Source: Lactiplantibacillus dongliensis
Lineage (GTDB): Bacteria; Bacillota; Bacilli; Lactobacillales; Lactobacillaceae
NCBI RefSeq assembly: GCF_005405105.1
Contig: NZ_BJDK01000035.1
Coordinates: 1 to 36,646 of the forward strand
Direction: 5' to 3'
DNA: 36,646 nucleotides
The position numbers and the translations under genes were made by a program. Below are positions 1 to 36,646 of this stretch, in pieces. The notes beneath the pieces were generated by a model, which did not search any database, had not been told where the DNA came from, and saw nothing but the letters and a program-made list of their open reading frames with translations. Position 1 is the stretch's first letter, and each line of letters opens with the position of its first letter.

Positions 1-29
1 AAATCGAAATTAAATTTACTCATAAATGA

Positions 30-69
30 AACCCCCAAAATTGGATTTTTCTGTCCAACCTTGGGGGTT
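30..69 (-). terminator. Intrinsic terminator after the NAD(P)-binding gene
   Basis: An interrupted inverted repeat (arms 31-38 with 61-68, then 41-45 with 54-58) forms a hairpin just downstream of the minus-strand gene that ends at 112. The T-tract on the minus side is weak, so this is a probable terminator rather than a certain one. Confidence 0.55.
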
Positions 70-111
70 CACTTTAAGTCAGTCGCTGATTTTTTGAGTG
101 GCGATTAAAGT

Positions 112-750
112 TTAATACCAAGCTGGTTTATCGCCATCAGTGTTAGGTTTGTTGACCCCTAGGGATGCTCGAACACTTTCGGTTGGGTTAGTTGCTAATT
201 TCACAACTAACGCGGCGATACTTTTCCGTGACACTTCCGTTCCTTTAAAGGCATCATGCCGGCCGGTTGTTTCGTAGTCGATCTCATCTTTATTAGTCAA
301 CCAAGCTGGTCGAATAATCGTGTAGTCGAGGTCGGAGTTTTCTAAGACCTCAGCGGCACTGTAATAACGGGTCAGGTAGCTGCCTAGAGTCGCATTGTTC
401 CATTCGCCAAACTTACCAGGCACTTCGTCGTAGATCCCTAACGTTGAGATCCAGATTAACCGTTTGATGTGAGCAGCATGCATTGCGTTTAAGACGGTTT
501 CCGCCTGAACTTTAATATTTTGGCCAGCTAGGTTAGCGTAAACGACATCTTGACCTTGCATTGCCTTGGTCAACTTATCAGCGTCGGTCGTGTCGCCATC
601 GATCAGGGTGACCCGGTCCGATTTTAAGTCACTGAGCCGTTGCGCGTTACGTAAGTAAAGTGTCAAATCAACATCGGTGTTACCTAAAAATTGCGTTTCA
701 GCTAACTGGGCGATTTGGCCCGCAGCGCCGAGAATAAGTACTTTTGTCAT
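112..750 (-). CDS. NAD(P)-binding oxidoreductase (atypical SDR / NmrA-like)
   Basis: The 212-aa product opens with a Rossmann nucleotide-binding strand and a glycine-rich loop (GAAGQIAQ, residues 8-15). This is typical of the NAD(P)H-binding atypical short-chain dehydrogenase group (NmrA/YwnB-like). It has a mid-protein YYSAAEVL segment and a later IIRPAWLT segment, both common in this family. Such proteins bind NAD(P) in the cytoplasm; some are reductases and some are redox sensors, and the substrate cannot be read from sequence. The ATG at 750 has a strong ribosome site (AGGAGGGG) a few bases upstream. The gene stands alone, followed by a hairpin. Family assignment is good and specific function is unknown. 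Confidence 0.85.
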   Translation of the reverse strand: MTKVLILGAAGQIAQLAETQFLGNTDVDLTLYLRNAQRLSDLKSDRVTLIDGDTTDADKLTKAMQGQDVVYANLAGQNIKVQAETVLNAMHAAHIKRLIWISTLGIYDEVPGKFGEWNNATLGSYLTRYYSAAEVLENSDLDYTIIRPAWLTNKDEIDYETTGRHDAFKGTEVSRKSIAALVVKLATNPTESVRASLGVNKPNTDGDKPAWY

Positions 751-899
751 ATGATCCCCTCCTGAATGTCTTAACTGTAAATCTTATAATTACAGAATGC
801 AAGTTAGGTGTTTCAAAATTTTTAAAACAAAAATGCGCCACTAACTAGTTTTAGCACTATAATAAACATGTAACGGACATTGGTTCCGTTTCCATCATA

Positions 900-1058
900 A
901 AAGAGGCGATTATCATGGCACAAAAGCTTAGCAAGGAACAAAAGAAAGCTATGATTCAAAAAGCTGAAGAAGAACGTGCAAAGCATCCAAAGCAAAAGAA
1001 CGGTGTTTCCGGTTTTGAAACCATCGACGAAGATGCTAAAAAGTTAGCTAAAAACTAA
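900..1058 (+). CDS. Small basic hypothetical protein, 47 aa (CDS 915-1058)
   Basis: A short frame runs from ATG 915 to TAA 1056-1058 and starts MAQKLSKEQKKAMIQKAEEE. It encodes 47 highly charged residues, predicted helical in the first half, with no membrane segment or recognisable domain. The SD-like AGAGGCG at about 901-907 sits at normal spacing, and a strong hairpin terminator follows at once, so this is a complete single-gene transcription unit. Lys/Glu-rich composition suggests a soluble, abundant small protein, but I do not recognise a function. The feature starts at the ribosome site. Confidence 0.7.
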   Translation, partial: KEAIIMAQKLSKEQKKAMIQKAEEERAKHPKQKNGVSGFETIDEDAKKLAKN

Positions 1059-1078
1059 TCTTTTAACGTTCTAGATTA

Positions 1079-1117
1079 AAAACGACTGCCAACTAAAATG
1101 CTGGCAGTCGTTTTGTG
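1079..1117 (+). terminator. Intrinsic terminator of the 47-aa gene
   Basis: A perfect 12-bp stem (AAACGACTGCCA with TGGCAGTCGTTT, 1079-1090 and 1102-1113) is flanked by A- and T-tracts. It may also serve the minus-strand gene ending at 1130. Confidence 0.8.
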
Positions 1118-1129
1118 TTTAAATCAGGA

Positions 1130-1801
1130 TTAGTTGGTGGTCAGGCTTAACTGACCGTTTTGGCTAGTGACCGTGAGTGGATGTGTCCCGACTTGTCGGT
1201 AAATCTTGGCTTGGGGTTTACCGTTAAGCTTGAACTGTCCATTTTTAATCGTCACGTTTAAACCATTAGCGGTTAATCGTTGCAGGTCAGTGCGGCCGTT
1301 AGTTTTGGTGAAGTAGCCACCATGGGTCACAGTTAGGTGGTTAATTAAGGTCGTACCGTTAAGGTGTTTTAACGCTAACGTCCGAGTCGTTAATTGCGAT
1401 AAAGACAAGGTTCCGTTAAGCAACTGGCCGTTAATGGCTTTCAATTGATGGGGATTAGTAACTGTGATGGTAATGATAGGCGATTTGCCGATTTCCAACT
1501 GATGCTGTCCAGCGTCAGTCTGTTGTAATTTTAACGTTCCAGCTTGGTGGGTTAGCTTAAATTCATTAGCAGCAGTGTGTTGTAAGGTGATTTTATTTAC
1601 TCGGCCAGGCTTGATGGTGAGTTTAGCGGTGCGAACGTTGAGACTGAGTTGGTCGAGCTGGTTAATGGTTGTTGTGCGTGTGGTTAATCGGTTGAATTGT
1701 AATTGGTTAAGATTGACTCGGTGATTACTGAGGTTGAGGCCAACGACGGTTAGGATAAGAAGAACGATAATGGTTAGTAGGATCGTGAATGTTTTTTTCA
1801 T
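1130..1801 (-). CDS. Membrane-anchored DUF4097-like beta-strand repeat protein
   Basis: The 223-aa product starts with MKKTFTILL and one hydrophobic segment (about residues 5-24), a signal anchor. The rest is extracytoplasmic and rich in short Thr/Leu/Asn beta-strand repeats, resembling DUF4097 (putative adhesin / beta-helix) domains. I chose the ATG at 1801 because AAGGAG lies 7-8 bases upstream; 15 extra upstream codons are in frame but have no ribosome site. It lies 78 bp downstream of the TetR gene on the same strand. Its upstream region carries the same palindrome as the tetR promoter, so it is probably the main target of that regulator. DUF4097 proteins are often encoded beside regulators of envelope stress. 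The exact role is unknown. Confidence 0.7.
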   Translation of the reverse strand: MKKTFTILLTIIVLLILTVVGLNLSNHRVNLNQLQFNRLTTRTTTINQLDQLSLNVRTAKLTIKPGRVNKITLQHTAANEFKLTHQAGTLKLQQTDAGQHQLEIGKSPIITITVTNPHQLKAINGQLLNGTLSLSQLTTRTLALKHLNGTTLINHLTVTHGGYFTKTNGRTDLQRLTANGLNVTIKNGQFKLNGKPQAKIYRQVGTHPLTVTSQNGQLSLTTN

Positions 1802-1821
1802 AAGAAGCTCCTTTTGTGTTG

Positions 1822-1850
1822 ATGAATGAATATAATTTTTATTCATTCAT
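1822..1850. promoter_or_regulatory. Palindromic operator before the DUF4097-like gene
   Basis: ATGAATGAAT (1822-1831) and ATTCATTCAT (1841-1850) form a perfect 10-bp inverted repeat with a 9-bp AT spacer. The same arms and the same spacer length occur before tetR at 2465-2491. This is probably the TetR-family operator. Confidence 0.75.
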
Positions 1851-1879
1851 TTTTAGTATTAAAAAATAACCAACTAGGG

Positions 1880-2446
1880 TTATTTTAGAATGACGGTTAA
1901 CATGCCAGTGATTAAATCAGTTAATAATTGGTAATAATCTGTCGTTTGGATTTCACTTTGATGGAAATCAATCACGGTCAAAGCATTGAATAGGCTGAGT
2001 GCTCGTTCTTGCGTCATCTCAGGTTTCATTAGGCCCTGCGTTTGCCACTGTTTGATCAGCTTTAGAAGCAAAGTATAGACAACACTATCTTCTACGGCTT
2101 GAGCATTATGACTCGCAATCAAGGCATTGAGTTTGGGGTTAGTGAACCATTCCTGCAAAATCGTATTTTGATTTGTAAATTGAAAGATTTGTTGCAGAAT
2201 CGTCTTTATCAAAGGTTCAGGTGCTTGATCCAAATCAACATTAGCGATGATTTTGGCTTTAACGGCTTCATTTTCAGTCGTATAGACTTTAACGAATAGT
2301 GCTTCTTTAGAGTCATAGTAACGGTAAAAGGTCCCTACGGCTACGCCAGCATTTTGCGCAATCTGGGCAATATTAGTTGCCTTAAACCCTTGTGTTAAGA
2401 ATAAGTGATGTGCCGCCTGAAATAGGGCTTGTCGTTTATCGACCAT
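1880..2446 (-). CDS. TetR/AcrR-family transcriptional regulator
   Basis: The 188-aa product has a typical N-terminal TetR helix-turn-helix at residues ~24-47, including TNIAQIAQNAGVAVGTFYRYY, followed by SKEALF. The C-terminal ligand domain is divergent and mostly helical. Such proteins repress as dimers until a small ligand binds. The ATG at 2446 is preceded by AAAGGAGG. A 9-bp-arm palindrome lies immediately upstream, indicating autoregulation, and a matching palindrome stands before the downstream DUF4097-like gene. The two genes therefore form a small self-controlled regulon. The inducer is unknown. Confidence 0.92.
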   Translation of the reverse strand: MVDKRQALFQAAHHLFLTQGFKATNIAQIAQNAGVAVGTFYRYYDSKEALFVKVYTTENEAVKAKIIANVDLDQAPEPLIKTILQQIFQFTNQNTILQEWFTNPKLNALIASHNAQAVEDSVVYTLLLKLIKQWQTQGLMKPEMTQERALSLFNALTVIDFHQSEIQTTDYYQLLTDLITGMLTVILK

Positions 2447-2464
2447 TCAAAGAGCCTCCTTTAC

Positions 2465-2491
2465 TGAATGAATATTAATTTAATTCATTCA
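2465..2491. promoter_or_regulatory. Palindromic operator before tetR
   Basis: TGAATGAAT (2465-2473) and ATTCATTCA (2483-2491) form a perfect inverted repeat with a 9-bp spacer, identical in arms and spacing to the site at 1822-1850. It lies ~20 bp upstream of the tetR start. Confidence 0.75.
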
Positions 2492-2579
2492 TTTTGTCAA
2501 GTGTCTAAATGTGAATTTTACGATAGCGCTTACTAGACGGGTGCAGTATAATATGAGCAAATCGATGGAGGTGGTCATA

Positions 2580-2918
2580 ATGACGCAATTTACAGCCTTT
2601 ATTGCGAGTTTGGATGACACTTTAGCTCAGGAAAGGTTGTCACCAACGAACTTGGTGCAAGTGCCGGTTACATTCAGCTTTCAGCATCAGCATTTACAAG
2701 TCGAGCTGACAACGTTGCAAACGTCATTCAATCAAGGGAACAATGACTTTGGGGTAGCTGATATCTTGGATCGGATTCGGTCACTGGTCGGTGTTGAACT
2801 AGCTGATGTGCCAGAAGAACGGTGGCCACGCACCACGATAACTAAGCCCATGACGATCACGCCATATAAAGTTGTTCGGGTGATTCCAGTCGATATGCAG
2901 GATTATCAAGTCATTTAG
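2580..2918 (+). CDS. Hypothetical protein, 112 aa, upstream of hsp20
   Basis: The frame beginning MTQFTAFIASLDDTL encodes a soluble 112-aa protein with no transmembrane segment and no motif I recognise. I chose the ATG at 2580 because GGAGG (2567-2571) lies at correct spacing; in-frame ATGs at 2553 and 2568 lack or overlap that site. Its stop codon lies inside the left arm of the CIRCE element that controls the next gene, so the two genes are tightly packed yet separately regulated. HrcA bound there could also impede read-through. Function unknown. Confidence 0.7.
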   Translation: MTQFTAFIASLDDTLAQERLSPTNLVQVPVTFSFQHQHLQVELTTLQTSFNQGNNDFGVADILDRIRSLVGVELADVPEERWPRTTITKPMTITPYKVVRVIPVDMQDYQVI

Positions 2919-2941
2919 CACTCTGTTGTGTAGAGTGCTAA
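2915..2941 (+). promoter_or_regulatory. CIRCE operator (HrcA) for hsp20
   Basis: TTAGCACTC (2915-2923), a 9-bp spacer and GAGTGCTAA (2933-2941) match the CIRCE consensus exactly. The element overlaps the TAG stop (2916-2918) of the upstream gene and precedes a promoter (TTGAAA 2946-2951, 16 bp, TAGAAT 2968-2973). Confidence 0.97.
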
Positions 2942-3008
2942 ATTGTTGAAATTAATCGATAGCAGCTTAGAATAGAAGTTGTAAACAAGTTGAAAGGGTG
3001 ATTAGGAT

Positions 3009-3455
3009 ATGGCTAATGAGATGTTGAATTGGAACCACGATTTATTTGATCGGTTGAGTGATTTTTCTAAGATGGATGATTTATTAACGGGGTTAGGCCG
3101 TTCGGTGGCTAACGTAACTGGCCATGATAGTGCCTTGTTGAAGACCGACATTAAAGAAAATGATGAACAGTACACGATGCAAATCGATGTTCCTGGCATT
3201 CAAAAGGCTGATATTGCCTTGAAGTATCGCAATGGCCGGTTATCGATCGGTGTGAAACGCGACAGTCTCAGTGATGATAGCGATAAAGATGGCAACATCA
3301 TCACCAGTGAACGCCAAACGGGCCGTTTCGGGCGTGAGTATTCATTACCTGACGTTGATGCGGCCAAGATTGCGGCCCATTATGATAATGGGGTCTTGAG
3401 CTTAACCTTGCCGAAGAAAGCCGCGGCCGATACGCATCATATTGAAATTCAATAA
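3009..3455 (+). CDS. hsp20: Small heat shock protein, Hsp20/alpha-crystallin family
   Basis: The 148-aa cytoplasmic chaperone has a variable N-terminus and an alpha-crystallin domain from about residue 40 to 140. It carries the family hallmarks MQIDVPGI near the domain start and NGVLSLTLPKK near its end, and closes with an I-x-I-type tail (IEI). It holds unfolding proteins in a refoldable state during heat, cold or solvent stress. ATG 3009 is preceded by AAAGGGTGAT. Expression should be repressed by HrcA through the perfect CIRCE at 2915-2941. L. plantarum has several Hsp20 paralogues (hsp18.5, hsp18.55, hsp19.3), and I cannot say from sequence alone which one this is. It is monocistronic, ending in a strong terminator. 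Confidence 0.96.
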   Translation: MANEMLNWNHDLFDRLSDFSKMDDLLTGLGRSVANVTGHDSALLKTDIKENDEQYTMQIDVPGIQKADIALKYRNGRLSIGVKRDSLSDDSDKDGNIITSERQTGRFGREYSLPDVDAAKIAAHYDNGVLSLTLPKKAAADTHHIEIQ

Positions 3456-3481
3456 GGATTAAGGCGAGTTAATTTCGCCCG

Positions 3482-3525
3482 GACGGTGATGCAAGTTGAA
3501 CGAAACTTGTGCACCGTCTTTTTTT
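3482..3525 (+). terminator. Terminator of hsp20
   Basis: A long imperfect hairpin (GACGGTG 3482-3488 with CACCGTC 3512-3518, plus an inner AAGTT/AACTT helix) is followed by seven T residues. Confidence 0.9.
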
Positions 3526-3529
3526 AATC

Positions 3530-3986
3530 GGTGTGCAACTGACAGATTTAAATATTTTACGAAATTTGGTAGTTGATTGGACCTAAGTGCCTCGTTTTCT
3601 GTTACAATTCAGTAATATCGGAAGTTCTTTATGTTACCAAACGTGACGTCATTAAACGGGGTCACAGGTTGATCATTACTGAGTTGTGGTGGCAATCAAC
3701 GGCCTTGCTAGGTGCCGGTTTTGCACCGATGACGGGGTAATTTGAGGCTAGGTAGTCATAGACGGCGACCGATATTAAGCAACGTTAGGTCATGGTGGTG
3801 GATTGGTGGCTATCAGGCAGTATCTCTTGTTTAAAGCGCACATCAGCAGTTCCTGATTCGCTAGGTATCGGGATTGACGCGTGCTACTTGGGACGCCCTT
3901 GCGCCAACCGGGTCACAGCCGAAACAATGGCCTAACGTCGATGTATCGTTTGAATAGTCGCAGGATTAGTAAGAAAGTAGGAATGT
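3530..3986 (+). pseudogene. Degenerate, possibly formerly coding stretch
   Basis: About 450 bp lack any intact frame. The plus strand from about 3615 has one open run of some 45 codons reading ...ITELWWQSTALLGAGF and then stops; other frames continue with short open runs broken by stops. Local GC resembles coding DNA more than the AT-rich spacers nearby. This suggests a decayed gene, but I cannot name the parent. The last ~40 bp hold the ribosome site of the next gene. Confidence 0.3.
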
Positions 3987-3989
3987 GTG

Positions 3990-4496
3990 ATGACGGAAGG
4001 TTTTAGACCGAGTCACCCTAAAATATCGATTGACGATGACCCTGGAATACGGAGCCAAATCGAAAGTTTAACCGGTGAACTCTCCCAACAGCAACTCGCC
4101 AAGTGGGCGTTGATTATCGCGAAAAAAGCGATGCAGTATGTCGATGACAATCAGAAGCATGATCGCCAATTACGATTAGCGATTGATGCCAATGAATTGT
4201 GGCAGGTTAATTTAGCTAGTGTCTACCAAGTGCGCCAAGCCAGTGCCAAAGTTGAGGCGATGGGCGCTAATAGTACCAGTTCAATTGGGGCGGCTGCATT
4301 AGAATGTATCAGTTGGGCAATTGCTTCGGCGTATGTCGATGAGAATGCCTTACGCGCAGCTGACCAAGCCATTAAGTTAGTCAACTTGACCCAACCCAAT
4401 GACCAAGCAGCTGTCACGGCCGAACGCCAATGGCAGTACCAGCAATTGGCCGGATTGGTTCAAAACATCAATTTGGGGTTACGCCATATGCTATAA
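3990..4496 (+). CDS. Imm-5-like putative immunity protein
   Basis: The product is about 168 aa, soluble and all-helical. It has a central run of Ala-rich helices and conserved-looking LAKWALIIAKKA, DARQ-like and ALECISWAIASAYVDENALRAA segments. The pattern resembles the Imm-5-like 'putative immunity protein' family found next to polymorphic toxins. Start is ATG 3990 (a GTG at 3987 is equally in frame), with AGTAGGA upstream at 3976-3982. No toxin gene is present nearby; the following gene is an unrelated small unknown 32 bp downstream. It could be an orphan immunity gene, or the family resemblance may reflect a different housekeeping role. Family call moderate, function inferred. Confidence 0.55.
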   Translation: MTEGFRPSHPKISIDDDPGIRSQIESLTGELSQQQLAKWALIIAKKAMQYVDDNQKHDRQLRLAIDANELWQVNLASVYQVRQASAKVEAMGANSTSSIGAAALECISWAIASAYVDENALRAADQAIKLVNLTQPNDQAAVTAERQWQYQQLAGLVQNINLGLRHML

Positions 4497-4528
4497 TGCC
4501 TACAGAGTTAAAGTTAGGTGGGGATTAG

Positions 4529-4903
4529 ATGGCAGCCGAAAATCATGTGCAGGCTAAGGCAGAGTTGTTGCGTCAGTATCAAGAAATTGTTTCGAAGTAT
4601 ATGGATAATGTCTACGAAACGGTTGATGCCGATGCGCATTTTAAGTTAAAAAATCAGTTGGGCTTTAATTATTTTGTCGATTATTTATTCTTAGCGAATG
4701 TCTGTTATCAAGCAAGCTTAGATATTTTAAATAACGAAGATCAGAAGTATCCCGAGAGTAACGACCGGTTAGCGGCGGTGATTGTCAAGTATCCAGAATA
4801 TTTGACAATGGCGGTCTTTAACGCCGACTTTCAAGATGCTAGCGTGACTGATCATTACGAAAAAACATTAGTTGATCTAGCTAGTACGCTAGACGTTGAA
4901 TAA
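4529..4903 (+). CDS. Hypothetical protein, 124 aa
   Basis: This is an acidic soluble protein with Tyr- and Asp-rich helices (YMDNVYETVDADAHFK, LDILNNEDQKYPESNDRL). It shows no signal peptide, membrane segment or known motif. ATG 4529 is preceded by AGGTGGGGATT. The gene is 32 bp after the Imm-5-like gene and 61 bp before mutY on the same strand, so co-transcription is likely. I do not recognise the family. Confidence 0.75.
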   Translation: MAAENHVQAKAELLRQYQEIVSKYMDNVYETVDADAHFKLKNQLGFNYFVDYLFLANVCYQASLDILNNEDQKYPESNDRLAAVIVKYPEYLTMAVFNADFQDASVTDHYEKTLVDLASTLDVE

Positions 4904-4964
4904 TTAGCAATGAGCTTGGCGAGGGCGACCTAGTCAGGCTCATTTTTAGGTAGGAGGAATTTCT

Positions 4965-6065
4965 TTGATTGAATGGTCACCCGCAACAATTAGCGCCTTT
5001 CAGACGACGTTACTGGCCTGGTTTGATCGCGAAGGTCGCGATTTGCCATGGCGTCATGATCATGAACCGTATCATATCTGGGTCTCAGAGATCATGCTCC
5101 AACAGACACAAGTTCAGACGGTTATCCCATACTACGAGCGTTTCATGGCGTGGTTTCCAACGGTGACGGCCTTAGCTCAGGCCCCCGAGAGTCAACTGCT
5201 AAAGGCTTGGGAAGGCTTAGGGTATTATTCCCGGGTGCGCAACATGCAACGCTGTGCGCGCCAATTATTGGCGGATTATGAGGGTCAGTGGCCCAAGACT
5301 GCCACTGAACTCACGGAATTGATTGGTATTGGCCCGTATACAGCGGGAGCGATTGCTAGTATTGCCTTTAATGAACCAGTCCCGGCTGTCGATGGGAATG
5401 CGTTTCGGGTCTTTAGTCGGTTATTAGAGATTGACGCTGATATTGCCAAGCCGCAGACCCGGTCGTTATTTGAAAAAGTGATTGCGCGGATTATCCCTAA
5501 AGATCGGCCGGGAGATTTTAACCAAGCAATTATGGATCTCGGTTCTAGTTATATGACCGCCCGTAATCCTGATTCGGCCCATTCGCCGGTCAAGGACTTC
5601 AACCAGGCTTATCTGGATGGCAAAGAATTAGATTATCCCGTCAAGACGAAGAAGCCGCGGCCAGTCCCAGTTGATTATGTGGCGGTCTTGGCACAAGCTG
5701 ACGGGCAATGGTTAATGACGCAACGGCCTAGTAATGGCATGTTAGCGAACTTATGGACAGTACCATTGCTGAAAGTAGCGGACCTAGATTTAGCTGAAGA
5801 TTACTTGCCAGCTGATCTAGAATTAGCGATTCAAACGTATTTCCAACAAGAGTATCAATTGCGCGTCACTGGTTTTGATCTGGGCTTAAAGCCAGTTAAA
5901 CATACATTTACGCATCAAAAGTGGACGATTCAGTTATTCGGTGCCAAGGTTGAACAGCCAGACCTAGCTTACTTTCCAGGTAAACTTGTGTCGACGGCGC
6001 AACTGACAACACTACCGATGCCTAAAGTGCAAGAAAAGATATGGGATCGTTACCAACCAAAATAA
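4965..6065 (+). CDS. mutY: A/G-specific adenine DNA glycosylase MutY (cluster-less form)
   Basis: MutY removes adenine mispaired with 8-oxoguanine. The 366-aa protein has the HhH-GPD glycosylase core: catalytic Glu42 in SEIMLQQTQ, a helix-hairpin-helix at ~117-135 (LIGIGPYTAGAIASIAF), and catalytic Asp143 in VDGNAFRV. A C-terminal NUDIX-like 8-oxoG recognition domain (~230-360) carries HTFTHQKW in place of the FSH motif. The four cysteines that normally bind [4Fe-4S] in the C-x6-C-x2-C-x5-C pattern are replaced at the aligned positions by Met197, Ser204, Ser207 and Asn213, so no cluster can form. Cluster-independent MutY proteins are known from Lactobacillales and other low-iron bacteria. The start is TTG 4965, behind a perfect AGGAGGAA; no better start exists. 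A strong terminator follows. Confidence 0.97.
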   Translation: MIEWSPATISAFQTTLLAWFDREGRDLPWRHDHEPYHIWVSEIMLQQTQVQTVIPYYERFMAWFPTVTALAQAPESQLLKAWEGLGYYSRVRNMQRCARQLLADYEGQWPKTATELTELIGIGPYTAGAIASIAFNEPVPAVDGNAFRVFSRLLEIDADIAKPQTRSLFEKVIARIIPKDRPGDFNQAIMDLGSSYMTARNPDSAHSPVKDFNQAYLDGKELDYPVKTKKPRPVPVDYVAVLAQADGQWLMTQRPSNGMLANLWTVPLLKVADLDLAEDYLPADLELAIQTYFQQEYQLRVTGFDLGLKPVKHTFTHQKWTIQLFGAKVEQPDLAYFPGKLVSTAQLTTLPMPKVQEKIWDRYQPK

Positions 6066-6115
6066 AGCACGTGTTTCAAAGCTTGATCGACTTTGAAACG
6101 CGTGCTTTATTTTGG
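6061..6115 (+). terminator. Terminator of mutY
   Basis: Long arms of ~21 bp (AATAAAGCACG... with ...CGTGCTTTATT) enclose a short loop, with one internal mismatch and a closing T-run. It begins within the mutY stop. Confidence 0.9.
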
Positions 6116-6146
6116 CTTTAATTAGTGTTCATTTATAGTCACTTAT

Positions 6147-6223
6147 TAGTGGCGGGCGGTCCAGAATTGGCTCAGTGACCACCACGTTCCAGCCGATGCT
6201 GGGCCAACCAGAGTGGCAATTTA
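6147..6223 (+). repeat. Cloverleaf repeat, internally deleted copy
   Basis: This copy keeps the outer stem (CCAGAATTGGCT at 6161-6172 and AGCCGATGCTGG at 6191-6202) and the 3' flank GCCAACCAGAGTGGCAATTTA. It lacks the two inner hairpins seen in full copies (for example 13405-13560). GGCTCAGTG is joined directly to ACCACCACGTTCCAGCC, as expected from deletion of the inner arms. Confidence 0.85.
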
Positions 6224-6244
6224 ATTCAGTACTAAGTTAACACT

Positions 6245-7561
6245 TTACATGTAGTACTGAACGAGACGATAAAGCGTCTTTTCAGTCAAATCAGCGGTCG
6301 TGGTACCCGTGCCTTTTTGATTAGAGAAGAAGAGCACGCCGGTCTTGTTACCTTCAGACAAGTACATGTGAGTTGTGACACCGGTGTCGCGTAAACTACC
6401 GGAACTGTACTTCATGTGGTTACTCTTAATGTGCCACATGCCACCATCATAGGCGTACTTGTAGTGGTTGGATAAGTAATAATAATCACTCTTATTTAAA
6501 ATTTTGCCATTCCGCAAGCCTTTTTGCACGGTGTAGTAATCGGCTGGTGACATATACATATTACCGGCACCGGTCAAAGAGGATAGCAGGTTCGTCGTTA
6601 ATGGATAATATTGGTAATTCTTGTTATCCACGTACTTATAACTAACGGCAGGAGTTAAATTAGCTGGAATCGTATTATAGAAGTAAGTATGCGTTAACCC
6701 GAGCTTGTTAATAATTCGGCTCTGCACGTTTTCTTCTAAGGATTTTCCAGTTAGCTGTCGAATGATCCCTGCTAAGATAATGTAGTTAGCGTTGGTATAG
6801 TGGTGCTTGCCGGCACCAGTCGCGTTCAATTGACTGATGGCGTATTGTACGGACTGCGCTTCGGTTAAGAACCTACCAGGATCAAGCTCTTCATTGGCTT
6901 GTTCCAAACCAGAGTTGTGGTCTAGCAGTTGTCGAATCGTGATATCGGCACTGGTCTTAATGTTAGGATAGAATTTACTGAGCCGCGTGTACTGGGTTAA
7001 TTTGTGTTCATTAACCAGTTGGACGATGATGGCCGCGGTGATGACTTTTTGTAAGGAGGCCGTTGGATAGACGGTTTCGTTAGTATTCAACTTACGACCG
7101 CCATAGTAAGCGTAGCCGGTCGATGCGGTGACACTATTGCTAGCATAATTCTTGATCAGCATCGCGGTGCCGCGGTAGTGATACTTGTCAATTAAGGCAA
7201 TGGCGTTTTGTTTTACTGAATAAGGCTCAATCGCGCTTTTTTTGACCCAGCCGATAGTTTTGCCATAATAGCTAAATTTAACCCAAGTGCCACTAGCGGT
7301 GGTCGCTTGCTGAGTTACTTTGATGAAACGATGTTCCCAGTTGCTCCCATTCAAATCACGGGTGGCCGTTGATCGACTAGTATTATAGATACCATATTTA
7401 TAAATGCCATCGTTCGTTTTGGCTTGATTCACAAAACGGGCGGTGTAGTTTTGTGTGGACTGATTACTGATGGTGTCGTAAGCATGGGCAATGGTCGGCG
7501 TTGTGAACGCGACCGCTGCCACGGTGCCAGCTAACCCCAAAATAGTGGCCATTTTTTTCAT
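6245..7561 (-). CDS. Secreted serine hydrolase (beta-lactamase/PBP-type) with SH3-like wall domain
   Basis: The product is about 438 aa. A signal peptide (MKKMATILGLAG... cleaved near AHA-YD) is followed by an SH3_8/GW-like wall-binding module (~50-115, ending GKTIGWVKKSAIEPY). Then comes a serine beta-lactamase/DD-peptidase fold with SxxK (PTASLQKVI, Ser169 and Lys172), a Y-T-N motif (HHYTNANY) and a late KxG/HxG-type segment. It probably acts on peptidoglycan or a related substrate outside the cell; actual activity (carboxypeptidase, esterase, none) is not determinable. I chose ATG 7561 because GGGGAG (7574-7569) is 7 bases upstream; ATG 7564 is also possible, and an upstream ATG overlaps the ribosome site. 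It is transcribed alone. Confidence 0.88.
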   Translation of the reverse strand: MKKMATILGLAGTVAAVAFTTPTIAHAYDTISNQSTQNYTARFVNQAKTNDGIYKYGIYNTSRSTATRDLNGSNWEHRFIKVTQQATTASGTWVKFSYYGKTIGWVKKSAIEPYSVKQNAIALIDKYHYRGTAMLIKNYASNSVTASTGYAYYGGRKLNTNETVYPTASLQKVITAAIIVQLVNEHKLTQYTRLSKFYPNIKTSADITIRQLLDHNSGLEQANEELDPGRFLTEAQSVQYAISQLNATGAGKHHYTNANYIILAGIIRQLTGKSLEENVQSRIINKLGLTHTYFYNTIPANLTPAVSYKYVDNKNYQYYPLTTNLLSSLTGAGNMYMSPADYYTVQKGLRNGKILNKSDYYYLSNHYKYAYDGGMWHIKSNHMKYSSGSLRDTGVTTHMYLSEGNKTGVLFFSNQKGTGTTTADLTEKTLYRLVQYYM

Positions 7562-7564
7562 CAT

Positions 7565-7911
7565 AAAACTCCCCATAATCGTTTTAGTGATTAAATCATA
7601 CCTTCAATGTGCAGTTGAAACAAGCTTATTCGTCGGATGTACACGAACTTAAACCTAATAACCGCGGGCATACGTTAACTTTATGTCAAAATCATTAAAT
7701 TTGATCGTTAAATGGGCGGGAATGTTAGTTGGCTGTTTTGGAAAGCTAATGATTGTCAGAATTCGTTGGGAAAAAACGAGATTGTTAAGTGAGCGCGACT
7801 CGCGGGTAAGTTTCCGCTTTGAAATGCTGGGGTTTGTGGTAAACTAGTGAAAAATGATGTTGCGGGCGGTTGCAAGTGGTAAGCAACCTAGAAATTAACG
7901 GAGGAATAAAG
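7565..7911. other. Divergent intergenic region
   Basis: About 350 bp between the divergent serine hydrolase and the next plus-strand gene. A weak promoter for the latter can be proposed (TTGAAA 7819-7824, 15 bp, TAAACT 7840-7845). I see no repeat or reading frame in the rest. Confidence 0.4.
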
Positions 7912-8232
7912 ATGCTAAATGTATTTGATGTCGTTAAGTTAACTGAGATTGATCATAAAGAGATTGATAGCAATCAAGTTGTTGTCACGGATGGCAATGG
8001 GAAGCCCAATGCGGTCTTAACAGAATTACTGAATGATGTCGTCGGCAACATGCGAATCTTTATTAATATGGATGAAATTTATTCCGTTAATGACCTAATG
8101 AAAGCCCTAGCTGATCACACGCCACTACCTGACGATGTGTTGGATGAATATGAAAAAGTCCTGCGGGAACCGATCTTCAATATTAATTTTGTTCCCAAAC
8201 GCGGTCAGGTTGAATTGGTCGTTGGTGAGTAG
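7912..8232 (+). CDS. Hypothetical protein, 106 aa
   Basis: An acidic cytoplasmic protein beginning MLNVFDVVKLTEID, with a conserved-looking NMDEIYSVNDLMKALADHTPLPDDVLDEY segment and a C-terminal beta-rich FVPKRGQVELVVGE. No membrane segment or recognisable domain. ATG 7912 follows GGAGG at 7900-7904; 14 in-frame codons upstream lack a ribosome site. Single gene, closed by a strong terminator. Function unknown. Confidence 0.8.
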   Translation: MLNVFDVVKLTEIDHKEIDSNQVVVTDGNGKPNAVLTELLNDVVGNMRIFINMDEIYSVNDLMKALADHTPLPDDVLDEYEKVLREPIFNINFVPKRGQVELVVGE

Positions 8233-8256
8233 GGTGTTAGTGCTTGGGTTTACTAT

Positions 8257-8302
8257 AAAAAAACAGTGATTCAGAAAATTTTTCTGAATCACTGTTTTTT
8301 GT
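8257..8302. terminator. Bidirectional terminator
   Basis: A nearly perfect inverted repeat (AACAGTGATTCAGAAAA with TTTTCTGAATCACTGTT) is bounded by A6 and T6, so it can terminate both strands. Confidence 0.93.
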
Positions 8303-8370
8303 TGTCGCTTATGCTTGGAACTAGTTGGATTAGAATGTCAGTTTAATTAGTGCCTAGCGGATGGCCACTA

Positions 8371-9006
8371 TTATTTCCAGCCGTGATCCGCATGCCAGTC
8401 ACGCTTCCGGCTATCACTAATATACGGATTGCCGGCAACGACAAAGCGCAATGGTAACTGACCACTAGCCGCTTCGGCGTTAACGCCAACACGTGGTAAG
8501 GCACTAATGTGTTGCGGCGTCTGTGACTGAGTTAGGTCAACTGCAATATCACTAGCGGCAATTGGCAGTAGATTCATATCTTGATCCTGAATCCCTAGTG
8601 CTTGCATTAACTTACCAGGGCCGTTAGTGACTTGAACACCGGTTTTACCACGGTTGGTTAATTGTTGGTCAACATTTAGGGTGGGTTCAATAGCCCGAAT
8701 CAAGACACCTTCCGGAGTTTCGGCGGGTTGAGTCACAATGTCTAATAAGTAGTTGGCGCGTAAGCGGTAGATATATAGGGTGCCGGGTTCGCGATAGAGC
8801 GGTTCGCTAAAAGCGGTCCGGCGACCGTTGTAAGCGTGGGCGGCGGTGTCGTTAGCGCCTAAATAGGCTTCAGTTTCAACGATTAAACCGCCAACAGTTC
8901 CCCCGGGATTGCGATATAATAAAGTTGTGCCCAATAAGGCTTGGGCGATTTCAATGGTGGGCCGACCGGTGAAGAAGTCAACGGTGGCGAACTTAGAAGT
9001 TGTCAA
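8371..9006 (-). CDS. mpg: 3-methyladenine DNA glycosylase (AAG/MPG type)
   Basis: The 211-aa enzyme excises alkylated purines such as 3-methyladenine and hypoxanthine. It has the Aag fold signatures: LLGTTLLYR near the start, the catalytic-region VETEAYLGANDTAAHAYNGRR (~residues 43-63), YREPGTLYIYRLRANYLLDIV and a terminal NPYISD. The start is a TTG at 9006 with GAGG 9 bases upstream; no ATG fits. It diverges from the DUF488 gene across only 39 bp, so both promoters must overlap there. It probably stands alone. Confidence 0.94.
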   Translation of the reverse strand: MTTSKFATVDFFTGRPTIEIAQALLGTTLLYRNPGGTVGGLIVETEAYLGANDTAAHAYNGRRTAFSEPLYREPGTLYIYRLRANYLLDIVTQPAETPEGVLIRAIEPTLNVDQQLTNRGKTGVQVTNGPGKLMQALGIQDQDMNLLPIAASDIAVDLTQSQTPQHISALPRVGVNAEAASGQLPLRFVVAGNPYISDSRKRDWHADHGWK

Positions 9007-9045
9007 TAGTCAAGGCCTCGAATTCTAAAGATTGAAGATGATGAG

Positions 9046-9414
9046 ATGGCGTTAAAGTTAGAACGTATCTATACTAAACCAGCGGATCTGGATGGTTATC
9101 GGGTGTTAGTGGATCGATTATGGCCGCGTGGTATGTCGAAAGTCAATGCCCAGCTTGACGACTGGGTCAAAGAAATTGGCCCATCGACGGAATTGCGTAA
9201 ATGGTTCAATCATGAACCAGCCAAGTATCCAGAATTTAAGACCCGTTATTTAGCTGAGATTAAAGCTAATCCAATCACTGCTGATTTTATAAATCAGATT
9301 GCCGAACAACTCAAAACGACCAATGTGATTTTATTATACGGCGCTAAAGATGAAGAACACAACCAAGCGGTCGTTCTAAATGCCTATTTACGCGACCAAT
9401 TAGGGTTAGATTAG
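9046..9414 (+). CDS. DUF488 family protein (YeaO-like)
   Basis: The 122-aa protein carries the DUF488 signatures YRVLVDRLWPRGMSK (~19-33), LDDWVKEIGPSTELRKWFNHEP and the C-terminal VILLYGAKDEEHNQAVVL. Family members are small cytoplasmic proteins of unknown biochemical role. ATG 9046 has only a modest purine-rich site (GATGATGAG). It is divergent from the alkyl-purine glycosylase gene. Confidence 0.9.
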   Translation: MALKLERIYTKPADLDGYRVLVDRLWPRGMSKVNAQLDDWVKEIGPSTELRKWFNHEPAKYPEFKTRYLAEIKANPITADFINQIAEQLKTTNVILLYGAKDEEHNQAVVLNAYLRDQLGLD

Positions 9415-9431
9415 GCGCGTATCGCCAGGTT

Positions 9432-9479
9432 AAAAAGATAAAAAAATTAATCCCGGACGCACCAAGTCCGGGATTAATT
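9432..9479 (-). terminator. Strong hairpin with its U-tract on the minus strand
   Basis: A perfect 14-bp inverted repeat (9445-9458 with 9466-9479) has a T-rich run only on the minus side (complement of 9432-9444). On the plus strand, where the DUF488 gene ends, no T-tract follows. It may act on both strands, but its orientation suggests some minus-strand transcription entering from the right. Confidence 0.7.
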
Positions 9480-9644
9480 GGGTAATAAACTGCGACAATC
9501 AAATTATTTTAAATATTTTCCTGAAAACGCTAGCAATTCGTGATAAATTTTGCTATGATTAGGTTGTTAATTAATGACGTCAACTATTACAGTGCACAAT
9601 AATGGGGGTTGCATTGTTAGGCAAGCAAGATTGGGGATAATATT

Positions 9645-10049
9645 ATGATAAACTTATGTGTGTTACCAAGTACCGCAAGTTGTCGCAAAGCCCATCGCTG
9701 GTTACTCGAGCATCGGATTCCGTTTCATGAACGGAATATGAATGCTCAGCCTTTGACGGAAACTGAGATTAAACATCTGCTTCAATATACTTATGATGGC
9801 ATCGATGATTTGATCAGCACGAAGTCCAATGCTTATCGACAATTAAGTAAAACAACGCCAATTGAAGATATGCCATTGAGTGAAGCTGTGCATGTCTTGA
9901 GCCAAACGCCGCAATTATTACGGCGACCGATTATCTTTGATGATCATCGTTTGTTATGTGGCTTTAATCAAGACGAAATTCGGATGTTCATCCCACGTGA
10001 TCAACGTGTCTTAAAGATGAAATCACTGGCTGAACATCAGATGGCGTAG
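9645..10049 (+). CDS. Spx/ArsC-family regulator lacking the CxxC switch
   Basis: The 134-aa protein has the Spx fold: an N-terminal thioredoxin-like strand and ASCRKAHRWL helix, central DGIDDLISTKSNAYRQL, LLRRPIIFDD (~91-100, containing the arginine region that contacts RNA polymerase alpha), and the C-terminal GFNQDEIRMFIPR. In classical Spx the CxxC thiol switch is Cys10/Cys13; here the pair reads Thr10/Cys13, so disulfide sensing of that type is impossible. It is likely an Spx paralogue acting on RNA polymerase in the cytoplasm with other control. ATG 9645 follows GGGGATAAT. Monocistronic. Confidence 0.88.
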   Translation: MINLCVLPSTASCRKAHRWLLEHRIPFHERNMNAQPLTETEIKHLLQYTYDGIDDLISTKSNAYRQLSKTTPIEDMPLSEAVHVLSQTPQLLRRPIIFDDHRLLCGFNQDEIRMFIPRDQRVLKMKSLAEHQMA

Positions 10050-10080
10050 GTTGGGGGCCAAAAGTTAATTTAAAATTCAA

Positions 10081-10140
10081 AAAAGGATGCTAACTGTCTG
10101 ATTAAACTGATATCGGCAGTTAACATCCTTTTGCTTTTTT
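10081..10140. terminator. Convergent bidirectional terminator
   Basis: AAAAGGATGCTAACTGTC (10081-10098) pairs with the matching arm at about 10115-10132, with one mismatch near the middle, and a T-run follows. It lies between the Spx-like gene and the convergent pgpA gene. Confidence 0.85.
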
Positions 10141-10639
10141 AAGCGTATTTATGGGCAACCTTGGCTGCAACGGCAGCGGCAATCGCGCCAACTAAGTCGT
10201 CAATAAATGTATTAACAACGCCGGATTTGTCCGTGTCTAGCTTTTTAATGACGCCTTCTTTAACTTTATCCACGTAACCATAGTTAGTTACCCCGATGGT
10301 ACCGTAGATATTAGCCATGTTGAGGGCTAAGCCTTCGTCGACCCCGAAGACCCCCGCATCGTTGGCAACAATTGTTTGAAGCGGTTCGCTGAGTTGCCCC
10401 GCAGTCGCTAGCCGGTCAAGCTCGAGGGCCACCATGGCATTGTTCAGTAACTCTCGTTTATGCAAGACTTCTTTAGTTTCGGTTTCACATTCGGCAATCG
10501 TTAAGTCCGGCACATACTTAGTTTGCAACTTAAAGGTAATCTGCGCGATTTCGTGATACGTAATGCCTTTTGCAGCCAGTGCCTGTACCACGAATTCGTA
10601 AGCTGCTTTATCCGGATATTTAAATGCTTTATTATACAT
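10139..10639 (-). CDS. pgpA: Phosphatidylglycerophosphatase A family protein
   Basis: The 166-aa product matches the PgpA/YutG family: GITYHEIAQITFKLQ (~23-37), CETETKEVLHKRELLN, DAGVFGVDEGLALNMANIYGTIGVTNYGYVDK and the C-terminal TFIDDLVGAIAAAVAAKVAHKYA. The family dephosphorylates phosphatidylglycerol-phosphate, the last step of phosphatidylglycerol synthesis. The Gram-positive members lack the membrane segments of the E. coli enzyme, and their activity is less certain. I chose ATG 10639 because GGAGG lies 9-10 bases upstream; 16 in-frame codons further out have none. Lone gene. Confidence 0.88.
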   Translation of the reverse strand: MYNKAFKYPDKAAYEFVVQALAAKGITYHEIAQITFKLQTKYVPDLTIAECETETKEVLHKRELLNNAMVALELDRLATAGQLSEPLQTIVANDAGVFGVDEGLALNMANIYGTIGVTNYGYVDKVKEGVIKKLDTDKSGVVNTFIDDLVGAIAAAVAAKVAHKYA

Positions 10640-10687
10640 AGTTTTCCTCCAATGAATTATTTTAGTTAGGTTAATAGCCGTCTCCAT

Positions 10688-10786
10688 TGATCAGTCTGTT
10701 CGTGGTGGGGTACCTTGTAGCTGCAAGGCGCTTTCAAGCCGAAAGCCACCCAGCTAAGTGTCTCGACACGGCGAACAGACTGATCA
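10688..10786. repeat. Cruciform/cloverleaf element, second family
   Basis: TGATCAGTCTGTTCG (10688-10702) and its exact 15-bp complement (10772-10786) enclose three inner helices: a GGTGG/CCACC arm containing CCTTG..CAAGG and CTTTC..GAAAG hairpins, and a GTGTC..GACAC hairpin. The sequence is unrelated to the common repeat of the window, but the architecture (outer stem, several inner stems) is similar. No coding content. Confidence 0.7.
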
Positions 10787-10858
10787 CTACGACTCAAACT
10801 AGTTTTCTAATTGTTTAATCAGCTAGTAAATTGATTCCGTTGGCGCTTAGTTAAAACT

Positions 10859-10978
10859 GCTGCCTACTGGTTACAGTAAACTTAAAAATATCGGTTAATT
10901 AACGCCGGGCGGGCCAGAATTGGCGCACAAACACGGCCACCGCGTTCCAGCCGATACTGGTCCAACCAAGGTGGTAAG
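10859..10978 (+). repeat. Composite repeat relic with deleted cloverleaf copy
   Basis: The outer stem (CCAGAATTGGC and GCCGATACTGG) and 3' flank CCAACCAAGGTGG of the common unit are present at 10901-10972; the inner hairpins are lost. A degenerate end of the partner unit (CTGCCTACTGGTT, about 10860-10872) and an AT-rich linker precede it, as in the fuller composite at 13195-13560. Confidence 0.7.
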
Positions 10979-11190
10979 TTCGATCTAACTGAAGTGTTTT
11001 TGGCGATTATTGTAACCACCAGTAACATTAAGTTCGTTCACTAAGGTTACGTTCCTTATTATACTAGTCTTCAATCTAAAACCGAATTAAAGGTCCCCAC
11101 CAAATAAGTGGTCGTTTTGATTATTAATTGCGGTTTTAAAGGAAACGGGTAAAATAGACTAGTGGAGTTTGACGGGGAAAGTGGTGAATT

Positions 11191-12087
11191 TTGGTGAAAC
11201 GATTCAAAACGGTACTGCAATTTCTACTGCTTGCCTTTGTAATTGGGGCTACGGTCGTCTTAATTGGTGCCGGTGGTGATAGCACCAAAATTACGAAAGT
11301 GACCAGTCAGTTGCGGTCGCTGCCGACCCAGCCGATTAGCAGTCAGTACCAACAGTCGAAAACGGCAACGGTCTTTTTACATGGGTATAATGGCGGGGCG
11401 TATTCGACTAATTATTTAATTAAAAAAGCCGAAAAAGCTGGCGCGGCCCAAAAAGCATTAGTGGTTAATGTTTATAAAAATGGCGTGATGGGCTTTAAAG
11501 GTTATTGGAAGCAATCAATTAAAAATCCGATGGTCCAAGTGGTTTTTCAAGACAATCATGCTACGCAAAAGACGCAAATCTATTGGCTACATCAAGTCCT
11601 AGTGCAGTTAAAAGCTAAGTACGGTGTGACCAAGTATAATGCGGTCGGCCATTCATTGGGATCTAATGATATTGTCAATCAGGCGCTAACTTATGGCCGT
11701 GATCATCGTTTGCCTAAGTTACGTAAGATTGTCACGATTGCCGGACCTTTTGATGGTTTGACCGGTTACCTGAATGCCGAAACGGAACGGCATGTTCAGA
11801 CAGTTGCGGCTAAGCCAACGCGGTTTACGCGGCATTTTGCGGCCATGCTCAAACAACGGGCAAACTTTCCGAAGCATGTGCAGTTGCTGAATGTGATTGG
11901 TGATACGAACAGCGGGTTCAACAATGATGGTTATGTGGCAGTAGCGTCAGCCCGTTCGGTGAGTTATTTGCTACGAGATAAGCTGGCTCGTTACCGCGAA
12001 GAATTTTATAGCGGGGCGAATGCGGCTCATTGTGCATTGAACCAGAATCCAGCGGTGGCGCGCTCGATGATTTCATTTTTATGGTAA
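11191..12087 (+). CDS. Alpha/beta hydrolase, DUF915 family, exported
   Basis: The 298-aa product has an N-terminal hydrophobic segment (~8-27, signal peptide or anchor) and a DUF915 alpha/beta hydrolase domain. Oxyanion-hole strand TVFLHGYNGG is at ~60-69, the nucleophile elbow GHSLGSND has Ser155, IAGPFDG follows, and a late AAHCAL supplies the likely catalytic His. DUF915 proteins are common cell-surface esterase/lipase-like hydrolases of lactobacilli with unknown natural substrates. The start is TTG 11191 or GTG 11194, behind GGGGAAAGTGG. Single gene, 61 bp before the dehydrogenase gene. Confidence 0.9.
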   Translation: MVKRFKTVLQFLLLAFVIGATVVLIGAGGDSTKITKVTSQLRSLPTQPISSQYQQSKTATVFLHGYNGGAYSTNYLIKKAEKAGAAQKALVVNVYKNGVMGFKGYWKQSIKNPMVQVVFQDNHATQKTQIYWLHQVLVQLKAKYGVTKYNAVGHSLGSNDIVNQALTYGRDHRLPKLRKIVTIAGPFDGLTGYLNAETERHVQTVAAKPTRFTRHFAAMLKQRANFPKHVQLLNVIGDTNSGFNNDGYVAVASARSVSYLLRDKLARYREEFYSGANAAHCALNQNPAVARSMISFLW

Positions 12088-12148
12088 TTAAGTTAGGGCG
12101 AAGATGTGAATCTTCCGCCCTTTCGTTGTTTAGAAAGTAGGTTAAGAC

Positions 12149-13126
12149 ATGGCAAAAATTTTTATTTCCGCCAAGGTTCCAACAAGTGGGATTCAAGCAT
12201 TACAACAGGCTGGCTATGAACCAGCTGTGTACCAAGGGGCGGGGTTAATCACGCCAACTGAATTAAAAGCAGGAGTCGCTGATGCGGCCGTCTTGATTAC
12301 CCCGTTATCAACGCCTGTGACAAAGGACATTATTGATGCTGCGCCTAAGTTACGGTTGATTGCGAACTTTGGGGCCGGTTTTAATAATATCGATATTAAT
12401 TACGCCGCCACCAAAGCCATTGCGGTTACCAATACCCCGGGAGTCTCGACCGCTAGTACGGCGGAAGTCACGGTCGGCTTAGTCTTGGCATTAATGCATC
12501 GGATGGTCGAAGGAGACCGTCTAATGCGGACGACTGGTTTTGACGGTTGGGCCCCGTTGTTTTTCCTAGGCCATGAGTTAGCTGGTAAAACGCTAGGAAT
12601 TGTTGGCATGGGCCAGATCGGACAAGCGGTGGCCAAACGGTTACATGCATTTGGCATGAAGATCGTTTATACGCAACGTCATCAACTAGACGTCTTTACG
12701 CAAAGTAAGACCGATGCCACTTATTTAACATTGGCTGAACTGCTAAAAACGGCTGACGTGGTGAGTTTGCATGCACCCTTAACACCAGCAACGCAACATT
12801 TATTGGGTGCCAATCAATTAGCTTTGATGCAGCCAAGTGCCTATTTAATTAACGCGGCGCGTGGCCCATTAGTTGATGAACACGCTTTGTTGGCGCAGTT
12901 AAAGGCTGGTCAATTAGCGGGTGCGGCCCTAGATGTGTACGAAACGGAACCCCAATTAACACCGGGATTTGCGGAACTGAAGAATGTTATTTTAACGCCG
13001 CATATCGGTAACGCGACGGTTGAAGCCCGCGATGCCATGGCAAAGATCGTGACGGATAATGCGATTGCAGTGTTGAATGGGCAAGCACCAACCGCGGTAG
13101 TGAATGGCGTCGTGGAACCTAAATAA
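12149..13126 (+). CDS. D-isomer-specific 2-hydroxyacid dehydrogenase
   Basis: The 325-aa NAD(P)-dependent enzyme interconverts a 2-oxoacid and a D-2-hydroxyacid. It has the family's split catalytic domain, a Rossmann core with GMGQIG (~153-158) in LGIVGMGQIGQAVAKRL, and the catalytic triad in NAARGPLVDE (Arg), DVYETEPQ (Glu) and LTPHIGNAT (His). The sequence is closer to the glyoxylate/hydroxypyruvate reductase branch than to D-lactate dehydrogenase, but substrate is an inference. ATG 12149 follows AGAAAGTAGG. Possibly co-transcribed with the DUF915 gene. A clear terminator follows. Confidence 0.94.
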   Translation: MAKIFISAKVPTSGIQALQQAGYEPAVYQGAGLITPTELKAGVADAAVLITPLSTPVTKDIIDAAPKLRLIANFGAGFNNIDINYAATKAIAVTNTPGVSTASTAEVTVGLVLALMHRMVEGDRLMRTTGFDGWAPLFFLGHELAGKTLGIVGMGQIGQAVAKRLHAFGMKIVYTQRHQLDVFTQSKTDATYLTLAELLKTADVVSLHAPLTPATQHLLGANQLALMQPSAYLINAARGPLVDEHALLAQLKAGQLAGAALDVYETEPQLTPGFAELKNVILTPHIGNATVEARDAMAKIVTDNAIAVLNGQAPTAVVNGVVEPK

Positions 13127-13137
13127 GTGGTTATCAA

Positions 13138-13167
13138 AAAAGAGCTGATGGCAATCAGCTCTTTTTA
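13138..13167 (+). terminator. Terminator of the hydroxyacid dehydrogenase gene
   Basis: AAAGAGCTGAT and ATCAGCTCTTT enclose a GGCA loop and are followed by T residues. Confidence 0.92.
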
Positions 13168-13194
13168 ATAACCACTATTGTTTGTTGTTAGTTT

Positions 13195-13356
13195 AAATTG
13201 CCGCCTGCCGGTTGGCTTCTAAAACGCTGGAACGCCATGGACCATTTTGAAGCCAAAGAACGGTCTTCAAAGCTGGCGTTGGCCTAAGTCCGAGCAAACC
13301 ACTCGCACTAAGGCCAACGACACGGCTGAGCATTTTAGAAGCCAACCTCTCGGCTA
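13195..13356 (-). repeat. Cloverleaf repeat, divergent unit 2, full copy
   Basis: Outer stem: TTGGCTTCTAAAACGCT at 13213-13229 against AGCATTTTAGAAGCCAA near 13329-13345. Inner hairpins on the minus strand: GTTGGCCTTAGT... with ...ACTTAGGCCAAC, and CTTTGAAG with CTTCAAAA around an ACCGTTCTTTGG loop. It differs from unit 1 in nearly every stem base, yet keeps the CTTAG motifs and the loop. It forms the left half of a composite with 13405-13560. Confidence 0.85.
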
Positions 13357-13404
13357 AATAACTGAACTTAAAGTAATCAATCGTTAACTTTTTAATTTCT
13401 GTTA

Positions 13405-13560
13405 GTTAACGTCGGGCGGACCAGAATTGGCTCAGTGGTGTCGTTTATCTTAGTCGTGATTTTCGACTTAGATAAAGCCCGGCTTGCGAGACCGTTCTTT
13501 GGCTCGCAAACGTGGATACCACGTTCCAGCCGATTCTGGGCCAACCAGAGTGACATTTTA
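13405..13560 (+). repeat. Cloverleaf repeat, unit 1, full copy
   Basis: A complete ~155-bp copy. Outer stem CCAGAATTGGCT / AGCCGATTCTGG; P2 TTATCTTAGTCG / CGACTTAGATAA (one T-T mismatch); conserved AAAGCCCGGCTT; P3 TTGCGAG / CTCGCAA around ACCGTTCTTTGG; P4 AACGTGG-ATA-CCACGTT. It sits between convergent genes, downstream of the amidase stop. Confidence 0.9.
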
Positions 13561-13591
13561 ATCCAACTAGCATCAAACGTAACTACTATAT

Positions 13592-14815
13592 TTAGTCGAA
13601 TTCCGTTGCGTTGATCCAATAAGGGGTGCCGCTAGTTGGAACGACGCGGTACCATTGGGTTTGAACGCCATCGATGATCCGGAAACCCTCGCAGTTGATT
13701 GCAACGGTTTGACCGCGCAAGCTACTAGTATTGCCGACTGGTTTTGATACATATAACGTATTTGGAATATGGTCGTAATAATCGGTATTACTATCAGCTT
13801 TAACTGTTTTTTGAAGCGTTAAGTTCTTGTTGAAGGTCAGCGTGCCGAAGTCTAAAGCTTTGCGATAAACCCAGTAACGTTGGGCCGAAGCTGACTTCTT
13901 AAAGCGAATCCGATACCATTTTGACTTCTTGGCTGTCTTGGTCCCGATTGCATCAATGTAAACGCGCTTGCCAGTGTAAGCTTTTGAGCGTTTCCAAGTG
14001 TATTTCTTGGTCGCCCGGGTCCCTTTAATGTGATTATAGAGACGGTAGCTGGTATAGCGATTGCTGAGTTTAGCGGTTTCGTAGCCGGAGCCCTTACGGT
14101 AAGTCGCTTTTTCATAGGCAGCATGATGCAATTGATTATATTGCCGTTTAACTTGTTGGTAGAATTGCGCCATCGTATAGGCTTGACCGAAATATTTACG
14201 ACCAGCTGAGGCGTAATAACCGACTGGATCACTGTGATCGGACCCGCCTAGAAATTTAGAGACGGATGCATGTGACCAGACCGTACCGTTCCCATCGTAA
14301 GCCGCGTCGTTGGGCTTGAGATGGTACTTATTCAAAATGTAGGCCGTATAGTAGGCTGAATTAGCAATTTGATGGGCAAAGGCTGATTTGCTGTGAACTT
14401 CGACTTGTTCAAATTGAACAAAGCGTTGGTTGGCAGCGGGACCGGCGCCCCAAGCTAAATAATTCGTATTGGCAATGTTGATAATGCGTGAAGCATCCAC
14501 GAAACTGTGTACGAATGCGTTATTGTAATGGGCCTTCATATAGGCCATTTCACCATAAATTGTTGAGGTAGGGTTAGCCGTTTCATGGACGACGACCCCT
14601 TCTGGTTTACCAACGCCGTGGCGGTATTTATACTTAGGAAAACCGCCCCAAATGGCCGTGGTAACTTTAGCATGACCAATCTTTTGATTACTAATATAAC
14701 TGTTGACACTTTCAGCGTGGGCGGTAGTGGTTTGTAGCGCGACCCCGATACCGAATAAGGCGACGCCAGCCACGATTGTGCGTCTGATAAATGACCCCGT
14801 TGAGACTAACTTCAT
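13592..14815 (-). CDS. Secreted N-acetylmuramoyl-L-alanine amidase with SH3-like repeats
   Basis: The 407-aa autolysin-type enzyme has a signal peptide (residues ~1-34, cleaved after AHA). An Amidase_2/PGRP domain spans ~45-225, with probable zinc ligands His77 (VVHETAN), His182 (VWSHASVSKF) and Asp196 (DHSDPVGYY). At least two SH3_8/GW-like wall-binding modules follow (~245-325 and ~330-405, each ending in KSKWYRIRF / TQWYRVV-type strands). It cleaves between MurNAc and the stem peptide outside the cell, for cell separation or turnover. ATG 14815 has GGAAAGG about 11-12 bases upstream. Lone gene. Confidence 0.93.
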   Translation of the reverse strand: MKLVSTGSFIRRTIVAGVALFGIGVALQTTTAHAESVNSYISNQKIGHAKVTTAIWGGFPKYKYRHGVGKPEGVVVHETANPTSTIYGEMAYMKAHYNNAFVHSFVDASRIINIANTNYLAWGAGPAANQRFVQFEQVEVHSKSAFAHQIANSAYYTAYILNKYHLKPNDAAYDGNGTVWSHASVSKFLGGSDHSDPVGYYASAGRKYFGQAYTMAQFYQQVKRQYNQLHHAAYEKATYRKGSGYETAKLSNRYTSYRLYNHIKGTRATKKYTWKRSKAYTGKRVYIDAIGTKTAKKSKWYRIRFKKSASAQRYWVYRKALDFGTLTFNKNLTLQKTVKADSNTDYYDHIPNTLYVSKPVGNTSSLRGQTVAINCEGFRIIDGVQTQWYRVVPTSGTPYWINATEFD

Positions 14816-15236
14816 TAAATATGCGACCTTTCCATCAATTCCTGAAGAGTTGAACTATCCTTTTTATCTGCAAAAACTGTCCACTTTTTAGAATACCACT
14901 ATTTAAACAACTTGGCGGTATCATTCAAACACCAAGTGTACCTTGCCAATGTTGCAAATAGATTACAACCAGTTAACATTACGAAATTTATATTCAGTTT
15001 TAAGATTAACCTTATTGATTAATTATATTTGGTGTTGATTGGGTTAAATTGCTACTTTGGTTAGGCCAGCGTTAAAATAACAACGATTAAAAAGCTAATG
15101 AGTGATTATTTTCAACTTTGAATCCCGGATTGAGTTTCGAAACGGCTCATGTTTTAGAACCCAACCGGTAGACGGCAATTGCAACTAGCATCAAGCGTAC
15201 ACGAATGATTATTCTTCACCGGTATCAAGCGGACTA
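14816..15236. other. AT-rich intergenic region with a composite-repeat relic
   Basis: The left ~230 bp is AT-rich and should hold the promoter of the minus-strand amidase gene. From 15046 to about 15200 a decayed composite repeat is recognisable. The promoter of the CPBP gene is not obvious. Confidence 0.5.
15046..15200 (-). repeat. Composite repeat, decayed
   Basis: TTGCTACTTTGGTTAGGCCAGCGTTAAAATAAC matches the two outer ends of unit 1 (compare 19600-19770) with everything between them lost. GATTAAAAAGCTAATGAGTGATTATTTT matches the linker. CATGTTTTAGAACCCAACCGGTAGACGGCAATT matches the end of unit 2. The order equals that of the composite at 19600-19900. Confidence 0.7.
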
Positions 15237-15917
15237 ATGAATAAAAGGCGGCGATTAGATTTGAAATCAAGAATCAGCTCAGTGTGGTGGGTTTATTTGG
15301 TGCTGTTGGGGCTATGGAGTATCCTAACGCCGATTATTCATGGTTGGCTACCGCATGTCGTGACGGGTTGGTGGTTTGACTTATTAACGGTTACAGCAAA
15401 AGCCATTCTGTGGACAGCCTTAACGTGGTGGGGGTGCCGGAGCTTTCGTGACCAATTAACCGATCAACCGCGGCAATTATGGCACCTGCGTCTAACCAAA
15501 GTCTTCTGGATAAGTTTGTTAGTTTTAATCGGTATCCAAAGTGTCGGTCAGTTATGGCAATCTCAGCCGTTTAGTATCAATCCACACTTACTAACCCGGG
15601 AGAACGGACAATTACTTAATGTCACCTTGGCCGCCGGATTATTTGAAGAATGGTTTTTCCGGGGCTTCTTAACGAATCGCTTATTAAAAACGGGACCGTT
15701 TTGGCGAGTGAACCTCGCACAGGCAGTGGCTTTTCAAGTGATTCACTTTCCGCTCTATTTAGTTGCTGGTTACAGCCCGTTAATTTGGCTCGGTAATATT
15801 GCCTGTGTCTTGCCGCTGGGCTTACTGTTTGGCTGGAATTATCAACGTAGTCATAGTATTTGGCCGTCGATGTTACTGCATATTGCATGGAATAGTATGG
15901 TATTTTTATTTGATTAA
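15237..15917 (+). CDS. CPBP family intramembrane metalloprotease
   Basis: The 226-aa polytopic membrane protein has about six hydrophobic segments and the CPBP (CAAX protease/Abi) catalytic motifs: EEWFFR with Glu137, Glu138 and Arg142 (motif 1), FQVIHF with His170 (motif 2), and LLHIAWNS with His215 and Asn219 (motif 3). In lactobacilli such proteins occur as bacteriocin self-immunity factors or as membrane proteases of unknown substrate; no bacteriocin gene is near. ATG 15237 has a weak ribosome site. Flanked on both sides by repeats. Confidence 0.92.
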   Translation: MNKRRRLDLKSRISSVWWVYLVLLGLWSILTPIIHGWLPHVVTGWWFDLLTVTAKAILWTALTWWGCRSFRDQLTDQPRQLWHLRLTKVFWISLLVLIGIQSVGQLWQSQPFSINPHLLTRENGQLLNVTLAAGLFEEWFFRGFLTNRLLKTGPFWRVNLAQAVAFQVIHFPLYLVAGYSPLIWLGNIACVLPLGLLFGWNYQRSHSIWPSMLLHIAWNSMVFLFD

Positions 15918-15925
15918 GATGATCT

Positions 15926-16087
15926 AAAATGCCGCTCCGGTTGGGCTGGAGTGATGCTGGAACGTGATGGCCACGTTTGTGAGCCACAGAGCGGTCTCAC
16001 AAGCCGGGCTTTCACTAAATCGAGAAAAGGCACTCGATTAAGTGAAACGACACCACTGAGCATCATCCAGCCCAACCTGCGCTAATT
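15926..16087 (-). repeat. Cloverleaf repeat, full copy (GGCTGGATGATG subtype)
   Basis: Read on the minus strand. Outer stem GGCTGGATGATGCT / AGCATCACTCCAGCC; P2 TTTCACTTAATCGAG / CTCGATTTAGTGAAA; P3 TTGTGAG / CTCACAA around ACCGCTCTGTGG; P4 AACGTGG-CCA-TCACGTT. Compared with unit 1, every stem has changed on both arms together. It begins within ~10 bp of the CPBP stop codon. Confidence 0.9.
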
Positions 16088-16219
16088 ACCCTGTTCAATG
16101 TTTGTTAGTCATAATATGAGGTCAATCATAGTCTTAGCGATTGGGCTGCCTTTTAAGACGTGACTGCCACGGTTGAGGTAGGGATTAAAAATAATCATTT
16201 ATTTATAGACAACGTAGTC

Positions 16220-16375
16220 ATTAACGGCGGGCGGCCCAGCAGTGGCTCAGTGGTGTCGTTTATCTTAGTCGTGGTTTTCGACTTAGATAAAGCCCGGCTT
16301 TCGAGACCGCTCTGTGGCTCGAAAACGTGGCCACCACGTTCCAGCCAATGCTGGGCCAACCAGAGTGGCAATTTA
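16220..16375 (+). repeat. Cloverleaf repeat, unit 1, full copy
   Basis: Outer stem CCAGCAGTGGCT / AGCCAATGCTGG; P2 TTATCTTAGTCG / CGACTTAGATAA; P3 TTTCGAG / CTCGAAA around ACCGCTCTGTGG; P4 AACGTGG-CCA-CCACGTT. It follows 15926-16087 across a ~130-bp AT-rich linker and ends ~50 bp before the T-box promoter. Confidence 0.9.
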
Positions 16376-16423
16376 AGCCGACTAACATCAATCTCAAAAT
16401 GAGAATATTATTAAAATAATGTC

Positions 16424-16452
16424 TTGACGATTAAAATAAACGGTGGTATTGT
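16424..16452 (+). promoter_or_regulatory. Promoter of the T-box transcript
   Basis: TTGACG (16424-16429), 17 bp, TATTGT (16447-16452), giving a start near 16459. Confidence 0.75.
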
Positions 16453-16469
16453 TAATGGCAAGTTAATAT

Positions 16470-16717
16470 ATTGAGCGTTGAACGTTACATCAAGTAGATG
16501 CAGGTCTGGGTGTCAGGAAGTCGGTGGTTGCTGCGAACCGATCAGGAGCTGTGGTTGAAATACGGTAACGGCCTTTCAAGTTTGAAACGGGTAATAACTA
16601 GAACCGTTATCTTCTAGTGAGTGGGGGATTGCATCGTCAATCCTCAACCTGGGTGGTACCGCGACTAGTCTAATCGTCCCTGTTGTTCTTAGTGAACAAT
16701 GGGGACGATTTTTTTAT
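16470..16717 (+). promoter_or_regulatory. T-box riboswitch leader, tyrosine specifier
   Basis: The leader has Stem I closed by CGTTAC (16483-16488) and GTAACG (16565-16570), the AGTA motif at 16493-16496, a distal-loop AGGAAG and the specifier-loop stretch TGAAATACG, in which TAC (16561-16563) is the probable specifier codon, for tyrosine. The T-box sequence TGGTACCGCG is at 16654-16663. The competing terminator AATCGTCCC.../GGGGACGATT with a T-run spans 16672-16717. Uncharged tRNA(Tyr) should stabilise the antiterminator and turn on the downstream carrier. Confidence 0.93.
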
Positions 16718-16736
16718 ATAGAAGAGGATGATTAGA

Positions 16737-16784
16737 ATGACGATTAGACATTGTGGTGGGATAGCGCGATATTACCGGTGCTAA
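16737..16784 (+). CDS. 15-codon ORF between the T-box terminator and nhaC
   Basis: ATG 16737 with a good GAAGAGG 9 bases upstream opens MTIRHCGGIARYYRC and stops at 16784. It lies after the T-box terminator and 44 bp before the carrier gene. Two adjacent tyrosine codons (TAT TAC) fall near its end. It may be a leader peptide, the start of a decayed gene, or chance. Confidence 0.3.
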   Translation: MTIRHCGGIARYYRC

Positions 16785-16828
16785 TAGTTGGCGTTACTGA
16801 AGACAGTTTTTACGAGGAGTAATGACGT

Positions 16829-18253
16829 ATGAAGCAAACAAAAAGCACCCCTAAAATTAGCACGTTAGAAGCAGTTATCGTATTGTTGGTCGTCTTGGGT
16901 ATCATGAGTTTAGGCGTGATTGGATTTGGCCTGTCACCACAAGTACCAGTCCTCTTAGCCATGGGCGTTGTCACCGCTTGGGCGATGTTACGCGGCTTTC
17001 CTTGGTCGGCGGTGAATGCCGGTATTAAAGAAGGCATCGACCAAGGAATTATTCCAATCTTCATCTTTATCCTAATTGGCGCGATGATTTCAACTTGGAT
17101 TGCGGCTGGGACGATTCCAACCTTGATGGTGATTGGATTTAAATTAATCAATGTTCAGTGGTTCTTACCATCTGTCTTTATCGTTTGTACGTTAGTGGGG
17201 GCTGCAGTCGGCAGCGCCTTTACGGTGACGTCAACGGTTGGGATTGCCTTCTTCGGGATGGGCGTGACGATGAACTTGAATCCGGCGTTAGTTGCTGGGG
17301 CCATTATCAGCGGCGGGATCTTCGGTGATAAACTATCACCATTATCCGAAACCAATAACCTCGCTTCTGCGGTCGTTGATACGGATCTATTCGCGCATAT
17401 CAAGCATTTGTTATGGACGACATTGCCAGCTGGGTTGATCTCCTTAGGTCTATTCGCGGTATTAGGCCATGACAATACCAGTACTAGTTTAGCGAAGATT
17501 CATCAGACCGTCGCCGTTTTAAATGGCAACTTTACGGTTTCGGCGCTGGCCTTGTTACCAATTGTTTTAGTCTTTATCTGCGCTGGCTTTAAGATGCCAG
17601 CGATTCCAACCATGTTACTCAATATTTTCGTTTCGGCCGGGTTGATTTTATTCGAACAACCCCAGACGACCATGACGAAATTAACCGCTATTATTAATAC
17701 GGGATTTGTCTCAAAGACGGGTAATGCGAGTGTTGATACTCTATTATCACGTGGTGGGATTGTCAGCATGATGAGTATGGTCGCCTTGATCGTGGTCACC
17801 TTGTCATTAGGTGGCTTACTAATGAAGTTTGGGCTGATTGGTCAGATTATGACGCCAGTTGCTAAACACTTAACGAGTGATGGTAAGTTAATTACGGCCG
17901 GTATTATCACGTGTATCGGTGTCAACGTCTTTGTTGGTGAACAATTTTTATCCATCATTTTACCAGGTCGGGCATTCAAGCAAGCCTTTAACAACGGCGG
18001 TTTGGATAATCAGTCGTTGGGCCGGGTCTTAGAAGATGGTGGGACCGTCATTAACTACTTAGTTCCTTGGGGTGTTGGTGGGGTCTTCTTAACTACCACG
18101 TTAGGGGTTCCGACGATTCAATACCTACCATTCGTCTTCTTTAGTTTACTTTGTCCCGTTATTTCAATTATTAGCGGCTTCACTGGGATTGGCTTGGCAC
18201 ATGTTCATCAGACTAAGCCAGCTAAATTACACCAAGCGGCCGAATTAAATTAA
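16829..18253 (+). CDS. nhaC: NhaC-family carrier, predicted tyrosine transporter
   Basis: The 474-aa integral membrane protein has about 11-12 hydrophobic segments and an overall NhaC antiporter pattern: GFPWSAVNAGIKEGID, IPIFIFILIGAMISTWIAAGTIP, GAAVGSAFTVTSTVGIAFFGMG, GGIFGDKLSPLSETNNLASAVVDTDLF, and C-terminal GRVLEDGGTVINYLVPWGVGGVF. NhaC members exchange sodium and protons, but several that sit behind amino-acid T-boxes have been predicted to carry the amino acid itself. The tyrosine specifier here makes a tyrosine (plus Na+ or H+) importer the best guess. ATG 16829 follows AGGAG. Transcription depends on the T-box; a terminator follows. Confidence 0.9.
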   Translation: MKQTKSTPKISTLEAVIVLLVVLGIMSLGVIGFGLSPQVPVLLAMGVVTAWAMLRGFPWSAVNAGIKEGIDQGIIPIFIFILIGAMISTWIAAGTIPTLMVIGFKLINVQWFLPSVFIVCTLVGAAVGSAFTVTSTVGIAFFGMGVTMNLNPALVAGAIISGGIFGDKLSPLSETNNLASAVVDTDLFAHIKHLLWTTLPAGLISLGLFAVLGHDNTSTSLAKIHQTVAVLNGNFTVSALALLPIVLVFICAGFKMPAIPTMLLNIFVSAGLILFEQPQTTMTKLTAIINTGFVSKTGNASVDTLLSRGGIVSMMSMVALIVVTLSLGGLLMKFGLIGQIMTPVAKHLTSDGKLITAGIITCIGVNVFVGEQFLSIILPGRAFKQAFNNGGLDNQSLGRVLEDGGTVINYLVPWGVGGVFLTTTLGVPTIQYLPFVFFSLLCPVISIISGFTGIGLAHVHQTKPAKLHQAAELN

Positions 18254-18265
18254 ACGATTGTAAAA

Positions 18266-18300
18266 AAAGTGTCTGACGATGAGGTCAGGCACTTCTTTTA
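18266..18300. terminator. Terminator of nhaC
   Basis: AAGTGTCTGAC (18267-18277) and GTCAGGCACTT (18284-18294) pair with one G-T, followed by a T-rich run. Confidence 0.85.
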
Positions 18301-18301
18301 G

Positions 18302-19414
18302 TTATTCAGTAACGTTAGTGGGAATTTTAATTGCGTCTTGAAAATTGGTGAAAATCGGATGATTCAAGTTGATTCCCTTAGCTTTAGCGATAAACCAAGC
18401 TAAAACTTGGAACGGAATAATGGCTAGTAATGGCGCTTTCAAGGGATCGTCAACTTGATGTAATTGGAGCGTTTGACCGTCATTAATGGCAGGCTGCTCG
18501 CCGGTAAAGCTGATTGTGTAAATGTGTGGTGTCAGGTGTGACTCATAGGCTTTAACGGCTTGAAGCTGTTGCATGATGGCGGCCTTTTGGGTATTCAACT
18601 CGATGTAGAATTGCCGATGGGTCTCATGAGCGCCTAAGTAGCCGCCATGGGTAAAGTCAGCCAAGGTGTAGCCGTGGGTTGGGACCCGGACGATCTCCGT
18701 GAACTTTGTTTGCATCTCAGCTAAAGTCCCGGCAACGATATTCGACCCAATCGCTGTAAATTGTTGCGCTAAACCAAAGTCAATCGTGAACTTCCGGTAG
18801 TAGTCATTGGATCGTTGGATGGTTTCGTTGATATGTTCAATCAGAAGTCCAAATTCATCAAGTTCTTGGTTGGCAGCTAGTGTTGGCATTAACTGCCGGT
18901 CAACGGCACTGCGTAAGCCTAGGAACATTAGGGATAAGACGATGGCATTGTAACTTAAAGTGATGTAAGGAATCGTCTCTTTACCAGTTAAGATATCAAA
19001 AGTCACATCGGTTAGCGTCGTTAGCGCTGAATCTTTTTGGGCGGTCATAGCAATCGTATAAGCGTTCGATTCGGTCTTGACCTTTTGAACGGCGGCCAAG
19101 GTCGATGGATCCTGACCGCTAAGTGAGATACCAATCACTGTATCGACGTTGGGATTGACACGGGCATAGTTTGCATAGAGTTGGGCGTCTTGAACTTCGA
19201 CTTGGACGTCCGCAACTTTTTCCATGTAGAAACGCGCACTTTGGGCGGCGTTGAGGCTGGAGGCAGTTGTTAAGATTAACCAGTGGGTCGTGTCAGTCGG
19301 TGCCTGTGCCAGTGCGGCGCCAGTTTGATCTGGATAGGCATCTAGAATTTGATTGAGCACGGACTGCTCACGGCGGATATAAGAAAGCATCGTTGGATTA
19401 TTCATCATCATCAT
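18302..19414 (-). CDS. SIS-domain sugar isomerase / deglycase-like protein
   Basis: The 370-aa cytoplasmic protein has two SIS (phosphosugar-binding) domains, ~35-170 and ~200-350. It shows ILTTASSLNAAQSARFYMEK in the first domain, GISLSGQDPSTLAAVQ for the phosphate-binding Ser loop, and TGKETIPYITLSYNA, as in GlmS-like and fructosamine-6-phosphate deglycase (FrlB-like) proteins. The glutaminase domain of GlmS is absent. It probably acts on an amino-sugar or fructosamine phosphate; no PTS or kinase gene lies beside it to narrow this. ATG 19414 follows TAAGGGG; three further ATGs follow in tandem, so the exact start is uncertain by a few codons. Confidence 0.85.
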   Translation of the reverse strand: MMMMNNPTMLSYIRREQSVLNQILDAYPDQTGAALAQAPTDTTHWLILTTASSLNAAQSARFYMEKVADVQVEVQDAQLYANYARVNPNVDTVIGISLSGQDPSTLAAVQKVKTESNAYTIAMTAQKDSALTTLTDVTFDILTGKETIPYITLSYNAIVLSLMFLGLRSAVDRQLMPTLAANQELDEFGLLIEHINETIQRSNDYYRKFTIDFGLAQQFTAIGSNIVAGTLAEMQTKFTEIVRVPTHGYTLADFTHGGYLGAHETHRQFYIELNTQKAAIMQQLQAVKAYESHLTPHIYTISFTGEQPAINDGQTLQLHQVDDPLKAPLLAIIPFQVLAWFIAKAKGINLNHPIFTNFQDAIKIPTNVTE

Positions 19415-19599
19415 AGTATTGAACCCCTTAAACTCTTTTTAGTTAATAAGTTAAGACATCGCTTTCATGATAACCGGTAATCCGTTGTAAAGCAACGTGA
19501 ACCAAATAATTGATGAGTTTATTGGTTGTTTACTTGCCACTGTGGTTGGCTCGAAGTTAATTACTGGTGACTTTTAAAGTAGGAATGACGTTTGGCGTA

Positions 19600-19757
19600 A
19601 GTTGCCACTCTGGTTGGGCCAGTATTGGCTGGAACGTGGTGGCCGCGTTTTTGAGCCATAGTGCGGTCTCAAAAGCCGGGCTTTATCTAGGTCGGAAAAC
19701 TACCGACCAAGATAAACGACACCACTGAGCCAATGCTGGCCCGCCCGCCGTTAAATA
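19600..19757 (-). repeat. Cloverleaf repeat, unit 1, full copy
   Basis: Read on the minus strand. Outer stem CCAGCATTGGCT / AGCCAATACTGG; P2 TTATCTTGGTCGG / CCGACCTAGATAA; P3 TTTTGAG / CTCAAAA around ACCGCACTATGG; P4 AACGCGG-CCA-CCACGTT. P2 shows paired A-T to G-C replacement relative to 13405-13560. Confidence 0.9.
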
Positions 19758-19900
19758 ACGGTATTAAAAAGTTAATCATTGATTATTTTTAGATCGGTCA
19801 TTTAGCTGAGCGGTTAGTGCCTAAAATGTTCAGCTTTAGCTTCAAAATGGCTTATGGCGTTCCAATGTAACCGGTAGGCGGTAATTAACATCAAGCGTGA
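19758..19900 (-). repeat. Composite-repeat linker and shortened unit 2
   Basis: The linker ATTAAAAAGTTAATCATTGATTATTTTT matches the one between 13195-13356 and 13405-13560. CCTAAAATGTTCAGC, TTCAAAATGGCTTATGGCGTTCC and AACCGGTAGGCGGTAATT match successive parts of unit 2 with the intervening hairpin DNA missing. Confidence 0.75.
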
Positions 19901-20025
19901 TAACTATTTATTTTGACCAGCTAATTAGCCGAAAGATAGGCTTATCGATAAACCTAACAATAGTTGTCCTAGTCGGTGGAGACGGCCAATTAACGACTAT
20001 AAAGGTTACCAACCAACACCCCCAT

Positions 20026-20054
20026 TTGCATTTACCCTAGAAATCTGCTAAGGT
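20026..20054 (+). promoter_or_regulatory. Probable promoter of the riboswitch-ade transcript
   Basis: TTGCAT (20026-20031), 17 bp, TAAGGT (20049-20054). The match is fair but the position fits the aptamer that follows. Confidence 0.5.
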
Positions 20055-20082
20055 TACGAACAACCAAATTAGAAAATAAATG

Positions 20083-20217
20083 AATTGCCTATATAATGCC
20101 ATGATATGGATGGCGAGTTTCTACCCAATGCCGTAAACATTGGACTATAAGCGAATTGAGTCGATCGATGTCACCACAACTCGCTTTGTGGTGGCGTCGG
20201 TCGACTTTTTGCTCCTG
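20083..20217 (+). promoter_or_regulatory. Purine riboswitch (guanine type) and its terminator
   Basis: The aptamer (20083-20157) shows TATAAT...ATATGG, GTTTCTACC (20117-20125), CCGTAAA (20131-20137) and GGACTATAA. Helix P2 is GCCAT/ATGGC and P3 is CCAATG/CATTGG. The base pairing with the ligand is C at 20145, which in this class specifies guanine or hypoxanthine rather than adenine. A terminator follows: AGTCGATCGATG...CACCACAA with TTGTGGTG...CGTCGGTCGACT and T5 (to 20215). Confidence 0.94.
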
Positions 20218-20237
20218 ATAGGCAGAAGGAGAACATT

Positions 20238-21917
20238 TTGACGAAAACAGTAGATATGGTTATTACCGGGGCGCAAGTGTTGAACGTGTTGACCCGTGAA
20301 TTTGAAGTGACGAGTCTGTGGATTGATCAAGGCCACATCATTAGTAATCTAAAGGATGAACCGTACCAGGCCCGTGAACAAGTCGATGCAACTGGTAAGT
20401 GGCTTGTCCCGGGCATGATTGATGCCCATGTACACATGGAAAGTGCCATGGTGGCGCCGAGTGAACTGGGTAAAGTACTGTTACAACATGGGGTTACCGC
20501 GATTGCGACTGATCCGCATGAATTGGCTAATGTTGCGGGGGTCGCGGGAATTCAATATTTGATTGATGATGCACGCCAGACGCCCCTCGATGTTTTCTTT
20601 ATGTTGCCATCTTCAGTCCCGTGTGTGCCCTTTGATGACAATGGCGCGACCCTGCATGCGGCTGACTTGCGGCCGCTATATGCACAACCGGAAGTTCGCG
20701 GGCTCGCCGAGGTGATGGACTATGGTGCCGTTGAGCGTGGCGATGCGGATACGCTAGCGAAGATTCGTGATGCCAATGCGCATGGCTATCACGCCGATGG
20801 TCACGCTGCCGGCCTCAATGCCCATCAGTTGAATGTGATGCGCAATGCTGGTTTAGATACAGATCATGAATGTACGACTGTTTCAGAAGCGTTAGCACGG
20901 GTTAAGGCTGGCATGTTTGTCTTTTTACGAGAAGGCACCGTTGAACGCGATGTGCAGGGGACCATTGGGGCCGTGACGGAAGCGAATGCGAGTCGCTTTG
21001 CCTTTTGTACGGATGATAAGACGATTGCGGATTTAATGACGGAAGGGTCGATTGATTATAACGTTAAGCTGGCGATTGCTAGCGGTATTCGACCAGCATT
21101 GGCTTATACAATGGCTAGTTATCATGCCGCTAATGCACATCGGTTAACCGATCGTGGTAGTCTGACGCCTGGTAAATTGGCGGATTTAGTGGTTTTAGAT
21201 GATGTTAACCAGGTCAAGGTCAGCCGGACGATGAAGAACGGAATGTGGATTGACGAAGAAGCAACCACCAAACCGTTAGCCTTTACGGCGACTCGGATTC
21301 AGCAGCACGCCACGCTCACGGACTTGGCGTTACCATTAACTACGGGAAAGGCCAACGTGATTGGTGTACAGCCGAACCATATTGAGACAGATCACCTGAT
21401 TAAGCAGGTACCAGTGGTTGCAGGTCAATTTGCGACGGATTTAGACCAGGATATTTTAAAAATGGTTGTTGTGGAGCGGCATCGTAATACCGGGCGCGTG
21501 GGGGTTGGTTTGGTGCATGGCTTTCAACTAAAGCACGGGGCGGTCGCTGGTTCAGTGGCACACGATGCCCATAATATTGTCGCAGTTGGTACTTCAGACT
21601 TGGCCATTTTACGAGCAATTGCCCAGATTACGCACACTAATGGCGGTATCGCCGTATCGGATGACCAACAAGTGACGGCGACGTTACCGTTAGCGATTGG
21701 GGGCTTATTGTCTGCCGCCAGCTATGAGACGGTCGCACAACAGTTAGCTGCGATTAAGGCAGCCTATAATCAATTATGTGATCAGCCGCTTGCTTTTGAT
21801 CCGTTTATTACTTTGTCTTTTCTAACGTTACCAGTGATTCCAACATTAAAGTTAACTGACCGGGGCTTATTCGATTACGACAGCTTTGGGCTGATTCCGG
21901 TCGATTGTGGTCGTTAA
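20238..21917 (+). CDS. ade: Adenine deaminase
   Basis: The 559-aa metal-dependent amidohydrolase converts adenine to hypoxanthine and ammonia in purine salvage. An N-terminal beta-sandwich leads into the TIM-barrel metal site DAHVHMESAM (~62-71). HADGHAAGLNAHQLN, DTDHECTT and FCTDDKT supply further metal and catalytic residues. The C-terminal ~200 residues form the adenine-deaminase-specific domain with NIVAVGTSD. Length fits the family. The start is TTG 20238 behind AGAAGGAGAAC. It is controlled by a guanine-type purine riboswitch, which makes sense because its product enters the hypoxanthine/guanine pool. Single gene with a strong terminator. Confidence 0.96.
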   Translation: MTKTVDMVITGAQVLNVLTREFEVTSLWIDQGHIISNLKDEPYQAREQVDATGKWLVPGMIDAHVHMESAMVAPSELGKVLLQHGVTAIATDPHELANVAGVAGIQYLIDDARQTPLDVFFMLPSSVPCVPFDDNGATLHAADLRPLYAQPEVRGLAEVMDYGAVERGDADTLAKIRDANAHGYHADGHAAGLNAHQLNVMRNAGLDTDHECTTVSEALARVKAGMFVFLREGTVERDVQGTIGAVTEANASRFAFCTDDKTIADLMTEGSIDYNVKLAIASGIRPALAYTMASYHAANAHRLTDRGSLTPGKLADLVVLDDVNQVKVSRTMKNGMWIDEEATTKPLAFTATRIQQHATLTDLALPLTTGKANVIGVQPNHIETDHLIKQVPVVAGQFATDLDQDILKMVVVERHRNTGRVGVGLVHGFQLKHGAVAGSVAHDAHNIVAVGTSDLAILRAIAQITHTNGGIAVSDDQQVTATLPLAIGGLLSAASYETVAQQLAAIKAAYNQLCDQPLAFDPFITLSFLTLPVIPTLKLTDRGLFDYDSFGLIPVDCGR

Positions 21918-21956
21918 AAAAATAAAGCAACCCTAATTTGGGTTGCTTTATTTTTT
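21914..21956. terminator. Bidirectional terminator between ade and the 58-aa gene
   Basis: AAATAAAGCAACCC and GGGTTGCTTTATTT form a perfect stem bounded by A6 and T6. It overlaps the stop codon of the minus-strand 58-aa gene. Confidence 0.93.
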
Positions 21957-22124
21957 GCGCCGATTGCGATTTCGATAAGCTAAAGGTAGTGCTAAGAGCA
22001 TGTAACCGAAGTCGACCAAGATAGCCTGACGGAGGTCAATCTTCATTAAGACCACCGTGACAAAGGTTAAGACAACGATGAAAATCAGGGATTCTTTGGA
22101 CCAGTCCAAGACCCATTGTGGCAT
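21948..22124 (-). CDS. Small two-helix membrane protein, 58 aa
   Basis: A short frame starts MPQWVLDWSK at 22124 and ends RNRNRRKK. Residues ~13-27 and ~36-50 are hydrophobic, giving two predicted membrane helices with a basic C-terminal tail. It lies 61 bp downstream of the metal ATPase gene on the same strand and is probably co-transcribed with it, so an accessory role for the pump is possible but unproven. The ribosome site (GGATGTG) is weak. The terminator overlaps its stop. Not a family I recognise. Confidence 0.65.
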   Translation of the reverse strand: MPQWVLDWSKESLIFIVVLTFVTVVLMKIDLRQAILVDFGYMLLALPLAYRNRNRRKK

Positions 22125-22185
22125 GGTATCACATCCATTTCGTTTCCCCTCAGCATAGCACTAACAAATCTGCTTTGGCAACGCT

Positions 22186-24024
22186 TTAATTCTGAGCGGC
22201 GCTGGGCGATTCTTTAGAAGTGGTTTTTGTTTGGGCACGATCGCTTAAAGCCCGCAAGGCCCACAGGATTGAAACGGTGTCGACAACTTCTTGTAGCATT
22301 GCGCCGAATAGGGCGGGGATAATCCCGGAACTGGCGATGAGCATGAGAATAGTACAGATAGCAATCCCAATCCAAACCGCTTGCTTAGCAACATTCAAGG
22401 TGTCTTTGGAGATCTGAATGGCGGTTACTACGCGATTAAGGTCATCTTTTAAGATCACCACATCGGCGGATTCACTGGCCGCGGTTGATCCGTGAGCGCC
22501 CATCGCAATCCCGACATCGGCGACCGCTAAGGAAGGCGCATCATTAACGCCATCACCGACCATAATAACGGGCCGTTGGTCATTTGGGACCGCTTTTAGA
22601 TTCTTAATCTTATCAGCTGGTAGTAGATCTGCTTGGACAGTATCAATCCCGACTTCAGCGGCGATACGATCGGCAATCGCACGCTGATCTCCGGTTAACA
22701 TCATCACGTTTTGAACCCCTTCAGCATGTAAAGCTTGCAAGGTGGCGGCGGCTTCTGGCCGGACGTTATCAATAAAGGTAATGACCCCGGCGTAGTGTCC
22801 ATCAATGGCGACATAAATAGCTGTCTGAGCTAGTGGTTGCGCCGTGGTGTCCGGGTCAACGAAGGCTAGTTTGCCGACTTTGACGAGATGTTCATCAACG
22901 GTGGCGGTGACGCCACTACCCGTCACTTCAGCCAAATCGTTGGCGGCGCTAAGTGGTTGGTCGGCGGCGTATTTAACGATGGAACGGGCTAGAATATGAC
23001 TGGAATTTTGTTCTGCACTGGCAGCTAGATGTAAGATTTTGGCGGCAGTAAAATCAGCTTGTGGCTGGATTTGGTTAACCGTTAATTGACCGCTGGTAAT
23101 CGTCCCGGTCTTATCAAAGGCGGCGGATTTAGCCAGCGACATCTTTTCAAGCATGTCACCGGTCTTAACGACGATCCCATTGCGGCTGGAACGACTCATC
23201 CCAGAGACTAACGCGACGGGAGCTGCTAAGATTAATGGGCACGGTGAGGCGACCACGAGGACTTCGGCGAAACGATGCGGGTCACCGCTAAGGGCCCAAG
23301 CCACGCCGGCAATCACGTATGCGACTAAAGTAAAGGGCACTGCGTAACGATCGGCCAGACGAACAAACTTCGCGGGTCGCGCTTCGGATTCGCGGACTAA
23401 CTTGACTAATTGTTGATACTGACTGTCGGCGGCAACTTTATCGACGACCATCGTGACGGCACTATCACCGTTAACGGCCCCAGACATCAAGTCGTCACCG
23501 AGTGCTTTTTCAACGGGTTTGGATTCACCAGTTAAGGAAGATTCATCGAACAAGGCCGTTCCCTGGATCAAGTGGCCGTCAACGGGGACGAGTTCACCGG
23601 GCTTGACGACTAATTGGTCGCCAACTTGAGCGGCGTCCACGTCAATATCGGTGAGCTGGCTGTCAACAAGTCGGTGGGCGACTTGCGGTGAATTATCTAA
23701 GAGGGCTTTTAATTCGGTATTCGCCCGTTTGGCGGCATAATCCTCTAATGAATCACCACCCGTTAGCATAATCAAGACCACTAGTCCGGCCCAGTATTCA
23801 CTGACAGCTAGTGTTGCGACAATGGCCGTGATGGCTAACAGATCGACGCCATACTTGCCAGAGCGCAAAGTCTTGATCATCTCAACTAACATCGATAGCG
23901 CCATTATCGACCCCATCACGGTGATAAGCACCTGTGCCGCTAGTTGCCAGTGAAAGCCAAATTCTAAGATTAGCGCTAACACGCCAACACTAACGGTCAA
24001 AATCAGTTTGTAGTAATGTCGCAT
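22186..24024 (-). CDS. P1B-type heavy-metal transporting ATPase
   Basis: The 612-aa membrane pump lacks an N-terminal metal-binding domain. It has the P-type motifs TGES (165-168), phosphorylation site DKTGTIT with Asp304, and GDGVNDAP in the hinge. The membrane metal motif is Ser260-Pro261-Cys262 instead of Cys-Pro-Cys. This S-P-C form marks the P1B-4-like branch (CoaT, PfeT/ZosA, FrvA), which exports Fe(II), Co or Zn. The last membrane segment reads QEVVD where P1B-4 pumps usually show HEGG, so substrate is uncertain; L. plantarum also has an MntA-type P-ATPase linked to Mn/Cd. Start ATG 24024 follows AAGGAAGG. A PerR/Fur-type box lies before its promoter. The gene heads a unit with the 58-aa protein. 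Confidence 0.93.
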   Translation of the reverse strand: MRHYYKLILTVSVGVLALILEFGFHWQLAAQVLITVMGSIMALSMLVEMIKTLRSGKYGVDLLAITAIVATLAVSEYWAGLVVLIMLTGGDSLEDYAAKRANTELKALLDNSPQVAHRLVDSQLTDIDVDAAQVGDQLVVKPGELVPVDGHLIQGTALFDESSLTGESKPVEKALGDDLMSGAVNGDSAVTMVVDKVAADSQYQQLVKLVRESEARPAKFVRLADRYAVPFTLVAYVIAGVAWALSGDPHRFAEVLVVASPCPLILAAPVALVSGMSRSSRNGIVVKTGDMLEKMSLAKSAAFDKTGTITSGQLTVNQIQPQADFTAAKILHLAASAEQNSSHILARSIVKYAADQPLSAANDLAEVTGSGVTATVDEHLVKVGKLAFVDPDTTAQPLAQTAIYVAIDGHYAGVITFIDNVRPEAAATLQALHAEGVQNVMMLTGDQRAIADRIAAEVGIDTVQADLLPADKIKNLKAVPNDQRPVIMVGDGVNDAPSLAVADVGIAMGAHGSTAASESADVVILKDDLNRVVTAIQISKDTLNVAKQAVWIGIAICTILMLIASSGIIPALFGAMLQEVVDTVSILWALRALSDRAQTKTTSKESPSAAQN

Positions 24025-24073
24025 AAAAGCACCTTCCTTTTACATTGAAACCGGTTCCTTTGCTATTATCATT

Positions 24074-24121
24074 AGGATAACACTAATAAAAATTAATTCA
24101 AACAGTTTAGAATCATTCTAA
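24074..24121 (-). promoter_or_regulatory. Promoter of the metal ATPase with PerR/Fur-like box
   Basis: Minus-strand -35 TTGAAT (24101-24096), 16 bp, -10 TATCCT (24079-24074). Immediately upstream, TTAGAAT-C-ATTCTAA (24107-24121) is a perfect 7-1-7 inverted repeat, the geometry of PerR and Fur boxes. Confidence 0.7.
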
Positions 24122-24240
24122 ATAAAAATTAATAATTTGCGGAAAAACTGATTAATTTTCAGAAAAATCGGGGCTTTTATGGCTAAAAAAGCGGTCTTAT
24201 CCCTATCATGATAGGCTTAAACTCCCGTTAAACCGGCTAT

Positions 24241-24380
24241 TTGAATTATTTTCTAATGCTAGTATAGTAATAGATGAACATCAGATATATCAGACGAAAA
24301 ATACTGAAATCAGCATTTGTATAAGACGGGTCGCGCTGTACAGGTGGTAACTTGTTACCCTACCGTGCGACTTTTTGTGT
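24241..24380 (+). ncRNA. Candidate small RNA, ~105 nt
   Basis: A good promoter (TTGAAT 24241-24246, 16 bp, TATAGT 24263-24268) is followed about 105 nt later by a terminator-like hairpin: GTCGC and GCGAC enclose GGTAAC/GTTACC, then T5. The segment has no start codon with a ribosome site and no intact frame. It could be a free sRNA or the attenuated leader of a lost gene. Confidence 0.45.
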
Positions 24381-24462
24381 ATTATGGGACTATTTTAGCT
24401 ACCGTTTTACAAATGACGTATCTGAATTCAAGGGGGTTATCCATTAGCAAGATATTTGGAGA

Positions 24463-24706
24463 GTGTGAGTCAGAGCGGGTTGAAGCTGAGTATTAGGCTA
24501 GCCAGCCAATGGTTCGGTGTTTTTCCGAACGGTTGGTTGGCGTACCTAAGCGCAGGCTTCAGCTCTGGCGAACACGTTTCGGCAAATTTGCTGAAACGTG
24601 TTCACTCCGGCAGTTGGCTCCGCTTGCTACGCTAATCACAGCATGCCAAGACCGCATGATGTGATTAGCTAGGCAATGCTCACCAACTACCCGCCGTCGT
24701 TCACAC
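24463..24706 (+). repeat. 244-bp multi-branched structured element
   Basis: The ends pair: GTGTGA (24463-24468) with TCACAC (24701-24706), and GCGGGT (24475-24480) with ACCCGC (24689-24694). Inside are TGAAGC/GCTTCA, CCAGCCAA..TTGGTTGG topped by GTTCGG/CCGAAC, the hairpin AACACGTTTC../..GAAACGTGTT (24571-24602), AGTTGG/CCAACT and CTAATCACA/TGTGATTAG. GC content is higher than in the flanks. It could be a non-autonomous mobile element or a structured RNA; sequence shows the fold but not which. Confidence 0.65.
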
Positions 24707-24739
24707 GCTAAGCTAAACTGGTAAGTACCAACGTAGATG

Positions 24740-24865
24740 AAGCAATTTAATAAGTTTGTCAGTATGGCGCAGGTCTAAGTTCACCAACGGAAAGAAGGAA
24801 ATTCTGCTACTGATTTTGAGTTAGCACAAACCGAACTGGAACTGCAAGCCGATTTACCTTATTAA
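24740..24865 (+). pseudogene. Short broken coding-like relic
   Basis: One frame ends with SATDFELAQTELELQADLPY and a stop, and a second frame carries YGAGLSSPTERRK just before it, as if a frameshift separated them. The parent family is not recognised. Confidence 0.3.
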
Positions 24866-24872
24866 AACTAAG

Positions 24873-24971
24873 GGTACTGAGTGCTTCGAGGTGTAACTCG
24901 AAGGGGTGTACCGATTGCTAGTCGGAAATTAACGCGTGGGGACTCCCATTAGTTTGGGAGGAAGAACCACG
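24873..24971 (+). promoter_or_regulatory. Hairpin cluster before the BCCT gene
   Basis: GGTAC/GTACC encloses CTTCGAG/CTCGAAG (24884-24903); CCGA/TCGG follows. CGTGG/CCACG (24935-24971) encloses CTCCC/GGGAG, which hides the only strong ribosome-site-like sequence (GGGAGG, 24956-24961) before the gene. It may be a translational switch or part of an inserted element. Confidence 0.4.
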
Positions 24972-24978
24972 AATTTTA

Positions 24979-26667
24979 TTGATATATCGAAAGGATATTT
25001 TCAGTAGCAGGTTTATTATTTTAAAAAGTAAGAATATTGATTGGTGGGTGTACTTGCCAACAATTGGTTTGTTTGCAGTGGCCTCGATTTTTCTCTTAGT
25101 CGGTGGTCAATCATTGGAAGCTGGTTTGGGGGCCATCCTCAACTGGCTGACAGGCAATATGAGCTGGTTATACATGCTGGTCTATGTCATCAACTTTATC
25201 TTTTTCATTTACTTAGGCTTGAGTAAATTCGGTAAAACCAAGTTAGGCGGTCCCAAGGATAAGCCAGAGTTTTCAACCTTCCATTGGGGCAGTATGGTTT
25301 ACGCTACGGGGATCGATGCCAGCATTTTAATGTTGAGTATTGTTGATCCGTTACGTTATTTACAAAGTCCGTCATTCGGCATTAAGCCGTTTTCTAATTC
25401 CGCTTATAATTATGCCCACATGTTGGGTCAATTCAACTGGGGACCTATGGCGTGGATGATGTTTGCTCCCGCCACAATTGCGATTGCGTATGCGATGTAC
25501 GTTAAGCATCTCAAGGTCCAACGTCTAAGTGCTGCGATTTCTGTCTTAGAAGGTGACAGCTTAGGTAAGCGCATTGCCCGTAACCTGGTCGACTTTTTAG
25601 TCGTTATTGGGATTATGGGGGGTGTCGGTACCTCGGTTGGGATGGAAATTCCAGTTATTTCTAAAGTGTTGAGCACCGTTACCGGGATTCCGGATACGAT
25701 GATGCTTAAACTCGGGTTATTCGCCATTTTATTCGTTATCTTTGCTACGGCGGTCTTCCATGGGTTAACCAAGGGGATCGGCCGGTTGAGTTCCGCCCAT
25801 ATCTGGTTAGCGATTGGCTTTTTAGTCATCGTGCTAGTGGTCGGCCCAACGTTATACATTTTGAATTCTGAAACGAATAGTATCGGACTATTCTTGAATA
25901 AATTTATCAGCATGAGTTTTAATACGGCTGCTAACGGTAAAGTCACCGTCATGCAAAGTCAAACGATCTTCTACTGGGGCTGGTGGTTGTCCTTTATGCC
26001 AGTGATGGGCTTATTCATTGCCCGGATCTCACGGGGACGGACCATTCGCCAAGTCTTAGGTGGGATGTTGTTGTGGGGCTCATTAGGCTGTGTCAGCTTT
26101 TACGCAATCTTAGGTGGGTATGCCTTGTACTTGCAAAAGATGGGGATTGTCAACTTAGTCCATATCTTAAACACACAAGGTCAAGCCGCCGTAATTGCCG
26201 CGGTGTTGACGACGTTGCCGCTTAAGATGATCATGTTAGTGCTTTATTGCTTATCATGCTTTATCTTCTTAGCTACGACGGTATCATCATTTGCGTTCAT
26301 TACGTCATCTTTCACGAGTAAAAAGTTGGAAGTTGGGCAACAACCAAGTCGGTTCAATCGGATGAGTTGGGTCGTTATTTTCTTGCTCTTCTCGTTAGGA
26401 CTGGTTACAGTTGGAGGTTTCAAGGCTATTCAGTCAATTTGTGCGATGTCTGGGTTCCCACTGATTGCCGTGGTATTGATCATGCTTTACTCGATCCATC
26501 GTGATTTAACGACTGATCCGGTCGAAGAAGCGGCTAAAGCCACAGCTAAGGCAACGGCTAAAGCCAAACGCAAACAGTTGGCGCGGGATGTTGAAATCTC
26601 GACGAAGACTGATTACGCACGCGAACGACCAAACAGAAAGCCAACGTCGGCGCAAGAAACCGATTAG
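24979..26667 (+). CDS. BCCT-family betaine/carnitine/choline transporter
   Basis: The 562-aa, 12-helix secondary transporter has the BCCT signature FYWGWWLSFMPVMGLFIARISRGRT (~334-358), an earlier YATGIDASILMLS, and the sodium/proton-site region GIMGGVGTSVGMEIP. It imports a quaternary ammonium compound, probably for osmoprotection, or exchanges carnitine-like compounds. A hydrophilic Lys/Ala-rich tail (~510-562) resembles the osmosensing tails of some BCCT members. The start is unclear: TTG 24979 gives an unusual leading MIYRKDIFSSRF, and GGGAGG is 17 bases away, too far. The family core begins at about IDWWVYLP. The 5' end may have been altered by insertion. Confidence 0.9.
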   Translation: MIYRKDIFSSRFIILKSKNIDWWVYLPTIGLFAVASIFLLVGGQSLEAGLGAILNWLTGNMSWLYMLVYVINFIFFIYLGLSKFGKTKLGGPKDKPEFSTFHWGSMVYATGIDASILMLSIVDPLRYLQSPSFGIKPFSNSAYNYAHMLGQFNWGPMAWMMFAPATIAIAYAMYVKHLKVQRLSAAISVLEGDSLGKRIARNLVDFLVVIGIMGGVGTSVGMEIPVISKVLSTVTGIPDTMMLKLGLFAILFVIFATAVFHGLTKGIGRLSSAHIWLAIGFLVIVLVVGPTLYILNSETNSIGLFLNKFISMSFNTAANGKVTVMQSQTIFYWGWWLSFMPVMGLFIARISRGRTIRQVLGGMLLWGSLGCVSFYAILGGYALYLQKMGIVNLVHILNTQGQAAVIAAVLTTLPLKMIMLVLYCLSCFIFLATTVSSFAFITSSFTSKKLEVGQQPSRFNRMSWVVIFLLFSLGLVTVGGFKAIQSICAMSGFPLIAVVLIMLYSIHRDLTTDPVEEAAKATAKATAKAKRKQLARDVEISTKTDYARERPNRKPTSAQETD

Positions 26668-26691
26668 GCTGTTTCTGAAAATGAAAATAAA

Positions 26692-26743
26692 TAAAACCCG
26701 GTTAATTGCATTGCCTTGCAGGCACAATTAACCGGGTTTTTGT
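26692..26743 (+). terminator. Terminator of the BCCT gene
   Basis: AAACCCGGTTAATTG (26694-26708) pairs exactly with CAATTAACCGGGTTT (26725-26739), then a T-run. Confidence 0.95.
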
Positions 26744-26769
26744 GTACATTTTGTTTGGTGCCAGTTAAG

Positions 26770-26825
26770 CATTGCTGTCTATCGGTTGGCTTCCAAAATG
26801 TTGGGCCAACTAGAGTGGCAATCTA
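26770..26825 (+). repeat. Composite repeat, fused deletion remnant
   Basis: The end of unit 2 (TCGGTTGGCTTCCAAAATG) is joined directly to the far end of unit 1 (TTGGGCCAACTAGAGTGGCAAT), as if all DNA between two outer-stem arms had been removed. Confidence 0.75.
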
Positions 26826-27091
26826 ATTAGTGCTAAATAATATGCTACTTTACAAAATCTATACAATAACTTTACTTTGAAATGGTCGTAGATTTACACC
26901 AAGCTCATATACTTGACCTGTGTTTTAAACATAAGTCATCAGTGGTCGGCATACCACGGTCAAAAGAGATTGGGTTAGTCATTATTTTTGGGGGATGTTC
27001 TAGCTAATGACCATTAATTATGGGGATTATGGCATCGGTAAGGTGAACATCAAAAAAACGGCGTTGACTTGAAAGTCGATGCCGTTTTTGG
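26826..27091. other. AT-rich spacer
   Basis: No gene or repeat is recognised up to the terminator hairpin at 27054-27089 (AAAAACGGCGTTGAC with GTCGATGCCGTTTTT), which closes the minus-strand gene ending at 27092 and works on both strands. Confidence 0.5.
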
Positions 27092-27535
27092 TTATTTATT
27101 GGGCTTTTTAACAGCCTTTTTTCCAATCTTCTTTTGTTTGGCCTTTGGACGTTGCCGTAGGAGATCTTTGAAAGTTGCAATGTCAGTGGTATGCTTGTCG
27201 CTCCACTCTTTATAATTGGAGTGAGAGTCGGTATCACTGATTTTAAGTCCGGTTTCTAACCAGAATAAGGCTTCCGTCAATGAACCGAAGTTACGCATCC
27301 ACAAAGTGTGCCCGTTATCAGAGTCTAAGGCAACGTAGGATTTGTAGTGTGGCGTTAAGAAGGTATGCTTCACAATTTTAAAAGCAGCCCGACGTCGCGT
27401 CATTTTGTAATCGGGTAAAATGTAGCGACCGGGTGCTGTTAGCTGTGGAACGGAATTTTTACGTTGTTCTTTGTATTCCGTTAGCATCGCTTTGGCGCGG
27501 TCGGCACTAACGAGTGAGATATTAAATTTTGACAT
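27092..27535 (-). CDS. Hypothetical protein with basic C-terminal tail, 147 aa
   Basis: The soluble protein starts MSKFNISLVSADRAKAML and ends in a strongly basic tail (RQRPKAKQKKIGKKAVKKPNK), which could contact nucleic acid. The middle includes LWMRNFGSLTEALFWLETGL. No known domain is recognised. I chose ATG 27535 because AAGGGGAG lies upstream; 14 in-frame codons further out have none. It diverges from the YdeI-like gene. Confidence 0.75.
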   Translation of the reverse strand: MSKFNISLVSADRAKAMLTEYKEQRKNSVPQLTAPGRYILPDYKMTRRRAAFKIVKHTFLTPHYKSYVALDSDNGHTLWMRNFGSLTEALFWLETGLKISDTDSHSNYKEWSDKHTTDIATFKDLLRQRPKAKQKKIGKKAVKKPNK

Positions 27536-27704
27536 GGCAGGGCTCCCCTTGATAATTGCATTTAAATTGCATGGCATGGTTAAAGCTTGGTCTTATACTA
27601 TTAATGATAGCGCATTTTAACCTAAACTCGAAATATAAAAACTTAATTTTAGTGTGATTTAAGGAATTTTGCGATAAAATTAAGAAAAATGTTGAGGTGA
27701 GTGA

Positions 27705-27959
27705 ATGATGGGACAAGCACCGTTAAGTTCATTTGAACCGATGATTCCAAAAGTTGCTGAGCTGTTAGCCGATGATGCACAATTAGCAACTTTCTTTGCG
27801 GAGCTGACTCCCGGCTACCAGCGGGAATGGGCGCGCTTTATTTTTGGCGCTAAAGCAGCCGCGACTAAGCAACGGCATATTGTCGAGATGCGTCAAATCT
27901 TAGCAGCTGGCTATAAGTCGAAGCGGGCGTACGGTAGCCGGCCGGATCGCGACCGTTAG
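27705..27959 (+). CDS. YdeI/OmpD-associated-type small protein
   Basis: The 84-aa product resembles the C-terminal half of YdeI/OmpD-associated (PF13376) proteins: FFAELTPGYQREWARFIFGAKAAATKQRHIVEMRQILAAG. Members are implicated in peptide or bacteriocin resistance, but their biochemistry is unclear. Here only this short module is present. Start is ATG 27705 or 27708, behind GAGGTG. Followed by a bidirectional terminator. Confidence 0.75.
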   Translation: MMGQAPLSSFEPMIPKVAELLADDAQLATFFAELTPGYQREWARFIFGAKAAATKQRHIVEMRQILAAGYKSKRAYGSRPDRDR

Positions 27960-27981
27960 TGTCAAAAGTAATCAGCATAAT

Positions 27982-28020
27982 AAAAAGGTTCGAGTCAATT
28001 TTGGCTCGAACCTTTTTATT
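27982..28020. terminator. Convergent bidirectional terminator
   Basis: AAAAAGGTTCGAG (27982-27994) pairs with CTCGAACCTTTTT, with T- and A-tracts on both sides. It overlaps the end of the aldo/keto reductase gene. Confidence 0.93.
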
Positions 28021-28939
28021 ATGGTAAATCGTTACCAGCAGCGAAGTAGATGTCATACCATTCCTGACGGGTTAAGTCGATATCGGCGCCAGCGGCATTC
28101 TCGGCGAGATGTTTAGGATTCATCGTACCCAGGATAACTTGCATGTTAGCCGGATGACGTAAGATCCAAGCAGTCGCAATGGCTGATTTAGTCGTTTGTT
28201 TTTCATCGGCTAAGGTTTGCATCGCGGCGTTTAGCTTTGGAAACTTCGGATTATTGAGGAAGATTCCGGCAAACATCCCATATTGATAAGGGGACCAAGC
28301 CTGGATCGTCATGTGATGTAATCGTGAATACTCAATGATTTCGCCATCATGATTAAGACTGCGGTCATCTTGCATATTGGTGTGTAGTCCGAAATCAATA
28401 GCTCCAGTGTGCATAATGCCGAATTGGAGTTGGTTGATCATTAAGCGTTGGCTCAAAGCTGATTGTAATAAGTCAACCTGCATGGGATTAAAGTTAGAAA
28501 CGCCGAAATGGCGGACTTTACCACTAGTCTGTAGCGTGTTGAAGGCGTCTGCGACTTCGCTAGGGTCCATCAATGGGTCAGGACGGTGCAAGAGAAAGGT
28601 GTCGAGGTAATCCACGCCTAGCCGTTGTAATTCGCCATCTACAGCATCGAGAATATGTTGTTTTGAGAAATCATAACGTTTCCCCGGGACAATCCCACCT
28701 TTAGATTGAATATAAAGGTCGTCGCGGTTAACATTTGCTTGCTTTAAAGCGGCACCAAAAATTTTAGAAGAGTCACCATTACCATAAATATCCGCGGAAT
28801 CAATGTAGTTAATGCCCAGGTCAACGGCAGATTCCAAAACGGTCGTGGCTTGAGCTACCGTGAGGGCGTTCATACGCATAATCCCCAGGGCAACTGTGGA
28901 AGCTTGCACGCCACTTTGACCTAAATTGAGTGTTTTCAA
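28019..28939 (-). CDS. Aldo/keto reductase (YdhF-like)
   Basis: The 306-aa NADPH-dependent oxidoreductase reduces carbonyl compounds. Its TIM-barrel shows the AKR tetrad region: INYIDSADIYG (Asp and Tyr), YIQSKGGI (Lys) and DTFLLHRPDP (His), plus the cofactor-binding VRHFGVSNF and the late WILRHPANMQVILGTMNP. It most resembles the YdhF/YcsN group. The start is a TTG at 28939 with AAGGAGG 8 bases upstream. Substrate unknown. Confidence 0.94.
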   Translation of the reverse strand: MKTLNLGQSGVQASTVALGIMRMNALTVAQATTVLESAVDLGINYIDSADIYGNGDSSKIFGAALKQANVNRDDLYIQSKGGIVPGKRYDFSKQHILDAVDGELQRLGVDYLDTFLLHRPDPLMDPSEVADAFNTLQTSGKVRHFGVSNFNPMQVDLLQSALSQRLMINQLQFGIMHTGAIDFGLHTNMQDDRSLNHDGEIIEYSRLHHMTIQAWSPYQYGMFAGIFLNNPKFPKLNAAMQTLADEKQTTKSAIATAWILRHPANMQVILGTMNPKHLAENAAGADIDLTRQEWYDIYFAAGNDLP

Positions 28940-29064
28940 GATAAAAACCTCCTTGTTAGTTCCTCTAGTATAAAGGTTGTGGCTGATTGTGTAAACGATT
29001 ACAGTGGATGCTTAGGCTAGCGCTATCTGGTACGTATATGTTGTATTTGGTTAATTATTAGTTA

Positions 29065-29595
29065 CTAACGGTATTTTTTAAGTCGAATCAGTGCCTGAAT
29101 ACCAATGATGATACCCATAAAGGCGCCGGTCCAAATGCCAGTCCAAATATAATGCCATTGTGTTAATGTGTGAAGTAAGTTAGTGCCATCAAAGTAATGG
29201 TCTAGTAGGGTAGTTTGAAAATAAAACCATAGTCCAGTGTAAACGGCACCGAAGCTCATCTTTTGCCTAATGTGCAAGTAGGCTTGTTTGAGATCATGGG
29301 TAGTTACTTCAGTATCGGTAATGTGGGCACGGTGTGAGGCAAGTAGAACGTAGGGGCAAATGACTAACATGAAGTAGCCAACTTGAAGTGAAATAACAAT
29401 GTTGATGGCATCCTGTGGACGATTGGCAACAGTCAATCCAGCGACAAACAGTGAAATGAAGCTGAACGGTAGCAAAAGCATAAAAGCGTTAGTGCCAATC
29501 CGATTCGCTTCTTGACGTTTATATTCATCAAAAGTTCCAGAAATACCAAACCAGTGTTTGACGATCGTATCACGTAAACTTTTTTTGCCTTCCAT
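29065..29595 (-). CDS. DUF3278 family membrane protein
   Basis: The 176-aa protein has about four hydrophobic segments and the DUF3278-type opening HWFGISGTFDEYKRQEANRIGTNAFMLL. Such proteins are common in lactobacilli directly downstream of a small Xre-type regulator, as here. ATG 29595 follows GGGAGGG, and the regulator's stop is 2 bp upstream, so the two are translationally linked. Role unknown. Confidence 0.85.
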   Translation of the reverse strand: MEGKKSLRDTIVKHWFGISGTFDEYKRQEANRIGTNAFMLLLPFSFISLFVAGLTVANRPQDAINIVISLQVGYFMLVICPYVLLASHRAHITDTEVTTHDLKQAYLHIRQKMSFGAVYTGLWFYFQTTLLDHYFDGTNLLHTLTQWHYIWTGIWTGAFMGIIIGIQALIRLKKYR

Positions 29596-29597
29596 GG

Positions 29598-29786
29598 TTA
29601 TCCCTCCCAAAACAAATGATTCAAATCTGTCTGTAAGACTCTGGCTAAGTGAATACAAAGATCCAGTGAAGGGTTATATTTGTCGTTTTCGATTAAATTA
29701 ATGGTTTGACGAGCAACGCCGATTTTTTGAGCGAGCTGAAATTGAGTCAGGTGGGACTGTTTACGATATTTTTTGACTTGATTCAA
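29598..29786 (-). CDS. Xre-family HTH regulator, 62 aa
   Basis: The protein is little more than an HTH_3 domain: QFQLAQKIGVARQTINLIEN (~17-36) followed by NPSLDLCIHLARVLQTDLNHLFW. It resembles the small YozG/YgzD-like regulators that accompany DUF3278 or similar membrane proteins. It overlaps nothing and precedes the DUF3278 gene by 2 bp, forming a two-gene operon it probably controls. Confidence 0.93.
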   Translation of the reverse strand: MNQVKKYRKQSHLTQFQLAQKIGVARQTINLIENDKYNPSLDLCIHLARVLQTDLNHLFWEG

Positions 29787-30017
29787 AGCAGGCCTTCCTT
29801 AATAGCAGCATTTCAGTCGCGCTTTATCGATTACGAGCTAGCGACTGATTTTGACGCCTAAAGTGTAGTACCTGATGTTCATGATGTCAATTATATATGA
29901 CACCATGAATTCACTAAATTACAATGTGTCTTGAATGAGATCTGTAGTAGGAGGGAGGGGAGACGACAAGTTGAACTAGTATCAGTCCTAGGCGTTTTGA
30001 AGCGGGCTTCTAAGCAC
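29787..30017. other. Spacer upstream of the Xre gene
   Basis: It holds the promoter side of the Xre operon, including TGATGTCAATTATATATGACA, an imperfect TGTCA-type palindrome near 29890-29905 that could be the regulator's site. The remainder up to the ncRNA terminator is unassigned. Confidence 0.35.
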
Positions 30018-30680
30018 AAAAAAATAGAACCCAAGGCTTCTCAACTTGAGTTCTACTTATGAGGAATAACCACCGTTAACAAGATTACGTTGTTCAGTGT
30101 TCTTAATGCGTTACACCTTCATACTATTCAATTTTACGTGTGTCCAACTTCTAACGGACTAACCCGTACTTATTGTATCTATCTGCTTTAGTCGATCAAA
30201 AGTAAATCCTTACTTGATTCGTGACTCTTCAAACGGGTTTTAACGAAAGTCGAACTCGCGTTTATAACTTGGTAATGTCTTCGTAACAGACATGCACCTC
30301 CGTTTAAACTTTTAATGCCTAAGCCTACAATGGAACTGGTACTGATGGTACTTAAATCTCAGGAACCATGGTACTAGTGGAACTTAAATCTGGTCATCGG
30401 CGACACCTGTTTCCAACTCTTAAAGTTAAATCTAGATAGTCTTGATAACACCAATTAAAACGTGACGCGGTTACCGTTTATTCAAGGATCAACGTTCAGC
30501 CATCCAACGCAAATCTCCCGACACTCGCTGGACCGATAACGTTAAGCAATGCCTGAACTGGTCTCGGTAACGACCATAACCTGTGGTACTTAGATGTCTA
30601 ACGTGTTGGCGACATCTATCAAACTCTTTATTGAGAAGCTTGCTAACGAGGTTGTAATTCCTTTCCTCACTTAGTATACT
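30018..30680 (-). ncRNA. Candidate large structured noncoding RNA, ~650 nt
   Basis: A minus-strand transcript is predicted from about 30,668 to 30,018. It starts behind TAGTAT (30680-30675) with TTGCAA 18 bp upstream and ends at a U-tailed terminator (TAGAACTCAAG / CTTGGGTTCTA, 30055-30025, then seven T). Its ends pair: TGAGGAA (30669-30663) with TTCCTCA (30066-30060), and GTTAGCAAG (30647-30639) with CTTGTTAAC (30083-30075, one G-U). Many local hairpins lie between, e.g. AGATGTC/GACATCT, ATGTCT/AGACAT, GTCC/GGAC inside TACG/CGTA, and AGTC/GACT around TCAAGTAA..TTACTTTTGA. No frame inside has a plausible ribosome site. Layout resembles GOLLD/ROOL-type RNAs; class membership is not established. 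Confidence 0.7.
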
Positions 30681-30688
30681 AACAGGTT

Positions 30689-30704
30689 TTGTAAGCGGTT
30701 GCAA
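30689..30704. promoter_or_regulatory. cre-like site over the -35 of the ncRNA
   Basis: TTGTAAGCGGTTGCAA matches the relaxed CcpA consensus WTGNAANCGNWNNCAW at every position. Its right end is the TTGCAA -35 of the minus-strand promoter, so CcpA should repress. Confidence 0.7.
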
Positions 30705-30860
30705 TAGAAAGACCCTACTTTTTTTAATTGACTTAACATTTTTTTGAAAAGGCTGATGTATCAGTGCTTTTGACGGGTTAAAGTCCTTGAGAAGGTGGGA
30801 GAGTTGGGAATAAAAGTCAGTATCTCGCAACTAGTAGTAGATTTCAAATTAAGATCTATT

Positions 30861-31020
30861 GAGCGCAGGGCGGGCTGGATGATGTTTAGTGGTGTCGTTT
30901 GACTTAGACCGGGTGGTTGTTCCGACCTTAGTCAAAGCCCGGCTTTTGAGACCGGTCCATGGCTCAAAAACGCGGCTACCACGTTTCAGCATCAATCCAG
31001 CCCAACCGCAGCGGCAAATC
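30861..31020 (+). repeat. Cloverleaf repeat, full copy (GGCTGGATGATG subtype)
   Basis: Outer stem GGGCTGGATGATGTT / AGCATCAATCCAGCCC; P2 TTTGACTTAG / CTTAGTCAAA extended by a CCGG/CCG part; P3 TTTTGAG / CTCAAAA around ACCGGTCCATGG; P4 AACGCGG-CTA-CCACGTT. It is closest to 15926-16087 and lies between the ncRNA promoter and the pflA terminator. Confidence 0.9.
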
Positions 31021-31052
31021 ATACCAATCCTAACTCTTCTTATATAAAGAAC

Positions 31053-31084
31053 AAAAAAGAAGCCGAGAATTTAATCTCGACTCC
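31053..31084 (-). terminator. Terminator of pflBA
   Basis: GAAGCCGAGA (31059-31068) pairs with TCTCGACTCC with G-U/one mismatch; the minus-strand T-run is the complement of A6 at 31053-31058. Confidence 0.8.
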
Positions 31085-31135
31085 TTTAATAACGCGAATA
31101 TTCTGACAAAACTCACTAACGAATAACGTTGGTTA

Positions 31136-31954
31136 TCACAGTTTTGGCAATGGCATCCACTTCTTGTAGCCAGTGTAGTCCGCGGTATGCAACAACTTTT
31201 CAGCATTAGCAACCCGTTCAGGAGTTGGAGAATCAATACCTTCCAAGCGATATTTGATCTTCATTTCATGATACTTTTTAACTCCTAAAGTGTGGTATGG
31301 CAATACTTCGACCTTTTGAACGACATGATTTGGAATCTTAGCGATGTAGTCGCCAAGTTCAGTCAAATACTTGTCGTAATCGGTGCGTTGCGGTACGAGT
31401 ACGTGACGAATCCACATATCGTCGTGGTGTTGGGCCATGTACTGAATCATGTCCAAAATATTTTCGTTGCCGTATTGGGTCAACTTCTTATGTTCAGCAG
31501 AGTTGATGTGCTTGATGTCGACCAACGAGATATCGGTGACTTCCATCAAACGTTCAAACTTGCCGAAGAAAGGTTGTTCGCGGGTGAATGGTTGACCGGA
31601 CGTATCCAGACAAGTACTAATATTCATCGCTTTAGCCTTTTCGAAGAGTTCCAAAATAAAGTCAATTTGCACCAGTGATTCACCGCCACTAACGGTGATA
31701 CCACCTGTTTTACCCCAGAACTTACGGTATTTGGCCGCGTCCGCTAAAATTTCATCGGTGGTCATTTCATCACCAACGTTTAGTTTCCAAGTGTCAGGGT
31801 TGTGACAGTACTGGCATCGCATATGACATCCTTGTAAGAACGCCACATACCGAATCCCCGGTCCATCCACTGATCCAAAAGTTTCAATAGAGTGGACATA
31901 GCCCTTGACTGGTTCATTAGTGGTTTGATCCGCTGTAACTGTTTTATTCTCCAT
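31136..31954 (-). CDS. pflA: Pyruvate formate-lyase activating enzyme
   Basis: The 272-aa radical-SAM enzyme installs the glycyl radical on PflB using S-adenosylmethionine and a [4Fe-4S] cluster. The cluster cysteines are Cys43, Cys47 and Cys50 (GCHMRCQYCHNPDTW). TGGITVSGGESLVQ and VDIKHINSAEHK are family SAM-binding and core strands. ATG 31954 follows AAGAGGG. It lies 30 bp downstream of pflB and is co-transcribed with it, so activator and target are made together under low-oxygen, low-glucose conditions. Confidence 0.97.
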   Translation of the reverse strand: MENKTVTADQTTNEPVKGYVHSIETFGSVDGPGIRYVAFLQGCHMRCQYCHNPDTWKLNVGDEMTTDEILADAAKYRKFWGKTGGITVSGGESLVQIDFILELFEKAKAMNISTCLDTSGQPFTREQPFFGKFERLMEVTDISLVDIKHINSAEHKKLTQYGNENILDMIQYMAQHHDDMWIRHVLVPQRTDYDKYLTELGDYIAKIPNHVVQKVEVLPYHTLGVKKYHEMKIKYRLEGIDSPTPERVANAEKLLHTADYTGYKKWMPLPKL

Positions 31955-31984
31955 GAGCCTTGCCCTCTTACGTTAAAGAATTAA

Positions 31985-34243
31985 TTACATTGTTTCGAAG
32001 AATGTCCGTGAAATAACATCATCTTGTTGTTCCTTGGTTAAGTCGGCGAAGTAGACACAGTAGCCGGAAACCCGAACAGTCAAGGTAGGGTATTCTTCTG
32101 GGTGTTTCTGAGCGTCAATCAAAGTTGCTTTATTGAAGACGTTGATGTTCAAATGCATCCCGTCGTTGTCCATGTAACCATTTAACATGTTTACAAGGGT
32201 GTCTTTACGTGATTCCATGTCATGGCCTAAGGTGTTAGGTGTAACGCCAAAGGTATTTGAAATCCCGTCAGTTGCGTAACGATAAGGGATCTTAGCAGTT
32301 GAAAGGAGTGAAGCCAAAGCCCCGTTCTTTTCAGCGCCGTAAGCTGGGTTAGCACCTGGTGAGAATGGTTCGCCTTTTTGACGGCCATTAGGAGTAGTCC
32401 CAGTGTTCTTACCATAGACAACGTTTGAAGTGATGGTCAGAACTGAAGTTGAAAGTTTAGCCCCACGATAGAGATGATGGGTGTTCATCTTCGTATAAAG
32501 TTCTTTGACTAACCATTTAGCAATGTTATCTACACGGTCATCGTTGTTCCCGTAACGTGGGTAATCGTTGTCAGCCTTGAAGTCGACCGCGATACCTTTT
32601 TCGTCCCGGATAACTTTAACATGACCATACTTGATTGCTGAGATTGAGTCAGCGGCATGTGATAAGCCAGAGATCCCAGTAGCGAAGGTCCGGTCTAAGT
32701 TAGTATCCTTCAAAGCCATTTCGGCAGCTTCATAGTAATACTTGTCATGCATATAATGAATAGCATTCAGTGAGTTAACGTAAACGTCAGCTAACCAATC
32801 CATCATCTTGTCGAACTTCTTCATGAATTCATCGTAATCGATGTATTCTGAAGTAATTGGTTCGTAGGCTGGTCCAACTTGAGCTTCAGCAATTTCATCT
32901 TTCCCACCGTTGATGGTGTAAAGGATGGCCTTAGCTAAGTTAGCCCGAGCACCGAAGTATTGAATCCCGTCGGCAACTGGTTGTGCAGAAACACAGCAAG
33001 CAATGCCGTAGTAGTCGGTACCCCATTGTACCCGCATTAAGTCATCATTTTCGTATTGGATGGTTGAACTGTCGATTGAAACTTCCGTTGCATAACGCTG
33101 GAAGTCTTCTGGCAAGTTAGATGTCCAAAGAATAGTGATGTTTGGTTCTGGAGCAGCACCCATGTTGTCCAAAGTCTTCAAAATACGGAAAGCAGTCTTC
33201 GTAATGTGATGACGGCCGTCAAGACCAACACCACCCATTGATAAGGTTGCCCAGATTGGGTCGCCTGAGAAGAGGGCATTGTATTCTTCAGTCCGGATAA
33301 AGCGAACCATCCGTAGTTTCATCACGAATTGGTCGATGATTTCTTGGGCTTGAGATTCGTCGATAACGCCGTTGTCCAAATCACGTTGGATGAAGATATC
33401 CATTGTGGTATCAATCCGGCCAACAGACATCGCAGCACCGTTTTGGGTCTTGATAGCTGCTAAGTAGCCGAAGTACATCCATTGAACGGCTTCTTGAGCA
33501 GTTTCGGCTGGCTTGCTAATGTCGTAGCCATAGCTAGCAGCCATCTTCTTCATGTCGTCTAAGGCACGATATTGTTCTTGAACTTCTTCACGAAGTTGGA
33601 TAACTTTGTCAGTTAATTCACCATCGCCAATGTGTTCGAAGTCGTTAGCTTTTTCGGCCATTAAGCGGTCGATCCCGTAAACGGCAACCCGTGGTAAGTC
33701 AGGAATAATCCGGCCACGTGCATAAGCATCTGGTAAACCAGTAACAATCTTGTAGTGACGTGCTTTACGCATGTCTGGGGTATAAACATCAAAGACCCCT
33801 TGGTTATGTGTCTTACGATAGTCATTAAAAATTTTGTCATTTTCTTCATCAGGAGTAAAGCCGTATGACTTAAGAGCATCATCAGCCATCCGGATCCCAC
33901 CAAATGGCATGAAAGCACGTTTCAAAGGTTTGTCAGTTTGGAGACCAACAATCTTTTCAAGGTCTTTTTCAATGTAGCCAGGACCATGTGACGTAATGGT
34001 TGAAACAACTTTAGTGTCAGCATCTAAAACGCCGCCAGCTTCACGTTCTTTTTTCTTTAAGGCTAAGACTTTGTCATTCAAAGTCTTAGTTGCTGCAGTT
34101 GGTCCAACTAAGAAACTTTCATCACCGTTGTATTGTGTGAAGTTTTGTTGAATGAAATCACGAATGTTGATTTCTTCTTGCCAATGACCGCCCTTAAAGC
34201 CTTTCCAAGCTTTTGGAGTTGTAGTTTTATCAAATGTGATCAT
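31985..34243 (-). CDS. pflB: Formate C-acetyltransferase (pyruvate formate-lyase)
   Basis: The 752-aa glycyl-radical enzyme splits pyruvate plus CoA into acetyl-CoA and formate anaerobically. It shows the active-site cysteine pair in [13 protein letters not shown] and the glycyl-radical loop [10 protein letters not shown] near the C-terminus; length is standard. I chose ATG 34243 because GGAGGCG lies just upstream and overlaps an in-frame ATG five codons earlier. It heads the pflB-pflA operon. A cre site covers the -35, so glucose should repress it through CcpA. In L. plantarum this route supplies acetyl-CoA, formate for purines, and extra ATP when sugar is limiting. Confidence 0.98.
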
Positions 34244-34300
34244 TTGTTTCGCCTCCATAATTAAAATCCAATTGGATTATATAAAAACTTTTACAATTGA

Positions 34301-34338
34301 ATCATACCATATTTAAGCGATATTGTAAGCGATTCCAT
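34301..34338 (-). promoter_or_regulatory. pflB promoter with cre site
   Basis: Minus-strand -35 TTACAA (34328-34323), 16 bp, -10 TATGAT (34306-34301). TTGTAAGCGATTCCAT (34323-34338) fits WTGNAANCGNWNNCAW exactly and covers the -35. Confidence 0.8.
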
Positions 34339-34687
34339 GAAATATTTTTAAAAATAAAATCACTAATAAAAATAAAAAGCTATCGAAAACGCTTAAGTTT
34401 AGCTATATCAAGGATTTATAAGCTTAATTTAAGAACGTAAAACAACTTAAATAAATTCAGAAATTATATTGACCAAAGTGTTGATAATATGCCAATTTTA
34501 GATATCAATAATTTAATATAGAAATCGAATGGGGGATTAATAATTTGATTAACAAGTTGAATTGATTTTTAATCCAAAGCGGTTTGCCGTTGCTTTTGTG
34601 ATGAATTTCGTTATGATAAAGGGGGACAACAGTCTGCAAGCATTCAGCTTTTGCGAATGTGCAATGATGAAAGGGTGGCTCAGACTA
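34339..34687. other. AT-rich divergent spacer
   Basis: About 350 bp between pflB and the divergent serine hydrolase. The left part is very AT-rich; the right ~125 bp is open in frame with the hydrolase gene but lacks a good start. No repeat seen. Confidence 0.45.
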
Positions 34688-35674
34688 GTGATTGAGAAAC
34701 TAACACAATATATTGACAGTTGTATTCAAGCTGGCGACATTTATGGTGCTTCAGTGGGGATTATTACGCCCCAAGGGATTAATCAGTACTACCATGGTAA
34801 ACAAGGTAACGCCGAGTTTGGTATCGGTTTAGATGCGTCGATGATTTATGATTTAGCGTCTGTCACAAAAGTCGTGGCGACGACGACCCGGATCTTCCAG
34901 CTATTATCCGATCATACGATTCGCTTAGATGACTCCGTGGCCCGGTTTTTGCCTGGGTTTAAGCATACTGAAATAACGATTAAAGAACTTTTGCTTCATA
35001 ATAGTGGCTTACCAGCTGATATTGATAATTTGACGGCGATGAATCGTGAAGACTTGATTACGGCGGTTTATGATGCCGAGCTGATTAACAAACCAGGTGA
35101 AAAAGTCGTTTATTCCGACTTGGGTTACATTATTTTAGGCTGGATTATCCGTACGGTCGATGGGGCTTTGGCGCGCAGCATCCAGGATCATGTTTGTTAT
35201 CCGTTGGCGATGACTAATACTGGGTACAATTTGAATCGGCCCAAGATCCGGTTTGTGCCAACTGAGTTCGATCCACGCCGGGGACAAATCCAAGGCCAAG
35301 TTCATGATTATAAAGCGTTCCTGTTGAATGGCGAGAGTGGTCATGCTGGTCTATTCTCAACACTAACTGATTTAACCGTCTTTGTTGAAATGATGTTGAA
35401 CTTTGGTGAGTACCAGGGCAAACGGGTTTTGGATGAAAACGTCTTTGACTGGTTAGGCGAATACGATGTTGAAGGCCGGACCCTTGGCTGGGAACGTCGA
35501 GCTGGTAAACATCAGTACTTCCATACTGGTTATACTGGTCCAGCAATTGCCTTTGACTTAGATCGTCAATGCGGGTTGGTTGTGCTAACAAATCGCGTTT
35601 ATCCAACGAGTGATAATCAGATTTGGAATCGCGATCGTGCCCATGCCTTTAACTTATTCTTCGATGAAGCATAA
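34688..35674 (+). CDS. Serine hydrolase, beta-lactamase/PBP family, cytoplasmic-looking
   Basis: The product is about 328 aa with the class C/DD-peptidase-like motifs: SxxK in YDLASVTKVVATT, Y-x-D/N in VYSDLGYIILG, and H-T-G in YFHTGYTGPAIAF. No signal peptide follows the chosen start, so it looks cytoplasmic; family members include esterases and peptidases. I chose GTG 34688 because GGGTGG lies 9-10 bases upstream. The frame stays open back to a TTG at 34562, and an earlier start would add a hydrophobic stretch, so the 5' end is uncertain. Ends in a strong bidirectional terminator. Confidence 0.85.
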   Translation: MIEKLTQYIDSCIQAGDIYGASVGIITPQGINQYYHGKQGNAEFGIGLDASMIYDLASVTKVVATTTRIFQLLSDHTIRLDDSVARFLPGFKHTEITIKELLLHNSGLPADIDNLTAMNREDLITAVYDAELINKPGEKVVYSDLGYIILGWIIRTVDGALARSIQDHVCYPLAMTNTGYNLNRPKIRFVPTEFDPRRGQIQGQVHDYKAFLLNGESGHAGLFSTLTDLTVFVEMMLNFGEYQGKRVLDENVFDWLGEYDVEGRTLGWERRAGKHQYFHTGYTGPAIAFDLDRQCGLVVLTNRVYPTSDNQIWNRDRAHAFNLFFDEA

Positions 35675-35719
35675 TAAAAAACGTTTAGCTTCTTTATATA
35701 GAAGCTAAACGTTTTTTTG
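35675..35719. terminator. Convergent bidirectional terminator
   Basis: AAAAAACGTTTAGCTTC and GAAGCTAAACGTTTTTT form a perfect ~17-bp stem around TTTATATA. Confidence 0.95.
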
Positions 35720-36229
35720 CTACAACCAAGACCAGCGTAATCGCTTATGCAGCAATTGATAGACGGCAAATCCGATGATGACACCGGTCCAATTAGTCAA
35801 CACATCATCGACTTCAACCCAACGCTGCAGATTTACTAGCCAGTCTAAGATGAACTGACCGGTCTCTAAAGATAGTCCGGTGAGCAGTCCGAGCGAGATG
35901 AGTCGCCGCCAAGTACAAGTCGGCTTGTTCCAACCAATTAAAAAGCCAAGCGGCATAGTTAATAAGACGTTGAGCCAAAATTCAAGGTCAAGATGCCGGA
36001 AAGGATTAAGAATTAGTTTAACGGGTCCCCACTGAATGTATTGCAACGTGACGTTACCACCGAAGCTGTAGGCAGTCGGTGTATAGCAAAAGGCTGTAAG
36101 TACCCAGATGAATCCGAGCAAGGCAAGTTGTTTTAACTTTTTTAAAGCTGATTGAGGTTGTTGCCAAAGATAAATAGTGAGACCAATCATAAAACAAGAT
36201 AATAGTAAGAATGGTAACCAAGCGAGCAT
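35720..36229 (-). CDS. VanZ-family membrane protein
   Basis: The 169-aa protein has about four membrane segments and the VanZ pattern: NVLLTMPLGFLIGW, GLLTGLSLETGQFILDW, then WVEVDDVLTNWTGVIIGFAVY. VanZ-like proteins are linked to low-level teicoplanin resistance in one case but are of unknown function in lactobacilli. ATG 36229 follows AAGGAGT. Single gene, transcribed away from the rRNA operon. Confidence 0.93.
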   Translation of the reverse strand: MLAWLPFLLLSCFMIGLTIYLWQQPQSALKKLKQLALLGFIWVLTAFCYTPTAYSFGGNVTLQYIQWGPVKLILNPFRHLDLEFWLNVLLTMPLGFLIGWNKPTCTWRRLISLGLLTGLSLETGQFILDWLVNLQRWVEVDDVLTNWTGVIIGFAVYQLLHKRLRWSWL

Positions 36230-36330
36230 AGCAGTGGACTCCTTAGACTAGATTAGATACTATTATAAGCAATCGAGCGCTGGGATGCGACCGGTATCAG
36301 TGGCTTTATGAAAAAAGTTGTGAAAAACCG

Positions 36331-36538
36331 TTGACAGGGTTCTTTGTAATTGGTATATTAGTACACGTTGTTGCTACGGCAGGGCAAAAGCTTGAAAATA
36401 ATTAATTGAAAATAGTTGTTGACAACTTCTTCAATAATTGATAAGATAGTTTCTGTTGTCGCAACGGCAACGCATGACAAATTGAGTTGTTACTTCTTGA
36501 AAAAAGATGTTGACATGAAATACTTAAGATGTTATGAT
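36331..36538 (+). promoter_or_regulatory. Three tandem rRNA operon promoters
   Basis: TTGACA-17-TATATT (36331-36359), TTGACA-17-TAAGAT (36419-36447) and TTGACA-17-TATGAT (36510-36538). Each has a perfect -35 and exact 17-bp spacing, as expected for stable-RNA promoters. Confidence 0.9.
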
Positions 36539-36544
36539 AATTAA

Positions 36545-36646
36545 GTTGCGTTGAGGAAATCAACGAACAAACTTAGACCTTTGAAAACTGAACAAAGTTT
36601 CGACGAATCAAATGTGTAGGGTCTATCAATTCTTGAATTGGTAGCA
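36545..36646 (+). other. rRNA operon leader, truncated by the window end
   Basis: The sequence after the third promoter (ACCTTTGAAAACTGAACAAAG and following) is typical of the leader before 16S rRNA in Lactobacillales. The 16S gene itself should begin just past the window; none of it is visible. Confidence 0.75.

Follow-up and report, generated by a model that had tools for sequence, protein, structure and literature searches.

The RNA gene and its promoter

The window analyzed here is a 36,646-nt stretch of Lactiplantibacillus dongliensis DNA (NCBI RefSeq assembly GCF_005405105.1, contig NZ_BJDK01000035.1, positions 1 to 36,646). Its minus strand carries a predicted non-coding RNA gene of about 650 nt beside pflBA, with a putative cre site on the -35 box; a cre site in the promoter is a feature of the CcpA regulon. 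The elements of the gene are collected in Table 1. The minus-strand promoter and the U-tailed terminator about 650 nt later, on which the original prediction was built, lie where they had been placed, but the most telling features, the cre site and a pseudoknot to the terminator loop, had been overlooked.

Table 1. Features of the predicted RNA gene in the window
Feature	Position	Strand	Basis or remark
cre site TTGCAACCGCTTACAA	30689..30704	minus	overlaps -35 hexamer TTGCAA 30704-30699
Extended -10: TG 30684-30683, TAGTAT 30681-30676	30676..30684	minus	17-nt spacer to TTGCAA
Predicted RNA, ~653 nt	30018..30670	minus	start G30670, end at U-run
P1 5' strand TGAGGAA	30663..30669	minus	pair probabilities; P1 kept in relatives
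P2 5' strand CGTTAGCAAG	30639..30648	minus	pair probabilities; covariation test
Pseudoknot 5' strand CTTCTCAA	30631..30638	minus	CTTCTC invariant in 21 genus sequences; complements terminator loop
Variable middle domain	30467..30617	minus	counterpart sits in 174-nt tandem unit of L. herbarum
GGAGGTGCATG motif, then AUG in hairpin	30291..30301	minus	GGAGGTG kept in genus RNAs
Conserved 3' core motifs AAAATTGAATA (30135-30125), TGAAGGTGTAA (30121-30111)	30111..30135	minus	motif test
P2 3' strand CTTGTTAACG	30074..30083	minus	pair probabilities; covariation test
P1 3' strand TTCCTCA	30060..30066	minus	pair probabilities; P1 kept in relatives
Intrinsic terminator: stem 30055-30045/30035-30025, U-run 30024-30018	30018..30055	minus	sequence and pair probabilities
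Terminator loop TTGAGAAGC, pseudoknot 3' strand	30036..30044	minus	at least 6 Watson-Crick pairs in 20/21 genus RNAs

The site TTGCAACCGCTTACAA, which matches on both strands, is taken to be a full match to the CcpA operator (cre) consensus, and the cre pattern WTGNAANCGNWNNCWW gave 8 matches at 6 places in the window against 0.43 expected. In alignment A1 of 21 sequences from the genus, which were selected without regard to the promoter, the columns TTG.AA.CG.TT.C of the cre site and TG.TA of the extended -10 element are unvaried. The terminator hairpin has 11 bp, a 9-nt loop and seven U; it was absent from the output of a simple terminator scan of the window because that scan allows loops of 3-8 nt.

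Several other elements of the window were recorded. A second cre match, again on both strands, lies at 34323-34338 just upstream of the pflB start at 34258, and therefore pflBA itself is probably under CcpA too. Downstream of the RNA, the minus strand encodes an XRE-like regulator (judged by eye) of 62 aa (29598-29786) and a 197-aa protein with membrane-like segments (29065-29658). The sole Rfam match in the window at the gathering score is a purine riboswitch aptamer (RF00167, 20069-20167, plus strand, 72.2 bits).

Predicted fold

The ends of the RNA are predicted to be joined by two nested helices, P1 and P2, exactly as had been proposed from the window, with high pair probabilities (0.75-0.98 for P1 and 0.84-0.93 for P2, compared with 0.6-1.0 for the terminator stem) and with compensatory changes across lineages, as detailed below. 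In P2, GTTAGCAAG (30647-30639) pairs with CTTGTTAAC (30083-30075) with one G-U pair, and the helix reaches 10 bp once C30648-G30074 is added. The minimum free energy of the whole RNA is -171 kcal/mol versus a mean of -155.8 for shuffled sequences (z -2.25), and 0 of 20 shuffles folded as well. Furthermore, the segment GCUUCUCAA (30639-30631), at and just inside P2, has its reverse complement in the terminator loop, UUGAGAAGC (30044-30036), which would allow a pseudoknot between the 5' arm and the terminator; its constant part is the six pairs CUUCUC/GAGAAG, and the 9-nt loop need not form all nine.

A direct repeat of about 25 nt had also been pointed out, and a near-repeat, AGATTTAAGT, does occur twice in the window, but this duplication is found in alignment A1 only in the window and in its 99%-identical sister G017 and is therefore rejected as a family feature. 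A tandem-repeat search reported none.

Conservation and covariation

Matches to the RNA were found in all 21 genomes of the genus that were searched, including a single match in the own genome, and the best pieces in the 20 others are 75-99% identical. Alignment A1 yielded a consensus of 134 pairs, 19 of which have both sides changed in some sequence. A tree-based covariation test was carried out with 20 of these RNAs, L. herbarum being omitted because of its repeats, and 4 of 173 proposed pairs, located in four helices, reached E<=0.05 (0.05 expected); one of them is the P2 pair 24-596, which covaries between A-U and G-C (E 0.036). The proposed pairs are favoured here, since the structures had been derived from the very alignments under test. 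No pair reached significance in the same test among 123 in Levilactobacillus or among 103 in a mixed alignment of Lactiplantibacillus, Pediococcus and plasmid RNAs, and when no structure was proposed, none of the three sets yielded a significant pair. Homologues and covariation had been suggested as the check on the original prediction; they reveal compensated changes in both end helices, with statistically significant pairs in the genus only.

Relatives across Lactobacillaceae

Beyond the genus, matches are present in 11 of 12 genomes assigned to Pediococcus (the missing genome is 76% complete) and in 35 of 35 assigned to Levilactobacillus, of which BLAST reached one genome each through the promoter and first bases. 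Distinct RNAs that could be read through to a terminator number 11 in Pediococcus and 23 in Levilactobacillus. In the latter (e.g., L023, ~1517-955, minus strand), the promoter and closing helices are kept, and the terminator loops are variable and are not GAGAAG. A pattern scan of named genomes gave 43 matches, 36 of them in Lactobacillaceae, including L. brevis, P. pentosaceus and P. acidilactici; the 7 outside this family were excluded from the members. In two Erysipelotrichaceae loci (L094, ~6042-6077, and L129, ~4599-4634), a cre-like promoter is followed by a GGAAACCGGAAAGG...GTTTCC hairpin, and these two elements resemble each other and differ from the window RNA.

Two sequence models extended the search. 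R1, a model of the 158-nt 3' core without base pairs, matched the genera g42 (5 genomes) and g51 (2 genomes); four of the five g42 loci and both g51 loci were fetched, and those read carry the cre promoter, end helices and pseudoknot. Weak R1 matches in two further genera (G204 and G151) lack such a promoter and were dropped, and R1 misses the seven Levilactobacillus loci as well as the plasmid locus that had been supplied to it. R2, a 60-nt promoter/start model, matched 262 of 397 genomes of the family and 156 of 395 of the order; because R2 contains the cre site, many of its weak matches are probably plain cre promoters. The 20 R2 matches with E<=3.4e-6 that were fetched and checked represent 12 Lactobacillaceae genera and two other families. 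One of these loci, f5g28 (L206), has neither P1 nor the pseudoknot, and P1 of g39 (L203) fails at six pairs. In all, checked members are found in 13 Lactobacillaceae genera beyond the first three, 12 with P1 and g39 with the pseudoknot only. Literature searches listed no description of this RNA in Lactobacillaceae.

In total, 95 RNAs from 19 lineages were collected, including 19 of the 20 fetched R2 loci (the twentieth, L205, is counted as L211, the same place). Helices were counted in the 92 with a called terminator, which leaves out one RNA each from g3, g14 and the enterococcal set. Starts outside Lactiplantibacillus were set 33 nt after the promoter TTG or by pattern, and the invariance of the cre site there is partly built in, since many of these promoters were picked by the promoter pattern. 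At least six Watson-Crick pairs form P1 in 90 of 92 RNAs and 17 of 19 lineages, versus 19.8% after shuffling of the 5' end, and the pseudoknot in 57 of 92 RNAs, versus 4.6% after shuffling of the 5' segment. Related sequences are not independent, and lineage counts therefore weigh more than RNA counts; by lineage, the pseudoknot is present in 10 of 19, a single Levilactobacillus case being set aside. It is missing in Levilactobacillus (1/23, probably by chance) and in eight other lineages. When ends were swapped between lineages, with other terminator settings and four loci omitted, own ends paired better than the swap mean in 17 of 18 cases for P1 and 15 of 18 for P2; for the pseudoknot, the core of which is common to many, the figure was only 10 of 18.

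The terminator-loop pseudoknot varies with compensation in several lineages: GCUUCUCAA/UUGAGAAGC in Lactiplantibacillus, ACUUCUCAA/UUGAGAAGU in the plasmid form, CUUCUCAAAG/CUUUGAGAAG in some Pediococcus, GCCUUCUC/GAGAAGGC in g42, CUCCUCAG/CUGAGGAG in g51 and UUCUCGCAA/UUGCGAGAA in g11. Among the 25 P1 strings and the 17 pseudoknot strings recorded, some are contained within others.

Coding potential and the GGAGGTG motif

No minus-strand ORF of at least 30 aa lies wholly inside the predicted transcript; two frames cross its ends (113 aa from 30830 and 47 aa from 30034). The earlier judgment that there is no credible ORF extends to the relatives, in which none is conserved either. One candidate is a 17-codon frame (MSVTKT..S.KRE.DFR) starting at GGAGGTGCATG, for which the remainder of the RNA would be a structured leader and tail. 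In 19 of 21 Lactiplantibacillus RNAs this frame begins with ATG or GTG and is uninterrupted; the other two lack a base of the start codon and, by eye, would continue in the same frame from CTG. However, its amino acids change at many codons, the spacer is 3 nt and no such peptide was seen by eye in Pediococcus, g42 or g51, which makes a small-protein mRNA a most improbable reading.

The heptamer GGAGGTG within GGAGGTGCATG presumably complements the 16S anti-Shine-Dalgarno sequence. All 21 Lactiplantibacillus RNAs have it, as do those of five further genera (g42 4/4, g51 3/3, g13 2/2, g11 1/1 and g39 1/1). Because GGAGGUG-AUG is kept and the peptide behind it, by eye, is not, a ribosome-directed role is conceivable, in which the GGAGGUG-yAUG hairpin would mimic a translation start whose spacer is too short and hold the 30S subunit in starved cells; the molecule would then serve for storage or as a decoy and not as an antisense regulator. 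The enterococcal RNA Ern0160, discussed below, forms a second gradient peak in fractions 8-10 and has no assigned protein partner (PMC12870237), and the 30S peak in these gradients lies near fraction 10 (PMC10117718). On the other hand, GGAGGTG is found in 0 of 11 Pediococcus RNAs (GGAGGT in 7), 0 of 23 Levilactobacillus RNAs and 0 of 13 RNAs of the enterococcal set, part of the motif can pair locally, and one 16S 3'-end pattern gave 0 matches in the own genome. Overall, this role appears unlikely.

Size, tandem modules and genomic neighbours

The shortest RNA by called length is one g3 form, with 262 nt, and the longest is that of L. herbarum, with 1098 nt. The L. herbarum RNA has 4.0 copies of a 174-nt unit, in a stretch that includes ten N, and a 69-nt unit is present in 5.7 copies in L147 of g51. 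Tandem Repeats Finder and a direct-repeat search reported no array in the Pediococcus locus L036, where repeats are visible by eye, and two Lactiplantibacillus genomes (G001 and G002) have no match over about 110 nt of the RNA middle. These modules, together with the size, end pairing and loop complementarity, would also suit a self-assembling RNA, in which arm/loop pairing and repeated middle domains act between molecules to form homo-oligomers, as described for OLE, ROOL and GOLLD (PMC12286853). However, the pseudoknot could form just as well inside a single molecule, no similarity to Rfam families was found, and lengths of 262-1098 nt suit a fixed cage poorly; self-assembly of this kind is thus regarded as quite doubtful.

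Short forms are also found on plasmids. One copy lies near an Hsp20 gene in L. plantarum NZ_CP048925.1, and two L. brevis plasmids from wheat beer carry identical copies (L221 and L222, ~1770-2100) with, by eye, a similar promoter, helices and pseudoknot; in L222 this form is about 1.3 kb from mobQ.

Neighbouring genes were compared in loci with limited flanks. In 4 of 11 parsed Lactiplantibacillus loci the RNA adjoins pflBA, and elsewhere it has other neighbours. A neighbour protein of about 140-230 aa is common to 6 of 11 Lactiplantibacillus loci and to 5 of the 6 from Pediococcus, pointing to a single ancestral position in these two genera; Levilactobacillus has different neighbour genes. 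Because neighbours vary between and within lineages, the RNA is probably not a leader or other cis element of pfl. A Cro/CI-type gene also adjoins E. faecalis Ref19C (PMC3166299). The 197-aa gene of the window is present in only 2 of 11 Lactiplantibacillus loci, and the likeness of the XRE-like regulator to the Ref19C neighbourhood is therefore probably a coincidence.

Probable relation to the enterococcal RNAs Ref19C and Ern0160

Among the related loci, only the fetched locus L205 has any Rfam match, namely to RF02639 (EF0869_EF0870, also called Ref19C or sRNA_0869; 44.4 bits, E 1.1e-8, cut-off 533 bits), and this match begins at the predicted start base. A search with RF02639 alone found matches in 14 of 15 genomes of one genus, taken here to be enterococcal, none above the cut-off, and in 0 of 14 control genomes. 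R2, which was built without these RF02639 relatives, has a hit in 14 of 14 at the site expected for the promoter, ahead of RF02639 position 1 (E<=0.0015), and position 1 falls in them on the base equivalent to G30670, which supports the predicted start. P1 and the pseudoknot (UCUCGA/UCGAGA with extensions) are present in 13 of 13 relatives with a called terminator, and P2 comprises 11-16 pairs, including G-U, in the ten RNAs examined. In the window RNA, the RF02639 relatives and the E. faecalis consensus, P1/P2 bring the two ends together immediately ahead of the terminator.

The inner sequences cannot be aligned: core model R1 matches 0 of 24 loci L187-L210, and RF02639 gave no match to window positions 29700-31000 at E<=10 (gathering score 533 bits). 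Short motifs were sought in 34 RNAs with two mismatches allowed, and, with motifs partly drawn from the sequences tested, GGTAGGYYAGAA was found in 16 versus 3.8 in shuffled sequences, AAAATTGAATA in 29 versus 13.8, TGARGGTGTAA in 18 versus 9.9 and GGAGGTGYATG in 12 versus 5.2; for 20 fetched loci, stretches of 1100 nt or to the locus end were used, which can overrun the terminator.

The proposed link to Ref19C and Ern0160 thus draws on the promoter, helices, pseudoknot and short motifs. We hold with good confidence that the window RNA and Ref19C share common descent; the shared promoter, end helices and terminator-loop pseudoknot point to what is probably one family, the enterococcal branch of which is already known. 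In E. faecalis, a Northern signal for this RNA was reported specifically after 24 h of starvation (PMC3166299). Ern0160 of E. faecium, 362-370 nt in length, is 24% identical and partly homologous to Ref19C, belongs to the core genome, accumulates during growth and is described as having no ORF; it pairs with and represses two LysM mRNAs, and carbohydrate genes are among those most reduced on its overexpression (PMC12870237). The available text of PMC3166299 and PMC12870237 mentions no Lactobacillaceae counterpart, and that of PMC12870237 does not mention CcpA, nor that of PMC3166299 catabolite control.

Proposed function and significance

On this basis, the window RNA is probably a CcpA-repressed, trans-acting starvation RNA of a Lactobacillales family that includes Ref19C and Ern0160. 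As judged from the position of the cre site over the -35 box, CcpA would block the promoter when glucose is plentiful, and upon carbon exhaustion the repression would be lifted and the RNA could accumulate. P1 and P2 would pair the ends and the 5' arm would hook onto its own terminator loop, giving a stable, nuclease-protected molecule. The RNA may then act in trans on other RNAs by base pairing and thereby reduce the output of cell-envelope and carbohydrate genes. Of the conceivable modes, antisense action has the best support, since it was demonstrated for the relative Ern0160. The sequences themselves show the gene structure, its conservation, the compensated helices and pseudoknot, and the cre site; for L. 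dongliensis, we infer that the RNA is transcribed, repressed by CcpA, made in stationary phase, stable and active in trans.

A broader view, which we offer as a rather unlikely speculation, would be that ornate RNAs of about 260-1100 nt, usually one per chromosome, occur throughout Lactobacillales, are induced by sugar exhaustion, lock the 5' arm on the loop of their terminator, either in the same molecule or in another, enlarge through tandem duplication of internal domains and, in starved cells, retain 30S subunits or form RNA particles.

The proposed family would connect an RNA without annotation, present in common food and probiotic bacteria such as L. plantarum, Pediococcus and L. brevis, with two RNAs of enterococci that have each been investigated in a single species, and would provide all of them with the same anatomy and the same switch, CcpA. 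Tandem growth of internal domains illustrates one way for a large RNA to gain size, and the terminator-loop pseudoknot is a directly testable feature. As a harmless and tractable host, L. plantarum lends itself to work on the role of such RNAs.

Comparison with known RNAs

Like the window RNA, the 14 RF02639 relatives have one match per genome and a cre/extended -10 promoter at the same distance to the start. In contrast, the relatives are 376-398 nt long to the U-run and the E. faecalis RNA is 474 nt, compared with 650 nt here; overall sequence similarity is not detectable, the GGAGGTG motif is absent, and the E. faecalis RF02639 consensus has, by eye, no obvious terminator-loop pairing. Ern0160 is likened to the window RNA by its published description, and targets of it are known only in E. 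faecium. The original suggestion of a large ornate RNA, perhaps of a new class, stands insofar as the RNA is large, end-paired and without an Rfam family, and its newness is qualified by the Ref19C relatives.

Rfam models gave only three hits over 29700-31000 at E<=10, all to eukaryotic families on the other strand and below the cut-offs; a comparison with Rfam had been advised from the outset, and neither ROOL nor GOLLD matched at the gathering score or at E<=10, so that membership in these or other Rfam families was rejected. ROOL (including the lncRNA of L. salivarius) and GOLLD resemble the window RNA in being large and structured and in occurring in Lactobacillales among others (PMC12286853, PMC5643018). 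Unlike them, the window RNA has no model match and no tRNA or phage match nearby, and it has a cre promoter. The window contains 0 tRNAs, no phage record matched, and the promoter pattern was found in 0 viral contigs; a phage origin was accordingly rejected, and the earlier view that this is not a prophage RNA beside tRNAs is borne out.

The L. plantarum supermotifs (LPSM) are likewise large, intergenic structured elements of the same genus, but they are described as occurring in many copies of 800-1000 nt and in L. plantarum only (cited in PMC5643018), whereas the window RNA has one match in its own genome and is present in many genera. Membership in the LPSM was discarded on these grounds.

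No match to 6S RNA, which is about 200 nt long, was found in the window. The 6S RNA of lactic acid bacteria nevertheless offers a likeness in its promoter, since a cre site lies on the -35 region in about a third of these species and has been read as probably inhibitory (PMC8414754), an arrangement comparable to that of the window RNA gene.
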